A DNA stretch of 64,000 bases from Eubacteriales bacterium. GTDB taxonomy: Bacteria; Bacillota; Clostridia; Lachnospirales; Lachnospiraceae. The notes under the pieces were generated by a model, which saw nothing but the letters and a program-made list of their open reading frames with translations, was not told where the DNA came from and did no database searches. Location: NCBI GenBank assembly GCA_030533405.1, contig JAUNJF010000001.1, positions 1-64,000 on the forward strand, in the 5' to 3' direction. Within the stretch, counting starts at the first letter, position 1, and every line of letters starts with the position of its first letter. Of this stretch, positions 1-64,000 are shown in pieces. The position numbers were made by a program, and so were the translations under genes.

Positions 1-140
1 GGGATATTTATGTATGTTGGTACTTAGGTCACGTACTTTGTGACCTTATGTACCATTACATACATAACTAAGTGCAAACGACCCAACTTGGATTTGTTTA
101 TATTTAATAACTTTCAACCACCTAAATTGAGTTTCGCATT
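1..140. repeat. Palindromic repeat element at left window edge
   Basis: Positions 10-65 form a three-tier hairpin: ATGTATG with CATACAT, GGTAC with GTACC, and AGGTCAC with GTGACCT. Positions 71-140, read on the minus strand, closely match the repeat at 58281-58360, sharing the GCGAAACTCAATTTA end and the AAATATAAACAAATCCAAGT core. The first bases (GGGATATT) and the GGTACTT/TCACGT words also recur in the 3648-3846 element, so this is probably the truncated end of a larger member of that family. It lies just downstream of the gyrB stop and may also act as its terminator. Confidence 0.6.
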
Positions 141-149
141 TTTCTATTA

Positions 150-2072
150 TTAAATATCAAGATTCTTAACGAATTTCGCATTTTCCTCTATAAATTCACG
201 TCTAGGCTCAACCTTATCACCCATCAAGGTGTTAAATGTCAAATCAACCTCAGACTCATTATCATCTTCAATTGCAACACGAAGTAATACACGATGTTCT
301 GGATCCATTGTTGTATCCCAAAGCTGTTCAGCATCCATCTCACCAAGACCTTTGTATCGCTGAATCTTGTTGTTCTGGTCACGACCAACTTCCTTCAAAA
401 TGTTATCTAATTCTTCATCGCTATATGCATACCATGTCTTTTTGTTTTTCTCTAATTTGTATAGAGGTGGCTGTGCCAAATATACATGTCCCTGACGAAT
501 CAATTCTGGCATGAAACGATAGAAGAATGTAAGCATCAATGTTGCAATATGTGCACCATCGACGTCGGCATCGGTCATGATAATAATTTTGTGATAACGA
601 AGCTTACTAATATCAAAATTCTCATGAATACCAGTACCAAATGCAGTAATCATGGCTTTAATTTCTTCATTTCCTAAAATACGGTCAATTCTCGCTTTTT
701 CTACATTTAAAATCTTACCACGAAGTGGAAGAATTGCCTGTGTTGCACGAGAACGTGCTGTCTTTGCAGAACCACCAGCGGAATCACCCTCTACCAAGTA
801 GATTTCGCAATTTTCTGGATTCTTATCTGTACAGTCAGCAAGCTTTCCTGGAAGTGCCATAGAACTATCCAATGTAGATTTACGAGCCACATCACGTGCT
901 TTACGTGCTGCAATACGTGCTCTTTGTGCCTGAATCGCTTTATTTACGATTGGCTTTGCAACACCAGGATTTAACTCCAAGAAATATGTAAGCTGTTCGG
1001 TTACAACACCCTCTACAGCAGTTCTTGCTTCCGAATTACCAAGCTTAATCTTTGTCTGACTTTCAAACTGAGGATCTGTAACCTTAATACTAACGATTGC
1101 AGCAAGACCTTCACGAAGATCATCACCTGTTAAGTTATCCTCATTGTCCTTTAACAATTTATTATTACGAGCATAGTCGTTAAATACCTTTGTAATCGCA
1201 GAACGGAAACCAGTTAAGTGTGTACCACCTTCTGTTGTTCCAATGTTATTAACGAATGTAAATACACTTTCTGAATAAGAGCTGTTGTGCTGTAAAGCAA
1301 CCTCTACCAATACGCCGTCCTTTTCACCCTCACAGTAAATAACCTTATCATAGATTGGGTCTTTGTGACGATTGATATAATTTACAAACTCAATGATACC
1401 ACCTTCGTAGAAAAATTCTCTTTCTTTTTCTTTTCCGGCACGCTTATCACTCAATACAATCTTAAGTCCCTTTGTTAAGAATGCCATTTCTCTTAATCGA
1501 GTACGCAATGTATCAAAATCAAACTCTAATGTCTCAAAAATAGTAGCATCAGGCATAAATGTTACCTTTGTACCACGTTTTCTTGTATTGCCAGTAATCT
1601 CAAGTGGTTTGATAATTTTACCCTGCTCATAGCGCTGGTGATGAATCTTTCCATCTCTATATATTTCAACCTCTAACCAGTCTGATAAAGCATTTACTAC
1701 GGAAGCACCTACACCATGCAAACCGCCGGATACTTTGTATCCTCCACCACCGAACTTACCGCCGGCATGTAAAATGGTAAATACAACATCAACCGCAGGA
1801 ATTCCTGCTTTTTCCTGAATTCCTGTTGGAATTCCACGTCCATTATCTAATACAGTAATTGAATTATCTTTGTTAATCGTTACCTGAATCTCATTACAAA
1901 ATCCTGCTAACGCTTCATCTACCGCATTATCGACAATCTCGTATACCAAGTGGTGCAAACCTTTTTCAGAGGTTGTACCAATATACATTCCCGGTCTTTT
2001 ACGAACCGCTTCAAGTCCCTCTAAAATCTGAATCTGGTCCGCGCCATATTCCTGCTCATCTTTCTTGCCCAT
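150..2072 (-). CDS. gyrB: DNA gyrase subunit B
   Basis: This is the ATPase subunit of gyrase, which introduces negative supercoils together with GyrA (not in this window). The 640 residues show the GHKL ATPase motifs in order: [11 protein letters not shown] near the N-terminus, DNGRGIP, and [15 protein letters not shown]. The Toprim motifs EGDSAGG and DADVDGAHI follow, then a C-terminal RRxFIEENA. Length is normal for a Firmicutes GyrB. The start at 2072 (MGKKDEQ) is chosen because AAGGAGG lies 7 bases upstream; a longer reading frame to 2126 would overlap the end of recF and lacks such a site. It follows recF in the leftward dnaA-dnaN-recF-gyrB order. Confidence 0.97.
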
Positions 2073-2106
2073 TTTATTCCTCCTTATATTTAATCCATCT
2101 AAATAT

Positions 2107-3198
2107 TTATCTAAAATGAAATTCACTCACAACTCCATTTATAACTTTATATATCTTATTAATCTTTAATCTTGACTGAATAAAATCATCATATCCAGTA
2201 CAGGTTACAATCGTCTGAATGTCCTGAATACTATCTAACAGATAATTCTTTCGATTATGATCCAACTCACTCATCACATCATCCAATAATAAAATCGGTG
2301 TATCATGAATCATTTTCTTTACCAATTCAATCTCCGCCAATTTGAGTGAGAGAGCAGCAGTTCTTTGCTGACCTTGGGAACCATATTTTCTCACATCAAT
2401 ATCATTGATATAAAAACAAATGTCATCTCGATGCGGACCAACCTGTGTCGATTGATACTTCAAATCGGTATCTCTTTTTTTACGCATCATATTTGCATAA
2501 TCATCAATCGAAGTATTCATTTCGTATGCAATCCGAATTTGTTCCCGATTGCCCGTCAAATGTGCATGAATCCCTTTGACAATCTCATTCATTTCATCAA
2601 CAAATTTCTGTCGTTCTTCAATGATACATTTTCCATATTCCATCAGATATTCATCCCACATATCCAATGTATCTTTTAACTTTTTATTAAAACCAATCTG
2701 TTTTAATAGGGAATTTCTCTGTTCCAGCGCTTTATTATAGTTAATATAATTATAATAATAAAGCTTGTTTAACTGACAAAGCTCCAAATTCATAAATCTT
2801 CTTCGCTCCGATGGACCATTTTTCACAATAGATAAATCCTCTGGTGAGAAAAAAATCATATGCACAATTCCAAACAATTCACCACTTTTTTTGATGCTTT
2901 GTCCATCGATTGCCACACCTTTGCTTTTGTTTTTGCGAAGATGCATATCGATTCGATGTTTTACGTCATGCTTGACCAAATTCAGTCTGATATGTGACTC
3001 ATCCTCACCAAATTGAATGATATCTTTATCCTTCGTTCCGCGGTGAGATTTTGTTGTACCTGATAAATAAATTGCCTCCAAAATATTAGTTTTTCCCTGC
3101 GCATTATCTCCATAAAGAATCGTAGTGCCCTGGTCAAATCCAATCGACAAACTCTCATAATTCCTATAATTTTTTAATTCCAAAGAATGAATATACAT
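2107..3198 (-). CDS. recF: DNA replication and repair protein RecF
   Basis: RecF is an SMC-like ATPase that helps load RecA at gapped DNA together with RecO and RecR (recR is at 52.7 kb). The 363-residue protein has the Walker A motif GDNAQGKTN near residue 35, the ABC-type signature [12 protein letters not shown] near residue 270, and the Walker B motif [13 protein letters not shown] near residue 300. Length is typical. The start is ATG with AAAGGAAACC upstream. It lies between the S4-domain gene and gyrB, with about 35 bases before the gyrB start, so the genes probably share a transcript. Confidence 0.97.
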
Positions 3199-3262
3199 AT
3201 CAGGTTTCCTTTATCACAATCAAAAATCTATGATCATTTTCCATTTGAAAATGCAAGTTATA

Positions 3263-3478
3263 TTATTTTACAACCTTTATGGTATTCTCTTCAAATTCTA
3301 CAACCATACCATCATATAATTTACGACGGTAACGAGATTCTACTTCACCATCTACTTTTACAAGTCCTTCATCAATCACTTCTTTTGCCATTGCGCCAGA
3401 CTCTACCAAATTCATAGCCTTCAATAACTGGCTCAAATTGATGAATTCGTCTTTTTCTCTTAACTTTAATTCTTCCAT
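3263..3478 (-). CDS. yaaA: S4-domain RNA-binding protein (YaaA/RlbA type)
   Basis: This 71-residue protein is almost entirely one S4 domain, with the pattern LSQLLKAMNLVESGAMAK followed by a hydrophobic strand and VDGEVESRYRRKL. Such small proteins sit between dnaN and recF in most Firmicutes; in Bacillus the homologue associates with ribosome assembly. The assignment rests on the domain pattern and the conserved position. The function is known only by family. Confidence 0.88.
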   Translation of the reverse strand: MEELKLREKDEFINLSQLLKAMNLVESGAMAKEVIDEGLVKVDGEVESRYRRKLYDGMVVEFEENTIKVVK

Positions 3479-3647
3479 TTTTTTCCTCTTTCTATGAACT
3501 TGCTTCTTACACCTAAATTATTTTAAGCAAGTCATTGTATTATCTAAATATTAATTTCCACTTCATCTACAAGTCCTGACGGTCTTGAGGTTAAGGCTTG
3601 TAAAATAATCATTTTAATTTCAATATATATTTATTCCGAAAATGTTA

Positions 3648-3846
3648 TCGCGAAACTCTCGATACACTTCTACTAGGTAATCGGGATATTACAACAACCC
3701 AATACAGGTACTTTGATCACGTCGGTACTTAATGAGTGGGGTACCACGAATTTAGTACCGCTACGTGTGAAAGTAACGCGAGTGTGCCTGTATGGGTTTT
3801 GTGATATCCCGATTACCTTCACAACGTAAATAGAGTTTCGCCCACT
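3648..3846. repeat. About 200-bp near-perfect palindromic element (MITE-like)
   Basis: The yaaA-dnaN gap (3479-3849) has no gene but holds a long inverted repeat. Nested arms are GCGAAACTCT with AGAGTTTCGC, the 15-base AGGTAATCGGGATAT with its exact complement at about 3802-3817, AACCCAATACAGG with CCTGTATGGGTT, and CGGTACT with AGTACCG around a central GGGGTACC. The GCGAAACTC termini match those of the repeats at 57517, 58281 and 71-140. No transposase is encoded. It is best read as a non-autonomous palindromic repeat. The remaining bases, 3479-3647, show nothing I can name. Confidence 0.65.
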
Positions 3847-3849
3847 ATT

Positions 3850-4953
3850 TTAATTCGCAATACTGATTGGAAGAATTAAGTAAATATAACTGTTATCTTC
3901 GTTGCGGATGAAACATGGCGATTTTGGATTCACCATGTAAATATTTACCTCTTCATCATCGATGACACGGAGTGCATCCATTAAGAATTTTGGATTAAAT
4001 CCAATGGTAATATCTTTACCTTCTTTTTTGATTTCAATTTCTTCATTCATAGAACCCAATGAAGAATCAATCTTTAAGTAAATGTTCGAGCTATTGATAT
4101 TTAAAATAATTGGCTTCTTCTCAGATTCCTTGATAAACAAAGAAGCACGATCGATACAATCCAAAAATTCTTTTTTGTTAATGGTGATTTTTGTCTCGTA
4201 ATCATTAGAAAGCATCTGATCAATCTTATAGAATTCACCCTCTAACAAGCGTGAAACCACTTTTGTATTTTCAAACTCAAATAAAATATGCTTATCTGTT
4301 GTATAAATGCGTACTTCATCATCTACACCACCAGTGATAATCTTGCTAATCTCAATCAAAGTCTTACCTGGTACGATTACCTTCATATTCTCATAATTTT
4401 CTTTTAAAGGAATTTTACGGATAGAAATACGATGTCCATCCAAAGAAACAACCTTAAGCGTATCTCCATTAATTTCGAAAAGCTCACCTGTCATAATCTT
4501 TGTATTTTCCTGATCAGAAATACTAAAGATTGTCTGACGAATTACTTCTTTTAATGAAAATTGTGAAATCACAAATGATCTATTTTTTTCAATTTCTGGA
4601 AGGTAACTAAAATCATCACCTGAAGTTCCTGGAATATTAAAGTTCGAACGCTCACAACGAATATTAGCCTGACTATTTGCATTGGTTTCAATAAACACTT
4701 CACTATCTGGAAGCTTACGAATAATATCACTTAATAATTTGGCATCTAATGCAATCTTACCTGCTTCTTTAATAGTACCTTCAATAATAGTCTCAATACC
4801 AAGTTCGATATCATTTGCAATTAATCGAATCTCACTTAAGCTGGATTCAATTAAAATACATTGAAGATTGGTCATTGTACTTTTCGAAGATACAGCTTTG
4901 GATACGATACTAATTCCATTTATTAATGCTTGTTTCGAACAACTAATTTTCAT
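3850..4953 (-). CDS. dnaN: DNA polymerase III beta subunit (sliding clamp)
   Basis: DnaN forms the ring clamp that tethers the replicative polymerase to DNA. The 367-residue protein shows the three-fold clamp architecture. It begins MKISCSKQALINGISIVSKAV and ends with the MVNPKSPCFIR...YLILPI pattern typical of the family C-terminus. Length is standard. It follows dnaA by about 280 bases, a gap holding DnaA-box sequences. The start ATG is preceded by GAAAGGAG. Confidence 0.97.
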   Translation of the reverse strand: MKISCSKQALINGISIVSKAVSSKSTMTNLQCILIESSLSEIRLIANDIELGIETIIEGTIKEAGKIALDAKLLSDIIRKLPDSEVFIETNANSQANIRCERSNFNIPGTSGDDFSYLPEIEKNRSFVISQFSLKEVIRQTIFSISDQENTKIMTGELFEINGDTLKVVSLDGHRISIRKIPLKENYENMKVIVPGKTLIEISKIITGGVDDEVRIYTTDKHILFEFENTKVVSRLLEGEFYKIDQMLSNDYETKITINKKEFLDCIDRASLFIKESEKKPIILNINSSNIYLKIDSSLGSMNEEIEIKKEGKDITIGFNPKFLMDALRVIDDEEVNIYMVNPKSPCFIRNEDNSYIYLILPISIAN

Positions 4954-5234
4954 TGTGAATAACTCCTTTCAGAACAAAGTGGGGATGTTCCCAACCATAT
5001 ATTATTAATTAAATTTAGTAGCAGTAATAGTAGTAGCTGTGGATTTGTGTAAATCCATCAAAACCCCTTATATCATCTATCAAAAGCATGTGTATAAAGG
5101 TTAGCATAAATGATAGAAGAGTATGTTTAAAAATTGTGAATATCAAAATGATTCTGAAGTGGTTCAAAATGCATTCTGAAGTTATAAACATGAAATTCAC
5201 AGGTCATACATCTTAAATCACAACTTATCCACAT
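4954..5234. promoter_or_regulatory. dnaA-dnaN intergenic region with DnaA-box-like sites and 22-bp-spaced direct repeats
   Basis: This AT-rich spacer holds a perfect DnaA box, TTATCCACA, at 5227-5235, overlapping the dnaA stop region. A weaker TGTGGATTT at 5039-5047 forms a small hairpin with AAATCCA at 5051-5057. The decamer ATTCTGAAGT occurs at 5151 and again at 5173, exactly 22 bases apart (about two helical turns). The region probably contains the dnaN promoter and may be one half of a bipartite origin, as in Bacillus. That role is inferred. Confidence 0.5.
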
Positions 5235-6605
5235 TTATTTTAAGTTTAACTTCTTTTCAATGGTGTCAATGGTAACAGCCATTTGAGCATCGCTTTCTAT
5301 TAAAGAAGAGATTTTTTTAACACCACTGATAATGGTTGTATGATCTCTACCGCCAAGAGAATCACCAATTGCCTTTAAGGAATAGTGTTCAATATGCTTA
5401 CGGCACAAGTACATAACAACCTGACGTGCAGTTACGATATCCTTACTTCTTTTAGAAGATGTGATATCTGTATAAGGAATGTTCATGTGATCAGATACAA
5501 CGCGTGTGATGTAATCAGGTGTGATTTCATGTGTATCATCCTTAGAAACTAAATCCTTTAAAATCTCTGCAGCATCTTCAACAGTCATTCCATTTTTTAA
5601 ATTATCTAATCTGGTATAAACACTAATTTTATTAAGTGCACCTTCCAGCTCTCGAATGTTCGATACAACATTTTCAGCAATGTATTCTAAAATCTTATCA
5701 GAGATTGTGATATTCGAAGTATCTGCCTTACGCTTCAGGATTGCCATTCTGGTTTCGTAATCTGGCGCATGAATATCAATTGGAACACCCCATTCCAAAC
5801 GGGTTCTCATTCGTTCCTCCAAGGTATCAATTTCTTTCGGAGGCTTGTCCGAAGAAATAATAATCTGCTTATTCGAATTGTACAAATCGTTAAAAGTATT
5901 AAAAAACTCTGTTTGTGTTGAATCTTTACCGATAACAAACTGGATATCATCAATTAATAAAACATCTAACTGTCTGTATTTTGCACGTAACTCTTCACTT
6001 TTGTTATTACGAATCGAATCAATTACCTCATTTGTAAAGGTTTCGCTTGAAACATATAAAACCTTTAAATCAGTATGATGTGTAATGATGTGATGTGCAA
6101 TCGCCTGCATTAAATGTGTCTTACCAAGTCCAGCACCTCCATATAAGAAGAGAGGATTGTAAGCAGAAGATGGTTCCTCTGCAACAGCAACACAGGCTGC
6201 ATGTGCATGACGGTTATTATCACCGATGACAAAGGTATCAAATGTATAGTTCGGATTCAAATTGCTTCTTTCTAATGAAAGCTTAATATTACCGTCTAAC
6301 ATGGTTTCATCTTCTTTGTCATCAACTGGAAGCTCCTCACCATCTACACAGAACTTTAATTCAAATGGATGATTCAGGGTTGCTTCAATCGCAGATTGTA
6401 AATAAATGTCATACATTTTCTTTTCTATAAATTCAATACCACGCTTTCCAAGCTTTTGATCCATGGAAAGAATGATTGTATCATCTGTTACTTCTTTAAT
6501 AGAAAGGGCACGAATCCATGTTTTAATCATCATGTGAGAAACATCATATTCAACTTCTAACAAATTCAGTATATTGTCCCACTGGTTTATAAGAGTGTTC
6601 TTCAT
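5235..6605 (-). CDS. dnaA: Chromosomal replication initiator protein DnaA
   Basis: DnaA binds the origin and opens it for replication. The 456-residue protein has the N-terminal domain beginning MKNTLINQWDNILNLLE, the AAA+ Walker A GGAGLGKTHL, the Walker B DVLLIDDIQF, and a C-terminal helix-turn-helix that includes the DnaA signature GGRDHTTIISG. The start at 6605 is preferred because AAGGAAAT lies 8 bases upstream and the N-terminus then matches the family. An upstream in-frame extension to 6713 reads through the promoter side of the origin and looks unnatural. The flanking DnaA boxes suggest autoregulation. Confidence 0.97.
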   Translation of the reverse strand: MKNTLINQWDNILNLLEVEYDVSHMMIKTWIRALSIKEVTDDTIILSMDQKLGKRGIEFIEKKMYDIYLQSAIEATLNHPFELKFCVDGEELPVDDKEDETMLDGNIKLSLERSNLNPNYTFDTFVIGDNNRHAHAACVAVAEEPSSAYNPLFLYGGAGLGKTHLMQAIAHHIITHHTDLKVLYVSSETFTNEVIDSIRNNKSEELRAKYRQLDVLLIDDIQFVIGKDSTQTEFFNTFNDLYNSNKQIIISSDKPPKEIDTLEERMRTRLEWGVPIDIHAPDYETRMAILKRKADTSNITISDKILEYIAENVVSNIRELEGALNKISVYTRLDNLKNGMTVEDAAEILKDLVSKDDTHEITPDYITRVVSDHMNIPYTDITSSKRSKDIVTARQVVMYLCRKHIEHYSLKAIGDSLGGRDHTTIISGVKKISSLIESDAQMAVTIDTIEKKLNLK

Positions 6606-6941
6606 AAAAAATTTCCTTCCTAATAAGTAAGTATTTATGCATTTTTGGGCAAACGCATACGAATTAATAATACTATAAAATCGCTTTTTTTTCAAGGAAA
6701 AACATATCCCCATCTGTATGTGGAAAAGCCATTTTCACATCAAAAAATATGGAAAATAAAGAAAAAATGAGTTATAATCACATAAATAAACACCAAAATA
6801 AGGTAGTTATCCACAACTTATCCACATTTTGTGGATAACATTATGTAAAGTTGATGTTTGTGTGGGTAAAAATGGTCAAATACAACATCTTGTGATTTAT
6901 AAAAAAATTGAAAAAAACCTTGTAAAAACGAAAAGAATTGC
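6606..6941. other. Chromosomal origin of replication (oriC) with DnaA boxes
   Basis: The gap between divergent dnaA and rpmH holds three perfect DnaA boxes: TTATCCACA at 6807-6815 and 6818-6826, and the inverted TGTGGATAA at 6830-6838. Near matches are at 6719-6727 (TGTGGAAAA) and 6861-6869 (TGTGGGTAA). The stretch 6888-6936 is very A/T-rich and is a plausible unwinding element. Flanking genes are the standard Firmicutes origin neighbours, and coding strands diverge from here. No experimental mapping is implied. Confidence 0.85.
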
Positions 6942-6970
6942 TTGACTTAAGGACTTTTATTCAATATAAT
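6942..6970 (+). promoter_or_regulatory. rpmH promoter
   Basis: TTGACT at 6942-6947 and a perfect TATAAT at 6965-6970 are separated by 17 bases. This is the best sigma-A promoter in the window and probably drives rpmH-rnpA-yidD-yidC-jag. Confidence 0.85.
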
Positions 6971-7009
6971 GGGGTAGATGTTTTCAAAGAAGAGGAGGTG
7001 TATTTGAGA

Positions 7010-7144
7010 ATGAAGATGACATTTCAGCCTAAGAAAAGACAGAGATCTAAGGTTCATGGTTTTAGAAAAAGAATGAGCACAGCTAACGGTAGAAAAGTAT
7101 TAGCAGCAAGACGTGCTAAGGGAAGAAAGCGTTTATCAGCTTAG
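7010..7144 (+). CDS. rpmH: 50S ribosomal protein L34
   Basis: L34 is a small, very basic protein of the large ribosomal subunit. The 44 residues match the family throughout, including [19 protein letters not shown] and [18 protein letters not shown]. The ATG at 7010 gives the usual MKMTFQPKK start but lies 11 bases from GGAGG at 6994-6998. An in-frame TTG at 7004 has tighter spacing, so the first two residues are uncertain. The gene opens the rightward operon from the origin. Confidence 0.96.
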
Positions 7145-7167
7145 GTCACAGGTTTGTGACCTTTTTC
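7144..7167 (+). terminator. Hairpin after rpmH (attenuator or terminator)
   Basis: GGTCACA and TGTGACC form a 7-bp stem with a 4-base loop, followed by a T-rich tract. It starts at the last base of the rpmH stop codon. It would give more rpmH than rnpA message, since rnpA starts only 57 bases later with no obvious promoter. Confidence 0.65.
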
Positions 7168-7223
7168 TCATATATGGGAAAATTTATTTTAATTGAATTC
7201 GCTCATTTCGAAGGAGCAATATA

Positions 7224-7586
7224 ATGAAACAATTTATTTCTTTAAAGAACAGTTTAGAATTTGGAAATGTATATAAACGAGGTAAATCCTACGCAAACAA
7301 ATACCTTGTTATGTATATAGTGGACAATAATCTGGGGGTTAACAGACTTGGGATATCTGTTAGTAAGAAGGTCGGAAACAGTGTTGTGAGACATCGTACC
7401 ACCAGATTGATTAGAGAAGCATACCGCCTACATAAGGACGAGCTTGTAATAGGTAAGGATATTGTAGTGGTTGCAAGGGTTAATTCTAAAGGTCGTAACT
7501 ATTTTGAGGTGGAAAGTGCATTTCTCCATTTAGCTAAACTGCATCATATAATATCCGGTTCAGGAGAAAATCGCACAGACAATTAA
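7224..7586 (+). CDS. rnpA: Ribonuclease P protein component
   Basis: RnpA is the protein cofactor of RNase P, which matures the 5' ends of tRNAs. The 120-residue basic protein has the family core [18 protein letters not shown] followed by [10 protein letters not shown], the conserved RNA-binding helix. AAGGAG precedes the ATG. It sits in the canonical rpmH-rnpA-yidD-yidC order. The catalytic RNA gene was not found in this window. Confidence 0.96.
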
Positions 7587-7606
7587 AAAAGAAGGGTTAT
7601 CAATAT

Positions 7607-7834
7607 ATGATGAAGAAAATTCTAATTGGTATGATTCGGTTTTACCAGATAGCATTATCTCCATTAAAAAGTGCACCCACCTGTAAATATTATCCATGTT
7701 GTTCTTCGTATGCCAAAGAAGCAATTGAAGTACATGGTGTGATTAAGGGGTGTCTTCTTGCAATATGGAGAATTTTAAGATGTAACCCATTTTCGAAGGG
7801 TGGTTATGATCCGGTTCCACGCAAAAAATCATAA
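7607..7834 (+). CDS. yidD: Membrane protein insertion efficiency factor YidD
   Basis: This 75-residue protein has the invariant YidD pattern: RFYQIALSP near the start, [15 protein letters not shown] with the conserved cysteines, and [14 protein letters not shown] at the end. The family assists insertion of membrane proteins by YidC, whose gene starts 14 bases downstream. A membrane-surface location is expected from the amphipathic N-terminus. Confidence 0.95.
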
Positions 7835-7851
7835 GGAGGAAGTTTATTTTG

Positions 7852-9147
7852 ATGTTTTTAACGGCCCAAGGAGGTATTTTAGGACCATTTGCCTGGTTAT
7901 TGGGTAAATTAATGAATTTAATTTACAATTTGTTAGCAAATTCCAATGGAATTGCAAATTTAGGTGTTTGTATTATTATTTTTACAATTGTGGTAAAATT
8001 GATTTTACTTCCATTTACATTGAAGCAGCAAAAATCTGCGAAAATTAATATGTTTCTTCAACCTGAAATGAAGAAGATTCAGAAGAAATATAATGGTAAA
8101 AAAGATGAAAAATCTATGTTACAGCAACAAAAGGAAATGAAAGAGTTATATAATAAGTATGGTACATCCATGACTGGTGGTTGTTTAACTTCTTTTATTC
8201 AGTTGCCTATCATTTATGCACTTTACCGTGTAATTCAGAATGTACCTGCTTATGTTGGTAAAGTATATAAGTTATATGAACCAATCGCAACAAGCGTAAG
8301 TGAAGCAAAGGGTGATAAGGTTCAGCAGTTTTTAATTGATTTTGTAAATGACAGTAACATTTCTTCTGCAAGATATGCCATTTCAAAGTTTGAAAAGGTT
8401 GCAGAGGTTTCAACAAATAATATTATCGATGTATTATCGAATTTTGGTATTACAAATTTACATGATTTATTAGATAAACTTAGCATTTCAGATGCAGCAA
8501 TTAACGGAAATGTGGATAAAATCGATCAGATTCATTCCTTTATGTTTGGTATTAACATTTCTGAGGCACCAGGTTGGCATATTGGATTGCCTTTGTTAAT
8601 TCCAGTATTAACTGCTCTTTTCCAGTGGTTATCTATGAAGGTAACATCAAATCCAAGTGCACAGCTTGATGCAAATGGTAATGATCCATCTGCTTCTATG
8701 ATGAAGACAATGTCTGTTACAATGCCAATCATGTCATTATTTGTAACAGTTTCTCTTCCAGCAGCGATTGGTATTTATTGGATGATGAGTGCATTAATTA
8801 CTGTAGTAATTCAGTTAGGAATTAACGCATACTATAACCATATTGATGTAGATGCACTTTTAGAGAAACAGATGGAAATTGCTAAGGTTAAGAATGCAAA
8901 GAAGGGTAATAAGAAATCTTTCTATGAAAGATTAATGGACCAGTCAGCGCAAATGCAGGAAGAACTTGAAAAACAGGAAGCTATGAGAAATAATTCTGCA
9001 AAATCATTAAAGAATTATGTTCCTGTTGATAATAATAAAGAAAGTGAAACACGTAGTAATAAGACATATAAGGCTGGAAGTCTTGGGGCAAAAGCAAATA
9101 TTATGATGAATTACAATGTTTCAGATAATAAGAAGGAGGAGAAGTAA
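7852..9147 (+). CDS. yidC: Membrane protein insertase YidC/OxaI
   Basis: YidC inserts and folds inner-membrane proteins with or without SecYEG. The 431-residue protein has an N-terminal membrane segment, then NLGVCIIIFTIVVKLILLPF (first conserved helix), the cytoplasmic hairpin rich in Lys (QPEMKKIQKKY), and later helices around GGCLTSFIQLPIIYALYR. The basic C-terminal tail can contact ribosomes. The ATG at 7852 follows AGGAGG by 12 bases; the TTG just before it (7849) has better spacing and could be the true start. It has a longer loop between helices 2 and 3 than the shortest Gram-positive forms. Confidence 0.94.
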   Translation: MFLTAQGGILGPFAWLLGKLMNLIYNLLANSNGIANLGVCIIIFTIVVKLILLPFTLKQQKSAKINMFLQPEMKKIQKKYNGKKDEKSMLQQQKEMKELYNKYGTSMTGGCLTSFIQLPIIYALYRVIQNVPAYVGKVYKLYEPIATSVSEAKGDKVQQFLIDFVNDSNISSARYAISKFEKVAEVSTNNIIDVLSNFGITNLHDLLDKLSISDAAINGNVDKIDQIHSFMFGINISEAPGWHIGLPLLIPVLTALFQWLSMKVTSNPSAQLDANGNDPSASMMKTMSVTMPIMSLFVTVSLPAAIGIYWMMSALITVVIQLGINAYYNHIDVDALLEKQMEIAKVKNAKKGNKKSFYERLMDQSAQMQEELEKQEAMRNNSAKSLKNYVPVDNNKESETRSNKTYKAGSLGAKANIMMNYNVSDNKKEEK

Positions 9148-9149
9148 AA

Positions 9150-9854
9150 ATGGAGTACATGGAGTTTAAGGCGAAAACAGTTGAAGAAGCAGTAACAGCT
9201 GCATCAATTGAATTTGGGGTAACAAGTAGTGAGATTGATTATCAAATCGTAGATAAGGGTTCAACAGGATTCTTAGGACTTGGTGCAAAGCCAGCAGTGA
9301 TCAAAGCAAAGAAGATTGAAGCACAAGAAGCTGTAGAGCAGACAACAGCATCCGCACCAGCTACAGCAGAAGCAAAGGCTGAGAAGAAAGTAAGCGATGG
9401 TAAGATTGTAGAAAAGACAGAAGCTTATTTAGCTGAGTTATTTAAGGCAATGGATATCGAAACACAGGTTGAGATTGAATTTGATGAGGAAAATAACAAC
9501 ATGAATATCAATTTAGAGGGACCTGAGATGGGTATCTTAATTGGTAAGAGAGGACAGACATTAGATGCATTACAGTATTTGATTAGTCTTTTCGTAAATA
9601 AAGAAAGTGATTCTTATATTCGTTTAAAATTAGATACAGAGAATTACCGTGCAAGAAGAAAAGATACATTAGAGAATCTTGCTAAGAATATTGCATTTAA
9701 GGTTAAGAGAAGCAGAAGAAGCATTACATTAGAGCCAATGAATCCTTATGAGAGAAGAATTATCCATTCTGCACTTCAAAATGACAAATATGTTGCAACA
9801 AGAAGTGAGGGTGAGGAACCATATCGTAAGGTTGTTGTTTACTTGAAAAAATAA
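9150..9854 (+). CDS. jag: RNA-binding protein Jag/KhpB
   Basis: The 234-residue protein has a Jag-N domain (EFKAKTVEEAVTAASIEFGV, then GSTGFLGLGAKPAVIKAK), an Ala/Glu-rich linker, a KH domain containing MGILIGKRGQTLDALQYL, and a C-terminal R3H domain with NPYERRIIHSALQ. In Firmicutes KhpB pairs with KhpA to bind RNA and influence cell elongation. The gene follows yidC directly. The role here is by family. Confidence 0.95.
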   Translation: MEYMEFKAKTVEEAVTAASIEFGVTSSEIDYQIVDKGSTGFLGLGAKPAVIKAKKIEAQEAVEQTTASAPATAEAKAEKKVSDGKIVEKTEAYLAELFKAMDIETQVEIEFDEENNNMNINLEGPEMGILIGKRGQTLDALQYLISLFVNKESDSYIRLKLDTENYRARRKDTLENLAKNIAFKVKRSRRSITLEPMNPYERRIIHSALQNDKYVATRSEGEEPYRKVVVYLKK

Positions 9855-9884
9855 TATTGTGAATGGAAATTTAAATCAATAGTC

Positions 9885-9947
9885 CTTCTCTTCTAAGTTT
9901 TGGAAATGTAAGTAGGGATATACTTGCAACAGCGGAGAGAAAAGAAG
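9885..9947 (+). ncRNA. Possible structured RNA between jag and mnmE
   Basis: An outer stem pairs 9885-9894 with 9938-9947 (9 of 10 pairs), and an inner stem pairs GTAAGTA at 9908-9914 with TACTTGC at 9921-9927. It ends directly at the terminator hairpin at 9948. This could be a small RNA, a 3'-UTR structure of jag or chance. I recognise no known family. Confidence 0.25.
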
Positions 9948-10001
9948 AAATAAGTCTTACAAATTACAAAATATGTAGTTTGTAAGGCTTATTTCTTTTT
10001 T
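9948..10001 (+). terminator. Terminator ending the rpmH-jag operon
   Basis: AAATAAGTCTTACAAATTAC at 9948-9967 pairs with the complementary 9975-9994 with only wobble exceptions, around a 7-base loop, followed by a T-rich run to 10001. Its stability suggests it ends the operon before the separate mnmE promoter. Confidence 0.8.
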
Positions 10002-10018
10002 CAATGTGTTTCCTTTTC

Positions 10019-10047
10019 TTGTACTAAGAAAAAAATCGTGCTAAAAT
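10019..10047 (+). promoter_or_regulatory. Probable mnmE promoter
   Basis: TTGTAC at 10019-10024 and TAAAAT at 10042-10047 are 17 bases apart, with TG one base before the -10 box (extended -10). It lies 39 bases before the mnmE start. Confidence 0.6.
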
Positions 10048-10085
10048 AAGGCGATAATGTGTATTTTTATAGATGACAAGAGGCG

Positions 10086-11510
10086 ATGAAGAATATGATG
10101 AAATTAACAGATACAATTGCAGCAGTGGCAACTGGAATGAATCAGGGTGGAATTGGTGTAATCCGTGTAAGTGGAGAACAGGCAATTTCCATTGTGGATT
10201 CTATTTTTGTGCCAAAGAAAGCAGGAAAAGAGATTCGAAATATGGATTCCTATACAGCTGCATATGGTAATATTGTAAGAGATGGACATGGTACACATGC
10301 ATCAAATGATTCAAAGCCTGAAATTATAGATGAAGTGATTGTGCTTGTGATGAAAGCACCTTCCACCTATACAAAAGAGGATGTTGTGGAGATTGATTGT
10401 CATGGTGGTATGCAGGTCATGAAGGAAATATTGCATTTGGTGATACAAAAGGGTGCAAGACTTGCAGAACCAGGTGAATTTACAAAGAGAGCGTTTTTAA
10501 ATGGACGAATTGATTTGTCTCAGGCAGAATCTGTTATGGATTTAATTTCTGCAAAAAATGAATTGGCAGCAAAAAGTGCTGTATCACAATTACGAGGTGA
10601 TTTAAAGCTTAAAATTCAATCTATGCGAGAAAAATTGATTCATAATATTGCATATATTGAGTCTGCACTAGATGATCCAGAACATTATGATTTAGATGGA
10701 TTTGGAGATGAATTAGACCATTTACTGGATGAGGTTTGTGAGGAGATGAATCATTTACTCCGTTCTGCAGAGAATGGAAAAATGATGAAGGAAGGAATTC
10801 AGACTGTTATTCTTGGTAAGCCTAATGCAGGTAAATCTTCTGTGTTAAATGTTATGATGGGCAGAGAACGTGCAATTGTAACAGATATTGCAGGCACGAC
10901 AAGAGATACATTAGAGGAATCTATTTCGATTGAGGGAATTCCTTTAAATATTGTGGATACAGCTGGTATTCGTGAAACATCAGATGTTGTAGAAAAGATT
11001 GGTGTGGATAAGTCCTTAGAAGCGATGGAAGATGCGGATTTGATTTTATATATTGTGGATTCGTCTGTCGCATTGGATGAAAATGATTATCAGATTATGG
11101 ATAAAATTAAAGAACGAAATGTTATCATTTTGCAAAATAAATCAGATTTAAAAAATGTGGTGACAAAAGAAGAAATTACATCTCATTTGGAGAAGCCAGT
11201 GATTGATATCAGTGCAAAAGAACAGACAGGTTTTGAAGAGTTTTATGCGCTGTTAAATGATATGTTTTTTGCAGGCAGCCTGAATTATAATGATGAGATT
11301 TATATTACCAATCTGCGTCATAAGAATGCATTAGAAGAGGCACTTGCATCGGTTTGTATGGTCAAACAAAGTATTGCAGATGGAATGCCAGAGGATTTTT
11401 ATTCGATTGATTTGATGGCTGCTTATGAGAGACTTGGATTCATCATTGGTGAATCGGTGGAGGATGATTTGGTAGATACCATTTTTAGAGAATTCTGTAT
11501 GGGAAAATAA
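10086..11510 (+). CDS. mnmE: tRNA modification GTPase MnmE
   Basis: MnmE works with MnmG to modify uridine 34 in the wobble position of several tRNAs. The 474-residue protein has the N-terminal tetrahydrofolate-binding domain (DTIAAVATGMNQGGIGVIRVSG), a helical domain, an inserted G domain with GKPNAGKSS, DTAGIRET and the NKSD box, and the diagnostic C-terminal FCMGK containing the catalytic Cys. Length is typical. mnmG follows after 18 bases, so the two partners are cotranscribed. Confidence 0.97.
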   Translation: MKNMMKLTDTIAAVATGMNQGGIGVIRVSGEQAISIVDSIFVPKKAGKEIRNMDSYTAAYGNIVRDGHGTHASNDSKPEIIDEVIVLVMKAPSTYTKEDVVEIDCHGGMQVMKEILHLVIQKGARLAEPGEFTKRAFLNGRIDLSQAESVMDLISAKNELAAKSAVSQLRGDLKLKIQSMREKLIHNIAYIESALDDPEHYDLDGFGDELDHLLDEVCEEMNHLLRSAENGKMMKEGIQTVILGKPNAGKSSVLNVMMGRERAIVTDIAGTTRDTLEESISIEGIPLNIVDTAGIRETSDVVEKIGVDKSLEAMEDADLILYIVDSSVALDENDYQIMDKIKERNVIILQNKSDLKNVVTKEEITSHLEKPVIDISAKEQTGFEEFYALLNDMFFAGSLNYNDEIYITNLRHKNALEEALASVCMVKQSIADGMPEDFYSIDLMAAYERLGFIIGESVEDDLVDTIFREFCMGK

Positions 11511-11528
11511 GGATAGAAGGAAGTTTGT

Positions 11529-13484
11529 ATGATGAACAAGATTGAAGAAACATATGACGCCATTGTCGTTGGAGCAGGACACGCTGGATGTGAGGCAGCG
11601 CTTGCTTTGGCACGTATGGGACAGGAAACAATTATTTTTACAGTAAGTATGGATAGCGTAGCTATGATGCCATGTAATCCAAATGTTGGTGGATCTTCAA
11701 AGGGTCATTTGGTTCGTGAGATTGATGCCCTTGGCGGAGAGATGGGAAAAAATATTGATAAAACATATATTCAATCTAAAATGTTGAATCGCTCAAAGGG
11801 TCCTGCGGTTCATTCTTTGCGTGCGCAGGCGGACAAATCAGAATATACAAGACAAATGCGTATGACAATGGAGAATACGGAGCATTTAACACTTCGTCAG
11901 GCAGAGGTTGCAGAAATTTTAGTAGAAGATGTAAAGGATGCTACATTTTTTAAAGCGGAAGAAGATTCCGTTCATGTATTTAAAGGAGATTGTAAGAAAA
12001 AGGTTTGCGGAATTCGTACCAAATCAGGTGCAACCTATTATGCAAAAACAGTTGTCCTTTGTACAGGTGTTTATTTAAATGCACGTTGCATTTATGGTGA
12101 CGTGGTAAATCATACAGGACCAAATGGATTGTCAGCTGCGACATTTTTATCAGATTCTTTGGTAAACAGTGGTATTCCAATTCGTCGTTTTAAGACAGGT
12201 ACACCAGCCAGAATTGATAAGAGAAGTATTGATTTTTCCAAGATGGAAGAGCAAAAGGGTGATGAGGATATTGTTCCATTTTCATTTACCAATCGTGCAG
12301 AAGATATTGAAAGAGAACAGATTAGCTGTTGGTTGACTTATACCAATGAAGAAACACATGATATTATTCGTAGCAATATTGATCGTTCTCCTCTATTTTC
12401 AGGTGCAATCGAAGGTACTGGTCCAAGATATTGTCCTTCCATTGAAGATAAGGTAATGAAGTTTGCAGATAAGAATCGTCATCAGGTTTTTGTAGAGCCA
12501 GAAGGAGAATTTACCAATGAGATGTATATTGGTGGTATGAGTTCTTCTCTTCCAGAGGATGTACAATATGCAATGTATCGAAGTGTTCCTGGATTAGAAA
12601 ATGCTAGAATTGTTCGTAATGCATATGCAATTGAATATGATTGCATCAGTGCATTGTTGTTAAAACCTTCTTTGGAATTTAAGGATGTGGAAGGTTTATA
12701 TAGTGCTGGTCAGATGAATGGTAGTTCTGGTTATGAGGAAGCTGCTGCACAGGGTTTGATGGCTGGTATCAATGCTGCGAGAAAATTGCAGGGAAAAGAA
12801 GAAGTCGTATTGGATCGCTCACAGGGATACATTGGTGTATTAATTGATGATTTGGTAACAAAGGAGACGAGAGAGCCTTATCGTATGATGACATCTCGTG
12901 CCGAATATCGTTTGTTGCTTCGTCAGGATAATGCAGATTTGAGACTGACCGATATTGGTCATGAAATTGGTTTAATTGATGAAGAACGCTATGCAGCATT
13001 TTGTCATAAGAGAGAAATCATTGATGCAGAGGTTGCGCGTTTATCAGAAACCATGGTTGGTGCAAATAAGACAATACAAAGCTTTTTAGAGGAAAATGGT
13101 AGTACTACATTAAAGACAGCTGCATCCTTAGCTGATTTGGTAAAACGTCCAGAACTTTCCTATGAAATGATTGCGCCAATTGATGAGGAGCGACCAGATA
13201 TTAGCGATGAGAAATTTGTAAAAGATATTATCAACCAGATCAATATTGAATTAAAATATGATGGTTATATTAAGAGACAGCGTTCACAGGTTGAACATTT
13301 TGTTAAATTAGAAAAGAAGAGAATTCCAGCTGATTTGGATTATAATGATGTGCATAATTTGCGTAAGGAAGCCAGACAGAAATTAAATGAGATTCGTCCA
13401 GAGAACATTGGACAGGCATCTCGTATTTCAGGTGTTTCGCCTGCGGATATTTCTGTATTGTTGATTTATTTAAATGCAAAATAG
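11529..13484 (+). CDS. mnmG: tRNA uridine-5-carboxymethylaminomethyl modification enzyme MnmG
   Basis: This FAD-dependent partner of MnmE makes the wobble-uridine modification. The 651-residue protein begins with the dinucleotide-binding motif [14 protein letters not shown], contains [22 protein letters not shown] and the conserved [18 protein letters not shown], and ends in the helical tRNA-binding domain. The slightly extended length results from a Lys/Glu-rich insert near residue 145. AAGGAAG precedes the start. Confidence 0.97.
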
Positions 13485-13500
13485 TAGAGGAATGTGTTAG

Positions 13501-13546
13501 CAAACTGAAAAAAATCAAACATCAAGTAATCATGAGTGTCAGTTTG
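13501..13546. repeat. Hairpin in the mnmG to acetyltransferase gap
   Basis: CAAACTGA at 13501-13508 pairs exactly with TCAGTTTG at 13539-13546 across a 30-base loop. There is no T-run, so termination is doubtful. It may be a processing or stability hairpin, or chance. Confidence 0.3.
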
Positions 13547-13589
13547 AAATGATAAATCATAGATAAAAGAATTTTTTAGGGGGAACAGT

Positions 13590-14075
13590 ATGGAAGAAAA
13601 GAAGATTACAATACGAAGAGCAGTTGCTTCTGATTTGGATGGTGTGAATTATTTACTCCGTCAGGTTTTAATGGTACATCATAATGGAAGACCGGATTTA
13701 TTTAAGGCAAATGTTAAAAAATATACAGATGAAGAATTATTAGAGATTTTTAAGGATGATAAAAGACCAATTTTTGTTGGTGTAGATGAAAATAATCAGG
13801 TGATGGGATATGCATTTTGTGTGTATCAGCAGGAATTGAATCACAATGTGTTGACAGATGTTAAAACATTATATATTGATGATATTTGTGTAGATGAAAA
13901 TGCAAGAGGAATGCATGTTGGAAAACAAATTTATGAGTATGTGATTGATTTTGCAAAAAAGAACGACTTTTATAATGTGACATTAAATGTATGGAATTGT
14001 AATCCACCTGCTATGAAGTTTTATGAAAGTATGGGATTTGTACCATATAAGGTAGGTATGGAGGTTGTGTTGTAG
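13590..14075 (+). CDS. GNAT family N-acetyltransferase
   Basis: The 161-residue protein has a GNAT fold: an N-terminal strand (KKITIRRAVASDLDGV), a core strand with YIDDICVDENARGMHVGKQI (acetyl-CoA pyrophosphate-binding loop, here RGMHVG), and a C-terminal NCNPPAMKFYESMGFVPY typical of the family. The substrate cannot be told. It lies between mnmG and rsmG. AGGGGGAAC precedes the ATG. The class assignment is secure; the function is open. Confidence 0.88.
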   Translation: MEEKKITIRRAVASDLDGVNYLLRQVLMVHHNGRPDLFKANVKKYTDEELLEIFKDDKRPIFVGVDENNQVMGYAFCVYQQELNHNVLTDVKTLYIDDICVDENARGMHVGKQIYEYVIDFAKKNDFYNVTLNVWNCNPPAMKFYESMGFVPYKVGMEVVL

Positions 14076-14088
14076 AAAGGATAGTTAT

Positions 14089-14835
14089 ATGGAACGATTG
14101 AGAGAAAAGGCAAAACAATGGAATATTGAATTGAGCGATAGACAGATCGAACAGTTCCAAATCTATTATGAAATGCTTGTTGAGACAAATAAGGTAATGA
14201 ATTTGACTGCAATTACAGAATTAGATGAAGTGATTACGAAGCATTTTTTGGATTCAATTGCGTTGGCTGAAATATATCCTGAGATTCGAGAGAAAGAACT
14301 ATATATTTTAGATCTTGGAACTGGAGCTGGTTTTCCAGGGTTGCCTTTGAAAATTGCGTTTCCGCAGTTAAAGATTGTTTTGATGGATTCGTTAAATAAA
14401 AGAATTAAATTCTTGCAATCTGTGATAGATAGATTAGAATTATGTGATAAAAATAAAGTAAATGGTTCGAATGAAGGGATTATTGCGGTACATGGTCGTG
14501 CAGAAGAGGCAGCTCGAAATATAAATTACAGAGAGCGCTTTGATGTGTGTGTGAGTCGTGCAGTTGCTAATTTGGCAACGCTTAGCGAGTATTGTATTCC
14601 ATTTGTAAAAGTGGATGGAAAGTTTATTCCTTATAAATCAGCTGAGATTGAGCAAGAGGCAGAAGAAGGAAAGAAGGCTGTTCAATTGATGGGTGGAAAA
14701 ATTGCAGATATCAAGAAATTGTCTTTACCGGACAGTGATATTGAACGATCATTTGTGATTATTGAGAAAAAGAAAAATACACCAAAGACATATCCTCGTA
14801 AAGCAGGTACAGCAAGTAAAGAACCGATTCATTAA
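14089..14835 (+). CDS. rsmG: 16S rRNA (guanine-527-N7)-methyltransferase RsmG
   Basis: RsmG (GidB) methylates G527 of 16S rRNA using S-adenosylmethionine. The 248-residue protein has HFLDSIALAE, the SAM motif ILDLGTGAGFPGLPLKIAFP, MDSLNKRIKFL and the late SRAVANLATLSEY motif. The start at 14089 has AGAAAGG 8 bases upstream; an earlier in-frame ATG at 14065 would overlap the acetyltransferase gene. Conserved position after mnmEG supports the call. Confidence 0.96.
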   Translation: MERLREKAKQWNIELSDRQIEQFQIYYEMLVETNKVMNLTAITELDEVITKHFLDSIALAEIYPEIREKELYILDLGTGAGFPGLPLKIAFPQLKIVLMDSLNKRIKFLQSVIDRLELCDKNKVNGSNEGIIAVHGRAEEAARNINYRERFDVCVSRAVANLATLSEYCIPFVKVDGKFIPYKSAEIEQEAEEGKKAVQLMGGKIADIKKLSLPDSDIERSFVIIEKKKNTPKTYPRKAGTASKEPIH

Positions 14836-14842
14836 GAAAAAA

Positions 14843-14878
14843 GGACTTCATGAAACTTTATTCATGAGGTCCTTTTTT
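14843..14878. terminator. Bidirectional terminator between rsmG and the exonuclease gene
   Basis: A 12-bp stem (GGACTTCATGAA with TTCATGAGGTCC, one G-T wobble) has a loop of about 6 bases. An A-run lies on the left and a T-run on the right, so it can serve both convergent transcripts. The T-run touches the stop codon of the leftward gene. Confidence 0.88.
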
Positions 14879-15836
14879 ACCCTGCTATTTTTTTCTGACG
14901 TCTTTTTTCTCTTCGTTTTTTTTGTAATTCAGATTGTCTTGTACGGATTCTTTCATAGTCTTTTTTATTAATTTTTTCTGCAGTTTTAATAACAAAAACA
15001 TTACCATCAGAGGTAGATTTAAATCTGAGTTTTCCACATGTCAGGCCATGTGACCAACATTTACCCACACAAACATGAGTAGAAGAATTATTTACAAACC
15101 ATTTTATCTTCTTTGTAATTTTACGATTACATTTATAACAACGCATAGTAATAATATTCTTATCGTCTAATGCATTCATGCGATTTTCAAATGGTCGTGT
15201 AATATATTCAATATAATTGAGATGCTTTGCTGTAATCTCATCTTCAATACTTGTTGGATGATGATAGTAATCGATGCTATACATATCCGATAAATGTTTC
15301 TTTTTCATTTTTTGGAAAACAACGGCTGTGTAATATGCGTCATTTTTCGCACAATGAAAAGGTTCATCTATGGTAAGCTTCAGTTCTGTTACCGCTTTTT
15401 CCAAACTAGGCATCTGATACTTATCATTATAATAATTGATTGCATATATTTCTTGTAAATTATAAAACTTCAGTGGAAATTCTAAACTCTTTAAATAGTA
15501 GAAGTCCATATTCTGTTGTAAATAGGTTAAGTCCAAAGGACCCCAGGTACAGAATATAAAATCTTCACCACACCATTTTTTAAATTCACGATATACTACA
15601 TCAAATGGTCGACCGCTTCTTAATTCAGTCTCGTCATAATTCAAAATCTCTCGAATTCTGGATTGTAAACGACGATATACTCTTGGTTTGATGATACTAC
15701 CATATTGGTCTAGAATATTAAAATGTTCATCTAATTTCGTGGCTCCAATTTCAATTACCTCAAAAGGTAATCTTGGATTCTCTCCTGATGAAGAAGAACT
15801 TTGATTCCACTCTAAATCTAAAACAATGTAATTCAT
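14877..15836 (-). CDS. 3'-5' exonuclease domain protein with C-terminal Cys cluster
   Basis: The 319-residue protein starts with the DEDD exonuclease ExoI motif YIVLDLEWNQ, followed by FEVIEIGA. Later elements fit the remaining acidic and His motifs (FCTWGPLDLTYL and HCAKNDAYYTAVVF). A C-terminal region has Cys-x2-Cys (CYKC) and further Cys/His residues (CVGKCWSHGLTC), suggesting a zinc ribbon. The tail is strongly basic. It could process RNA or DNA ends; the target is not known. It follows the 190-residue membrane protein by 15 bases. Confidence 0.75.
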   Translation of the reverse strand: MNYIVLDLEWNQSSSSSGENPRLPFEVIEIGATKLDEHFNILDQYGSIIKPRVYRRLQSRIREILNYDETELRSGRPFDVVYREFKKWCGEDFIFCTWGPLDLTYLQQNMDFYYLKSLEFPLKFYNLQEIYAINYYNDKYQMPSLEKAVTELKLTIDEPFHCAKNDAYYTAVVFQKMKKKHLSDMYSIDYYHHPTSIEDEITAKHLNYIEYITRPFENRMNALDDKNIITMRCYKCNRKITKKIKWFVNNSSTHVCVGKCWSHGLTCGKLRFKSTSDGNVFVIKTAEKINKKDYERIRTRQSELQKKRREKRRQKKIAG

Positions 15837-15851
15837 AATGTGTGTTCCTAA

Positions 15852-16424
15852 TTAATTTGCGCGCATTCTTCTAACGTTATCTTTATTTTCATTTAGATGA
15901 TTATCAAGTGTTTTGTTAATCTCTTCTAAAATTTCAAGTGTTTCCTTGGAAGCGGATGATGTTCCACCATTTAACTGAACAAGAAGTTTGGAAATACGAT
16001 CAGAACTATTCAAGTTCTTAACGTCACCTTCCTGTGTCTTCTTTACTAAAATCTTAGTACATAATTTCTGTTGTTCAATTAATTCTGCGTTCAAGCGTTC
16101 ATTTTCTTGTTTTAATGTTTCAATCTGTTGTAATAAATCATTATGCTGTTTTGCACTAGTAACTTCTTCACGTTTCGCTACAGAATAAATACCTTTTTCA
16201 ACCTTTACAAGTTCTGTCTGACGATCCAATGATGCTTCAGATATTTCATCTATTTTTTTAACAACTCCATCAACAAAAAAATAAGTATTTGCAAGTGCAA
16301 TGAGACCAAAAACAATAATTAATTCCATAGATGCTGGCATGTTTAATACCAAATATAATACAACCAATACGGATGCTACAAGTCCTACTGCACTAAAAGT
16401 TAAATTTGTCTTTTTTATCTTCAT
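15852..16424 (-). CDS. Membrane protein with coiled-coil tail, unknown function
   Basis: The 190 residues hold two N-terminal membrane helices (around residues 8-28 and 33-52), then a coiled coil rich in Glu, Lys and Leu (LLQQIETLKQENERLNAELIEQ), a Ser/Asn-rich stretch and a second short helical segment. I recognise no family. It lies downstream of tRNA-Arg on the same strand. AGAGGGG precedes its ATG. A role anchored at the membrane near the segregation genes is possible but is a guess. Confidence 0.7.
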   Translation of the reverse strand: MKIKKTNLTFSAVGLVASVLVVLYLVLNMPASMELIIVFGLIALANTYFFVDGVVKKIDEISEASLDRQTELVKVEKGIYSVAKREEVTSAKQHNDLLQQIETLKQENERLNAELIEQQKLCTKILVKKTQEGDVKNLNSSDRISKLLVQLNGGTSSASKETLEILEEINKTLDNHLNENKDNVRRMRAN

Positions 16425-16458
16425 AGTGTATTGTACCCCTCTAATTAGTATTAGGTAA

Positions 16459-16530
16459 TATACCCGGCGGGAATCGAACCCACAATTATTCTTTAGGAGA
16501 GAATTGTTATATCCATTTAACTACGGGTAC
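16459..16530 (-). tRNA. tRNA-Arg (anticodon CCU)
   Basis: Read on the minus strand, the sequence folds into a complete cloverleaf of 72 bases: acceptor GTACCCG with CGGGTAT, D stem GTTA with TAAC, anticodon stem ATTCT with AGAAT around loop CTCCTAA (anticodon CCT), and T stem GTGGG with CCCGC around TTCGATT. The discriminator base is A, and CCA is not encoded. It would read the rare Arg codon AGG. Confidence 0.93.
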
Positions 16531-16547
16531 CTGTATCATTTCTATGA

Positions 16548-17432
16548 TTATTCGAATTCTACTTTTGCCTGTAACCAAATGATTCCTTTAAATCGTCTTC
16601 CGATTGCGGGTTCTCCCTCTAAATCAACTGAGTTAATTACAACATTAAGTAAAATATTATTACATAGTATAGTTAGATTATACACTAATTCTTTTGAAAT
16701 TTCATTAGTAATTTTATCTATGTTTTTGATGATACCTAAAATGGAATACTGTTCATTGTCAATTCCATAAGGCATAAAATATGTTTCAACGACAGTAAGC
16801 AAGTCCTCATCTTTAATTCGCTTTGTGATGAGAGAGTAGGTATCCATATCATCAAGTGTTAAATCCTCTAATGCATCCATATCACCATTTTTTGCTTTTG
16901 CAATTAATTTCTTTCTTGCTGCGTTACTAATTGGCTGTGTGTCATAAGGATGTACGAGATGATCTAAATGTACACCACATAAAATCTTACCTTCTGTGGA
17001 AAGTGCTCCGAATCTTAATTTGCTTGGAACTTTATAAAATTGATTTGTCCATTTACATTTTACATAATCAACAATATTGGTTAAAGAATAAATTAAAGTA
17101 ATTCCTAAATCGTAATCATCTGATACACCAGAATACGATTCTTGATTAGAATGTTCTTCAATTTGAATCTCTGGATGGACAGTTGTATGAAGACCACTAC
17201 AAAATGGAAATGCATGGTCTAATGTAAAATGTTCGTCTAAATCCATTTCACCAATAATGGAAATACCAATATTGTTTCCAAAAAATCGATTAATTTGGAC
17301 TAAGTTTGTGTCGACTCCAACACTTATTTCTTGCTTTGTGGAAAAATCATGAAAAGCAGCATTTACTAATTTATTCTGTTCACTTTTCGTGCGAATTTTA
17401 CTAAATCCAATGGCTCTTAAATAACGATGCAT
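16548..17432 (-). CDS. DUF3881 family protein
   Basis: The 294-residue protein starting MHRYLRAIGFSKI matches what I recall of DUF3881, a family mainly seen in Lachnospiraceae. The start at 17432 is set by TTGGAG 7 bases upstream; the same GGAG would otherwise be coding if the upstream in-frame TTG (17444) were used. No membrane segment or catalytic motif is evident. Function is unknown. It lies between tRNA-Arg and the DUF4446 gene, with the parB group upstream. Confidence 0.75.
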   Translation of the reverse strand: MHRYLRAIGFSKIRTKSEQNKLVNAAFHDFSTKQEISVGVDTNLVQINRFFGNNIGISIIGEMDLDEHFTLDHAFPFCSGLHTTVHPEIQIEEHSNQESYSGVSDDYDLGITLIYSLTNIVDYVKCKWTNQFYKVPSKLRFGALSTEGKILCGVHLDHLVHPYDTQPISNAARKKLIAKAKNGDMDALEDLTLDDMDTYSLITKRIKDEDLLTVVETYFMPYGIDNEQYSILGIIKNIDKITNEISKELVYNLTILCNNILLNVVINSVDLEGEPAIGRRFKGIIWLQAKVEFE

Positions 17433-17496
17433 GATAATCTCCAATTTCTCTTCAAAATAAGAAGTATAATAACTATACTTCTTATTCTAAAACTTT

Positions 17497-18054
17497 TTAA
17501 TATACGATATCTGGTTTTCTATTTTCTCGTTCTCTTGCAGCTTCCTTAGAACCTTCTGTTCCAATTGCTACATTTAATGCTAAACGTTCTTCTTCTGATA
17601 ATATATAATATGATTCTTCGTTTGTAACTTCTTTACAATATGTGAAACATCCTTCTCTACTATGCATAGATGTGATGATAATACCATCATGATTCTCTGT
17701 TAAGAGTGCGAGAGAGAAGCTTAGTTTACCTGACATTTCTTTAAATGCATCATATTTTACCAATCCAATCTTGCAAAAGGTTGTCAAAAATTTATCATTG
17801 ATTGCTGAAATATCTCGATTCTGTTGTTTTTCATTTTTAACAATCTGTCGCATTTCCGAAAAACGTTTTGCCATTACTTCTTCTAAGTTAGAAGCATCGT
17901 TACCTGAAGTAAAACGATTCAGGCGATTTGTTAATCGATTACATTTTGATATGATAGAAAAAATAAGAATGAACTGTATAATAATGATTGCTGCCAGAAC
18001 AATAATTACAATATCTGTACTGATTCCTAATGAATCAAATATTCCTGTATTCAT
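17497..18054 (-). CDS. DUF4446 family membrane protein
   Basis: This 185-residue protein has one N-terminal membrane helix (IVIIVLAAIIIIQFILIFSI), a coiled coil, and a C-terminal domain with SFSLALLTENHDGIIITSMH and HSREGCFTYCKEV. That pattern is diagnostic of DUF4446, a family often found beside parB in Clostridia. Function is not established. It is 34 bases downstream of parB on the same strand, so it is probably cotranscribed. Confidence 0.82.
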   Translation of the reverse strand: MNTGIFDSLGISTDIVIIVLAAIIIIQFILIFSIISKCNRLTNRLNRFTSGNDASNLEEVMAKRFSEMRQIVKNEKQQNRDISAINDKFLTTFCKIGLVKYDAFKEMSGKLSFSLALLTENHDGIIITSMHSREGCFTYCKEVTNEESYYILSEEERLALNVAIGTEGSKEAARERENRKPDIVY

Positions 18055-18088
18055 AATAACACTCCATTTTCCTTTTTGCTTTGTTCTA

Positions 18089-19033
18089 TTAATCCAACTG
18101 AATAGAATATAAAAGTTCTACTAATCTTGTTAATTCATCATGCGAAAAATATTCTATTTCTATCTTACCCTTGTTATTATTCTTTGCTTTAATTGTTGTT
18201 TTAGAACCTAATTTATCTTTTAAATTCTTTTCAACACCTTCATAGAAACAAGATAAATCTTCTTCTGGAATTTCAGTATCTTTTGATTTTTCTGGTTTCG
18301 ACGCATCTTCGATTAATTTCTTTACTAATTTCTCTGTTTCACGAACAGATAATCTTTGATCAAATACATTACATGCAGTTTCATACTGTAATTCACTATC
18401 TTCAATTGCAAGTAATGCTCTTGCATGTCCGTTGCTAATTTTTTCATCAATTACCATTTCCTGGACTTGCTCACAAAGTTTCAATAAACGCATAATGTTG
18501 GTAATTGCACTTCTACTTTTTGAAACACGTTCTGCAACATCATCCTGCTTTAAATGAAATTCTTTGATTAACTTTTTATATGCTTGTGCTTCTTCAATTG
18601 GATTCAAGTTCTCACGTTGGATATTCTCAATTAATCCAATCTCTAGCACTTCCTGATCTGTATAATCTTTAATGACAACAGGTACTTCTGTTAAACCTGC
18701 TTTTAATGATGCACGCCAACGACGTTCACCAGAAACTAATAGATAATAGTTGTCTCGTTTGGTAACAACGAGTGGCTCAATGACTCCGTGTTGAATAATG
18801 GAATCTGCTAGTTCCTGAAGTGCATCTTCATTAAATTGTTTTCTTGGTTGGTCTTTATTAATTTCTATTTCATTTATCTTTAATTTTATTTCAGTAGGAA
18901 CTTCTTTTACGACTTCCTTAATTACTTCTTTTGTTATGGTTTCTTTTTTAGGGGTGGAAGCTTTTTTACGAGTATTAGTAGTATCTACACCTAACATCGT
19001 ATCTAAACCGTTTCCTAAACCTCTTTTTGCCAT
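18089..19033 (-). CDS. parB: Chromosome-partitioning protein ParB/Spo0J
   Basis: ParB loads onto parS sites and spreads to organise the origin for segregation. The 314 residues start MAKRGLGNGLDTMLGV (family N-terminus). They include INKDQPRKQFNEDALQELA, the CTPase motif GERRWRAS, a helix-turn-helix (KQDDVAERVSKSRSAITNIMRLL) and a C-terminal dimer domain. The start at 19033 is set by AGGAGGA upstream; reading further would translate through a parS site. parA lies upstream with its own terminator between. Confidence 0.95.
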   Translation of the reverse strand: MAKRGLGNGLDTMLGVDTTNTRKKASTPKKETITKEVIKEVVKEVPTEIKLKINEIEINKDQPRKQFNEDALQELADSIIQHGVIEPLVVTKRDNYYLLVSGERRWRASLKAGLTEVPVVIKDYTDQEVLEIGLIENIQRENLNPIEEAQAYKKLIKEFHLKQDDVAERVSKSRSAITNIMRLLKLCEQVQEMVIDEKISNGHARALLAIEDSELQYETACNVFDQRLSVRETEKLVKKLIEDASKPEKSKDTEIPEEDLSCFYEGVEKNLKDKLGSKTTIKAKNNNKGKIEIEYFSHDELTRLVELLYSIQLD

Positions 19034-19057
19034 TTTTAAAATCCTCCTAAATGATAA

Positions 19058-19073
19058 TGTTTCACGTGAAACA
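19058..19073. promoter_or_regulatory. parS site 1
   Basis: Perfect 16-bp palindrome TGTTTCACGTGAAACA, the consensus ParB-binding site, 24 bases upstream of the parB start codon. ParB bound here may also affect its own transcription. Confidence 0.95.
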
Positions 19074-19194
19074 TTTTCTGTCATTCTAAAAAATCATTTC
19101 TGTTCTCTAGGAAAGTTTGTAATAAAATGAATTCGTTCAAAAACACTCTATGCGTTCTTGTTGTTAATTAAAATAAAAAACTTTACTAGAACGT

Positions 19195-19435
19195 AAAAAA
19201 GCGCTCCATTATGGATGCGCATGTGCGCGAAGAGGAATGTGCTTCTTTAATAGGAGCCCACGCTTTACGCGACAGTTTTGTAAAACAAAACTCCGTATTT
19301 CTTTATGAATCTATATAAATGTTTTTGTATCTCTCATAATCCCAAAAATTAGCACCGTCAGGCAATTGCGTAAAACCAAAAATAAGAAAATGTACATTAC
19401 GAAAAATGTCATATGTCGCAACCACCCGATGGCAC
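19195..19435 (-). ncRNA. Candidate structured RNA or long leader between parA and parB
   Basis: On the minus strand 19417-19435 pairs with 19352-19370: 12 Watson-Crick and 6 G-U pairs with one A-C mismatch over 19 positions. The same pairing on the plus strand would have six A-C mismatches, so the signal is strand-specific and RNA-like. Further 3' lie an AGTTTTGT/ACAAAACT hairpin, a CGC-GTAAA-GCG hairpin and a terminator-like GCGC stem at 19201-19220 followed by six T residues. GGGCTCC (19253-19259) can pair with the terminator's GGAGC, as an antiterminator would. It is a leader of parB or an independent RNA. No known family was recognised. Confidence 0.45.
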
Positions 19436-19537
19436 TAGGAGAAAGAAGGAGTATACAATTATTTGAAATATATCTTACCCAACTAATAAATAGTATACAA
19501 CACTTTTACAAAATAATAAAGTAAAAAATGAAAAAAA

Positions 19538-19553
19538 TGTTTCACGTGAAACA
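19538..19553. promoter_or_regulatory. parS site 2
   Basis: Perfect TGTTTCACGTGAAACA in the parA-parB gap. It shares the flanking AA and TTTTCT context with site 1. Confidence 0.95.
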
Positions 19554-19682
19554 TTTTCTATGAAAAGTAACAAAATGAGGTCAAAATTTGGTGATTATTA
19601 TAGAATATGATTACATAAATAAAGCATAGTAATTGTAAAACCTAATTTTGATTGTTTTGAGTTGTACATATTTAACAAAAAA

Positions 19683-19698
19683 TGTTTCACGTGAAACA
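19683..19698. promoter_or_regulatory. parS site 3
   Basis: Perfect TGTTTCACGTGAAACA, immediately beside the parA terminator. With sites 1 and 2 it makes a cluster of three within 641 bases. Confidence 0.95.
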
Positions 19699-19700
19699 TT

Positions 19701-19752
19701 AAAAAAAGTTATCCAAAAATAGGAAAAACTACTATATTTTGGATAACTTTAA
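19701..19752 (-). terminator. parA terminator
   Basis: AAAGTTATCCAAAA and TTTTGGATAACTTT form a perfect 14-bp stem around a loop of about 17 bases. On the minus strand it is followed by seven T residues (A-run at 19701-19707), so it ends the pyrC-parA transcript and separates it from parB. Confidence 0.85.
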
Positions 19753-19756
19753 TTTT

Positions 19757-20524
19757 TTATACATATATATTGGTGATTACCTCGTCTGCAAGCAGTCGAT
19801 AATTTTCTGCACCAGCACTTCTGGTATCATATAATGTAATCGGCATTCCATGACTTGGTGCTTCTGCTAAACGAACATTTCTTGGAATAATTGTTTTATA
19901 TACGTTCTGCTGTAAATTTTCTTTTACATTTTCAACAACTTGAAGGGAAAGATTGGTTCTGGAATCATACATTGTAAATACAACACCTTCAATCTTCAAG
20001 TCTTTATTTAATTTTTGCTGAATTAACTCAATGGTGTAAATTAACTGTGATAAACCATCCAAAGCAAAGAACTCACATTGAATTGGAACCAGGACAGTAT
20101 TTGCTGCTGTCATGGAATTGATTGTTAACATACCCAAAGCAGGTGGACAATCAATAATGATAAAATCAAATTTGTCCTGAATCAAACTCAATTGATTTTT
20201 TAATATGTATTGCATATCTGGTTGTCCAACAAATTCTACCTCGGCACCTGCTAAGTATCGATTAGAAGGTAAGAGATTCAAATCTGGAACAACATTGATA
20301 ATCATTGCTTCTCCAATGTTGCAATTATCGCACATGACATCATAAATGGTATATTCCAAATCATCTTTGTTGACACCTAAACCAGTTGTTAAATGACCCT
20401 GAGGGTCCATATCAATTGCTAATGTTTTAAATCCTTTTTCTGCTAAGCATGCAGATAAATTGATAGATGTTGTTGTCTTACCAACACCACCTTTTTGATT
20501 GGCGATTGCGATTATTCTTCCCAT
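19757..20524 (-). CDS. parA: Chromosome-partitioning ATPase ParA/Soj
   Basis: The 255-residue protein carries the deviant Walker A KGGVGKTT after MGRIIAIANQ, the DMDPQGHLTTGLGV motif, and IIDCPPALG. These define the Soj/ParA family, which moves ParB-parS complexes and modulates DnaA. AAGGAG lies 9 bases before the ATG. It follows pyrC by 31 bases, an unusual link of segregation to a pyrimidine gene. Confidence 0.95.
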   Translation of the reverse strand: MGRIIAIANQKGGVGKTTTSINLSACLAEKGFKTLAIDMDPQGHLTTGLGVNKDDLEYTIYDVMCDNCNIGEAMIINVVPDLNLLPSNRYLAGAEVEFVGQPDMQYILKNQLSLIQDKFDFIIIDCPPALGMLTINSMTAANTVLVPIQCEFFALDGLSQLIYTIELIQQKLNKDLKIEGVVFTMYDSRTNLSLQVVENVKENLQQNVYKTIIPRNVRLAEAPSHGMPITLYDTRSAGAENYRLLADEVITNIYV

Positions 20525-20555
20525 GAATATATACTCCTTATGCGGTTACTTTCAT

Positions 20556-21965
20556 TTATTGTTCTTCTTTGCGATTGTAGACAATTTTACCATCACAAAT
20601 TGTGTATTGAATTTCACCAGTTAATTGCTTTCCGATGAATGGTGAATTCGAAGACTTTGAGCAGAAAGAATCTACAACAAAGGAGTTCTCGTTGTAAATC
20701 ACGAGATCCGCAGGACCATTTTCAGCAATATAGCCACAATCTAAATGATACATGGTAGCTGGATTAATTGTCATTTTTTCTAATAATTCAAGATAGGACA
20801 AATGTCCTTTTTTTACTAAATTGGTAATTCCGAGTGGGAGAGCAGTTTCCAATCCTAAAATACCACTTGGTGCTTCTGTAATTGGTTTTGCTTTTTCCTC
20901 AGAACTATGAGGTGCGTGATCTGTTGCAATAATATCAATGGTATTATCTTTGAGACCGCGAATGATGGCTTGACGATCCTCTTCTGTACGAAGTGGTGGG
21001 TTCATTTTTGCCATGGTTCCAAATTCAATTGCAGCATCCTCTGTCAAAGAAAAATGATGAGGGGTTGCTTCTGAATGGATGCAAAGCTGTTGTGAAATCT
21101 CCATTGGAATTACAGGCAATGAAGAAGGAGCAGAAGTAGAAACTGCTGTCATTTCTTCGTTGTTTTTTGCCAATGGAAGTTTAATATTCTTACGGTTAAT
21201 TAATTCGTGCTTTGCTTGACGAACCAACTCAACGCCTTCTTTACTACTAATGTGCTGAATGTTAATTGGTGCTTCCATTTTTACTGCAAGATCCAAATCA
21301 CGAGCAATCAAATCAATTTCTGCAGCTCTTGGAGAACCACCAATATTATAATGTTCAGATGCTTTACCACGATTGATACCATTGTTTGTAATGAATTCTG
21401 GATTCTCTTCATGGAAGCTTAAAGGAACGTGGAGTTCTTTTGCTTTTGCCATGGCAGTTTTTACCATGTCTTCATTTAACATTGGAATACCATCATCGGT
21501 AAATCCAACGGCACCTTTTTGTTTCAAGGTATCCATATCTGTTAATGTTTCTCCTTGTAAACCCTTAGTAATAGAGGCACAAGTTAATACGTGAATATCT
21601 GTTTCTAAACCTTTGTCGATGACATAAGATAAAGTTTCTTCGTTGTCAACAGTTGGTTTGGTATTTGCCATTAACACAACAGTTGTAAAACCACCTTTTG
21701 CGGCAGCTTTGGCACCAGTATAAATGTCCTCTTTGTAAGTAAAACCAGGATCACGAAAATGTACATGAACATCTACCAAGCCAGGTGCAATCATCATGTT
21801 ATCGGCATAGAGAACCTGCAAATTGGCACGGTCCTCATCTGATAAATCTACTTCCATAATGAAAGAGTCGATTTTAATAATTTTATTGTCTTTGATTAAA
21901 ATATCAAAAATGCCATTTCGACCAGATTTTGGGTCGATGACAAATCCATTTTTAATAAGTAACAT
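20556..21965 (-). CDS. pyrC: Dihydroorotase
   Basis: This enzyme closes carbamoyl-aspartate to dihydroorotate in de novo pyrimidine synthesis. The 469-residue protein has the zinc-binding DVHVHFRDPGFTYKEDI, the NIQHIS motif, KMNPPLR, and ATDHAPH near the C-terminus. Because the family merges with allantoinases, the alternative is another cyclic amidohydrolase, but FRDPG and KMNPPLR favour dihydroorotase. GGAGG precedes the ATG. No other pyr genes are nearby. Confidence 0.9.
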   Translation of the reverse strand: MLLIKNGFVIDPKSGRNGIFDILIKDNKIIKIDSFIMEVDLSDEDRANLQVLYADNMMIAPGLVDVHVHFRDPGFTYKEDIYTGAKAAAKGGFTTVVLMANTKPTVDNEETLSYVIDKGLETDIHVLTCASITKGLQGETLTDMDTLKQKGAVGFTDDGIPMLNEDMVKTAMAKAKELHVPLSFHEENPEFITNNGINRGKASEHYNIGGSPRAAEIDLIARDLDLAVKMEAPINIQHISSKEGVELVRQAKHELINRKNIKLPLAKNNEEMTAVSTSAPSSLPVIPMEISQQLCIHSEATPHHFSLTEDAAIEFGTMAKMNPPLRTEEDRQAIIRGLKDNTIDIIATDHAPHSSEEKAKPITEAPSGILGLETALPLGITNLVKKGHLSYLELLEKMTINPATMYHLDCGYIAENGPADLVIYNENSFVVDSFCSKSSNSPFIGKQLTGEIQYTICDGKIVYNRKEEQ

Positions 21966-21980
21966 GATATTCCTCCATGA

Positions 21981-23669
21981 TTACATCTGTTCTGGACAGT
22001 CAATACCTAATAAATCAAGTGCATCCTTTAATACAGTCTTTGTCACATTTACAAGTTTTACTCTTGCATTTCTTACCACTTCATCTTCTACATTAATACG
22101 ACATGCATTGTAGAAACGAGAGAAAGATTGTGCAACATCCATTGCAAAACGTGCAACAACACAAGGCTCATATTTTTCTGCAGCATCTGCAACAACCTGT
22201 GGGAAACGACTAATTTCCTTAATCAAGGCGATTGCTTCTTCATCTAATAACTTGCTGTAATCAATATCAGCAGATGGATCAAAGCTTGGTACATTTCTTA
22301 AAATACTTGCGCAACGCACATATGTGTATTGTACATATGGACCAGTCTCACCATCAAAATTCAATACCTTATCCCATTTAAAGGATACGTCTTTAATTCT
22401 CTGATTATATAAATCGTGGAAGAGAATAGCACCAACACCAACGATTTTTGCTACTTCATCTTTGTCTTCCAAAGAAGGATTTTTCTCTTCAATTGTAACT
22501 TTTACTTTCTCGATTGCTTCTTTTAAAATATCTTCCGCGTAAATGATGTTACCACTTCTAGTAGATAATTTCGCACCCTCTAAACTAACCAATCCGTATG
22601 GAATATGAACAAGGGAATCCTTTGCCCATTCATTTCCTAATAAATCTACTACTTTAAATACCTGTGCAAAATGAAGCTTTTGTTCCTGTCCTGTAACATA
22701 AAGACATTTTTCAAAATTCCAGGTTTCCTTACGATAGAAGATTGCAGCCAAATCTCTTGTAGCATAAATGGAACTACCATCTTTTTTCATAATCAAACAT
22801 GGTGCCATGTTGTATTCTTCTAAATTAACAATCTGTGCACCTTCGCTTTCTTCCAAAAGCTTAGCGTCCTGTAAACGTTTTACAACGTCACCTGTTTTAT
22901 CACGATAGAAACTTTCTCCAAGATAATGGTCAAATTCCATTCCAAGTAATTCATAAGTCTGTTTATATTCTTTCAAACTGATATCAACAAACCACTGCCA
23001 AATCTCTAATGCTTCTTCATCACCCTGTTCCATCTTTGTAAACCATGCACGTGCTTCATCATTTAATGCATCGTTTTCTGCTGCTGCATCGTGGAATTTT
23101 ACATAGATACGCATAAGCTCTGCAATACCATCTTTTTCAATAGCTTCTTTGCTACTCCATGCTTTATAGGCAACAATTAATTTACCGAACTGTGTTCCCC
23201 AGTCACCCAAATGATTGATACGTTCTACCTGATATCCTAACTTGCTATAAATTTTGTAAAGAGAATTACCAATGATGGTTGTACGAAGGTGTCCAACATG
23301 GAAATTCTTTGCAACGTTTGGAGAAGAGTAATCAATACAAATTGTCTTTCCATTACCAACAGTTGAAGAACCAAAATTGTCCACACAAGCGGCATCTAAC
23401 ATAGATTTTACAAACATTTCCTTCTTTAAGAAGAAATTCAGGTAAGCACCCTTTACTTCTAAACGGTCAATAATATCTACTTCACCAATTTTCTCTGCAA
23501 TATCTGCTGCAATCATTGGAGGCGCTTTTCTCAATGTTTTTGCTAACTGAAAACATGGAAATGCGTAATCACCCATATCTGCTTTTGGTGGAATTTCTAA
23601 GATACCTGCTACTGTATCGACGTCTAATTCAGCAGCTTTTGCAATAAGTTCAATAATTTGGTTTTTCAT
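21981..23669 (-). CDS. argS: Arginyl-tRNA synthetase
   Basis: ArgRS charges tRNA-Arg. The 562-residue class I enzyme has an N-terminal additional domain, the HIGH-like NFHVGHLRTTIIGN, and KLSTRSGN in place of a canonical KMSKS, as is common in ArgRS. The anticodon-binding DALRA-type helical domain is at the C-terminus. It is 15 bases upstream of pyrC and follows the GHKL gene by 29 bases. No T-box was seen in front of it. Confidence 0.96.
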   Translation of the reverse strand: MKNQIIELIAKAAELDVDTVAGILEIPPKADMGDYAFPCFQLAKTLRKAPPMIAADIAEKIGEVDIIDRLEVKGAYLNFFLKKEMFVKSMLDAACVDNFGSSTVGNGKTICIDYSSPNVAKNFHVGHLRTTIIGNSLYKIYSKLGYQVERINHLGDWGTQFGKLIVAYKAWSSKEAIEKDGIAELMRIYVKFHDAAAENDALNDEARAWFTKMEQGDEEALEIWQWFVDISLKEYKQTYELLGMEFDHYLGESFYRDKTGDVVKRLQDAKLLEESEGAQIVNLEEYNMAPCLIMKKDGSSIYATRDLAAIFYRKETWNFEKCLYVTGQEQKLHFAQVFKVVDLLGNEWAKDSLVHIPYGLVSLEGAKLSTRSGNIIYAEDILKEAIEKVKVTIEEKNPSLEDKDEVAKIVGVGAILFHDLYNQRIKDVSFKWDKVLNFDGETGPYVQYTYVRCASILRNVPSFDPSADIDYSKLLDEEAIALIKEISRFPQVVADAAEKYEPCVVARFAMDVAQSFSRFYNACRINVEDEVVRNARVKLVNVTKTVLKDALDLLGIDCPEQM

Positions 23670-23698
23670 ATTATGATCCTTTCTATAAAAACAATTGT

Positions 23699-24835
23699 TT
23701 AATTCTCTTTAATCGGAAATGAAAACCGGACATTTGTTCCGGAAATCAAATCACCTGTAATTTGTAATTTACCATCAAGCTGATAAATGATTTCCTGCAA
23801 TCGATGTAATCCACTTGACCAGTCGGAACGATCTAAATAATCTTCTGGAATACCAACACCATTGTCGTTGATATATACATCAATCAATCGACTGCTAATA
23901 AATACTTTTGCAGTTACTTTATTGGCATTGGAATGTTTAAATACGTTATCAAATACTTCCTTAATCATACCGACAAGTCGATAGGTGATAACAGATGGAA
24001 GGGAAATATCATGTTCTGTACAATCGCAGGATGCATCAATCATACATTCAGGATGCATGTCCTGATAACGGTTCATCAATTTGTTAATCTGATCCCAAAT
24101 TGGTTGTTTGGTATCAATATGATAATTCAAATCTTCTAACAAATCGTCAATCGAATGTAAAATGGATTTAGAAGAATTCAGTAATTCATCTAATGTAATT
24201 TTCGCTCTGGATACATCAGAATGGAGTAACCATTTTAACACATCCATTTTATTCAGATTTGCAATCAATTCCTGTTTTACATTCTGATCCAAATTGCTTG
24301 CCATGTGATAATGTTCATAATCTTCTAAGCGGAATAAATTGTATCCATGGTTCGAGTCGTGTTCGACTTCCTCTTGTTCAATAAATTCAATCGCTTCCAA
24401 TTCGTCGTCTTCTGGTTCTTCTGGATGACGACCAACCAAAACAGTATGGATACATTTGCTTGCCTGCGATAACATTTCCACCTGTTCTTTGTAAAATGCA
24501 ATGTCTTCTTCTAATTCAGCAATGCGATTTTCTAATCGTTTTTTCGCATCCTGTAAATCCTGAATCTGAAGTTCAATCTGTCGTCCCTTTGTGATGGAAG
24601 TACTATTTGGCGTATCAGAAACGGGTGAAAATACATTCCTTCTGGTATCGATGTGATACGTATAGAGTTCCCTTGTACGTTCTAAGGTATCAATCTGCAT
24701 ATCCAACTCAAATAATTCGGTTTTCAGTCCCTGAACTAATTCCAAATTGCTGACATAGGTTCGGTTGAAATAGTCAAGCGTTTTTGAATTGGCTTCCTCT
24801 ATGATGTTGAGCGGGTTTGTATTTTCATTCGACAT
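23699..24835 (-). CDS. Cytosolic GHKL sensor kinase-like protein
   Basis: The 378-residue protein has no membrane segment. An N-terminal coiled coil (residues 10-130) and an acidic linker are followed by a helical region that may be a DHp-like dimer domain (MDVLKWLLHSDVSRAKITLD). A C-terminal HATPase_c domain shows EVFDNVFKHSNANKV (N box), DNGVGIPEDYLD (G1), SGLHRLQEI and GTNVRFSFPI. It resembles DegS/NarL-type kinases, but a clear phospho-acceptor His is hard to place, and no response regulator adjoins. It lies between dacA-like and argS in an operon with gaps of 20 and 29 bases. Confidence 0.72.
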   Translation of the reverse strand: MSNENTNPLNIIEEANSKTLDYFNRTYVSNLELVQGLKTELFELDMQIDTLERTRELYTYHIDTRRNVFSPVSDTPNSTSITKGRQIELQIQDLQDAKKRLENRIAELEEDIAFYKEQVEMLSQASKCIHTVLVGRHPEEPEDDELEAIEFIEQEEVEHDSNHGYNLFRLEDYEHYHMASNLDQNVKQELIANLNKMDVLKWLLHSDVSRAKITLDELLNSSKSILHSIDDLLEDLNYHIDTKQPIWDQINKLMNRYQDMHPECMIDASCDCTEHDISLPSVITYRLVGMIKEVFDNVFKHSNANKVTAKVFISSRLIDVYINDNGVGIPEDYLDRSDWSSGLHRLQEIIYQLDGKLQITGDLISGTNVRFSFPIKEN

Positions 24836-24855
24836 AAATTATCCTCTGTGTTTAT

Positions 24856-26286
24856 CTAAAAATAATAATCATTGCTATGTCTGCGTCTACGACGTTGTCT
24901 TCTGTAATTTCTACGGCGCTGTCCTCGTTTTAAGCTGCGGGAAATCGCTGTGATAATCAAATATAAAATAAATAAAATAAGTAAAACAAGTACAACACAA
25001 ATAATGATAAATAGTACCTTTTTCAGGATTGCTCCAACTTTACCATCTGATGCAGTTTTTTCCTCTTTTTCCAACATTTTAGAGGAAAGCAGTGGTGTGG
25101 AACTTTTGATTTGTGTTGTTCCAATTAATTCATCTGCGTAGTAAAAATTGATTTCACCTAGGATGTTATCCTGTGCCTGATCATATAATGTCACATCTTT
25201 TACAATGTCTGAAGTGTCGATATTCTTATTCACCAAAATGGAATAATTTTTATCTACCAACAAATCCATCATGTCGTGATTCAAACTAGAATAGTAGTTG
25301 GTTAAAATGCTATTTGACACTTCTTCATCCTCTGTGGCTGCATCAAAAGAAAAATCAGCCAGTGGATAATAATACATGTAATTATTAAAACAATAATTAT
25401 ATAACGCGCGCGTATCAGAGTAAGCACGCAAATTACCATCACAATCCATGATGATACAGATTAATTCCAGTCCATCCTTTTTGGCATATGTCATTAAGGT
25501 GTTGTTTGCTTTTGTTGTATAACCTGTTTTACCACCTTCACAGTATTCATAATACGCTGCTTTGGATGGATTAATCATCTGATTACCATTCCAAAGTGGT
25601 CTGGTTTCATCAGCCAAGTTTGTCTCTGGTACGGTATAACTCAATGTACTAGACAATTCACGAAACTGATCGTATTTTAAAGCTTCTCTTGTAATCAAAG
25701 CCATGTCGTATGCAGTGGTATAATGCTCATCGTCATGAAGACCATTTGGTGTTACAAAATGTGTGTTTTCACAGCCTAATTCTGCAGCCTTGTTATTCAT
25801 CATGGTTGCAAAATTCTCGATGTCTCCACCAACATATTCTGCAACTGCATATGCACATTCATTTGCCGATTTTACCATGGTTGCAAACATCAAATCGCCC
25901 ATGGTAACCTTTTCACCAACATCAAGACCAATCAGGGTACTATCACGTTCCACACCCCAGATGGAATTCTCAGACATGGTAATCACTTCATTAAAATCAA
26001 CATTGGCCTCTAACGCCAACAAGGTTGTCATGATTTTCGTTATGGATGCCGGATATTTTTTCTCATGCGCATTTTTCTCAAACAAAATCTTACCAGTACT
26101 TGCATCCATAATAATTGCTGAATTGGCTACAAGATCAGGTTGTCTTGTCGGGTCATCTGGATATTCAGTTGTCTCAGGATGCTCTGTGGTTGCCTCCTCA
26201 TTATCGTCCAATTCTGTCGCATGGACGGGAATAAAGCAGGTGAATACTAGTAAAAAAGCCAGTAAAAAGGCAATCGTTTTTTTCAT
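24856..26286 (-). CDS. dacA: D-alanyl-D-alanine carboxypeptidase (PBP5 family)
   Basis: This envelope enzyme trims the terminal D-Ala of peptidoglycan stem peptides. The 476 residues include a signal peptide (MKKTIAFLLAFLLVFTCFIP), the active-site SxxK (ASITKIMT), SxN (KSANECAYAV) and KTG (EGGKTGYTT) motifs. A C-terminal hydrophobic helix is followed by a very Arg-rich tail, so it is anchored by a true membrane helix. The start at 26286 is preferred over 26295 because GAGG is 10 bases upstream rather than one. In spore formers the family includes DacB/DacF, so the subtype is uncertain. Confidence 0.9.
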   Translation of the reverse strand: MKKTIAFLLAFLLVFTCFIPVHATELDDNEEATTEHPETTEYPDDPTRQPDLVANSAIIMDASTGKILFEKNAHEKKYPASITKIMTTLLALEANVDFNEVITMSENSIWGVERDSTLIGLDVGEKVTMGDLMFATMVKSANECAYAVAEYVGGDIENFATMMNNKAAELGCENTHFVTPNGLHDDEHYTTAYDMALITREALKYDQFRELSSTLSYTVPETNLADETRPLWNGNQMINPSKAAYYEYCEGGKTGYTTKANNTLMTYAKKDGLELICIIMDCDGNLRAYSDTRALYNYCFNNYMYYYPLADFSFDAATEDEEVSNSILTNYYSSLNHDMMDLLVDKNYSILVNKNIDTSDIVKDVTLYDQAQDNILGEINFYYADELIGTTQIKSSTPLLSSKMLEKEEKTASDGKVGAILKKVLFIIICVVLVLLILFILYLIITAISRSLKRGQRRRNYRRQRRRRRHSNDYYF

Positions 26287-26466
26287 GTTTTCCATACCTC
26301 ATAAATTAGGATTACGTTCTCTGTTTCTCTTCTTTCTATTCTAAACATAATTAGTTATATTTTATTATATCTGGAATTTTGTGTCAACCTTTACAGATGT
26401 AAGGTTTTTTGTAGAACCGATTAAAAAAAGGATATGATTTGCTGTAAAATTTGCATGTAAATTATG

Positions 26467-26494
26467 TTGCAAATGGAAAGATGTCGAGTATAAT
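26467..26494 (+). promoter_or_regulatory. Probable trmB promoter
   Basis: TTGCAA at 26467-26472 and a perfect TATAAT at 26489-26494, spaced by 16 bases. Confidence 0.65.
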
Positions 26495-26560
26495 AATTGT
26501 GAGTATTGATTAGCAATGAAAATTCACAATGCATTAACTAAATTTGAAAAGAGGAAAATT

Positions 26561-27205
26561 ATGCGACTTAGAAATGTACCTGGCTCAAGAGATACCATCG
26601 CAGAGAGCCGTTTTACGATTAAAAATGAAAAAGAATGTAAGGGAAAATGGAATGAGATTTTCGGAAATGATCATCCGATCTTTATCGAAGTTGGAATGGG
26701 AAAAGGTCAGTTTATTATGACCTTGGCACAGCAAAATCCAGATATTAATTATGTGGGAATTGAAAAGTATTCTTCTGTTTTGGTAAGAGCAATTGAAAAG
26801 CAGGAGGAGTTGGATCTTCCAAATTTGTACTTTATTCGTATGGAAGCAGAATATCTTGCAGATGTTTTTGCACCAGATGAAGTAAGTGGAATTTATTTGA
26901 ATTTCTCTGATCCTTGGCCAAAGGATCGTCATGCAAAACGTCGTTTGACTTCTGTACAGTTTTTAGAGCGTTATGAACATATTTTGAAAAAGGATGGACA
27001 CGTTGTCTTTAAGACAGATAATCGCGACTTATTTGATTTTTCATTGGAGCAGGCAAATGAGGCAGAACACTGGACAATATTGAATCATACATTTGATTTG
27101 CATCATTCTGAGTATGTGGAAGGCAATATTATGACAGAGTATGAAACGCGTTTTGTGGAGATGGGAAACGCGATTTGCCGTATGGAGATTATGCAGGTGA
27201 AATAA
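26561..27205 (+). CDS. trmB: tRNA (guanine-N7)-methyltransferase TrmB
   Basis: TrmB methylates G46 of tRNAs. The 214-residue protein has the SAM motif IFIEVGMGKGQFI, YVGIEKYSSVLVRAI, and the signature LNFSDPWPKDRHAKRRLT, which is diagnostic. The start at 26561 (MRLRNVPG) has GAGG with 6-7 bases spacing and fits the family; an in-frame ATG at 26516 lacks a ribosome binding site. It appears monocistronic. Confidence 0.96.
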   Translation: MRLRNVPGSRDTIAESRFTIKNEKECKGKWNEIFGNDHPIFIEVGMGKGQFIMTLAQQNPDINYVGIEKYSSVLVRAIEKQEELDLPNLYFIRMEAEYLADVFAPDEVSGIYLNFSDPWPKDRHAKRRLTSVQFLERYEHILKKDGHVVFKTDNRDLFDFSLEQANEAEHWTILNHTFDLHHSEYVEGNIMTEYETRFVEMGNAICRMEIMQVK

Positions 27206-27383
27206 AAAATGCGAAAGTTTATCTTATAGAATGATTTTACAGCGTTAACAAATCCAAATTGGACCGTTTGCACTGAAAAATCATAGTCTATATTTAATTG
27301 CGTGTGTATATAATAGAAATAGAATAAACTGAAAATGCGTATGCAGAAAGTAATGAGGTCTTTTGAGAAAATTAGTTTGTATC

Positions 27384-27503
27384 ATGACTGGAAAGATATA
27401 TGAAGTAAAAAAACAGTATCCGGCTATGCGGGAATTTGAAAAAAGAATGCATGAAGTATGCAAAGAATTAAATGATTGCGAAAAGAGCAGAAAGAAACAT
27501 TGA
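27384..27503 (+). CDS. Possible small protein, 39 residues
   Basis: In the 321-base gap between trmB and the AAA ATPase gene, an ATG frame encodes a Lys/Glu-rich peptide (MTGKIYEVKKQYPAM...). It may extend to a TTG at 27363 with a weak GAGG before it. A TATAAT is at 27309-27314 without a clear -35 box. Its last codons form the left arm of a strong terminator, which argues either for a very compact small gene or for chance. I do not recognise it. Confidence 0.3.
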   Translation: MTGKIYEVKKQYPAMREFEKRMHEVCKELNDCEKSRKKH

Positions 27504-27522
27504 GATTTCTTTCTGCTCTTTT
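27481..27522. terminator. Strong bidirectional terminator
   Basis: A perfect 17-bp stem pairs 27481-27497 with 27506-27522 around an 8-base loop. The A/T-rich outer ends can serve both the rightward small transcript and the leftward AAA ATPase gene. Confidence 0.88.
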
Positions 27523-27526
27523 GATT

Positions 27527-28954
27527 TTATTGATCAATTGTTTCAAAATCTTCTTTTTCAAATCGCTGTAATGTGGCGTCATCAATGGAATCCGATGTGT
27601 TTTCTAATTCTACAATGCGGGATGCCTGATTCGACATTGCTTTTTCTAGGAAGTTACGAACATCACGTCCATTTGCAAAGTCTTTTGGACGATTGGCAAC
27701 ACGGTTTTTGAGGTATTCTTTCGCATATGTTTTTGCTTCATCAGAAAGTGTGTATTCATTATGCTTACACATGCTTTCAAAAATGGAAAATAGTTCTTCT
27801 GGTTTGTAATCTTCGAAGAAAATATATTTGTTAAAACGGGAGCGGAGACCAGGGTTGGAACTTAAAAATTCTTCCATCAAATCAGGGTATCCAGCAACAA
27901 TAACAATCAAATCTTCGCGATGATCTTCCATTGCCTTTAACAGGGTATCCACTGCTTCCTGACCGAAGTCGCCTTGTCCTTTGTTTGAAGTTAAAGTATA
28001 TGCTTCGTCAATAAACAAAATACCACCGAGTGCGCTGTTGATGACCTCTGTTGTTTTTTGTGCGGTTTGTCCGACATATCCAACAACCAATCCAGAACGA
28101 TCAACTTCAACCAAATGTCCCTTTTCTAATATACCAAGTTTTTTATAAATTTTTGCAAGTAGTCGTGCAATGGTTGTTTTACCAGTTCCTGGATTACCAG
28201 AAAATACTAAGTGTAGGGAAACAGAAGGTTGTTTCATGCCACGGCTCTCACGCATTTTTTTTACTTTTAACAGGTTTACAAGATTGTTGATATCTTGTTT
28301 TACACCAGTGAGACCTGTCATGGCAGAAAGTTCCATCATAAGGTCATCTACTGTTTGTTCGTTGTCTTCTGGTTCTTCTTTTTCTGGAGTGGAGTTTACA
28401 TTCTTTGTGTAAGAATCAGTTCCCATTTTTTTACTAAAATCAAAATCTGGACGAATCGTTCCCTCAATGATACCAAAGTGTGTTAAATACTGGTCAAGCA
28501 TCAAAGAGTAGTTGGCCAGGTTTGCATTTTCCACTGTGTTACAATCATTATCACATGCCACATATGCTGTACCGAGTTCTTTGAATGCGTTTACCAAAAG
28601 AACACTTCGTTTGATTGCAGCAGCAGGTGTATTTTGCACTGCTTTATCTGCCTGTACAAAAAACATCAAACAACGAGGTGGTGTGTTGACAAAATCTTTA
28701 TCTGAGGTACGTTCTCTTTGGAAATCATAAAGTCTTTTTTCAGTTAATTGAAATCCTAAAACATCCTTAATAAATGGAATTTCATAGTCAGGAACCTCAG
28801 GATCGAAAACCGTTAAAAATGCAAGAAATTGTAAAAAGTCAAAACGGATAATCTCTTTTAAGGAGAGAGAACCGCACTGCACCAGTCGCTGTCCTTCAAT
28901 GGATTCAGCTATGGTATCTATTCTTCGAAGCGTCGCTTTGATTGATTCGTTCAT
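27527..28954 (-). CDS. AAA ATPase of the CbxX/CfxQ (SpoVK-like) family
   Basis: The 475 residues comprise an N-terminal helical domain (about 1-185) of unknown type, an acidic linker (EKEEPEDNEQTVDDLM), then a CbxX-type AAA module: LVFSGNPGTGKTTIARLL (Walker A), GILFIDEAYTL (Walker B), VIVAGYPDLMEEFL, and NPGLRSRFNKYI with the arginine finger. The family includes Rubisco activase CbbX and the sporulation protein SpoVK; here it probably remodels an unidentified protein. GGAGG precedes the ATG. Confidence 0.85.
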   Translation of the reverse strand: MNESIKATLRRIDTIAESIEGQRLVQCGSLSLKEIIRFDFLQFLAFLTVFDPEVPDYEIPFIKDVLGFQLTEKRLYDFQRERTSDKDFVNTPPRCLMFFVQADKAVQNTPAAAIKRSVLLVNAFKELGTAYVACDNDCNTVENANLANYSLMLDQYLTHFGIIEGTIRPDFDFSKKMGTDSYTKNVNSTPEKEEPEDNEQTVDDLMMELSAMTGLTGVKQDINNLVNLLKVKKMRESRGMKQPSVSLHLVFSGNPGTGKTTIARLLAKIYKKLGILEKGHLVEVDRSGLVVGYVGQTAQKTTEVINSALGGILFIDEAYTLTSNKGQGDFGQEAVDTLLKAMEDHREDLIVIVAGYPDLMEEFLSSNPGLRSRFNKYIFFEDYKPEELFSIFESMCKHNEYTLSDEAKTYAKEYLKNRVANRPKDFANGRDVRNFLEKAMSNQASRIVELENTSDSIDDATLQRFEKEDFETIDQ

Positions 28955-29092
28955 AATGTATCCTCCAATGTTTAGATAGTATCATTTTACCATAGATAGA
29001 CAAAGAGTGCTAATGAATTTGACGATTATGGATAACGGGCATATAATCGGCTCAATAAAACTGTGACCAAAAACTTGCATTCAATTTGCATA

Positions 29093-29129
29093 CAACTTTT
29101 TTTAAAAAATAAGATATTTTAAAAAGTTG
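29093..29129. repeat. AT-rich palindrome upstream of the sigma factor gene
   Basis: CAACTTTT at 29093-29100, extended by T and A runs, pairs with AAAAAGTTG at 29121-29129. It lies about 80 bases before the ECF sigma start in a 253-base gap that otherwise shows no gene. It could be an operator or the AAA ATPase/sigma promoter region. Confidence 0.35.
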
Positions 29130-29207
29130 ATTCGTTTATAAAGTGAAGAGGGAAAAAATAGAACATTGCAATGATCGAAAAAGGAACTAGGGAAAGGAGG
29201 AAATTTC

Positions 29208-29702
29208 ATGGATATTGAGTCGCTTTTTGATAGACAATTTAACAGAATATATCGAACGGCACGCATGTACTTAGGTAATGTGCAGGATGCGGAAGATGCA
29301 GTACAAGCTGTGTTGTTGAAGTGCATAGAAAAACAGATGGAATTCGAAGACGTAAATCATGAAAATGCATGGTTTCTTACAGTGACGAGAAACTATTGCA
29401 AGGATGTTTTAAAAACGACTTGGAAAAAATCTGTGGATTTGGGTGAGTATCCAGATGATTTTGAAGAAGAAGAATCGGATTATGGATTGATGGAACATAT
29501 TATGAAGCTATCAGAAAAATATAGAGAAGTTTTATATCTATATTATTATGAGGAATTATCCATACGTGAAATTTCTAAATTGTTAAAGCGTGGAGAAAGT
29601 ACAATTCAAACGCAATTGGCAACGGCGAGAAAAAAATTAAAAATAGATTTGGAGAAAGGAGATGGCTACTATGGAAGAAAAGCAGATCAAAGAAGCATTT
29701 GA
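29208..29702 (+). CDS. ECF-type RNA polymerase sigma factor
   Basis: The 164-residue protein has sigma region 2 (LFDRQFNRIYRTARMYLGNVQDAEDAVQAVLLK) and region 4 (LSEKYREVLYLYYYEELSIREISKLLKRGESTIQTQL), with no regions 1 or 3, as in ECF sigma factors. AAAGGAGG precedes the ATG. The next gene, which overlaps its end, encodes a membrane anti-sigma candidate, the usual pairing. The inducing signal is unknown. Confidence 0.92.
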   Translation: MDIESLFDRQFNRIYRTARMYLGNVQDAEDAVQAVLLKCIEKQMEFEDVNHENAWFLTVTRNYCKDVLKTTWKKSVDLGEYPDDFEEEESDYGLMEHIMKLSEKYREVLYLYYYEELSIREISKLLKRGESTIQTQLATARKKLKIDLEKGDGYYGRKADQRSI

Positions 29703-31095
29703 TACATTGAATCCTTCACAAAATCAAAAAGAACAGATGAAGCAGAGATTTTTGGATGCGGCAAATGGTACCGTAAGGATAACAAATAAAAATAAATCTG
29801 GCAGTATATTTAGAAAAGTGGCAAGTATTGCAATCATTTTACTTGGCCTGACAGGTGCGGGTGTCATTACCAATCAGATGACCGATGGAAAAGTGGTTCA
29901 GGCAATGCAACGTATCTTCCATTTTAATCAGGGAAAACAGGATGTCACAGGTCAGATTGAAGCGATTCCAGAACGAGGAATCGAAGTGTATGCGCCAGAT
30001 ATTTTAGCAATTGATGAGGAGACAGTTATATTTGGCTCTATCAGAGGTTTGGTGATTTATGATCGAAAACAAAATCAGATTGCAGGTACGATAGACTTGC
30101 AGGCGATAGATTGCATTTATTTTAACAGTGATAACAAAAATACCTGCGTGGTAAAAGATGGAACAATGCTTACCATTTTTAATACACAGGACAATGCACC
30201 GATTGGTTCATATTATCAGTATGATATTGCAAATATAAACGGTGAGGAATTACAGCCAACTGTAGTAGCGGAAGAAAAGGCGCAGATGGATATCTTGTTT
30301 GAAACTTGGAAGGAATCGCAAAAACAATATGTGGATGTATTTGATACATTTTGTGAGATTGGACTTGGCAATCAAAAAATAAATCCAAATGATGCGGAAA
30401 TGTATAGTCAAAAAGGTATAAAATGGAGTAGTGAGGGTGTAGATTGGATTAGTTATCTTTTAGTGGAGGATGGAGTTTATTTATTAGAAGATTATGATGT
30501 CAGCCAAAAGCAGGTATCAGAAAAACAGATGGTATTGGAGCAAAAAGAAGAAAGTACCGAACAGACAACAGAAATTGCGGATGATACAGAGGTTACTTTG
30601 CCAGAGTTCATTTATGCTGGTGATGATGAAGCAATTGCTGCAATTTGGGAATACTTTGAGAAAGAAGATGGACAATATTATCAGTATGATAATGCAATTT
30701 TAATGCCAGGATTTATTATTTACAAACAGGTACAAGAGGGAGATGAACTGTTGGTATTTGGTAACTATTGGTTATATACCTATCTTTTAAATGGTAATGT
30801 ATTTGAGGAACAGTCAGGTGGTGAATGTCCTGCCTGTGTCCATTTAAAGAAGGTAAATGGTGCCTATGAAGTGGTTGCAGTAGATCGTGCTGGTGATGGT
30901 GCCGAATATGATTTGAAAATCAAGGAATTTACGGATGGTTATGAAGGTGTCTATGATATGTATATCCAAAGTGGAATGAACAACGATCGTCAGGATAATC
31001 AAAAGTATTATTTACAGATGTATGTCAAAGAAAATGATTTGGATATTCAGTACTTTAAAGAGTATGGATGGGACCCAGTTCCAATTATGGATTGA
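29671..31095 (+). CDS. Putative membrane-anchored anti-sigma factor
   Basis: The 474-residue protein has a short cytoplasmic N-terminus (MEEKQIKEAFDTLNPSQNQKEQMKQ), one membrane helix near residues 50-70 (VASIAIILLGLTGAGVITNQ) and a large extracytoplasmic part. That part has repeated strand-like segments and an acidic Glu/Thr-rich linker around residue 300. The overlap with the ECF sigma gene (32 bases) suggests translational coupling and an anti-sigma role. The start at 29671 fits AAAGGAGA 8 bases upstream. It lacks a zinc-finger HxxxCxxC motif, so it is not a ZAS-type anti-sigma. Confidence 0.7.
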   Translation: MEEKQIKEAFDTLNPSQNQKEQMKQRFLDAANGTVRITNKNKSGSIFRKVASIAIILLGLTGAGVITNQMTDGKVVQAMQRIFHFNQGKQDVTGQIEAIPERGIEVYAPDILAIDEETVIFGSIRGLVIYDRKQNQIAGTIDLQAIDCIYFNSDNKNTCVVKDGTMLTIFNTQDNAPIGSYYQYDIANINGEELQPTVVAEEKAQMDILFETWKESQKQYVDVFDTFCEIGLGNQKINPNDAEMYSQKGIKWSSEGVDWISYLLVEDGVYLLEDYDVSQKQVSEKQMVLEQKEESTEQTTEIADDTEVTLPEFIYAGDDEAIAAIWEYFEKEDGQYYQYDNAILMPGFIIYKQVQEGDELLVFGNYWLYTYLLNGNVFEEQSGGECPACVHLKKVNGAYEVVAVDRAGDGAEYDLKIKEFTDGYEGVYDMYIQSGMNNDRQDNQKYYLQMYVKENDLDIQYFKEYGWDPVPIMD

Positions 31096-31152
31096 GAATA
31101 TTTGAAAAGTGATTTACAATAAATTATCATTTATAAAAAGGAGACGAGCAAA

Positions 31153-31818
31153 ATGAAGAAGAACAGCTTAAAAATGATTATGATGACAACAATGATGTTG
31201 ATGTTTGTAGGATGTATGGCGAGTACAACATCTGTTCAGGCAGCAACGAAGAAAACATGGAAAACGGAATACATGAAAATTGTGAAAAAGATGAACAAAG
31301 AAGATCAGGCAAGAGAAAAAAATGCATATTCCAATAATGAATACACATATGATCTCATTTATTTTAACAATGATAAGACTCCAGAGTTGGTAGTTGGTCT
31401 TGATGGATATTGGGTTAGCATGTATACCTTTGATGCAAAGAAGAAAAAGGCATATGCAGTAATGGATCAGTGGGGATATGGTGCATGTGGAAATGTCGGA
31501 TATGAATATATTCCAAAGAAAAATACATTGCGCAACTACAATAGTGATTTTGCAGGTGCTATTCGCTATGTATATTTTGGAAAAATGAAAAATCATAAAA
31601 TAGTAAGTTATTATAAGAATTCTTTAAAGATGGTTTTCTTTACCGATAAAAATAATAACGGATATCCAGATGAGGATGAATATGATGAAAGCGAAAGTTA
31701 CTATTATGGGGATAAAAAAGTATCTAGTAAGAAGTTTGATTCGTATATGAAAGAAGGAAAATATAAACCAATCATTGGTAAGATGTCTTATAAAAAAATT
31801 AAAAATAAATTAAAATAA
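31153..31818 (+). CDS. Secreted protein, unknown function
   Basis: The 221-residue protein has an N-terminal signal (MKKNSLKMIMMTTMMLMFVG) with a Cys right after FVG, a marginal lipobox; cleavage at VQA is the alternative. The mature part is Lys/Tyr-rich, with YDLIYFNNDKTPELVVG and DKNNNGYPDEDEY. The latter is rich in Asp like EF-hand/dockerin calcium loops. It follows the sigma/anti-sigma pair by 57 bases and may be a target of it. Confidence 0.65.
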   Translation: MKKNSLKMIMMTTMMLMFVGCMASTTSVQAATKKTWKTEYMKIVKKMNKEDQAREKNAYSNNEYTYDLIYFNNDKTPELVVGLDGYWVSMYTFDAKKKKAYAVMDQWGYGACGNVGYEYIPKKNTLRNYNSDFAGAIRYVYFGKMKNHKIVSYYKNSLKMVFFTDKNNNGYPDEDEYDESESYYYGDKKVSSKKFDSYMKEGKYKPIIGKMSYKKIKNKLK

Positions 31819-31840
31819 TGACAATGGTTTCATTGTGAAG

Positions 31841-31904
31841 AAAAAGAGGAAGATGTGTTTTATATGGGGAAACGAACCCCATATGAAAGCATTTTTCTCT
31901 TTCT
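31841..31904 (+). terminator. Long hairpin terminator after the secreted protein gene
   Basis: The inner perfect stem ATATGGGG (31862-31869) / CCCCATAT (31877-31884) extends outward through AAGAGGAA-ATG and CAT-TTCTCTT to a T-rich end. Confidence 0.7.
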
Positions 31905-31963
31905 TATTATGTGTGATTATGGTAAAATAATAAATAATTATACGCAAAAAATGGGAGATAGAC

Positions 31964-32737
31964 ATGAAGTTTAGACCGTGCATAGATATACATAATGGAA
32001 AAGTAAAACAAATTGTAGGTGGTTCCTTATTAGATGAGGGAAACCAGGCGAAAGAAAATTTTGTTGCAACACAGGATGCTGCATTTTATGCAAATCTATA
32101 TAAAGATACTGGAATCAAAGGTGGACATATCATTTTGTTAAACAAAGCTGGTACGGAATATTACGATGCAGATGTGGAGCAGGCAAGACTTGCACTTAGT
32201 GCATATCCGAATGGTTTGCAGATTGGCGGTGGCATTACTGCAGAGAATGCAGCACAATTTTTAGAGATGGGTGCCAGTCATGTTATTGTGACTTCTTATG
32301 TGTTTTCGGATGGAAAGATTAACTATGAGCGGTTACATCGTTTGGTTAATACGGTCGGAAAAGAGCATTTAGTGCTTGACTTGAGTTGTAGAAAAAAAGA
32401 TGGGCAATATTATATCGTAACAGATCGCTGGCAGAAGTTTACGGATGAGGTTGTTTGTCAGGAAACCATTTTGAAGCTTCAGGATTATGCAGATGAGTTT
32501 TTGATTCATGCGGTAGATGTTGAGGGAAAAGCAAATGGTGTAGAACAGGATTTGGTACGTATGTTATCAGAGTATGCAGGTGTACCTGTTACATATGCAG
32601 GTGGTGTTGGTTCCTATGAAGACATTGAAGTACTTCGAACACTTGGAAAAGGAAGACTACACGTGACGATTGGAAGTGCACTCGATTTGTTTGGTGGAAA
32701 ATTAGAATACGATAAGGTTCTTTCCATGATGGATTAG
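31964..32737 (+). CDS. hisA: Eukaryotic-type HisA (ProFAR isomerase)
   Basis: HisA isomerises ProFAR to PRFAR in histidine synthesis. The 257-residue TIM barrel starts with FRPCIDIHNGKVKQIVGGS and contains NFVATQ, LQIGGGITAENA, VLDLSCRKKDG, EFLIHAVDVEGKANG and VTYAGGV. These match the fungal/plant HIS6 form as I recall it, rather than the ordinary bacterial HisA. No other his genes adjoin. GGGAGA precedes the ATG at 8 bases. Confidence 0.85.
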   Translation: MKFRPCIDIHNGKVKQIVGGSLLDEGNQAKENFVATQDAAFYANLYKDTGIKGGHIILLNKAGTEYYDADVEQARLALSAYPNGLQIGGGITAENAAQFLEMGASHVIVTSYVFSDGKINYERLHRLVNTVGKEHLVLDLSCRKKDGQYYIVTDRWQKFTDEVVCQETILKLQDYADEFLIHAVDVEGKANGVEQDLVRMLSEYAGVPVTYAGGVGSYEDIEVLRTLGKGRLHVTIGSALDLFGGKLEYDKVLSMMD

Positions 32738-32776
32738 TAATATATAAGATAGAAATGAGATAGGAAATAATAGAAA

Positions 32777-35377
32777 ATGAAGCGGGATAAAGTTTGGCAA
32801 TTTTTAAAGAGTAACTATGTGTATACACTTACATTTTTCTTTGCATTGCTCATGATGGTTGGTGCATGGATGATAGGTGATATTGGTCCATTTGGTGGAA
32901 AGAGTTTGGTAGTAGTGGATGGTGTACATCAGTACCTTCCATTTTTCGCAGAGTATCAGGATAAGTTAAAGCATTTAGATTCTTTGCAGTATACAATGGA
33001 TGTAGGATTAGGTAATAATTTCTTATCATTATGGTCCTATTATTTGTCGAGTCCATTTAATTTAATTATTTTGCTATGTGGGAAAACACAATTGCCAATG
33101 GCATTGAATATTATTATTTCCTCAAAGATTATTTTGGGAGCATTGGCATTTGCATATTTTTTGCGTCATGCAGCGAAAGAGCCTGCAAAAAATCTGGGTA
33201 TTGTTGTATTTTCGTTGTTTTATGCATTTAGTAGCTATGTAATTGGATACTATTGGAATTTGATGTGGTTGGATTGTGTATTTATCTTTCCAATTATTAT
33301 TTTAGGAATGCAGAAAATGTTAATTGACAAAGATAGTCGATGTTACATTTTGGCGTTGTTATATAGTTTGGTTTGTAACTACTATATTAGTTTTATGATT
33401 TGTTTCTTTTTGGTTTTGTGGTTTTTCACATTCCGATTTGAAAATATCAAAGATTTCTTTATGAAGGGCATTCGATTTGCAATTGCTTCATTGACGGCAG
33501 CAGCGATGTCGGCGGTTGTGTTATTGCCAGCATATAAAGGAATTATGACAACAGCATCTGCAACATTTGGATTTCCAAAATGGAAATTTTATGGTTCCTT
33601 TGCAGATACACTTCGCTCGCATTTGTTCTGTTCAGATGTAACGACCAATCAGGTGACAGATGCAGGAACAAATTTGTATTGTGGTATTTTTACCATATTG
33701 CTTGCGTGTATGTTTTTCTTTATTCGCGAGATTAAGCTCGACAAAAAAATCAAATATGGAATCATATTGGTATTTTTAGTGGTTAGTTTTAATAATCAAT
33801 TGCTCAACTACATTTGGCATGGATTCCACAACCAGTATGGTATTCCAAATCGATTTGCATTTTTATATATCTTTGTGCTTTTGATTATGGCATACGAGGT
33901 ATTTTTGAAGAGAGATTATTTGAAAAAGTCGATGGGCATTGTTGCATATATCATCAGTATGCTGTTTGTTGTATTTAGTTATTATAATGCCGATGAGATT
34001 TATGATACGAAAGTATATGTGATGACAGGTGTATTTTTAACGATTTATTTAATCCTGTTTACCATGTACAAAGATATTCCAAAGAAAAAATGGAAAATCA
34101 GATATGCTGTGCAGTATGGTGTAGTTGCACTTGCGATTATTGAAATGGCAGTGAATGGTTGTCTTGCATTTTATCAGGTTGGTAGCTCGGAGCCAGATTA
34201 TTATTATGGTGATACCAAGTTATTTGAAGGCTTGCGCGATTCCGTTGCAGATGCGGATGATAGCTTATATCGTTCAGACATTTTACGTCCGATTTTTGTA
34301 GATGAGGCGACCTGGTATAATTTGCGAAGTATCGGTATTTTTGGTTCTACGGTTCGTGGAGAATTGGTAGACATGATGGGTGATTTGGGATTTTATACTG
34401 GTGCAAATGAGTATTTGTATTATGGTGCAACGCCATTTACGAATGCGTTGTTTGGTGTCAAATATGTCTATGTCAGAGAGGGTGATTACAACAATCTTGA
34501 TATGGGTTACTATGATAATGCGGAGAACATTTCTGTTTATAAAAATGACCGTGTACTTCCGATTGCGTACATGGTAAGTGATGATGTTTACAGTCTGGAT
34601 ACAGAAGGTGCTGGACCATTTACTGTACAGAATGAGCTAAGTGGTGCCTTAACAGGTGTGGAACCTATTTTTACAACCATTTATGATGATTTGGAAATGG
34701 AGGTTATGGGTACCAACTTAAATGTAGAGCAGACAGATGAGAACAATGTGTCATATGAGAAGGCAAATGATGATGCGCGTGCAGATATCATTTATAAGAT
34801 GCCTAGAGATATGGATTTGTATATCAATTGTAGCGGTTCGAATGTGTACAAAATTGCCTTATTGATTGATGGAAATGAGGTTGCATTTGATCGTTATCAT
34901 GGACAGATTTTTCATGTTGGGAAAATGAAAGCGGGACAGATGGTAGACATTCAGTTTGTCTTGAACGAGGGGGATGACTTAAGCGGAAACTTGTATTGTT
35001 ATCCAATGGAGTTTCGTGAGGATTTGTTCTTACAATCATATAGCATTTTGTTAAATCAGAGTATGGAGGTAACAAAATTTAAAGACGGATATATCGAAGG
35101 TAATATATCTGCAGCAAAAGATGGTGTGTTTATGACGTCTTTACCATATGATGATGGATGGACCATTTATGCAAATGGAAAGAAGATGAGCACACATCCT
35201 GTCGTAGAGGGATTATTGGCAACATATTTAGAAAAGGGGGATTATGAGATTAAAATGAAGTATCGCTGTCCAGGTCTTAAAGAGGGAGCGATGTTGAGTT
35301 TAGCTGGATGCATTGTTTTTGCAGTGATTTGCATCTTACAGCGAAAAAAGAAAGGAGAAGGAACAAATGAAGAATAA
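32777..35377 (+). CDS. YfhO family membrane protein
   Basis: The 866-residue protein has an N-terminal helix followed by the DGVHQYLPFFAEY loop, which is characteristic of YfhO, then about 12 membrane helices (for example LNIIISSKIILGALAFAYFL and VGLFL-like segments). A large extracytoplasmic domain (about 480-830) with a lectin-like end (PYDDGWTIYANGK) precedes a last helix. YfhO proteins resemble GT-C glycosyltransferases and in Bacillus are needed for lipoteichoic acid glycosylation. The acceptor here is not known. Confidence 0.88.
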   Translation: MKRDKVWQFLKSNYVYTLTFFFALLMMVGAWMIGDIGPFGGKSLVVVDGVHQYLPFFAEYQDKLKHLDSLQYTMDVGLGNNFLSLWSYYLSSPFNLIILLCGKTQLPMALNIIISSKIILGALAFAYFLRHAAKEPAKNLGIVVFSLFYAFSSYVIGYYWNLMWLDCVFIFPIIILGMQKMLIDKDSRCYILALLYSLVCNYYISFMICFFLVLWFFTFRFENIKDFFMKGIRFAIASLTAAAMSAVVLLPAYKGIMTTASATFGFPKWKFYGSFADTLRSHLFCSDVTTNQVTDAGTNLYCGIFTILLACMFFFIREIKLDKKIKYGIILVFLVVSFNNQLLNYIWHGFHNQYGIPNRFAFLYIFVLLIMAYEVFLKRDYLKKSMGIVAYIISMLFVVFSYYNADEIYDTKVYVMTGVFLTIYLILFTMYKDIPKKKWKIRYAVQYGVVALAIIEMAVNGCLAFYQVGSSEPDYYYGDTKLFEGLRDSVADADDSLYRSDILRPIFVDEATWYNLRSIGIFGSTVRGELVDMMGDLGFYTGANEYLYYGATPFTNALFGVKYVYVREGDYNNLDMGYYDNAENISVYKNDRVLPIAYMVSDDVYSLDTEGAGPFTVQNELSGALTGVEPIFTTIYDDLEMEVMGTNLNVEQTDENNVSYEKANDDARADIIYKMPRDMDLYINCSGSNVYKIALLIDGNEVAFDRYHGQIFHVGKMKAGQMVDIQFVLNEGDDLSGNLYCYPMEFREDLFLQSYSILLNQSMEVTKFKDGYIEGNISAAKDGVFMTSLPYDDGWTIYANGKKMSTHPVVEGLLATYLEKGDYEIKMKYRCPGLKEGAMLSLAGCIVFAVICILQRKKKGEGTNEE

Positions 35378-37181
35378 TGACAAGTGGAGGTTATTTTTTA
35401 CTGCATTGACAGTGATTATGTTACTTGTAGTAATTATTGGGGATTTGGTTTTATTTGGTCGTCTGAATAAATTGGGGAACGGTGGAGATATTAAAACACT
35501 GGTAACCATTTTTTCAGTGATATTAATTATTTGTATTATTGCAATTGGAGCGATTGCAATGGTAGTGATGAAGAGTGGGGGTACGAGTGTTTCTGTTAAG
35601 AGTAGCGATAAGTACAAGAAATTGTTTTTAAATCTCCCAATCGGTTTTGCTCAGGCACAGATTTTGGAAAGTCCAGGTACAGGTCATACAGGATATAAGA
35701 TTTGTGATGCGAATGAGACATTTGGAAGAATGTTTAATTTGGATGTTTCTGATTATTATGACAAGGTAATTACAGAGAGTCGTGTGGAAGTATTGAAGGA
35801 TATTAGTGCATGGTTCGAGGCATATAATAATTCAGGTACAAAGCTTGGTGAATTGCTTTCTGTTGAGATTACCATGGAAAGTTTGGATAAGGTATTTAAT
35901 ACGGTAATGTATAAGTCAGAAGCGAATTACATCAATATGGTTGTCATTGATGTGACAGAGCAAAAAGAGGCTGAGAAGAAATTATCAGATGCGATTGAAA
36001 ATGCAAATGCAGCATACAAGACACAGGCAGAGTTCCTTGCGAATATGTCACATGAGATTCGTACACCAATCAATGGAATTCTTGGTATGTTACAGCTTAC
36101 TTTGGTTGCAGAGGATTTGCAGGCAGACTATCGTGATAACTTAACAACTGCAAAAAATTGTGCGGATACTTTACTTCGCTTGATTAACGATATTTTGGAT
36201 ATTTCGAAGTTAGAGGCTGGTAAATACAATCTTCGTGAAGATGATTTTGATGTGCAGGCAACGATTGAAGAGACTGTGGCTGCGCAGGTTCCATATGCAA
36301 AGAATAAGTCGTTGACATTGGATTGTACATTTGGCGGCAATATTCCTAAGATTGCAAGAGGTGATCAGCAGCGCATTCAGCAGGTATTAAACTGCTTGTT
36401 ATCCAATGCGATTAAGTTCACCAATGAGGGTGGTGTGCGTGTCAAGGTTGCTTGTATCAATGATATGTTAGACAAGATTTTCTTGCGTATTGCAGTTGCT
36501 GATTCTGGAATTGGTATTGCCGATGCAGATAAAGAAAAGTTATTTGTTCGTTTTTCTCAGGTGGATTCATCTGATACCCGTAAATATGGAGGTTCCGGTT
36601 TGGGATTGGTTATCACAAAACAAATTGTTGAGTTGATGGGTGGTAACATTTCTGTACAGAGTAAGGAAGGAATTGGTTCTACATTTATTGTGGAAGTTCC
36701 ATTGAAATTGATTCAGGCAGCAGAGGTGAAGAAAGAGGAAGTTGTACAGGAGCAGTCTGCTGTATTTTCTATGGTAGGACATGGAAGAGCAAGAATTCTG
36801 GTTGCAGAGGATGAACCAGTAAATCAGCAGGTAATTGGTAAGCTTTTGGGTATGGCTGGATTTTCTTATGATATCGCTGAAAATGGTGAAAAGGCAGTTG
36901 AGTTATACAAGAAAAAAGAGTATCAGGCTGCATTATTTGATGTGCAGATGCCAGTGATGGATGGTTTGGCTGCAACAAGAGAAATTCGTGAATATGAGAA
37001 GTTAAACTATAAGAAACGTCTTCCAATTATTGCTGTAACAGCGCGTGCGATGTTTGGCGATAAGGAGCGTATTTTGGAAGCACAGTTAGATGACTATATT
37101 GCAAAACCATATAACTTAAATGACATTGCAGAAGTGTTAAATAAGTATGTGAAGGATAATGCAATTGAAGTGATTGGATAA
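35367..37181 (+). CDS. Hybrid sensor histidine kinase/response regulator
   Basis: The 604 residues hold two N-terminal membrane helices (around 13-35 and 45-68), a PAS-like region (about 90-200), the HisKA box AEFLANMSHEIRTPINGIL with the phospho-His, and HATPase motifs (SNAIKFTNEGG, VADSGIGIAD, GGSGLGLVI). A C-terminal receiver contains VAEDEPVNQQVIGKLLGMAG and the phospho-Asp in ALFDVQMPVMDG. There is no output domain. It overlaps the yfhO end by 11 bases, so it is translationally coupled. An Hpt partner is not in the window. Confidence 0.92.
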   Translation: MKNNDKWRLFFTALTVIMLLVVIIGDLVLFGRLNKLGNGGDIKTLVTIFSVILIICIIAIGAIAMVVMKSGGTSVSVKSSDKYKKLFLNLPIGFAQAQILESPGTGHTGYKICDANETFGRMFNLDVSDYYDKVITESRVEVLKDISAWFEAYNNSGTKLGELLSVEITMESLDKVFNTVMYKSEANYINMVVIDVTEQKEAEKKLSDAIENANAAYKTQAEFLANMSHEIRTPINGILGMLQLTLVAEDLQADYRDNLTTAKNCADTLLRLINDILDISKLEAGKYNLREDDFDVQATIEETVAAQVPYAKNKSLTLDCTFGGNIPKIARGDQQRIQQVLNCLLSNAIKFTNEGGVRVKVACINDMLDKIFLRIAVADSGIGIADADKEKLFVRFSQVDSSDTRKYGGSGLGLVITKQIVELMGGNISVQSKEGIGSTFIVEVPLKLIQAAEVKKEEVVQEQSAVFSMVGHGRARILVAEDEPVNQQVIGKLLGMAGFSYDIAENGEKAVELYKKKEYQAALFDVQMPVMDGLAATREIREYEKLNYKKRLPIIAVTARAMFGDKERILEAQLDDYIAKPYNLNDIAEVLNKYVKDNAIEVIG

Positions 37182-37209
37182 TCGAGCGTTTTGCAATTAC
37201 CTAATTTTG

Positions 37210-37262
37210 AAATGAAAAAAGGGAGAAGAATTTTAGTTAGATTCTTCTCTCTTTTTTCATTT
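37210..37262 (+). terminator. Terminator after the hybrid kinase gene
   Basis: GAGAAGAA pairs with TTCTTCTC, and the stem extends into the A-run and T-run flanks (37210-37230 with 37242-37262). Confidence 0.85.
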
Positions 37263-37314
37263 GTGTACGCAAAATTCAAAATAATGAAGATAATTACATA
37301 AAGTTATGTACAAA

Positions 37315-37368
37315 AATACATAATTCATGAAGCTGTGTTCATAAACGGCTCTGAATTATGTATTTTTT
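37315..37368. terminator. Second hairpin before the Tad locus
   Basis: AATACATAATTCA at 37315-37327 and its exact complement at 37352-37364 form a perfect 13-bp stem around a 24-base loop, followed by T residues. It is either a backup terminator or a regulatory element upstream of the Tad promoter. Confidence 0.6.
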
Positions 37369-37398
37369 ATGTTTATTATGAAACCTTGTTCATAATTG

Positions 37399-37427
37399 TA
37401 GACGCGAAAAAAGGTGCGTCATATAAT
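37399..37427 (+). promoter_or_regulatory. Candidate Tad operon promoter with internal dyad
   Basis: TAGACG at 37399-37404 and a perfect TATAAT at 37422-37427 are 17 bases apart. GACGC and GCGTC flank the spacer (37401-37405 and 37416-37420), a dyad placed where a repressor could bind. Confidence 0.5.
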
Positions 37428-37472
37428 GAGCCAACAAACAAAAAATTGCGAATGAAGAGAAGGAGAAAGACA

Positions 37473-37913
37473 TTGGATTGGATGAAATTTTCGGTGGTTG
37501 GTTTGATTTTATTGAGAGCCATTTATACCGATTTTAAAGAAGGAAAAATTGAAAATCGATGGATGATTTTTGGAATTATTACAGGGCTTGTATTTGCAAA
37601 CATACGCGACGGACCTGAGGGTGTCTGGCTAAGTACAAAAATGATGGTGATTACATTTTTCGTGTTGTTTATTTTGTTTGTCTTAAAAGGATTGGGAGCA
37701 GGCGATATTAAGTTATTTTGTGTGCTGGCAACCTTTTATCCAGAAAATATATTATGGGTGATTGTCTGTTCCTTCCTTGCAGGAGGATTGATTGCACTGG
37801 GAAAAATGTTGGTGCGTTTTGTAAGAGGCAAAACAATGTATATTCGACAGGAAAAAATGAATTTTTCGGTTCCGATTTTGATTGGAAGTCTGATTGTCAT
37901 TTTAGGAATGTAG
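37473..37913 (+). CDS. tadV: Prepilin peptidase (A24 family, TadV/CpaA)
   Basis: The 146-residue membrane protein has the catalytic Asp in ILLRAIYTDFKEGKIENR and the second Asp in the GxGD motif of LKGLGAGDIKLF, plus several membrane helices. It would cleave the Flp prepilin encoded at 42243. The TTG at 37473 is chosen as start because AAGGAGA lies 6 bases upstream; ATGs at 37452 and 37482 have poorer signals. It is the first gene of the Tad operon. Confidence 0.9.
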   Translation: MDWMKFSVVGLILLRAIYTDFKEGKIENRWMIFGIITGLVFANIRDGPEGVWLSTKMMVITFFVLFILFVLKGLGAGDIKLFCVLATFYPENILWVIVCSFLAGGLIALGKMLVRFVRGKTMYIRQEKMNFSVPILIGSLIVILGM

Positions 37914-37943
37914 AACCAGAATGTTGGGAAGTGAGGTGATTGT

Positions 37944-38894
37944 TTGGAGGCAATCAGGGTCTGTATCTATGACAAGGAGGAACCATTTGCAAAGTCGTTG
38001 GCAGCCTTACTCAACCGATATGGTGAAGGAAAATATAAGGTGATTGCATTTACAGATCAGAAGCTTTTGAAAGAACATATGCAACAGCGGACATTTCACA
38101 TTTTTATAAGTTCTGATATGCAACTGATACGGGAGGTGAAGCAACAGATGCCACAGATTTATCTTCTTTGGTTGAGAGAAAAAGAGGATGAGGAACTGCC
38201 GGAGATTCGAAAAAATATTTCGACGTGGAATATGATATCGAAGTATGCAGGTGCAAAAAAGATATGTCACGTTGTAGAACAGACGACATCCAAACTTGTT
38301 TGTGCTGTAGGTGTAGAGCGACCGGTTGTTGCAATTTATTCTCCTGTTGGAAGATGTGGTAAAACAGAATTTGCATTGTCATTGGCAAGCAAAGGTGCAA
38401 AGAGAGAATGGTTGTATATTGGACTTGAGGATTATGGAGCAGTTTTAAATCAGGATGTGGTGTTGCAAAGTTATGAATGGGAAGATGAATTTTTGTACCA
38501 TATAAAGGAACGTGATGAAGAGAAATTAAAGGATTTGATTGAGAGATGTCAGGGTGTAATTCCGTCGTTGTTTTCTCCGTTTGATGGGAAACAATTAAAC
38601 CGGGAAGACTGGGCGTGGATTGTTGATGTTATGCAAAAACAAACATGCTATTGGGGCACCATTTTTGACATTGGAACAGGCATTTTGCAGGATTTAGACT
38701 GGTTGAATTTTTTTGATGCCATACTTGTTCCGTATGTTGCGGAAGCAGATGAAAAAAAGGAAAAATTCATTCGAATCATACAGGCGTATGGGCAGGATGA
38801 GATATTGGAAAAGGTTATATTTTTGAATATGAAAGATAAAGAATCGGTAAGGAAACAAAAAGAAAAAATGCAGTATGGAAATGCGAAAGGATGA
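37944..38894 (+). CDS. tadZ: TadZ/CpaE-like localisation ATPase
   Basis: The 316-residue protein has an N-terminal degenerate receiver-like domain (IRVCIYDKEEPFAKSLAALL) and a ParA-like part with VAIYSPVGRCGKTEFAL. The Walker A is atypical: the usual KGGVGKT is replaced by PVGRCGKT. TadZ proteins place the pilus machine at the cell pole or site. The start is TTG (37944) with GAGGTGA upstream. It lies between tadV and tadA. Confidence 0.82.
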   Translation: MEAIRVCIYDKEEPFAKSLAALLNRYGEGKYKVIAFTDQKLLKEHMQQRTFHIFISSDMQLIREVKQQMPQIYLLWLREKEDEELPEIRKNISTWNMISKYAGAKKICHVVEQTTSKLVCAVGVERPVVAIYSPVGRCGKTEFALSLASKGAKREWLYIGLEDYGAVLNQDVVLQSYEWEDEFLYHIKERDEEKLKDLIERCQGVIPSLFSPFDGKQLNREDWAWIVDVMQKQTCYWGTIFDIGTGILQDLDWLNFFDAILVPYVAEADEKKEKFIRIIQAYGQDEILEKVIFLNMKDKESVRKQKEKMQYGNAKG

Positions 38895-40167
38895 TGTAGG
38901 TATTCATACACGGGAGTCAGATTGGTATGAGATGGAAAAGCAACAGTTGCAACGGGAATTGACGGATACCTTTCGTAAAGAGATGGGACTGACAGATGAA
39001 GAAATTGCAAATGTCATTGAAGGTGCCATTCGTCAACATGCAAGTAAGCGTTATATCAGTGTGATTGAAAAACAGCAGTTAAAAAAAGAGCTGTTTAATA
39101 TGTTTCGCGGACTGGATGTGTTGTCTGAATTGTTGGAGGACGAAGAGGTATCGGAAATCATGATTAATGGTTGTGAAAATATTTTTATAGAAAAAGCAGG
39201 GCAGCTGATCCAGACAAATAAGAGATTTGAAAATGAGGAACGCCTGCGAAGAGTGATTCAGCAAATCGTGGCAAATTGCAATCGAATTGTGAATGAAACC
39301 ATTCCGATTGTGGATGCCAGACTCGAGGATGGATCCCGTGTCAATGTGGTATTACCGCCGATTGCATTAGATGGTGCAACGATGACAATTCGTAAGTTTC
39401 CAAAGGAATTTTTTACAATGGAGAAATTGATTGAAATGGGATCTATTACGAGGGAGGCAGCGCAGTTTTTAGAGGTATTGGTAAAGGCGAGATATAACAT
39501 TTTTATCAGCGGAGGTACTGGAAGCGGGAAGACAACATTTTTAAATGTATTAAGTAACTATATTCCAAGTACGGAACGAATCATTACGATTGAGGATTCT
39601 GCGGAATTGCAATTACATGACATTCCCAATCTGGTTCGTCTTGAAACGAGGAATGCGAACCTGGAAGGGGAACATGCCATTTCTATGTCACAGCTGATTA
39701 AAACCGCTTTGCGAATGCGTCCAACGAGAATTATTGTCGGTGAGGTGAGAGATGCGGCGGCAATGGATATGGCCAATAGTATGTTGACGGGTCATGATGG
39801 AAGTCTGAGCAGTGGACATGGAAATTCAGCAAAGGAAATGATGTTGCGTTTGGAAACTATGATTTTGATGGGATACGATATGCCTGTTTTGGCAATACGA
39901 CAGCAGCTGGCAGCGGCTATTGACATCATTGTTCACTTGGGGCGATTGCGTGATAACAGTCGAAGAGTATTGGAAATTAGCGAAGTTCTTGATGTGGAAC
40001 ATGGAGAAATTCAATTGCATCCGTTATTTCAATTTCGTGAGACAGGAAAGCGGAAAGAAAAGGTACAAGGTCAATTATGTAAGGTCGGAGAACTTCGAGC
40101 AACAGGTAAATGTATGCAAAGTGGTCTATGGAAGGAGATGACATTTGAACAGGAAAAAGAATTATAA
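38875..40167 (+). CDS. tadA: Tad pilus secretion ATPase TadA/CpaF
   Basis: This is the hexameric ATPase driving Flp pilus assembly. The 430 residues include LDVLSELLEDEEVSEIMINGCENIFIE (N-terminal domain), Walker A ISGGTGSGKTTFLNVLSNYI, the Asp box IITIEDSAELQL, Walker B RIIVGEVRDAAAMDM, and the His box SLSSGHGNS. It overlaps the tadZ end by 20 bases. The start at 38875 has no strong ribosome binding site, which fits translational coupling. Confidence 0.95.
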   Translation: MEMRKDDVGIHTRESDWYEMEKQQLQRELTDTFRKEMGLTDEEIANVIEGAIRQHASKRYISVIEKQQLKKELFNMFRGLDVLSELLEDEEVSEIMINGCENIFIEKAGQLIQTNKRFENEERLRRVIQQIVANCNRIVNETIPIVDARLEDGSRVNVVLPPIALDGATMTIRKFPKEFFTMEKLIEMGSITREAAQFLEVLVKARYNIFISGGTGSGKTTFLNVLSNYIPSTERIITIEDSAELQLHDIPNLVRLETRNANLEGEHAISMSQLIKTALRMRPTRIIVGEVRDAAAMDMANSMLTGHDGSLSSGHGNSAKEMMLRLETMILMGYDMPVLAIRQQLAAAIDIIVHLGRLRDNSRRVLEISEVLDVEHGEIQLHPLFQFRETGKRKEKVQGQLCKVGELRATGKCMQSGLWKEMTFEQEKEL

Positions 40168-40894
40168 CGAATATCATTTTCGTGCTAAGGATTGGATTAT
40201 TTTTGGATTAATGGGACTTGGTAAAATTGCAATCATTGCATACTTGTTTTTTGATTCATTAAAGGCAATTTTTTTTATTCTTCCACTGATTGGAATCGAT
40301 TATAAATCTATGAAAAAAGAAAAAATAGAAGAACAAAAACAGTCTTTTACAAAACAATTTCGCTCAATGATGGAGGCGATTGTGACATCGTTAAATGCAG
40401 GGTATTCATTGGAATATTCTTTTGTTGATGCAAGAAGAGATTTGCAATTAATCTATTCAGAAAAAGAAGATATTTTTCGTGAAATTGATTTGTTTTTGGA
40501 AGGCATCAAAATGAATATGCCCGTAGAAGAACTCATGAAGGATTTGGGAAAACGAAGTGGTGTGCAGGATATAAAAAACTTTGCCAATGTCATATTGGTT
40601 GCAAAGAGAAACGGAGGAAATCTAATGCATATCATTGATAAGACTGTAAAAAATATTATAGACAAAGCGTCTGTGGAAGAAGAAATTAAAACAATGATTG
40701 CAGCCAAAAAATTAGAAGAAAAAATCATGATGGTTATGCCATATGGAATCATATTCTATTTAAGAATGACAAGTGGAGAATTGTTGCAGGTGTTGTATCA
40801 CAATTTGCTTGGTGTTGTGTTGATGGCAACTTTTTTATTGATGATTTATCTGGCTGATTTTTGGGCAAAAAAGATAATGGAGATTCGCGTATGA
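40145..40894 (+). CDS. tadB: Tad inner-membrane platform protein TadB
   Basis: The 249-residue protein has two N-terminal membrane helices (residues 13-50), a cytoplasmic GspF-like domain (FRSMMEAIVTSLNAGYSLEYSFVDA, then GVQDIKNFANVILVAKRNGGNL), and two C-terminal helices, typical of T2SF/TadB. The TTG start at 40145 has AAGGAGATGA upstream and overlaps the end of tadA by 23 bases. Confidence 0.92.
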   Translation: MNRKKNYNEYHFRAKDWIIFGLMGLGKIAIIAYLFFDSLKAIFFILPLIGIDYKSMKKEKIEEQKQSFTKQFRSMMEAIVTSLNAGYSLEYSFVDARRDLQLIYSEKEDIFREIDLFLEGIKMNMPVEELMKDLGKRSGVQDIKNFANVILVAKRNGGNLMHIIDKTVKNIIDKASVEEEIKTMIAAKKLEEKIMMVMPYGIIFYLRMTSGELLQVLYHNLLGVVLMATFLLMIYLADFWAKKIMEIRV

Positions 40895-42222
40895 GAACGG
40901 TAAATCTAATTATATTTTGTGTTTTGTTTGGCATGCTATTTATTTGGATTGGAAGAAATAAATGGAAGAAAAAAGGAAAAATACTTTGGTATATAGAAAA
41001 ATATATCTGGGTTATTTTTATCCTGTTGCTTGCTAATATTTTTAGTTTTTGTGCTTCTTATCGCGAAGAACAGATGGGAAATCGTATTGATCGAAATGAT
41101 TATTTGGGAAACGAAAAAGAAGTCAATATTTTGTTAAGAAAGGATAATGAGGAGCAGTCGGTTTCCCTAACGGTAATGCCTAGACAATACGACGATCAGG
41201 AACGTGAAAAAAAGATGCAGGAGGCATTTACATATATAGAAAAACAAATGTTAGGAGAAAATGAATCTTTTGAACATATTACAAAAAATCTGAATGTGCA
41301 ATTGGACACAAACATTTATCCGTTTACAGTGCAAATTATTCCGGAGCACTATCTGTTGCTAGATGAAGAAGGCGTGGTACGCAATGAAAAGGAGCAGATG
41401 TTAGACGCAGGATTTACACAGCAAGAAATTGCAAATGGTATTCCAACAACATTTACTATAGAACTTTCTTATGGAGAATTTCAGAAGGAAAAAAGTTATG
41501 ACATACGCATTTTCGAAAAGGAAAAAACAGATTTGGAAACAGAATTTTCTGATGTTGAAAAGCAACTGGTACAGACAGAGAAAGATACGGTTTTGGATCA
41601 ATCATTTTTGATTCCTTCTATGATTGATGGGATAGAAATTAAACAGAAAGATACAGATGGTATCAGCAGTGCTGGCATATTGATTTTAGGTGGTGTCATT
41701 GCTATTTGTCTGGTAATTCGAAAAAAAGAACAGGCAAGAAAATTGGAACAGGAAAGAGAGAATAATCTTCGCTTTTGTTATCCCTGGTTTGTCAACGAAA
41801 TGTTGCTTCTCCTTGGTGCTGGTATGCAGGTAAAAAATATCATTTTGACATTGATTGATGAATATGAAGAAGAACGAAAAAATGGAGAAGATGAACGATT
41901 ACCATTGATGGAAGAATTGTATGTTGCCAAACATCATTTTGAAATGGGTATGCCAGAACAGCAAGTATATTTTCAGCTTGGTCGTCAATTAAAACTAACA
42001 TGTTATATCAAGTTAATGACAATGCTGGAGCAAAATGTAAAAAAGGGAACCAGAGGATTAACCGATTATTTTGAACGCGAAGAGCGGGAAGCATTGGAAG
42101 AGAGAAAGAATCTTGCAAGGCGGTTTGGAGAGGAAGCGGGCACTAAATTACTGGGTCCTATGATGTTGCAATTGCTGGTAGTCATGCTCATTATTATGGT
42201 CCCTGCATTGATGAGTTTTTAA
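40891..42222 (+). CDS. tadC: Tad platform protein TadC-like, with a large periplasmic insert
   Basis: The 443 residues include an N-terminal helix (MRTVNLIIFCVLFGMLFIWIG), another helix, an unusual Glu/Lys-rich extracytoplasmic segment of about 200 residues (about 70-265), a third helix and then a GspF-like domain ending in LQLLVVMLIIMVPALMSF. The GspF part (TCYIKLMTMLEQNVKKGTRG) supports TadC. Ordinary TadC is shorter, so the insert is a lineage feature. Its ATGA overlaps the tadB stop. Confidence 0.82.
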   Translation: MRTVNLIIFCVLFGMLFIWIGRNKWKKKGKILWYIEKYIWVIFILLLANIFSFCASYREEQMGNRIDRNDYLGNEKEVNILLRKDNEEQSVSLTVMPRQYDDQEREKKMQEAFTYIEKQMLGENESFEHITKNLNVQLDTNIYPFTVQIIPEHYLLLDEEGVVRNEKEQMLDAGFTQQEIANGIPTTFTIELSYGEFQKEKSYDIRIFEKEKTDLETEFSDVEKQLVQTEKDTVLDQSFLIPSMIDGIEIKQKDTDGISSAGILILGGVIAICLVIRKKEQARKLEQERENNLRFCYPWFVNEMLLLLGAGMQVKNIILTLIDEYEEERKNGEDERLPLMEELYVAKHHFEMGMPEQQVYFQLGRQLKLTCYIKLMTMLEQNVKKGTRGLTDYFEREEREALEERKNLARRFGEEAGTKLLGPMMLQLLVVMLIIMVPALMSF

Positions 42223-42242
42223 GAAGAAAGGAGGTGAGGAAT

Positions 42243-42425
42243 ATGATTGCGTTGAAAAAACAGTGGCTCGCATTTTTGGAAGATGAATCTGGAATGGGCG
42301 TGGTTGAAGTGATTTTAATCATCGTTGTGTTGATTGCAATGGTTGTTATTTTTAAAAATCAGATCACGACATTGGTAAATAATATTTGGAAATCTATTAA
42401 CCAAAGTGCAAAGAAAATTTATTAA
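42243..42425 (+). CDS. flp: Flp-type pilin (Flp1-like)
   Basis: The 60-residue prepilin has a short leader ending ESG followed by MGVVEVILIIVVLIAMVVIF. Cleavage after Gly puts Glu at position +5 of the mature protein, as type IV pilins need. The gene starts at ATG 42243, with AAGGAGGTGA 5-8 bases upstream; an earlier GTG (42234) lies inside that site. It is the probable major pilin. Confidence 0.9.
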   Translation: MIALKKQWLAFLEDESGMGVVEVILIIVVLIAMVVIFKNQITTLVNNIWKSINQSAKKIY

Positions 42426-42505
42426 GGCAGTTTAAAAACTGAAAAAAAGAAACTACAAAATTGTTACATGAAGTCAGATTAGTTACAAGCAATAACGGAG
42501 GTGCA

Positions 42506-43987
42506 ATGAATAACAGAGGACAGACAACCGTTTTATTTTCACTCATAATTAGTGTTTTGTTGCTTTTCACTTTGACTGCACTTGAAGTGGGAAGAGTCTA
42601 TATGAGCCATGTAAAGGTAGCTTCTGTTATTCAGAGTACCAAGTTAAGTATCATGGCAGATTATAATCGGGAATTATTTGAACGGTATCATTTGCTTTTT
42701 GCAGATTATACATATGGTACGGGAAGTGAAGCGGTTTTAGAAGAAAAAATAGAAGATTATATCGTTTGTTCATTAAAGGAAGAAAAGGGAAATATCTACA
42801 CATTTAATGTGGAGGATATTCAGTTGATAGATGAAGAAAATGTATTAGACAAAAATATGAAACGGTTGAAGGAACAAATCGAATCGTACGAAAAGACAGC
42901 GGGTGTTTTACACCGTGCTAAGGATGTTGCAAATCAGGTAAATCAAAAAACTGTTGATATAGATGCAGCTACAAAAGAAACGGAAACAAACGCGGTAGAG
43001 TTACCAACATCTACAAAAGAAAAAGAAGATGATCAAGAAAAAGGAGATGAAAAAATAGAAAAAAAGAAGAAACCAGATGATCCAAGAGAAACAATAAAGG
43101 AATCACTAAAGTTTGGAATATTGTCTTTTTTAAAACCAAATTCTATGGAAGTATCCACAACCAGTTTTGATTTTTCAAGTGCGCCTTCTGCGCAATATAA
43201 GGAAATGGATGAGGATATTAAAGATTCCAATTTTGAAGATATAAGCATATTGAAACAGTTTTTGAAAAAGCAGCCAAAGGAAAAAAGTAATACAACCATA
43301 TTAGAGAGAGCGGCATTTTTAGATTATGTGGATTATCATTTTTCCAATGCAGTAAATCAAAAACAGGACAGTGTATTAAAGTGTGAAGTGGAATACATTT
43401 TGAAAGGAAAGAAGAATGATTATGACAATTTGCAAGCTGTTGTGAATGATATTGTCTGGATGCGAATGCCAGTGAATTATGCGTATTTATTGACAGATGA
43501 ACAAAAGAAAACAGAAGCACTTACTGTTGCAGCAGCCATTTGTACTGCGACAGGAACCGAAGCATTAATCGAGGTGGTGAAGTATTTATTGTTAGGTTGT
43601 TGGGCATATGGGGAATCTTTGTGTGACACAAAACAACTGTTGGAGGGAAAAGCAATTCCATATGCAAAAACAAAGGTAACGTGGCAAACAGATCTTAGTA
43701 ACCCCACGGTTGCCAGCAAAGAAAATTTGACAGATCAAGGTATGAAATATGAGGATTATTTAATCCTTTTATTGGCAAAGAAAAATAAAAAAGCATTGGA
43801 TACATGCTATGCGAGAATGCTTGACGCAATAGAACTTAACATGCAACAGGATGATGAAAAGTTCTATTTCAAAAACTATGTGTATCAGGTAACGGTACAG
43901 GGAAAAATTCGTTTGAATCCACTGTTTGTTACCGGGAAAGATGCTTCTATTTATGAGTATTATTTTGAGGAAAAAATTCAATATTAG
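42506..43987 (+). CDS. Tad-associated envelope protein (DUF5702-like)
   Basis: The 493-residue protein begins MNNRGQTTVLFSLIISVLLLFTLTALEVGRVYM, a single helix with a TadE/TadG-like start. A long extracytoplasmic domain follows, with a Lys/Glu/Asp-rich linker (about residues 165-200). The pattern resembles DUF5702 proteins of Clostridia Tad loci, which probably act as minor pilins or pilus-tip components. The start at 42506 has GGAGG 4 bases upstream. Confidence 0.78.
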   Translation: MNNRGQTTVLFSLIISVLLLFTLTALEVGRVYMSHVKVASVIQSTKLSIMADYNRELFERYHLLFADYTYGTGSEAVLEEKIEDYIVCSLKEEKGNIYTFNVEDIQLIDEENVLDKNMKRLKEQIESYEKTAGVLHRAKDVANQVNQKTVDIDAATKETETNAVELPTSTKEKEDDQEKGDEKIEKKKKPDDPRETIKESLKFGILSFLKPNSMEVSTTSFDFSSAPSAQYKEMDEDIKDSNFEDISILKQFLKKQPKEKSNTTILERAAFLDYVDYHFSNAVNQKQDSVLKCEVEYILKGKKNDYDNLQAVVNDIVWMRMPVNYAYLLTDEQKKTEALTVAAAICTATGTEALIEVVKYLLLGCWAYGESLCDTKQLLEGKAIPYAKTKVTWQTDLSNPTVASKENLTDQGMKYEDYLILLLAKKNKKALDTCYARMLDAIELNMQQDDEKFYFKNYVYQVTVQGKIRLNPLFVTGKDASIYEYYFEEKIQY

Positions 43988-43990
43988 TGT

Positions 43991-44133
43991 GTCGTTTTTT
44001 ATAAGCTCTTATATGAAACAACCCCTTCATTACTAAATAAAAAAAGACGTTACAACCACTCCAAGCAGATTAACGAACAAGATGTTTCATGTAAGGGTTT
44101 TTAAAAGACGACAGGAGAAATTGCGAAACTCTT
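43991..44133. repeat. Imperfect inverted repeat inside the Tad operon
   Basis: The 160-base gap between the DUF5702-like and TadE-like genes contains 43991-44020, which pairs with 44083-44112 (25 of 30 positions, ends GTCGT and ACGAC). Next to it, AATTGCGAAACTCT at 44119-44132 matches the end of the palindromic repeat family seen elsewhere. No gene lies here. It may be a small inserted element or a processing hairpin that changes downstream expression. Confidence 0.5.
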
Positions 44134-44147
44134 AGAAAGGAAAAGAC

Positions 44148-44912
44148 ATGAAGAATAGAGGAATGATTACGATTGAGGCGTGTTTTGTGGTGCCGCTGTT
44201 TTTGTTTTTTATGTTGTCAGTTGCCGGGATTTATATGGTGTTACTGGCAGATGCGCATATACATCAAAGCCTTGCGGAAGCTGCGGGTGAAGTTGCGCAG
44301 TATGCATATTTAGAAGATTGTTACAGAAAGCAATCAAAGAGTAGTGTGCAAAATCTTGTGAATATGGCAATGTTAAATCAAAAATTTAGAAACTATTTAG
44401 GAGAGGATTTATTTGTCGAGAAGGTTGTGAAAAGTGGAAAAAATGGAATTGTAGTGACAGCAAAGCAGGATCAGAAAAACGCAAAAATATTTGTGGCAAA
44501 GGCTCGATATCTTATTTGTGTGCAGGTGCCATTTTTAGGGAAGAAAGTATTTTATCGTGAAAATGAAATGAAGCAAAAAAACTTTGTTGGATATAGCAAG
44601 GAAGAGAGTTCTGGATATGGAGATGAAAATACATATGTATATGTAACACCAGAGCAATCGGTATATCACACAAAAAGAAGCTGTACACATTTGGAACTTA
44701 CCATTCACAGTGAATCTGCGCACAATAAAAGTCATTATGTGCCGTGTCATTTCTGTGCAAGAAAAAGAGGTTCTGGCAATGAAATTTATGTGTCAAAAAC
44801 GAATAATATTTATCATTGTAATCGTGCATGTAGTGGGTTGAAGCGAACCATCATGCGAGTGAAGAAAACAGAAATTGGAGGATTAAATGTGTGTTCTAGA
44901 TGTGGAAAATAG
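44148..44912 (+). CDS. TadE-like pseudopilin with duplicated C-terminal Cys motif
   Basis: The 254-residue protein starts with the TadE pattern MKNRGMITIEACFVVPLFLFF, giving a prepilin-like helix with Glu in the canonical place. Residues 165-254 hold two similar units: VYHTKRSCTHL...CHFCARK and IYHCNRACSGLKR...CSRCGK. Each has Tyr-His, a single Cys, and a Cys-x2-Cys pair about 25-30 residues on, a plausible metal site or disulfide knuckle. This extension is not part of ordinary TadE. Confidence 0.78.
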   Translation: MKNRGMITIEACFVVPLFLFFMLSVAGIYMVLLADAHIHQSLAEAAGEVAQYAYLEDCYRKQSKSSVQNLVNMAMLNQKFRNYLGEDLFVEKVVKSGKNGIVVTAKQDQKNAKIFVAKARYLICVQVPFLGKKVFYRENEMKQKNFVGYSKEESSGYGDENTYVYVTPEQSVYHTKRSCTHLELTIHSESAHNKSHYVPCHFCARKRGSGNEIYVSKTNNIYHCNRACSGLKRTIMRVKKTEIGGLNVCSRCGK

Positions 44913-45234
44913 AAAGAAAAATCGCGGAAGCGCAGTGATAGAAATGACTCTGTTAATACCAATTATCATGGGTTGTATATATTTATATATGATGTTCTTT
45001 TTGTTCTTTATTCAAACAGCAAAAGAGGTTGAATCCATTTCGGAGCAGATATATGTAGTGGAGCAGAATGCGAAAGAAAAATTACCAACAAAAGCAAAGA
45101 GTAATGAAAAGGTTATGACGGTAAAACAAACGATTCAAAATCCTTTGTTTCAGATTGAAATAAATATGAGGAAAAATCAAAAGGATCCATTAGAAAATAT
45201 TAGGAGGTGGCAGCTTGTTACAAGTGGGATATAA
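44887..45234 (+). CDS. Second TadE/TadF-like pseudopilin
   Basis: The 115-residue protein has a short basic start, then RGSAVIEMTLLIPIIMGCIYLYMMFFLFF, the TadE-type helix with Glu at the usual place, and a short extracytoplasmic tail. GGAGG lies 5 bases before the ATG, inside the preceding gene. It overlaps that gene by 26 bases. Probably a minor pilin. Confidence 0.75.
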   Translation: MCVLDVENRKKNRGSAVIEMTLLIPIIMGCIYLYMMFFLFFIQTAKEVESISEQIYVVEQNAKEKLPTKAKSNEKVMTVKQTIQNPLFQIEINMRKNQKDPLENIRRWQLVTSGI

Positions 45235-46567
45235 AAAAGAGGGAATGCAACATTATATGAATATAACGTGTAACCCAGAATGGGTACAAGGCTATGTAGG
45301 AACTTTGATGCAGTATCATGTAGTCCCTTATATGCTGCCATTTGAGTTACGGCAGATGAATGAGGAATGCGAGCTGTATTATCGTTTGCAATATCGCACA
45401 ACTGTTAAAGCGGTGCTAGGTCATTTACAGTTTAATAGAAGAAGGGTGCACCATTTAATCGAAAGTATCGTGGGGGTATTGCAAATGGCAGAGGAGTATA
45501 TGTTTGCACCGGAGCTTGTTTTGTGGAAAGCGGAATATATTTTCATTGAAGCGGATACAGGAAAATTGCAATTTTGTTATTATCCCGATGAACAGTTAGA
45601 CGAAAATGAGAGAGGTAATATACGAGATTTTTTACGAGATGTTATTGAGGTGATGGATAAAAAGGATGAAGATACGATGATGTGTTTGTTATCCTTTTAT
45701 CATCTGATTACGGAACCAGATTGTACCTTGCAAAAATTAAGAGGTTATCTCATGAAACTGGAAGCAAAACCATTGAAACAAATTAGGGAAAATCCAGATA
45801 TGGTTGCTGTAGTAGCAGAAGAGAATGAAATGAAATATGAGAAGGTGAAAAAAAGAAAAGAAAAAAAACAGGAAGCATCCATAAGTGAGGAAGCTGAGGA
45901 AACACGTGGCGAGAAGCTTATAAAGTGGATGGTGGTAGCTGTTGCAACCATTAATATTGCATTCATTATTTTGTTAATTGCGAATGTATTAACATATGAT
46001 TATATTCGATATTTGATTGGTTCTATGGGCGTTTTGGTGGTTATTACGATCATTTATATGAATATGTCAAAAGAGGAAACACCAGATGAAATGATGCAAC
46101 ATTATTTTGAAAATGTGGAACAAACGGTACCTCGTTATGATGACGAGAAAGTAGTTGTGCACCCAGCTTCTGATGAATATGAAGACGATGTGGAAACATA
46201 TGGAGAAACGAGTCTTTTGCGTATATCCGATATGAGTTTCGAAAGACAGACTGTAAAAGAGGAAAAACATGGTCCGCTCATTTTATCTTCTTTTATGAAA
46301 GAAAGATATCCGACGATTCATATCGATTCAAGTACTGTTGTCGGCTGTATGCAGGCAGGTTGTAACTACCTGTTAAAGGAGAGAGGAATTAGTCGTATGC
46401 ATGCAAAGCTCATGCGAAAAAATGACGGATTATATGTATTGGATTTGAATTCTACAAATGGCACCTATTTAAATGGAGAAATTCTTGAAAGTGGTGAGGA
46501 ATATATACTAGAAGAAGGAGATATCATAGCATTTGCGAAGTGTGAATTCCTTGTTGGGCATGAATAA
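45215..46567 (+). CDS. DUF6382/FHA-domain membrane protein of the Tad locus
   Basis: The 450 residues comprise a cytoplasmic N-terminal domain (about 1-200, DUF6382 pattern with HYMNITCNPEW), a Lys/Glu linker, two membrane helices (about 230-285) and a C-terminal FHA domain with GISRMHAKLMRKNDGLYVLD and NSTNGTYLNG. The FHA core residues (Ser, His, Asn) are present, so it should bind phosphothreonine peptides. The start is TTG 45215 with AGGAGGTG upstream; it overlaps the previous gene by 20 bases. It links the pilus to Ser/Thr kinase signalling, by inference. Confidence 0.85.
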   Translation: MLQVGYKKEGMQHYMNITCNPEWVQGYVGTLMQYHVVPYMLPFELRQMNEECELYYRLQYRTTVKAVLGHLQFNRRRVHHLIESIVGVLQMAEEYMFAPELVLWKAEYIFIEADTGKLQFCYYPDEQLDENERGNIRDFLRDVIEVMDKKDEDTMMCLLSFYHLITEPDCTLQKLRGYLMKLEAKPLKQIRENPDMVAVVAEENEMKYEKVKKRKEKKQEASISEEAEETRGEKLIKWMVVAVATINIAFIILLIANVLTYDYIRYLIGSMGVLVVITIIYMNMSKEETPDEMMQHYFENVEQTVPRYDDEKVVVHPASDEYEDDVETYGETSLLRISDMSFERQTVKEEKHGPLILSSFMKERYPTIHIDSSTVVGCMQAGCNYLLKERGISRMHAKLMRKNDGLYVLDLNSTNGTYLNGEILESGEEYILEEGDIIAFAKCEFLVGHE

Positions 46568-46630
46568 GGTTTGCACACGCTGGAGTTGTGTGATAAACTA
46601 AAAATATATTGTTATGATAGCAAGAAGTGA

Positions 46631-46870
46631 ATGAAAAACAGGATAAGAACGGATATGAATGGTATTCCATTTAGGTTTTCTAGTCTTGATTTAGATGATG
46701 CAGAAATATCAAAAGTGTGTCATGAAATAAACACAGTATATTTTGTGAAATATCAAAATAAAAAATTGATTATGCATCGAACCATGGATTCTCAAAAGTT
46801 TTGGTGCATATATTTTGTAGAAAATAGAGGTTATGGAGATTATAATATTATTGAAAAATATTATGATTAG
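46631..46870 (+). CDS. Small hypothetical protein
   Basis: A 79-residue protein with no membrane segment or recognised motif, containing Tyr-rich YFVKYQNKKLIMHRTM and ending YGDYNIIEKYYD. The ribosome binding site is weak (AAGAAGTGA). It ends exactly where the first structured leader element begins. It may be part of a small accessory cluster with the next gene. Confidence 0.5.
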   Translation: MKNRIRTDMNGIPFRFSSLDLDDAEISKVCHEINTVYFVKYQNKKLIMHRTMDSQKFWCIYFVENRGYGDYNIIEKYYD

Positions 46871-46960
46871 GAGGAACACTTATGAAACGAAGTTTCATAA
46901 TTGGAATGTGTTCCGACGACATGGCAGGATTCATAAAATGAATCGTGCCGTTACATATTA
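46869..46960 (+). promoter_or_regulatory. Two-hairpin leader element, copy A
   Basis: Hairpin 1 pairs GGAACACTTATGAAAC (46873-46888) with GTTTCATAA (46892-46900) and GTGTTCC (46908-46914), leaving a 7-base bulge. Hairpin 2 pairs GGCA-GATTCAT (46923-46934) with ATGAATC-TGCC (46938-46949). The element also contains a 19-codon ATG frame (46882-46941) with a perfect AGGAGG site. It lies directly before the gene at 46977, whose own GGAGGAACACTTATGA context repeats the left arm of hairpin 1. Copy B at 48306-48398 is near-identical and inverted. Confidence 0.65.
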
Positions 46961-46976
46961 GAGGGGAGGAACACTT

Positions 46977-47198
46977 ATGACGGATTTAATAAAAAGATTA
47001 AGTGAAATACCAGATGTGTATGATGATTTCGTTTTAGGTGTAATTAATTATGCTAAAAGAAGTCCTGAACATATAGAGTTATTAAATTGCTTCATGGATG
47101 ATGCTTCTGTTTTAGAAACGTCGGACATAATTGAATTTATAATAAAACAGCCTGACTTTCATGAATATAGTGCAACAATCCAACAAAAAGTCGGTTAA
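46977..47198 (+). CDS. Small hypothetical protein behind leader element A
   Basis: A 73-residue acidic, helical protein (MTDLIKRLSEIPDVYDDFVL...) with no membrane segment or recognised motif. The GGAGG site at 46965-46969 gives a clear start. Its upstream region is the copy A leader, suggesting that its expression is controlled together with the capA-like gene carrying copy B. I do not recognise a family. Confidence 0.65.
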   Translation: MTDLIKRLSEIPDVYDDFVLGVINYAKRSPEHIELLNCFMDDASVLETSDIIEFIIKQPDFHEYSATIQQKVG

Positions 47199-47220
47199 CG
47201 ATTAAATTTATATAATTGAA

Positions 47221-47256
47221 AAGGTTGTCTATCGAGAAAATTGATAGGCAACCTTT
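47221..47256. terminator. Bidirectional terminator between convergent genes
   Basis: AAGGTTGTCTATC (47221-47233) pairs with GATAGGCAACCTTT (47243-47256) around a 9-base loop. A T-run follows on the right and an A-run lies on the left. It serves both the 73-residue gene and the capA-like gene. Confidence 0.85.
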
Positions 47257-47261
47257 TTTCA

Positions 47262-48287
47262 TCATTTTTTAACAACAGGTTTTCCATTGGTTTGAAATGT
47301 AACACCCATTGTGCGGCTCATGTTGTTGATTTTGTTAATTACACGTGTTCTGCTTGCACCAGATAAAATCCTAGGCTGATAATCGTTTGTATAGGCAGTA
47401 GATGACAAAGAACAAGGAATGACCTTGATGTCAGATGTCTTTTTTACTTTACCATTTTTGACTGTAAATGTTTGTTGAAAAATCATGGTATCTTTGTCAG
47501 CTGGATTGGTGTTACCACCAAAACAGAAGTTGCCAAGACTGTATACGATGTAACGTCCTTTGTATTTTTCAATACCCTGAAGTACATGAGGGTGGTGTCC
47601 TAATACGAGTGTAGCACCGTCATTGATTGCATTTCTAGCCAGGTTTTTTTGGTTATAGTTTGGTGAATAGGATCTTTCAATTCCCCAATGGAAGCTGACA
47701 ATCACAATGGTTGCACCATTCTTTTTGGCTTTTTGAATGTTAGATCTTACGGTTGTACTAGTCACCCCATTTAAGGCATTAAATCCAAGAAAAGCAATCT
47801 TGACGCCTTTTACTTTTTTGTAGGCTATAATACTGTTGTTGCAATATTTTATTTTGTATTTTTTCAGTGTTGCAACGGTATCTGAATAGCCGTTCTTACC
47901 AAAGTCCATTGTGTGATTGTTGGCTGTATTGACTACTTCAACAGAACCTTCTGTCAAAATGTTTGCATATTTGGCAGGTCCTTTAAAGGTGAATTTTTTG
48001 TAAGCACGATTATTTGAGGTGGTAAGTGTTCCCTCGAGATTTACAATCGTTACATCATCCTTTGAAAATACCTTATGTACTTTTTTCAAAAAGTAAGCAT
48101 CGTTTTGTTTGCCATAAACATAGTTAAAACTGTTGTTGTAGCGAGAATCTACACCGAGTGTGCAATCTCCCGCTGCCGATATGGTTATTTTAGTTGTAGA
48201 TGACTTCTTTTTTGCATATGCTGTTTGTGGGAATAAGCAGGCGCAAAAAAGAAGAAGCATCAAAACATATATACTGCGTTTTTTCAT
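47262..48287 (-). CDS. CapA family (PGA_cap) secreted protein
   Basis: The 341-residue protein has a signal peptide (MKKRSIYVLMLLLFCACLFP, cleavage near AYA), then ISAAGDCTLGVD, VNLEGTLTTS, VVNTANNHTMDFG, IVSFHWGIERS and LVLGHHPHVLQGIEKYKGRYIVYSLGNF. These are the metal-binding motifs of the CapA/metallophosphatase-like family that acts in poly-gamma-glutamate capsules and related envelope functions. No capBC genes are present. Leader element B lies directly upstream. Confidence 0.88.
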   Translation of the reverse strand: MKKRSIYVLMLLLFCACLFPQTAYAKKKSSTTKITISAAGDCTLGVDSRYNNSFNYVYGKQNDAYFLKKVHKVFSKDDVTIVNLEGTLTTSNNRAYKKFTFKGPAKYANILTEGSVEVVNTANNHTMDFGKNGYSDTVATLKKYKIKYCNNSIIAYKKVKGVKIAFLGFNALNGVTSTTVRSNIQKAKKNGATIVIVSFHWGIERSYSPNYNQKNLARNAINDGATLVLGHHPHVLQGIEKYKGRYIVYSLGNFCFGGNTNPADKDTMIFQQTFTVKNGKVKKTSDIKVIPCSLSSTAYTNDYQPRILSGASRTRVINKINNMSRTMGVTFQTNGKPVVKK

Positions 48288-48305
48288 AATTATTCCTCCA
48301 TAATT

Positions 48306-48398
48306 TAATATGTAGTGGCACGATTCATTCTATGAATCTTGCCATGTCGTCGGAACACATTCCAGTTATGAAACTTCGTTTCATAAGTGTTCTTCCTC
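48306..48398 (-). promoter_or_regulatory. Two-hairpin leader element, copy B
   Basis: Read on the minus strand this matches copy A at 82 of 87 positions from GAACAC to ACATATTA. All five differences fall in predicted loops, bulges, the internal mismatch or the linker. It ends about 19 bases before the capA-like ATG and contains an equivalent 19-codon frame (48384 down to 48325) with a GAGGAAG site 7 bases upstream. It is therefore the 5' leader of the capA-like gene. Confidence 0.65.
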
Positions 48399-48476
48399 AT
48401 TATACCATGATAACTTGCCTTTGCGAAATAGATGAATTACAATTATCTAATGAATAGTAATTTGGAGGTAGTTGGA

Positions 48477-49514
48477 TTGCATATTTTAGTGATATTTACT
48501 GGCGGAACCATTGGAAGCACGATTCAGGATGGATATATTTCTACAGATCATAAGAAAAAATACAAGTTAATTGAACAGTTCAAAGAACAGACGGATCAGG
48601 ATGTAACATTTGACGTGTTGGAGCCGTATACGGTGCTGAGTGAAAATATGACAGGCGAATATTTGTCAAAGCTGGGAGCTTGTTTAGAGAGCGTGGATTT
48701 GTCAGTGTATGATGGTGTAATTATGACACACGGAACAGACACGCTTCAATATACGGCAGCAGCATTAAGCTATGCATTTCCTGATATAGAAAAACCGGTA
48801 TTGCTGGTTTCCAGTCAATATGTATTGGATCATTTAGATGCAAATGGTGGCGCTAATTTTGCAGCGGCGGTTACCTTTGTTCAGGAGAAAGCGGGAACGG
48901 GAATATATGTGGCTTATCGAAACGCAGATGGTGTCGTGTATTTTCATAAAGGAAATCGTGTTTTGCCACATTTGCCATATAGTGATGAGGTGTATAGCGT
49001 GAAGGGGCAGTATTATGCATCGATACAAAATGCACATGTTGTAAAAAACGAAGGATATATTGATTTTGAAGAAGAAACAGAAAAGCTCGCACTTCACATG
49101 CCACAAAATTGGAATTCAGGTATATTAAGAATTGCGCCATTTCCAGGTATGGAATATCCGCAACCAGATTGGATCAATATTAGGGCTGTTCTATTAGACA
49201 CGTATCATTCTGGTACGCTTTGTAGTAACACACCAAATATGACTACGTTTTTTGAGGAAGCAGCAAAGCACAAGATTCCTGTTTTTGTGACTGGTGGAGA
49301 TGTGAATGGTGTGGATTATGAAAGTGTAAAATGGTGGAAGGAGTTGCAGGTTGTTACATTGCCAGCAGCCTCTCCGATTGCGATGTACATGAAGTTATGG
49401 ATGGTGATTGATGCGGTAAATGAGATGTCGGAAGATTCGTATCTTTTGGTAAGAAGATGGATGGAGACAAGTGTAAATGGAGACTTTGTAACAGGCGTAC
49501 ATCTTTCAACATAA
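48477..49514 (+). CDS. Asparaginase
   Basis: Type I/II asparaginases hydrolyse Asn to Asp and ammonia. The 345 residues include the first catalytic Thr in LVIFTGGTIGS and the second in MTHGTDTLQYTAAALSYAF, plus PVFVTGGDVNGVDYE. No signal peptide is visible, so it is cytoplasmic. The TTG start at 48477 is chosen because TGGAGGT lies 7 bases upstream; the upstream in-frame ATGs have none. Confidence 0.88.
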   Translation: MHILVIFTGGTIGSTIQDGYISTDHKKKYKLIEQFKEQTDQDVTFDVLEPYTVLSENMTGEYLSKLGACLESVDLSVYDGVIMTHGTDTLQYTAAALSYAFPDIEKPVLLVSSQYVLDHLDANGGANFAAAVTFVQEKAGTGIYVAYRNADGVVYFHKGNRVLPHLPYSDEVYSVKGQYYASIQNAHVVKNEGYIDFEEETEKLALHMPQNWNSGILRIAPFPGMEYPQPDWINIRAVLLDTYHSGTLCSNTPNMTTFFEEAAKHKIPVFVTGGDVNGVDYESVKWWKELQVVTLPAASPIAMYMKLWMVIDAVNEMSEDSYLLVRRWMETSVNGDFVTGVHLST

Positions 49515-49517
49515 AAC

Positions 49518-49546
49518 TTTCCATTTTTCTGGTTTAATGGTATAAT
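49518..49546 (+). promoter_or_regulatory. Candidate promoter of the flavodoxin/SCP2 gene
   Basis: TTTCCA at 49518-49523 and a perfect TATAAT at 49541-49546, spacer 17 bases. Confidence 0.5.
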
Positions 49547-49576
49547 GTTGGAACATAAGCGAGCATTGGGAAAGAG

Positions 49577-50671
49577 GTGAGTCTTACGAAAATCAACATT
49601 TATTACGGCGGAAGAGGTTTGATTGAGGACCCGACCATTTATGTATTGAATAAAATAACAGAAGTATTAAAAGAGCTTCGTGTTGAGGTGAATCGATTTA
49701 ATATTTTTGAAGATAAGAATGCGATTGCAACATTACCAGCAACACTCAAAGAAGCAGATGGTGTCATTTTGGCGACAACGGTTGAGTGGTTTGGTATTGG
49801 CGGATATATGCAGCAGTTTTTGGATATGTGTTGGCTCTATGCAGATAAGCAGGAGTTAAGCAGTATGTATATGTTACCAGTTGTTATGGCGACAACCTAT
49901 GGCGAACGTGATGCGGAGCTGAATCTGGTAAAAGCGTGGGAGACATTAGGAGGTATTCCAATCACTGGTTTGGTTGCTTATGTAGAGAATTTGGAAGAGT
50001 TTGAACAGAATGAGAATTATAGCAAGATTATCGAAAAGAAAGTAGAGACTCTGTATCGTTCCATTTCCCAAAAGACACAAAGCCTGCCAACAAGTAACTT
50101 GGCAGTGAAGACAAGTTTGTTGAAAACAAGAACCATTGAACTTACACCACAGGAGAGCGAGCAGCTGTCTAAGTTTGTAAGTGATGAGGCATATGTAAAG
50201 CAACAAAAGGAAGATATTGAAGAGTTGTCTGCCATGTTTAAGCAGATGTTAAGTAGTGGTTCTGTGGATGAAGAATCGTCACAAAAAGCAGACAGTGAAA
50301 AGGAAGAAAAAGGCACATACGCAACAGGCAAAGAACAGGATATTGATGCGGCAGCGGATATTACTGTCGGTGCATTTATACAGGGTTATCGTGCACAGCC
50401 TGATTTTACAGCTTCTTATGCCATTATTATTTCTGATAAAGATTTGATTTTACATTTAGAGGTCACACCGGATCATGTGAAGGCATTTTATGCTGCGACA
50501 GATGAGGCAGATGTTATTTTAAAGACTACAAGTAAGGTATTAGATAATGTCCTTCTTGGAAAGAATAGTTTCCAGAAAGGATTTATGGCAGGAGAGATTT
50601 CTGCAAAGGGTAACTTTAAGACCCTACGTATGTTAGATACAATTTTCCCATTTGGGAACAAGTTAAGCTAG
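49577..50671 (+). CDS. Flavodoxin-like reductase fused to an SCP2 domain
   Basis: The 364-residue protein has an N-terminal flavodoxin-fold part (INIYYGGRGLIEDPTIYVL, then ADGVILATTVEWFGIGGYMQQF, VVMATTYGERDAELNL) resembling NAD(P)H-dependent FMN reductases. After a Glu/Lys linker (about 215-255), a C-terminal SCP2 sterol-carrier-like domain follows (GAFIQGYRAQPDF, LHLEVTPDHVKAFYA, FQKGFMAGEISAKGNFKTL). The start is GTG 49577 and its AGAGGTG region overlaps it, so it is uncertain. The SCP2 domain may bind a lipid or hydrophobic substrate. Confidence 0.78.
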   Translation: MSLTKINIYYGGRGLIEDPTIYVLNKITEVLKELRVEVNRFNIFEDKNAIATLPATLKEADGVILATTVEWFGIGGYMQQFLDMCWLYADKQELSSMYMLPVVMATTYGERDAELNLVKAWETLGGIPITGLVAYVENLEEFEQNENYSKIIEKKVETLYRSISQKTQSLPTSNLAVKTSLLKTRTIELTPQESEQLSKFVSDEAYVKQQKEDIEELSAMFKQMLSSGSVDEESSQKADSEKEEKGTYATGKEQDIDAAADITVGAFIQGYRAQPDFTASYAIIISDKDLILHLEVTPDHVKAFYAATDEADVILKTTSKVLDNVLLGKNSFQKGFMAGEISAKGNFKTLRMLDTIFPFGNKLS

Positions 50672-50696
50672 GGAATATAAGAGGATGTGAACGAAT

Positions 50697-52346
50697 ATGT
50701 CTTATATGGCATTATATAGAAAGTGGAGACCAGATGAATTTGACGAGGTAAAGGGTCAGGAGCATGTGGTGACCACATTGAAGAATCAGATTACACATGA
50801 TCGCGTAGGTCATGCTTATCTGTTTTGTGGAACAAGAGGAACGGGTAAGACAACGGTTGCGAAATTGTTTGCGAAAGCAGTCAATTGTGAGTATCCGTTA
50901 GAAGATGGAAGTCCGTGTAATGAATGTCCGACCTGCAAAGCAATCAGTGCAGGGACTTCATTAAATGTAATAGAAATTGATGCGGCTTCTAACAACGGTG
51001 TGGATAATATTCGTGAGATTCGAAATGAAGTACAGTATTCTCCAACCGAAGGAAAACGAAAAGTGTATATTATCGATGAGGTGCATATGCTTTCCATTGG
51101 AGCATTTAATGCACTTTTGAAAACCTTAGAGGAACCGCCTTCTTATGTGATATTTATTTTGGCAACAACGGAGGCGCATAAGATTCCAATCACTATTTTA
51201 TCTCGATGTCAGCGATATGATTTTAGAAGAATTAGTCTGGAAACGATATATGAGCGTTTGGCGGACTTGCTCAAGCGAGAAGGCATCGAGGCAGAGGAAA
51301 AAGCAATTCGTTATGTGGCAAAAGCTGCAGATGGTTCGATGCGTGATGCACTGAGTTTATTAGATCAGTGTATTGCATTTTATCTGGGGCAGACGCTTAC
51401 CTATGAAAATGTATTAGAGGTGCTAGGTGCAGTAGATGTTGAGGTGTTTAACACTTTTATGACACACATTGCAAAAAGTGATACTATGGGTGCACTTAAG
51501 GTTGTGGATGAGATTATCTGGCAGGGTAGGGAACTCTCCCAGTTTGTAGCAGATTTTACGTGGTATATGCGTAATCTGTTGTTACTGAAAACATCGGATG
51601 ATGTGACGGATCAGCTGGATTTGTCTGCTGAGAATCTGGCGAGTATGAAAGAGGTGGCTGCACAGGTTCAGTCAGAGCAGCTGATGCGATATATTCGCGT
51701 ATTTTCTGAGATGTCGAATCAGATTCGATATGCTACACAAAAACGTGTAACGCTTGAATTAGCGGTTATGAAGCTGACGACACCGCAAATGGAAACCAAC
51801 ATGGATTCTTTGTTGGACCGAATTCGTGTGTTGGAAGACAAAATGGAGCAAGGTGCATTTTCCATGAGTCAGGAACAGATGGCGTCATTACTTGCCAGTG
51901 CAGGAACGGTAGGCGAGGGGAATGTGTCTGGTGAAACACAGGCAGTACCTGATATTAACCGGGAAGAGATTTTGAAAAGAGAATTAGAACCTGCAGAATA
52001 TGATGATATGAAACAGATTATGGAGAGTTTGCAGGAGATTAAAACCAATGAAACGTATCGTAATCGCATTGGAGCGGGAACGCTATCGATGTTAGAACGA
52101 GCAAGTATCAACATTGGACATGATAAAAAGTCGTTATTGTTTTCCTTTGATGGAAGCATGGAAGGACAGATGGCAAATAAGCGTTTTTCCATGGAGGGAA
52201 CAAAGGAAGCCTTGCAGGCAGCAATTGGTGACTTAACTGGAAAGCAGGTGGATATCACCTGTCAACAGAAGGAAAGCTTGGAAGAAAGTAATTTATCCAA
52301 CATTAATTTGTCAAAGGTAAATTTTGGGATTGAAATGATGGATTGA
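50697..52346 (+). CDS. dnaX: DNA polymerase III subunits gamma and tau
   Basis: DnaX loads the sliding clamp. The 549 residues include Walker A FCGTRGTGKTTVAKLFAKAV, the zinc-binding CNECPTC (with a preceding Cys), IEIDAASNNGVDNIREI, Walker B VYIIDEVHML and sensor regions. The C-terminal tau part is shorter and less conserved. dnaX-ybaB-recR is the standard bacterial order; no SRP RNA was seen upstream. Confidence 0.96.
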   Translation: MSYMALYRKWRPDEFDEVKGQEHVVTTLKNQITHDRVGHAYLFCGTRGTGKTTVAKLFAKAVNCEYPLEDGSPCNECPTCKAISAGTSLNVIEIDAASNNGVDNIREIRNEVQYSPTEGKRKVYIIDEVHMLSIGAFNALLKTLEEPPSYVIFILATTEAHKIPITILSRCQRYDFRRISLETIYERLADLLKREGIEAEEKAIRYVAKAADGSMRDALSLLDQCIAFYLGQTLTYENVLEVLGAVDVEVFNTFMTHIAKSDTMGALKVVDEIIWQGRELSQFVADFTWYMRNLLLLKTSDDVTDQLDLSAENLASMKEVAAQVQSEQLMRYIRVFSEMSNQIRYATQKRVTLELAVMKLTTPQMETNMDSLLDRIRVLEDKMEQGAFSMSQEQMASLLASAGTVGEGNVSGETQAVPDINREEILKRELEPAEYDDMKQIMESLQEIKTNETYRNRIGAGTLSMLERASINIGHDKKSLLFSFDGSMEGQMANKRFSMEGTKEALQAAIGDLTGKQVDITCQQKESLEESNLSNINLSKVNFGIEMMD

Positions 52347-52376
52347 TATATTAAATAATTAGGAGGATATTAGAAA

Positions 52377-52727
52377 ATGGCAAAGCGTGGAGGATTTCCA
52401 GGAGGAATGCCTGGTAACATGAATAATTTGATGAAGCAGGCTCAAAGAATGCAGAAGCAGATGGAGGAGCAGGCAAAGGCATTGGAGGAGAAAACATACG
52501 AGGCAACTGCTGGTGGTGGTGTTATTAAGGTTACCATTTCTGGTAAAAAAGAATTAACTGAGGTGCACATTGATCCTGAAGCAGTAGATCCAGATGATGT
52601 TGAAATGTTAGAGGATTTGGTTATGGCTGCTGTAAACGAAGCAATTCGTATGCAGGAAGAAGATCAGAATGAGCAAATGTCTAAGATTACTGGTAATATG
52701 GGCGGTCTTGGAGGTCTGCCATTTTAA
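52377..52727 (+). CDS. ybaB: YbaB/EbfC nucleoid-associated protein
   Basis: The 116-residue protein has a Gly-rich N-terminus ([17 protein letters not shown]), the coiled-coil [18 protein letters not shown], and the core [23 protein letters not shown]. It is a DNA-binding protein found between dnaX and recR. Its last base overlaps recR's first, so the two are translationally coupled. Confidence 0.95.
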
Positions 52728-53323
52728 TGGATCTCTATAGCGAGCAGGTGAATCTTTTGGTAGAGCAGTTGGGTAGATTGCCGGGCATAGGTCATAAATC
52801 TGCGCAACGCTTGGCATATCACATTATTAATATGCCAGAAGATCAGGTTAAGGCACTATCTTCGTCGATTATTAATGCGAAGGAAAATGTGCGATACTGT
52901 CAGGAATGTTTTACACTGACAGACAAAGAGGTTTGTCCAATCTGTTCTTCACAAAACCGTGATAAGAAAACGATTATGGTGGTGGAGACACCGAGAGACT
53001 TAGCTGCATATGAGAGAACCGGCAAATATAATGGTGTGTATCATGTATTGCATGGTGCGATTTCTCCGAAACTTGGTATTAGTCAGGAGGATATCAAGTT
53101 AAAGGAATTAATCGTAAGGCTCCGAGGGGATGTAGATGAATTGATTGTTGCAACCAATTCCGGTGTGGAAGGCGAGATTACAGCGATGTATATCAGTAAA
53201 CTCGTAAAACCGACAGGAATCAAGGTAACAAGAATTGCATCAGGAATTCCAGTTGGAGGCGACCTTGAGTGTATTGACGAAGTAACACTTTTGCGTGCAT
53301 TAGAGGGCCGTGTAGATTTGTGA
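52727..53323 (+). CDS. recR: Recombination protein RecR
   Basis: RecR joins RecO/RecF in loading RecA. The 198-residue protein has a helix-hairpin-helix ([17 protein letters not shown]), a Cys4 zinc finger ([16 protein letters not shown]), and a Toprim domain ([13 protein letters not shown], then [18 protein letters not shown]). Length and order are canonical. Confidence 0.96.
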
Positions 53324-53363
53324 TGACATATAAAGACAATTTAGAAAAAGGAGGAAGGTATAC

Positions 53364-54440
53364 ATGAAGAAAATAGGTATGTTAACAAGTGGTGGTGACT
53401 GTCAGGCATTGAACGCTACCATGAGGGGTGTTGTTAAGGGTTTATGTAACATGTATAAGGATGTAGAAATTTATGGTTTCTTAGAGGGCTATAAAGGTCT
53501 CATTCGAAACAACTATAAGTTGTTGAAAGCTGAGGACTTTTCTGGAATTCTTACAAAGGGTGGTACCATTTTAGGTTCTTCTCGTCAGCCGTTTAAGTTG
53601 ATGGAACAACCAACCGAGGATGGAATCGACAAAGTAAAGGCGATGAAAGAGACCTACAAAAATCTCGATTTGGACTGCCTGGTTGTATTAGGCGGAAATG
53701 GCTCACAAAAGACAGCGAACTTATTAAGTGAGCAGGGATTAAATGTTATTGGTCTTCCAAAAACAATTGATAATGACCTTTGGGGAACAGATATGACATT
53801 TGGATTTCAATCAGCTGTGGATATTGCAACACAGGCAATTGATTGTATTCATACAACAGCTGCTTCACATAACCGTGTATTCTTAGTAGAGATTATGGGA
53901 CACAAAGTAGGACATATCACATTACATGCGGGCATTGCAGGTGGTGCGGATATCATTCTTCTTCCAGAGATTCCATATGATATTAAGAGTGTCTGCAAAG
54001 CATTAGAGAAGCGTTCTAAGGCAGGAAAAGGGTTCTCGATTATCGCAGTTGCAGAAGGTGCAATCTCAAAAGAGGATGCAGCGCTTCCAAAGAAGAAGAG
54101 AAAAGAAAAGATTGCAAATCGTGTCTATCCTTCTGTTGCTTATGAAATTGCAGATCAGATTAAGGAAGCTTGTGGATGTGAGGTTCGAATTGCCGTTCCG
54201 GGACATACACAAAGAGGTGGTAGTCCAAATGCATACGACAGAGTGCTTTCTTCAAGATTTGGTGCATATGCAGCACAGTTAATTAAGGATGAGAAGTATG
54301 GCCGCTTGGTTGTATTAAAGGATAATGATGTAACAGATATTGCACTTTCTGAATCAGCAGGAAAGTTAAAATATGTATCACCAGAAGACAGCATTGTACA
54401 AAATGCAAGAGCATTAGGTATTTCCTTCGGTGATGAATAA
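53364..54440 (+). CDS. 6-phosphofructokinase, atypical active site
   Basis: PFK phosphorylates fructose 6-phosphate in glycolysis. The 358 residues follow the PfkA fold: KKIGMLTSGGDCQALNATMRG, VVLGGNGSQKTANLL, GLPKTIDNDLWGTD, EIMGHKVGHITLHAGIAGG and GHTQRGGSPNAYDRVL. Compared with E. coli, Asp103 of the GGDGS motif is Asn, Gly104 is kept, and Gly124 is Lys (PKTIDND). Such combinations occur in PPi- or ATP-using group III enzymes, so the phosphoryl donor is uncertain. AGGAGG precedes the ATG. It follows recR by 40 bases. Confidence 0.88.
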   Translation: MKKIGMLTSGGDCQALNATMRGVVKGLCNMYKDVEIYGFLEGYKGLIRNNYKLLKAEDFSGILTKGGTILGSSRQPFKLMEQPTEDGIDKVKAMKETYKNLDLDCLVVLGGNGSQKTANLLSEQGLNVIGLPKTIDNDLWGTDMTFGFQSAVDIATQAIDCIHTTAASHNRVFLVEIMGHKVGHITLHAGIAGGADIILLPEIPYDIKSVCKALEKRSKAGKGFSIIAVAEGAISKEDAALPKKKRKEKIANRVYPSVAYEIADQIKEACGCEVRIAVPGHTQRGGSPNAYDRVLSSRFGAYAAQLIKDEKYGRLVVLKDNDVTDIALSESAGKLKYVSPEDSIVQNARALGISFGDE

Positions 54441-54453
54441 TTAAGTCACATGC

Positions 54454-54503
54454 ATCTCCTTACAGGCATATTCTAGTAATATGGAAAATGTCTGTAAGGA
54501 GAT
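54454..54503 (+). promoter_or_regulatory. Hairpin that buries the ribosome binding site of the next gene
   Basis: ATCTCCTTACAG (54454-54465) pairs perfectly over 12 bases with CTGTAAGGAGAT (54492-54503), which contains the AAGGAGA site for the ATG at 54509. An inner CATATT/AATATG stem extends the hairpin. No T-run follows, so it is not an ordinary terminator. It looks like a translational switch or thermosensor. Confidence 0.6.
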
Positions 54504-54508
54504 TATTT

Positions 54509-54898
54509 ATGAGTATGTCTGGATTTCATTATGATTTGGATTCAATGTTTCCAAAGGAGCCAGATTTTTATGCAAACGAGGAACTTTGCATGAAAGATTA
54601 TGAATACATGAAACGTTTATATCCGAAGGAGGAACGTCTCATTTCTTCTGTGTTAGAAGATTATATGGATCAGTTTGAATATGAAGGTAGTCCAATGTAT
54701 GCGCAATATCCAGATGCGGTTACCATTTATCGGATTGCCAGTGAGATTTGGAAAAAGATGTCATGGAAAGATGATGACAAGGATAAGGAGAAAATGAAGG
54801 ATATGATACAGGTTATGGTGTGTCAGGAAATGTATGTTAGACGACGCAGACATGACCATTTTTGTCGAAAATTCAAGCATATGAATCCAGTACGTTAG
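54509..54898 (+). CDS. Small hypothetical protein with sequestered start
   Basis: A 129-residue acidic/basic protein (MSMSGFHYDLDSMFPKEPDF) with aromatic-rich helices. Later features are YPKEERLISSVLEDYMDQFEYEGSPMY, a DDDKDKEKMKDM linker, and a terminal RRRRHDHFCRKFKH. No membrane segment or known motif. It starts at 54509 with AAGGAGA 6 bases upstream. I do not recognise the family. It lies between the PFK gene and a large exported protein. Confidence 0.65.
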   Translation: MSMSGFHYDLDSMFPKEPDFYANEELCMKDYEYMKRLYPKEERLISSVLEDYMDQFEYEGSPMYAQYPDAVTIYRIASEIWKKMSWKDDDKDKEKMKDMIQVMVCQEMYVRRRRHDHFCRKFKHMNPVR

Positions 54899-54973
54899 GG
54901 TTGGATGCGCTTGATTAAGAAAATGAATACAACACATGTGGAGTGTGAAGAATAGATAAAGTAGGAGAACATT

Positions 54974-57520
54974 ATGGACGGAAGAGTGATTGCAAAAATA
55001 TTGGTCCTGTTTATGATATTTGTAGGGACCATTTTTGTTGTAAACCGAATTGAAAATAGAGGAATGGAGGAAGTGTCGGTGGAAATGGAACAGGCGACAC
55101 TTCCCATTGTCTATGTGCGTTTTGAGAACGAATTTATTAATACGATGCATGGCTATACAGGTAAGGTAGATACGACGTATTTCCGTGATACCATTACACC
55201 ATTAGATCGTGGTCAGACCATTCATTTGTGGAGTGATCAGGGAAGTGACGATTATTCGGGCTATGAGTATGAATTGCGTAGTCAATATCAGGGTGATTTG
55301 ATTGAAAATGGAGCTGTTTCTGAGATTAACCATGCAGATGGTTATGACAAAATTGACATTACATTTCGAACACGATTAGAAGAGATGCAGGAATATGTAC
55401 TGGTATTAAAGGCGATGAAAGGCGAGGATACGGCTGTTCGCTATTATACAAGAGTGGTTGTGGAAAATCGGTTCCATACAGATCAATTGCTTGCATTTGT
55501 TCAAAATTTTAATGATGCATTATTTGATAAAGAGAAGGCTGACAGTGTCATTTCAAAAAGTATTGAGCCAAGTGAAGAGGGAAGCAATGAGTATTTATCA
55601 TCGGTAAATATTCATTCTAATTTTCATACCATTACATTTGCCAATATGGAGCCGACCAGGGTTACCAAACCGGTTGCAAGTATTAAGGAAATTGATGATA
55701 GTTATGCGGTTATTCAATTAAAATATATGATTTCTGCAATTGAAAATAAAGTGGTGGAGAATTTCTTTGTGACGGAGGACTATCGTGTCAGACTTGGAGA
55801 AAAGGATGCCATTTATTTGTTAGATTACAGTCGTAAGCAGGAAGCGTTGTTTACAACCGACAATGTGGATAATGCGAAAAATATGTTTAAAATCGGTGTG
55901 TCGGACGATGAGAACTTTGAGTTCAAAACGGCGGATAAAGAGAAAAAGCTTGCATTTACACAGGCGAGACAGCTTTGGTATTACGACTATAATGCAGGCG
56001 CGATTACAAATGTGTATGGATTTTGTCAGGCAGATAATTATACAGATAGTCGTGTTACCTATGATCAAAATAACATTAAGATTTTGTCGCTCAGTGATAA
56101 TGGTGACATCACATTTGCGGTGTATGGATATATGAATCGTGGTGTGCACGAGGGACAGGTTGGTATTTCGGTATATCAATATCTTGCCAATAAAGGCCAA
56201 ATGAAGGAATTGTTGTTTATTGAGAATAACAAACCATATAACATTTTGAAGGAAGATATGGAGACCCTGATGTATCTAAATGAAGAAGGGGATTTTTATT
56301 ATTTTGACAATGACTGTATTGTGAAAATTAATACCAAAACAAGAATTGCTGAGATTTTTGTTGAGGATGTGTTAAATGAGCATCTTGCTGTTTCTGATGA
56401 TAATCATTTGATTGGTTATCCAAACTCTTTGACACCACAAAATACAGATTTGGTGACTGTGTATAATTTGGACAATGGTGAGCAATCTGTAATCAAAGCA
56501 GAAGCTGGTGAACGTTTAGAGCCGATTGGGTTTGTTGAAACAGATTTAATTTTGGGCCGTATTTATGAAAGTGATATTATTACGCGTTTGGACAAGACTG
56601 TCGTTTGTCCAATGGCGAAGATTGATATTATCAGCCCAGATAATCAGGTTGTAAAAGAATATGGTGCAACGGGAATTTATATCATGGAGGCAACTGCCAA
56701 AGATGGTGTCGTGTATTTGGATCGTGCGCGTATTGTGAATGGTTCAATAGAGCCAACAACGCAAGACTTTATTACGTACAAACAGGAAGAAAGCAACGAT
56801 GTGATTAAGACCGCATATCGGTTTAACGACGATTCCTATAATCTGCTTTATGTTGTATTTCCAAATTATATGTTTATACAGGAAGAACCAAAGCTTTTGA
56901 TTACAAAACATACCGTTTCGGATGATGATACTACGGTTAAGATTGCATTTGATCACACAAACAAAAAGTTTTATGCATATGGTCAGGGACAGTATCAGAC
57001 CGACTATCTAAGCTTAAACGCAGCAGTGCGTGTTGCCTATGAAAATGCAGGTGTTGTTTTGGATCAAAATGGTGTAATTGTTTGGCGTAAAATTGCAGTA
57101 AAGGATTACCATACGGTTGCTGACAAGATTCAACTCTATCATGTGGATGAAATTCAGGATACGTTGGCTGCATGTATATATATGATGGGTGTGTACGAAG
57201 AGAAAACACCAGAATTTGCTATGATTCAAAGCGATTTGCAAAATGATGTGTTAACAGAGGATGTCATGCTCAAATATGTGGGACGACAAGGTACCGATAT
57301 TACAGGATGTGATTTTGAAAATGGTTTGTATTACCTGTGTAAGGATGCGCCTGTTATTACCAGATTTGCAGATGGAACTTATGTCTTAGTTACAAGTTAT
57401 AATGGTGAGCGTGTTCGTTATATCAATCCGTTGGAGCAGGAAGATATTGTGGAATCGCGAGATAAGTTTGAGCGAAGAGTGAAAGATAGCGGTAACGTAT
57501 TTATTAGTTATGTTAGGTAA
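54974..57520 (+). CDS. Large membrane-anchored extracytoplasmic protein
   Basis: The 848-residue protein has one N-terminal signal-anchor helix (VIAKILVLFMIFVGTIFVV). A long extracytoplasmic part has repeated beta-strand and Asp/Tyr-rich segments suggesting propeller-like modules (about 250-600). A C-terminal region (about 690-848) has ACIYMMGVYEEKTPEFAMIQ and VITRFADGTYVLVTSYN, loosely like a peptidase C39 fold but with no clear catalytic Cys-His. Function is unknown. GGAG precedes the ATG. Confidence 0.7.
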   Translation: MDGRVIAKILVLFMIFVGTIFVVNRIENRGMEEVSVEMEQATLPIVYVRFENEFINTMHGYTGKVDTTYFRDTITPLDRGQTIHLWSDQGSDDYSGYEYELRSQYQGDLIENGAVSEINHADGYDKIDITFRTRLEEMQEYVLVLKAMKGEDTAVRYYTRVVVENRFHTDQLLAFVQNFNDALFDKEKADSVISKSIEPSEEGSNEYLSSVNIHSNFHTITFANMEPTRVTKPVASIKEIDDSYAVIQLKYMISAIENKVVENFFVTEDYRVRLGEKDAIYLLDYSRKQEALFTTDNVDNAKNMFKIGVSDDENFEFKTADKEKKLAFTQARQLWYYDYNAGAITNVYGFCQADNYTDSRVTYDQNNIKILSLSDNGDITFAVYGYMNRGVHEGQVGISVYQYLANKGQMKELLFIENNKPYNILKEDMETLMYLNEEGDFYYFDNDCIVKINTKTRIAEIFVEDVLNEHLAVSDDNHLIGYPNSLTPQNTDLVTVYNLDNGEQSVIKAEAGERLEPIGFVETDLILGRIYESDIITRLDKTVVCPMAKIDIISPDNQVVKEYGATGIYIMEATAKDGVVYLDRARIVNGSIEPTTQDFITYKQEESNDVIKTAYRFNDDSYNLLYVVFPNYMFIQEEPKLLITKHTVSDDDTTVKIAFDHTNKKFYAYGQGQYQTDYLSLNAAVRVAYENAGVVLDQNGVIVWRKIAVKDYHTVADKIQLYHVDEIQDTLAACIYMMGVYEEKTPEFAMIQSDLQNDVLTEDVMLKYVGRQGTDITGCDFENGLYYLCKDAPVITRFADGTYVLVTSYNGERVRYINPLEQEDIVESRDKFERRVKDSGNVFISYVR

Positions 57521-57591
57521 TTGCGAAACTCAATTTATGTGGTTTATATTTTACAACATTAATCCAAGTAAGTTGAGAGTTTCGCAATTAT
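57517..57591. repeat. Palindromic repeat copy, 75 bp
   Basis: GTAATTGCGAAACTC and GAGTTTCGCAATTAT (with a 2-base offset) form inverted ends around TTTATGTGG...AATCCAAGTAAGTTGA. It is closely related to the copy at 58281-58360. It begins just inside the end of the preceding gene. Confidence 0.75.
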
Positions 57592-57626
57592 CTAAAAGTA
57601 ATATGATTGAAAGAGGAGAGCGGGAA

Positions 57627-57830
57627 ATGATACTTGCAGTGATTGTTGCGGTTGTTGGAATCGTGCTTATGATAGTTGGCAAGAATGTCACGCACTATGT
57701 ACCGCCGAACTTTAATGGGACAGATGATGGATTTATAGATTTGATGAAAATGACAGGAAGTGTTTTGCGGATTGCTGGTATTGTGATTGTTGCAATCGCG
57801 ATTGTGTTAGGGATTGCAACTGTTTTATGA
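57627..57830 (+). CDS. Small membrane protein
   Basis: A 67-residue protein with two hydrophobic helices (MILAVIVAVVGIVLMIVG and VLRIAGIVIVAIAIVLGIATVL) separated by a polar loop with HYVPPNFNGTDDG. Clear AGAGGAGAG site 6 bases before the ATG at 57627. I recognise no family; it could be a minor envelope or stress peptide. Confidence 0.6.
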   Translation: MILAVIVAVVGIVLMIVGKNVTHYVPPNFNGTDDGFIDLMKMTGSVLRIAGIVIVAIAIVLGIATVL

Positions 57831-57922
57831 GGGAATTGTTTGTAAAGGAATGTGTTAGCAAGCTCGCTAGAATTGCGCAAAGTATCCACAAGCATCGACT
57901 TGAATCCTAAGCGAAAAAAGGT

Positions 57923-58243
57923 TCAAAGATATTCAGATAGTAGTTGCCGAATGCGGGTAATTTCGAGCTGCTTTTCTTCGAGAAAATGATCCATGAAATG
58001 CACTAGTTTGGAATGGTTGTCCAAGGTTTTGTTAGAACATGAATCAGAAATGAGTGAATCTATAGAAATATTTAGAACATTAGAGATGTCTTGGAGACAT
58101 TCCAAACTAGGTCGAGAGGAACCTCGTTCGATGTTGCCGAGGTGTTTGGAGCTACATGCTAGCTTTGATGCTAATTCTAATTGGGTGAATCCCGATTGTA
58201 TGCGGAAGTATTGAATGCGTTTGCCTAATTCTTCGTAATTCAT
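57923..58243 (-). CDS. XRE family transcriptional regulator
   Basis: The 106-residue protein starts MNYEELGKRIQYFRIQSGFTQLELASKLACSSKHLGNIERGSSRPSLECLQDISNVL, a classic Cro/CI helix-turn-helix. A short C-terminal tail follows (LVHFMDHFLEEKQLEITRIRQL). AAGGAG precedes the start at 58243. Flanked by two copies of the palindromic repeat. Targets unknown. Confidence 0.88.
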   Translation of the reverse strand: MNYEELGKRIQYFRIQSGFTQLELASKLACSSKHLGNIERGSSRPSLECLQDISNVLNISIDSLISDSCSNKTLDNHSKLVHFMDHFLEEKQLEITRIRQLLSEYL

Positions 58244-58280
58244 TTGGGGGCTCCTTTTTTTCAAATAATGGACTAGGGGG

Positions 58281-58360
58281 GTAATTGCGAAACTCAATTT
58301 ATGTGGTCAAGAGTTATAAAATATAAACAAATCCAAGTAAGTTGAGGGTTTCGCAATTAC
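58281..58360. repeat. Palindromic repeat copy, 80 bp
   Basis: GTAATTGCGAAACTCAATTT at the left and GGGTTTCGCAATTAC at the right are inverted ends, with ATGTGG...AAATATAAACAAATCCAAGT between. It matches 71-140 (inverted) and 57517-57591. Confidence 0.8.
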
Positions 58361-58457
58361 CTGTGTAATAATATATATTTATATTACAGGATAAAAAAGC
58401 AGATGAACAGGAACTATAGTTATATTTTTAATAAAATTTGTGAAAAGTATTTTTTGT

Positions 58458-58991
58458 TCAAGATTGAAAAAATAATTTAGAAATGTAGAGGGAAATAAAA
58501 AGAGAACAGGTTGCAATGAAAATGCCGACTGGAATTGTCCAGCGGCTTTTTTTAATTTGAATGCTCATGTAGTATACAGAGATGGTATAAAAAAGGGTTT
58601 CCGTACAGCTTAACAGAATCGAGGCGGAAAAGCCAATATAGGAATCTGTGCCATAGGTTTTAAAGATGTCAAACAGTAAACCATTGGCACCAGAAGCTGA
58701 TACGGTTTTTAAAAAAGAAAGTGGCAACAAAGCAGACGGAATATGTAAGAATTTGGTGACAGGCTCTAAAAAATGGCAGAGCATATCCAGTGCTCCGGAA
58801 TTTCTAAAAATACCGACGGCAACTAATAATCCAATGATGGTTGGAGCAATATGGTAGACGGTTAAAAGTCCTTGTTTTCCGCCTTTTATAAAGAGTTCAA
58901 ATACAGGTTTTTTATAAAGAAGTGCATCAACTACAATGTAGAAAATAACAAATGGGATCAGAAAAACGGAGATAAAATTAAAAAAATGCAT
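58458..58991 (-). CDS. spmB: Spore maturation protein B
   Basis: The 177-residue membrane protein has four or five helices and the conserved GGKQGLLTVYHIAPTIIGLLVAVGIF, TVSASGANGLLFD and DSYIGFSASILLSCTETLFYTISVYY. SpmB works with SpmA in spore core dehydration. The start at 58991 has AAAGGAAC upstream; a longer in-frame start at 59018 lacks one. Follows spmA by 79 bases. Indicates a spore former. Confidence 0.92.
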   Translation of the reverse strand: MHFFNFISVFLIPFVIFYIVVDALLYKKPVFELFIKGGKQGLLTVYHIAPTIIGLLVAVGIFRNSGALDMLCHFLEPVTKFLHIPSALLPLSFLKTVSASGANGLLFDIFKTYGTDSYIGFSASILLSCTETLFYTISVYYMSIQIKKSRWTIPVGIFIATCSLFISLYISKLFFQS

Positions 58992-59070
58992 AGTTGTTCC
59001 TTTCAATTTTAATTGCATAGTTTTAATAGTTGTTCTTTCATGATTTTAGTGAAAATAAATGATGTATATT

Positions 59071-59661
59071 TTATGATCGAGAACTTGAAAGTAATTTGCA
59101 CATCAAAATCGCAAGTAGGGTTGTGAGAAAGGTGGCCAGTAGAGAGGGTCCAACAATCGCCAGCGGTGCAGGACTGCCATATTGTGTTCGATATGCAATC
59201 ATGTTTATCGGAATCAGTTGCAGGGAGGAAATATTAAGAATTAAAAGGGTGCACATTTCGTTGCTTGCGATGGAAGCATCATTGCCACGACTTATCTCCA
59301 ATTCTTTTAAGGCTTTCATGGCTTGCAAACCAGTTGGGGTACATGCCCAGCCAAGACCTAAAATGTTAGCTATAAAATTGGAACAAATATAGGTAGAAGC
59401 AATGTGATCTTTGGGGAGGTTTGGAAACATGAAACGAATAAAGGGACGCATTTTTTGAGACAGACGATGCGTAAGTCCAGAACCTTCTGCAATGGACAAA
59501 AATCCATTCCACATGCCAACAACACCTGCCATGACAAAGAGCAATTCCATAGCATCTTTGGCAGAGGTTAAGATACCATTACAAGTTGCCTCTAAGGTGC
59601 CAGAAAATGCAGAGGCGAGTAAGCCAATTAAAATCAAAAATGCCCATAAATAATTTAGCAT
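59071..59661 (-). CDS. spmA: Spore maturation protein A
   Basis: The 196-residue membrane protein has MLNYLWAFLILIGLLASAFSG, SAKDAMELLFVMAGVVGMW, SNFIANILGLGWACTPTGL and NISSLQLIPINMIAYR, the SpmA pattern (nucleoside-transporter-like gate domain). The usual start is this Met at 59661; an upstream in-frame TTG at 59712 with AGGA before it would add 17 residues and cannot be excluded. Confidence 0.92.
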   Translation of the reverse strand: MLNYLWAFLILIGLLASAFSGTLEATCNGILTSAKDAMELLFVMAGVVGMWNGFLSIAEGSGLTHRLSQKMRPFIRFMFPNLPKDHIASTYICSNFIANILGLGWACTPTGLQAMKALKELEISRGNDASIASNEMCTLLILNISSLQLIPINMIAYRTQYGSPAPLAIVGPSLLATFLTTLLAILMCKLLSSSRS

Positions 59662-59844
59662 AAAAATGTCGTTTCTTTTAATATATGAATGGAGCGAATC
59701 AGAATATGACAAAATCCTGGGGAGAGATGCATGCTTTATGATGTTTGGATTTGAAAATGTGAGTAAAAATTATAAAAATATCCCTAATTTGGACAATATG
59801 CACAAATGCTAAATAAATATTTTTGATAAAACAGTCATTAAAAA

Positions 59845-59926
59845 GCTTCCCCTATAAATTTTTTTTGTTCCCCTGTATCTACTAATCAACTCCCTGTTTC
59901 ATTTTTTGGAAGGGGAGCCTTTTTTT
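59845..59926 (+). terminator. Possible terminator or structured RNA upstream of the decayed XRE gene
   Basis: GCTTCCCC (59845-59852) can pair with GGGGAGC (59912-59918), or CTCCC (59890-59894) with GGGAG, followed by seven T residues. The transcript it would end is not evident. Apart from this and the XRE fragment, the gap 59713-60198 shows only AT-rich DNA. Confidence 0.35.
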
Positions 59927-60081
59927 GTAGATGTTGCAAAATAGCCTTAGGCGGAGGAATTAGATATAATATATATATGTTATATATTTAAGTAGCACAA
60001 AAACAAAGATTATTTTTGAAATATGTCTATTGAAAAATTGGTGAAACTTGTGAGAATTACAATGGAATGGAGGGAACACTG

Positions 60082-60168
60082 ATGATGTATAGACTAGAAT
60101 ACAATCTGAAGGTTATTGGAGAAAATTTAAGGAGATTACATGAGAAAAAGTCCCTTGTTGAACAGTGA
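60082..60168 (+). pseudogene. Truncated XRE regulator fragment
   Basis: An ATG frame of 28 residues (MMYRLEYNLKVIGENLRRLHEKKSLVEQ in two parts) matches the first helix of Cro/CI-type regulators and then stops at two consecutive TGA codons. AGGGAACA precedes it. The rest of the helix-turn-helix is missing, so the gene is decayed. The same frame continues into the next gene. Confidence 0.6.
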
Positions 60169-60198
60169 TGAGAAAAGGTAATCTATCCATATCGAAAT

Positions 60199-60894
60199 GT
60201 GGTTTTAAAATATAAATTGGAATTGACGCATTTATCGGAGCACTCAGATTCTGAACTTGATCGTATTATTTCTGCGTCTGCAAAATTATCTTTTGAACAA
60301 GATAAAAAACATAAAAAAGAAAGATGGTTTCTGGATGATAGTGTAGATTATAAAAAGATTCAGTTCAAAAAGGATGATTATCTTATTGAACTAAAGAAAA
60401 AGATGGAGGTTGGTCAAAAAGAAATTAAAGAGGCAGTAGAAAAAGAAAATGCTAGAATTATTGAAATTGCAAAGCAATATGAAGACTGTGTATATCTTGA
60501 AGCATCTTGTATTTCTAGTGGAGATAAGTTAGCTTATCATATCGCAGATTATATAGGTGTAATTGAACCACGATTGCATAGTGGTATGTTTCAGGATAGT
60601 GTACTTTATATAAAGCATCGCACAAGTGAAACGAATGAAGATGCTTTGGATTTTAGATATTTTCCTCAAGGATTGGGAAATATTATCGAAACTTATAGTT
60701 GGTCAGATAATATAAAACAAGCGGTAATCAAAAATAGAACAGGTGAGAAGATTTTGTTTAATGGCGAAGAGATTGCACCTGAAGAAGTAAGGGCGTTTAC
60801 TCCGGAAAGACATACTCAAGGATTATTTAGCCCGGATTGCTATAATGGAAAGCCTAATAAAAGAAAAAGAGGAATTAACTCCTCTTTTTTTTAG
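60199..60894 (+). CDS. Hypothetical protein, possibly a remnant
   Basis: A 231-residue frame starting at a GTG with no ribosome binding site. It is Lys/Glu-rich in the first half (ELKKKMEVGQKEIKEAVEK) and has VYLEASCISSGDKLAYHIADYIGVIEPRL in the second. Its last codons form a terminator (60864-60889). It shares frame with the XRE fragment just upstream, so the two may be pieces of one altered gene. No family recognised. Confidence 0.45.
   Translation: MVLKYKLELTHLSEHSDSELDRIISASAKLSFEQDKKHKKERWFLDDSVDYKKIQFKKDDYLIELKKKMEVGQKEIKEAVEKENARIIEIAKQYEDCVYLEASCISSGDKLAYHIADYIGVIEPRLHSGMFQDSVLYIKHRTSETNEDALDFRYFPQGLGNIIETYSWSDNIKQAVIKNRTGEKILFNGEEIAPEEVRAFTPERHTQGLFSPDCYNGKPNKRKRGINSSFF
60864..60889 (+). 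terminator. Terminator overlapping the end of the hypothetical gene
   Basis: AAAAAGAGGA and TCCTCTTTTT form a 10-bp stem with a 6-base loop, followed by more T residues. The stop codon lies within 5 bases. Confidence 0.8.
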
Positions 60895-60912
60895 AATTAG
60901 CACTCCAAAAGC

Positions 60913-62478
60913 TTAAACAACAATCTCGAAAATCTCTTTTATGGTTTCGTCTGATGAAAGATAACCTTTTGTGTATTTTTTGTTTTTTAAGAATGAAAAG
61001 CTTACTAAATAGCCTTTTGTATTATTTCGGCTCTCAATATAGCCTTCTAATTGTTGAATACCGTCTTTTCGGTATTCTGTTCCGTGCCAAATCTTTAATT
61101 CGATAATGAATTCTTCTGAGCCATATACTACAACAATATCCATTCGGTTGCTGTTTCTTGTTTCTGGCTCTACAAAGTAAAAACCTGTTCCGTTGATAAT
61201 AGGCTTTAAAAAACATAAGAATAATAAACGTCCTTGTTTTTCAAGAAATTTATCATTTTCTTCCCGATATTCCGCCTTCATAATTTCTTGAAATTTTACT
61301 AATACACGAGACATGTCTAATCTGCCGTTGATAATAAACTGATTTCGATCCGATGTAATAGAAATATCTTCGCGATTTTTTTTGCTTAATACATGATTAT
61401 ACAAAATTGTATCAAAGATAACATTTGAAATAGCAACCTTGTTATCCTGATTTTTTAAGATTCCAAGCATCGCACCAAACTGAATTACAGGATCTGTAAT
61501 GGCATACAAATATTCTTTGTTTCCAAACAGGATATCATCAATCAGCAATTGCAAATCGGCGTGATTCTCATAGTTCTTTGCTAAATCATCAAATAAGGTA
61601 CATGGTAGCTGCAAAAGTGCATGCTCCGCAACTCTGACATTGTCTAGTGTCCACTCGCGGTTTCCATCCTCATCAATCCATTTACACAAACGACTTACCA
61701 AAAATGGATAACCGCTTGTGTAGAAATATATTTGATTACTAATTGCTTCAATATCCATGCCTGTGTGATAATCTTGTTCATAATCCTGTAGCATGGTTGC
61801 GATTTCTTTAGCAGAAAAACTCATATCAATATTGAAGTCTACCGCAATGTTCCATGGACTATTATATTTTTTTTCTTCGTCTGGACGAAGTTTTATTTTC
61901 AGGTTCTTTATATCATATACACCTGCTAAAATGACGCTCTTAAATGTATAATCTCTTCCAGAACTTCTAGCCAGATATTTATTACGTAACATGCCTAAGA
62001 AGTTTAAAAATATTTGATTATCGGAGCTTTTGTCAACTTCATCAATCATTAAAATGATTTCTTTATTTACCTGTTTGCATAAGGCAGTAATTTTATCGCT
62101 CAGATATTCAAATGCATCATTGAATGAATCCATATCATAATCTGTCGTATCGCCCCATTTTGCTACGATATTGGAATCGATTTTAATAAAATCAAGTTCT
62201 TTCTTAACTTTATAGATAAAATTCTTTACAAATGCAATTTCGTTTTGAAATGCGAGATCTCCCATTCCCTCAAAACTTAACCATATAACATGATATTGGT
62301 CTTGTATTGTTTGATTCAATAGCGATAAGGTTGTAGTCTTACCATACTGTCTTGCCCGATTAATGGTGAAGTAGCTATCTTTTTCAATCAATGTAATAAT
62401 GGCATTGATCTTATCTGTTGTATCAACCATATAATGTTTGTTTGGAATACAGGTTCCTGTTACATTAAATTCTTTCAT
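60913..62478 (-). CDS. AAA-ATPase-like protein with PDDEXK nuclease-like C-terminus
   Basis: The 521-residue protein has FTINRARQYGKTTTLSLL (P-loop), IILMIDEVDKSSDN (Walker B-like), and a middle region with NQIYFYTSGYPFLVSRLCKWID. A C-terminal RMDIVVVYGSEEFIIELKIWHG carries the Asp...Glu-x-Lys of PDDEXK folds. This matches the AAA-ATPase-like/DUF1703 type, widespread and often multi-copy in gut Firmicutes and Bacteroidetes. A defence or mobile-element role is suspected but unproven. GGAAGGAG precedes the ATG. Confidence 0.85.
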   Translation of the reverse strand: MKEFNVTGTCIPNKHYMVDTTDKINAIITLIEKDSYFTINRARQYGKTTTLSLLNQTIQDQYHVIWLSFEGMGDLAFQNEIAFVKNFIYKVKKELDFIKIDSNIVAKWGDTTDYDMDSFNDAFEYLSDKITALCKQVNKEIILMIDEVDKSSDNQIFLNFLGMLRNKYLARSSGRDYTFKSVILAGVYDIKNLKIKLRPDEEKKYNSPWNIAVDFNIDMSFSAKEIATMLQDYEQDYHTGMDIEAISNQIYFYTSGYPFLVSRLCKWIDEDGNREWTLDNVRVAEHALLQLPCTLFDDLAKNYENHADLQLLIDDILFGNKEYLYAITDPVIQFGAMLGILKNQDNKVAISNVIFDTILYNHVLSKKNREDISITSDRNQFIINGRLDMSRVLVKFQEIMKAEYREENDKFLEKQGRLLFLCFLKPIINGTGFYFVEPETRNSNRMDIVVVYGSEEFIIELKIWHGTEYRKDGIQQLEGYIESRNNTKGYLVSFSFLKNKKYTKGYLSSDETIKEIFEIVV

Positions 62479-62525
62479 TGATATCAGCTCCTTCCCATGA
62501 AATCATCTTATATAAAACTCATTTT

Positions 62526-62554
62526 ATTATACAGGATTACGAATGTCGATTCAA
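62526..62554 (-). promoter_or_regulatory. Promoter of the AAA/PDDEXK gene
   Basis: On the minus strand TTGAAT (62549-62554) and a perfect TATAAT (62526-62531), spacer 17 bases. It lies 48 bases before the ATG. Confidence 0.75.
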
Positions 62555-62761
62555 GGAGAATACAGAAGTAAACAATGTTACTGCGTTAAGAAATATAATT
62601 GGTATAAAAATCCCATCCATTGGAAATACTTCCAACTAAGATAAATTCAAATATGGTTAGCGAGTATTAAAAGTTGGATTATGGAATATTCATATATGAG
62701 TAAGGTTGAGAATAATATCATATAAAATCATCCGTAAAATTTAGTGGGATGAGGTGATGAA

Positions 62762-63094
62762 GTGGAAACACGCATCAAACAGTTAAGAGAATCAAGAGGA
62801 ATGAGTCAAACTGCTTTGGCGGAGCTGGTTGGAAGTACGCAACAGTCACTTTGTAGATATGAAAATGGTAAGACGGCGCCACCTGCAGATGTGATTGTGG
62901 CTATCGCAAAATATTTTCAGGTGTCAACCGATTATGTGTTGTGCTGTTCTAATTCTATGATGAATATGGATATGCAGGAGCAGGCAAAGCATGATTATGA
63001 ATTAATGTATCGGGAAATATCCATGCTAAAACGACTAAGTGAGCAGAAGAGAAGGCTGGTTATGATGATGATGGAAGAGTTGGAAGGTGTCTGA
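62762..63094 (+). CDS. XRE family regulator
   Basis: The 110-residue protein has METRIKQLRESRGMSQTALAELVGSTQQSLCRYENGKTAPPADVIVAIAKYF, a Cro/CI helix-turn-helix. A C-terminal coiled-coil-like tail follows (YELMYREISMLKRLSEQKRRLVMMMMEELEG). GTG start at 62762 with GAGGTGA upstream. The LytTR regulator gene starts 2 bases after its stop. Confidence 0.9.
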   Translation: METRIKQLRESRGMSQTALAELVGSTQQSLCRYENGKTAPPADVIVAIAKYFQVSTDYVLCCSNSMMNMDMQEQAKHDYELMYREISMLKRLSEQKRRLVMMMMEELEGV

Positions 63095-63096
63095 AG

Positions 63097-63828
63097 ATGC
63101 AAAGAAATTTTTTGATTTTAGAGGATAATTCGCCACAGAGAGAAATGCTTAGCGCGTATGTGAAAAATATCAGTTCGGATATTCGTGTTTTTGCAACAGA
63201 TGATGTTTCGCAGGCGTATCGTTTTGCACAGGAACAGACGATGGACTGTTTTATGGTAGATATCATTTTAAATGTTGAGAAAAAAGGTGACACCTCTGGT
63301 GTTCGCTTTGTGCAATCGATTCGGCAAATGTCAAAATATTACAACACGCCTGTTTTGTTTATTACAAGTCTTGAAGATCCAAGTAGTTATGCGTACAGGG
63401 AGCTGCATTGTTTCGATTATATTGAAAAGCCATTTGATCAAAAACGGATTAAGGCAAATGTAGAAAAAATTTTGCAAATCCCAGTTGTTAGGGAGTCTGA
63501 AAAGACTCTTGTTTTTCGTAAGGACGGAATTCTCTATCCCATTCCATGTGAAGATATTCTGTATATACAATGTGTGCACCATGTTGTACAAATTCATTTA
63601 AAGAATCAGACTGTTTTTGAAGCACAATATCGTACCTGTCAGGAAATTTTAGATGAAGCAGATTCCAGAACCTTGTTTCAATGCAACAGAAATACTATTG
63701 TGAATCAACAATATGTATACAATGTAGATTTGGTAAATCGTTTCATCACATTGATGAACCAAAATGAGAAAATTTCAATTGGTGGAACATATAAGAAAAA
63801 GGTTGCGGAGTTGTTTGAAAATGATTGA
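63097..63828 (+). CDS. LytTR-family response regulator
   Basis: The 243 residues comprise a receiver domain (FLILEDNSPQREMLSAYV, phospho-Asp in TMDCFMVDIIL, Lys in DYIEKPF) and a C-terminal LytTR DNA-binding domain (ILYIQCVHHVVQIHLK, FQCNRNTIVNQQYVYNVDLVNRFITLMNQNEKISIG). This is the AgrA/VirR/ComE class. It overlaps the next gene by 8 bases. Autoinducer or bacteriocin control is typical of the class. Confidence 0.92.
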   Translation: MQRNFLILEDNSPQREMLSAYVKNISSDIRVFATDDVSQAYRFAQEQTMDCFMVDIILNVEKKGDTSGVRFVQSIRQMSKYYNTPVLFITSLEDPSSYAYRELHCFDYIEKPFDQKRIKANVEKILQIPVVRESEKTLVFRKDGILYPIPCEDILYIQCVHHVVQIHLKNQTVFEAQYRTCQEILDEADSRTLFQCNRNTIVNQQYVYNVDLVNRFITLMNQNEKISIGGTYKKKVAELFEND

Positions 63829-64000
63829 ACGTCTTTATTGTGTCGTAGAGTTATTTGCTGTTTTGATTGGCCTGTTTTATTTTTACGATCAAAGCTTTCG
63901 TTTAAACATCAAAAATATTGTGTTGCTGTCGTTAGATGTGATTTTGATTAGTCTCATTAACACATTACACTTTCCTCAAACATATACATTTGTTCTTTAT
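63821..64000 (+). CDS. Membrane protein, probable GHKL sensor kinase (partial)
   Basis: The frame starts at ATG 63821 and runs off the window after 60 residues. It has two hydrophobic helices (CVVELFAVLIGLFYFY and IVLLSLDVILISLIN), which fits the N-terminal sensor domain of an AgrC-like kinase, the usual partner of a LytTR regulator. The catalytic part lies outside, so this is an inference. Confidence 0.6.
   Translation, partial: MIERLYCVVELFAVLIGLFYFYDQSFRLNIKNIVLLSLDVILISLINTLHFPQTYTFVLY

Follow-up and report, generated by a model that had tools for sequence, protein, structure and literature searches.

Two near-identical two-hairpin elements stand in front of two convergent genes in a 64,000-nt stretch of a Lachnospiraceae genome (contig JAUNJF010000001.1, positions 1 to 64,000; the window). 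This raises the question whether they are regulatory leader RNAs that belong to their genes, leader peptides, or copies of a mobile repeat, all of which had been considered when the pair was originally predicted.

Two copies of a two-hairpin element precede convergent genes

Copy A occupies 46866..46959 on the plus strand and copy B 48307..48400 on the minus strand. The likeness of the two is far above chance (BLAST E = 3.1e-35), and, as predicted, they differ by five substitutions in the 87 positions between GAACAC and ACATATTA. Each copy is a two-hairpin unit with a sequence like a Shine-Dalgarno (SD) site, AGGAGG or AGGAAG, in front. Hairpin 1 of copy A (46873..46914, +) was recognized from the fold and from inverted repeats, and its arms covary across the family. 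It has the outer arms GGAACAC (46873-46879) and GTGTTCC (46908-46914) and the inner stem TTATGAAAC-GAA-GTTTCATAA. Hairpin 2 (46921..46951, +), also found by folding, contains an inverted repeat at 46923-46949. Folding was better than in shuffled sequences for both copies (z = -6.73 for A and -3.86 for B), with none of 200 shuffles equally good.

The differences between the copies had been expected to lie in unpaired spots only. This was true for the internal pairs, all of which are kept, and for three of the five differences, which are located on the unpaired 3' side of hairpin 1, in the internal mismatch of hairpin 2 and in the hairpin-2 loop. It was not true for the adjacent GT/AC difference at the foot of hairpin 2, where the outermost pair is lost, RNAfold predicting five pairs for copy B compared with six for copy A.

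Upstream of copy A lies a gene for 79 residues (46631..46870, +), the TAG stop codon of which (46868-46870) overlaps the AGGAGG of the element; copy A directly adjoins the stop. The gene downstream (46977..47198, +) encodes 73 residues. Searches of both proteins against Pfam and PHROG gave no match. At E<=1e-4, two of the 26 genus genomes contain the 73-residue protein, namely its own and G012. Copy B precedes a PGA_cap (CapA-like) gene of 341 codons (47262..48287, -; Pfam PF09587), whose SD (GGAGG, 48295..48299, -) is situated just 3' of the element. A promoter-like site with an extending TG (TTCGCA-17-TATAAT, 48399..48427, -) at the edge of copy B is a consensus match only, and such sites were as frequent in the region as in shuffled sequence (12 versus 11.7 expected). 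The two terminator-like sites of positions 46300-48700 (47218-47258 and 47413-47427) both fall outside copies A and B, and an interpretation of the elements as terminators was therefore rejected.

The elements belong to the GA-cis family

The Rfam scan assigned both copies to RF02987 (GA-cis RNA, entry type "Gene; sRNA"), over the full 88-position model (1-88) and above its gathering score of 34.7 bits (57.4 bits for copy A and 49.9 bits for copy B). The elements are thus not a new RNA family. The GA-cis motif was reportedly first found in Coprococcus and is said to have been described in a 2017 paper. With our own model R1, built from 64 elements of many genomes and partly from copy A itself, copy A scored 68.8 bits.

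A BLAST search with copy A gave 39 matches at E<=1 in its own genome, and R1 identified 18 copies there at E<0.01, including A and B. Within the genus, Rfam matches were present in 5 of 26 genomes (15 in the own genome and 14 in G020), and within the family in 31 of 397 sampled genomes, where at most about 10 candidates were scored per genome, so that the copy counts per genome are lower bounds. A pattern scan of named genomes yielded 80 listed loci out of 116 stretches. Among the matches listed, R1 confirmed 69 of the 80 loci, mostly in uncultured Lachnospiraceae but also in Butyrivibrio and Hungatella; the other 11 listed loci, nearly all in unrelated bacteria, were discarded as chance matches. 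For the comparisons below, 123 elements or loci fetched from the Rfam match lists (weak matches were among those left out) were combined with 80 of the 89 R1 matches from the pattern scan, and the resulting 203 were reduced to 198 copies once duplicates were removed.

Copies resemble each other more within a genome than between genomes (0.80 versus 0.63; 173 of 197 copies used). The nearest neighbor was a copy from the same genome for 92 of 145 copies, compared with 4.5 after label shuffling (highest value 13). Some elements form tandem arrays, the units of which are joined at AGGAGG.

Stems covary while loop and linker are conserved

In an alignment of 64 of 65 selected elements, the covariation score was 0.526, compared with 0.165 for shuffled and at most 0.179 for slid controls; the ten pairs scored stem from the consensus of the alignment itself, which favours the score. 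Misalignment of the inner stem limited RNAalifold to these 10 pairs, and the inner stem was therefore scored by script. A recognizable loop was present in 162 of 173 elements and absent from 11. In 156 of the 162, the inner stem extended for at least 4 bp beyond the loop-closing pair, with 53 different sequences, compared with 7 of 162 after shuffling. The outer stem reached at least 5 bp in 160 of the 162, with 59 different sequences; it was sought across a wide span, and the shuffle control applies to the inner stem only. The sequences of loop and linker are conserved across the family. The covariation of the stems is strong, and the original view that conservation is structural rather than coding is supported.

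Hairpin 1 contains few G-U pairs (0.8% of the inner and 1.4% of the outer pairs). Structured RNAs usually have more of them, which hints that the palindrome may act as DNA.

The short reading frame is not conserved

As originally described, each copy contains an SD-like AGGAGG or AGGAAG, an ATG and 19 codons (MKRSFIIGMCSDDMAGFIK in A, where the frame spans 46882..46941 on the plus strand, and MKRSFITGMCSDDMARFIE in B), and the three codon differences between the frames all change the amino acid. Across the family, 184 of 198 copies match the AGGAGG core at 5 or 6 of its 6 positions, and in 154 of 198 an ATG follows the core at a distance of 3-10 nt, compared with about 15% by shuffling. The encoded frames range in length between 2 and more than 40 codons. 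Relative to the loop, all three reading phases of the ATG are represented (111, 18 and 16 copies). A conserved short peptide was therefore rejected, as neither frame nor length is kept among copies, and the leader peptide that had been considered did not hold. The pattern fits a captured start region, of which the mini-frame, with its 19 codons in copy A, would be a by-product.

Copies are placed in one orientation before gene starts

The position of the elements relative to genes was determined for the 175 of 198 copies with enough flanking sequence. An SD-preceded start of a frame of at least 60 codons was found within 50 nt of the element in 83 of 175 cases on the sense strand and in none of 175 on the antisense strand, compared with 102 of 3084 random positions from the same loci. 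This one-sided placement agrees with the predicted leader position. The 92 copies that failed the test are partly units of tandem arrays and partly copies elsewhere. In the own genome, 17 of 18 copies were followed by a same-strand frame of at least 70 codons with a loosely defined SD and a start between -12 and +143 nt from the end of the element. The exception (C12:13260) begins a tandem pair, whose other unit is also among the 18. The proteins encoded behind the own-genome copies had no common theme among the nine scanned.

Upstream, a same-strand stop codon lay within 30 nt of the element start in 77 of 198 copies, compared with 27 on the antisense strand and 177 of 1967 random positions, and 39 of these 77 stops end 3-5 nt inside the element.

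Six genomes (G146, G205, CANQVT, CANRDO, CANQWV and JAFUTQ), chosen post hoc after inspection, depart from this picture, with SD and start behind only 3 of 21 copies; several of their copies are nested within larger repeats. We also note a variant in which AGGAGG is replaced by GTCGG, complementary to the CCGAC after hairpin 1 (loci L262, L223, L291, L231, L233 (CANQVT), L229 and L292). It forms part of a bigger repeat, considerably longer than 150 nt, and, according to a gene-start test, does not lie before genes.

Empty sites in relatives and repeated SD regions

A homologue of the 73-residue protein in G012 (40% identity) is preceded by a similar upstream reading frame. The junction there reads ...GATGAATAAAGGAGGTGTTTTTCG-ATG; stop codon and SD adjoin each other, and the element is absent. 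At copy A, the junction reads GATTAGGAGGAACACTTATGA, element, GGAGGAACACTTATGA-CGG, and the same 16 nt stand on both sides: the left GGAGGAACACTTATGA (46870..46885, +) and the right one (46965..46980, +), which contains the start codon of the 73-residue gene, form a direct repeat of 100% identity.

Similar arrangements were found at three other sites of the own genome. Before a Clp-like gene (C71), the element is absent in G021, where the end of the upstream gene (...MEEA*) spans the SD of the gene that follows; in the own genome, the upstream gene ends ...TEEEH* across AGGAGGAACACTAATG, and this 16-mer is present again behind the element, where it forms the start of the Clp-like gene. A variant base common to both 16-mers (A for T) disrupts one pair of hairpin 1, which argues for a shared origin by copying rather than for base pairing as the cause of the repeat. 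Before an AAA gene (C74:202361), G015, G016 and G020 carry no element, and 14 nt (AGGAGGAACGCTTA) are present on both flanks here. At pyrB, the element lies between two copies of a 10-nt sequence (GATAGGAGGA), and the reading frame of the upstream gene now continues into the element.

Most of the 25 pyrB loci of relatives are without the element. Degenerate matches were detected in the pyrB leaders of G011 (E = 0.0013; L161, 1695-1760) and G021 (E = 0.012; L169, 2416-2477), and the site is possibly old and shared between species. The remaining R1 matches in the pyrB loci up to E = 1 fall elsewhere, apart from one at E = 1 that spans the start of pyrB in G003. A possible remnant in G001 was seen by eye, not reported by R1. 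The degenerate elements of G011 and G021 mostly lack hairpin 2.

No R1 match at E<=1 was obtained in 17 loci of relatives at four sites, including 12 PGA_cap orthologues. These 12 were examined by eye out of 15 matches in other genomes, one distant match, one fragment and one second distant copy having been left out. The upstream regions of the 12 genus orthologues were too different for the junction of copy B to be placed in them. The start region of the PGA_cap gene (48282-48312) and the left end of copy B (48379-48409) form a direct repeat of 71% identity. The same R1 search covered 22 deoB loci; they add little, since the own deoB copy is so diverged that R1 misses it. The presence of the element here and its absence from the relatives, which are other species, suggest insertion; loss in the relatives is a conceivable alternative.

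Whether a copy shares its left end with its own gene start was analyzed for 101 copies with SD and start downstream and no copy following. The longest common string averaged 7.9 nt, compared with 6.5 when partners were swapped over the whole set, and 8.1 compared with 7.3 when they were swapped within genomes (none of 500 swaps as high). Identity continued past the SD for a mean of 2.4 nt versus 1.9 (none of 2000 swaps; copies with an SD on both sides and no preceding copy), with at least 6 nt in 9 of 80 copies and 0-2 nt in 64 of 80. A repeat of the full start region thus seems to occur in roughly one case in nine. In two of the tests (with 93 of 101 and 101 of 198 copies selected), an SD on both sides was itself a condition of selection, and the shared SD alone is weak evidence, as the SD consensus could explain many of the 64 of 80 copies that match for only 0-2 nt beyond it. 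The match 5' of the SD was modest once tandem units had been removed (0.71 versus 0.46; 4 of 2000). It was strong in the 93-copy test, partly owing to the last units of tandem arrays. A coarse tandem filter leaves two 8-nt matches 5' of the SD, both of which are excluded from the comparison of 0.71 with 0.46.

Alternative folds of copy A

In copy A, GTGTTCC (46908-46914) can pair over its full length either with 46873-46879 or with 46968-46974 at the downstream gene start, which confirms the alternative pairing noticed originally. When copy A was folded together with the gene start, the minimum-energy form paired GTGTTCC with the downstream site (-35.6 kcal/mol), while the centroid retained hairpin 1 (-34.7 kcal/mol). 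Since little energy separates the two folds, the proposed on/off switch is possible for copy A. It does not extend to the family, because it needs a start region that repeats the left arm, and the repeat continues for at least 6 nt past the SD in only 9 of the 80 copies with an SD on both sides and no other copy preceding. Should a translational switch exist in copy A, it would be a by-product of the repeat.

Proposed insertion at SDs and alternative explanations

We consider it probable that A and B are dispersed palindromic repeats of the GA-cis type that spread in Lachnospiraceae by sense insertion at SDs, with duplication of the SD. A mobile palindromic repeat had been listed as an alternative in the original prediction, and the 18 copies in the own genome and the empty sites in relatives speak for it. 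The element would insert in sense orientation at the SD of a gene and duplicate it, so that the order becomes stop codon or promoter, left SD, hairpin 1, CCGACGA, hairpin 2, UACAUAU-like end, right SD and gene. The SD repeat would thus be created upon insertion, presumably by some mobilizing enzyme acting on the elements. Insertion would be tolerated because the gene retains a ribosome-binding site, and the inserted element would become a structured leader or intercistronic RNA, which may alter translation of the downstream gene. The 5' SD of a resident copy could then serve as landing site for the next copy and give rise to tandem arrays. Because the left SD partly coincides with the left arm of hairpin 1, the sequence of the right arm (...UUCC) is the complement of the target, which may possibly be recognized through this pairing.

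A more far-reaching version, which we regard as tentative and rather doubtful, holds that the element targets the translation start itself: it would find an SD, possibly via ...UUCC/GGA(A) pairing, duplicate the region from SD to start and install a ready structured leader complete with an SD and a start codon, acting as a mobile translational control module across many Lachnospiraceae.

The placement before SDs on one strand only, the strong covariation together with conserved loop and linker sequences, the near-equal folds of copy A and the possibly old pyrB site in three species would also be expected of a vertically kept cis-regulatory RNA, a two-hairpin leader that controls translation by hiding or freeing the SD with hairpin 1. 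We nevertheless think this unlikely, because the nine downstream proteins scanned lack a theme, copies are absent at the same genes in relatives and cluster by genome, the partner for the switch exists in 9 of 80 copies only, and in six genomes most copies lie outside leaders. Random placement and a lack of compensatory changes had been proposed as the mark of a repeat. Compensatory changes and one-sided leader placement were in fact found, and the copies still look like lineage-specific insertions with a repeated SD; this test therefore divides repeat and leader RNA too sharply.

An ordinary REP/IS200-type repeat, in which a Y1 transposase moves DNA hairpins and leader placement results from the avoidance of coding regions, would account for the near-perfect Watson-Crick stems of hairpin 1 and for copies nested in larger repeats. 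We consider it highly improbable, since avoidance of genes alone would not produce 83 sense and 0 antisense placements, and since the mobilizer search, which covered Y1_Tnp, gave no partner: PF01797 had no match in the own genome (G000; assembly 95.82% complete), and R1 detected no convincing element among the 30 Y1 loci that were fetched (best E = 0.4). A leader peptide or small protein, with ribosome stalling in the 19-codon frame as control of the downstream gene, is also highly improbable. The frequent SD core and the ATG behind it are in its favor, but the variable length, the use of all three frames and the amino-acid changes in all three differing codons argue against it. Spread by phages or plasmids was also considered and dismissed: copy A had no match in the phage and plasmid collections, and among five pattern matches in viral contigs R1 reported just one, at E = 0.93, which was taken as chance.

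If insertion at SDs is correct, a catalogued "cis" RNA family would in fact be a mobile repeat, a warning that leader placement and covariation do not prove vertically inherited regulation. The element would be aimed at ribosome-binding sites and leave genes translatable, providing a simple origin of new structured operon leaders in common gut bacteria.

Comparison with known repeats and leaders

Like BOX, RUP, Correia and ERIC elements and MITEs in general, GA-cis is short, base-paired, multicopy and patchy. As in MITEs, similar copies occur at unrelated loci and relatives carry empty sites. The ends of A and B, however, share no inverted repeat of at least 7 nt, and because terminal inverted repeats are missing in A and B, we do not class GA-cis as a classical MITE. 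It also differs from BOX, RUP, Correia and ERIC in targeting the SDs of genes in one orientation, in consisting of two hairpins of the same direction, and in stem sequences that are renewed by covariation between genomes. Copy A resembles leaders that hide the ribosome-binding site in that it is a structured 5' leader, one arm of which can pair with the start region, but GA-cis lacks a gene theme among nine proteins, and the relatives examined do not carry it at the corresponding gene. Unlike REP/RAYT systems, it occurs in a genome without a Y1 transposase (PF01797), and unlike leader peptide attenuators, its copies have no conserved short peptide frame. Small repeats and MITEs can alter the expression of their neighbors, according to two reports (PMC3049150, PMC10969869). 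The portions of the literature available to us that name GA-cis do not mention insertion at SDs, repeated SDs or genome-specific spread, and no statement of SD-targeted insertion was found in the literature searched, which did not include the original description of the motif.

Partial and variant copies

Partial copies that consist of hairpin 1 or hairpin 2 alone also precede genes (e.g., L016, L019 and L025). In the own genome, L019, L025 and L021 contain hairpin 2 only, the first two immediately in front of gene SDs and the third in front of a further copy, and all three look like decayed elements. The element before a gene of the streptomycin adenylyltransferase family (PF04439; L038:1657-2511 on contig C20 of the own genome) has a doubled hairpin 2. 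A longer alternative hairpin 2 of the type AAGGAGG..CCCAC..GTGGGAGGA..CCT occurs at L372, L373 and L377 of the own genome and at L140 of G115, and L131 of G192 carries a hairpin 2 similar to it. Hairpins 1 and 2 may thus be exchanged as modules.
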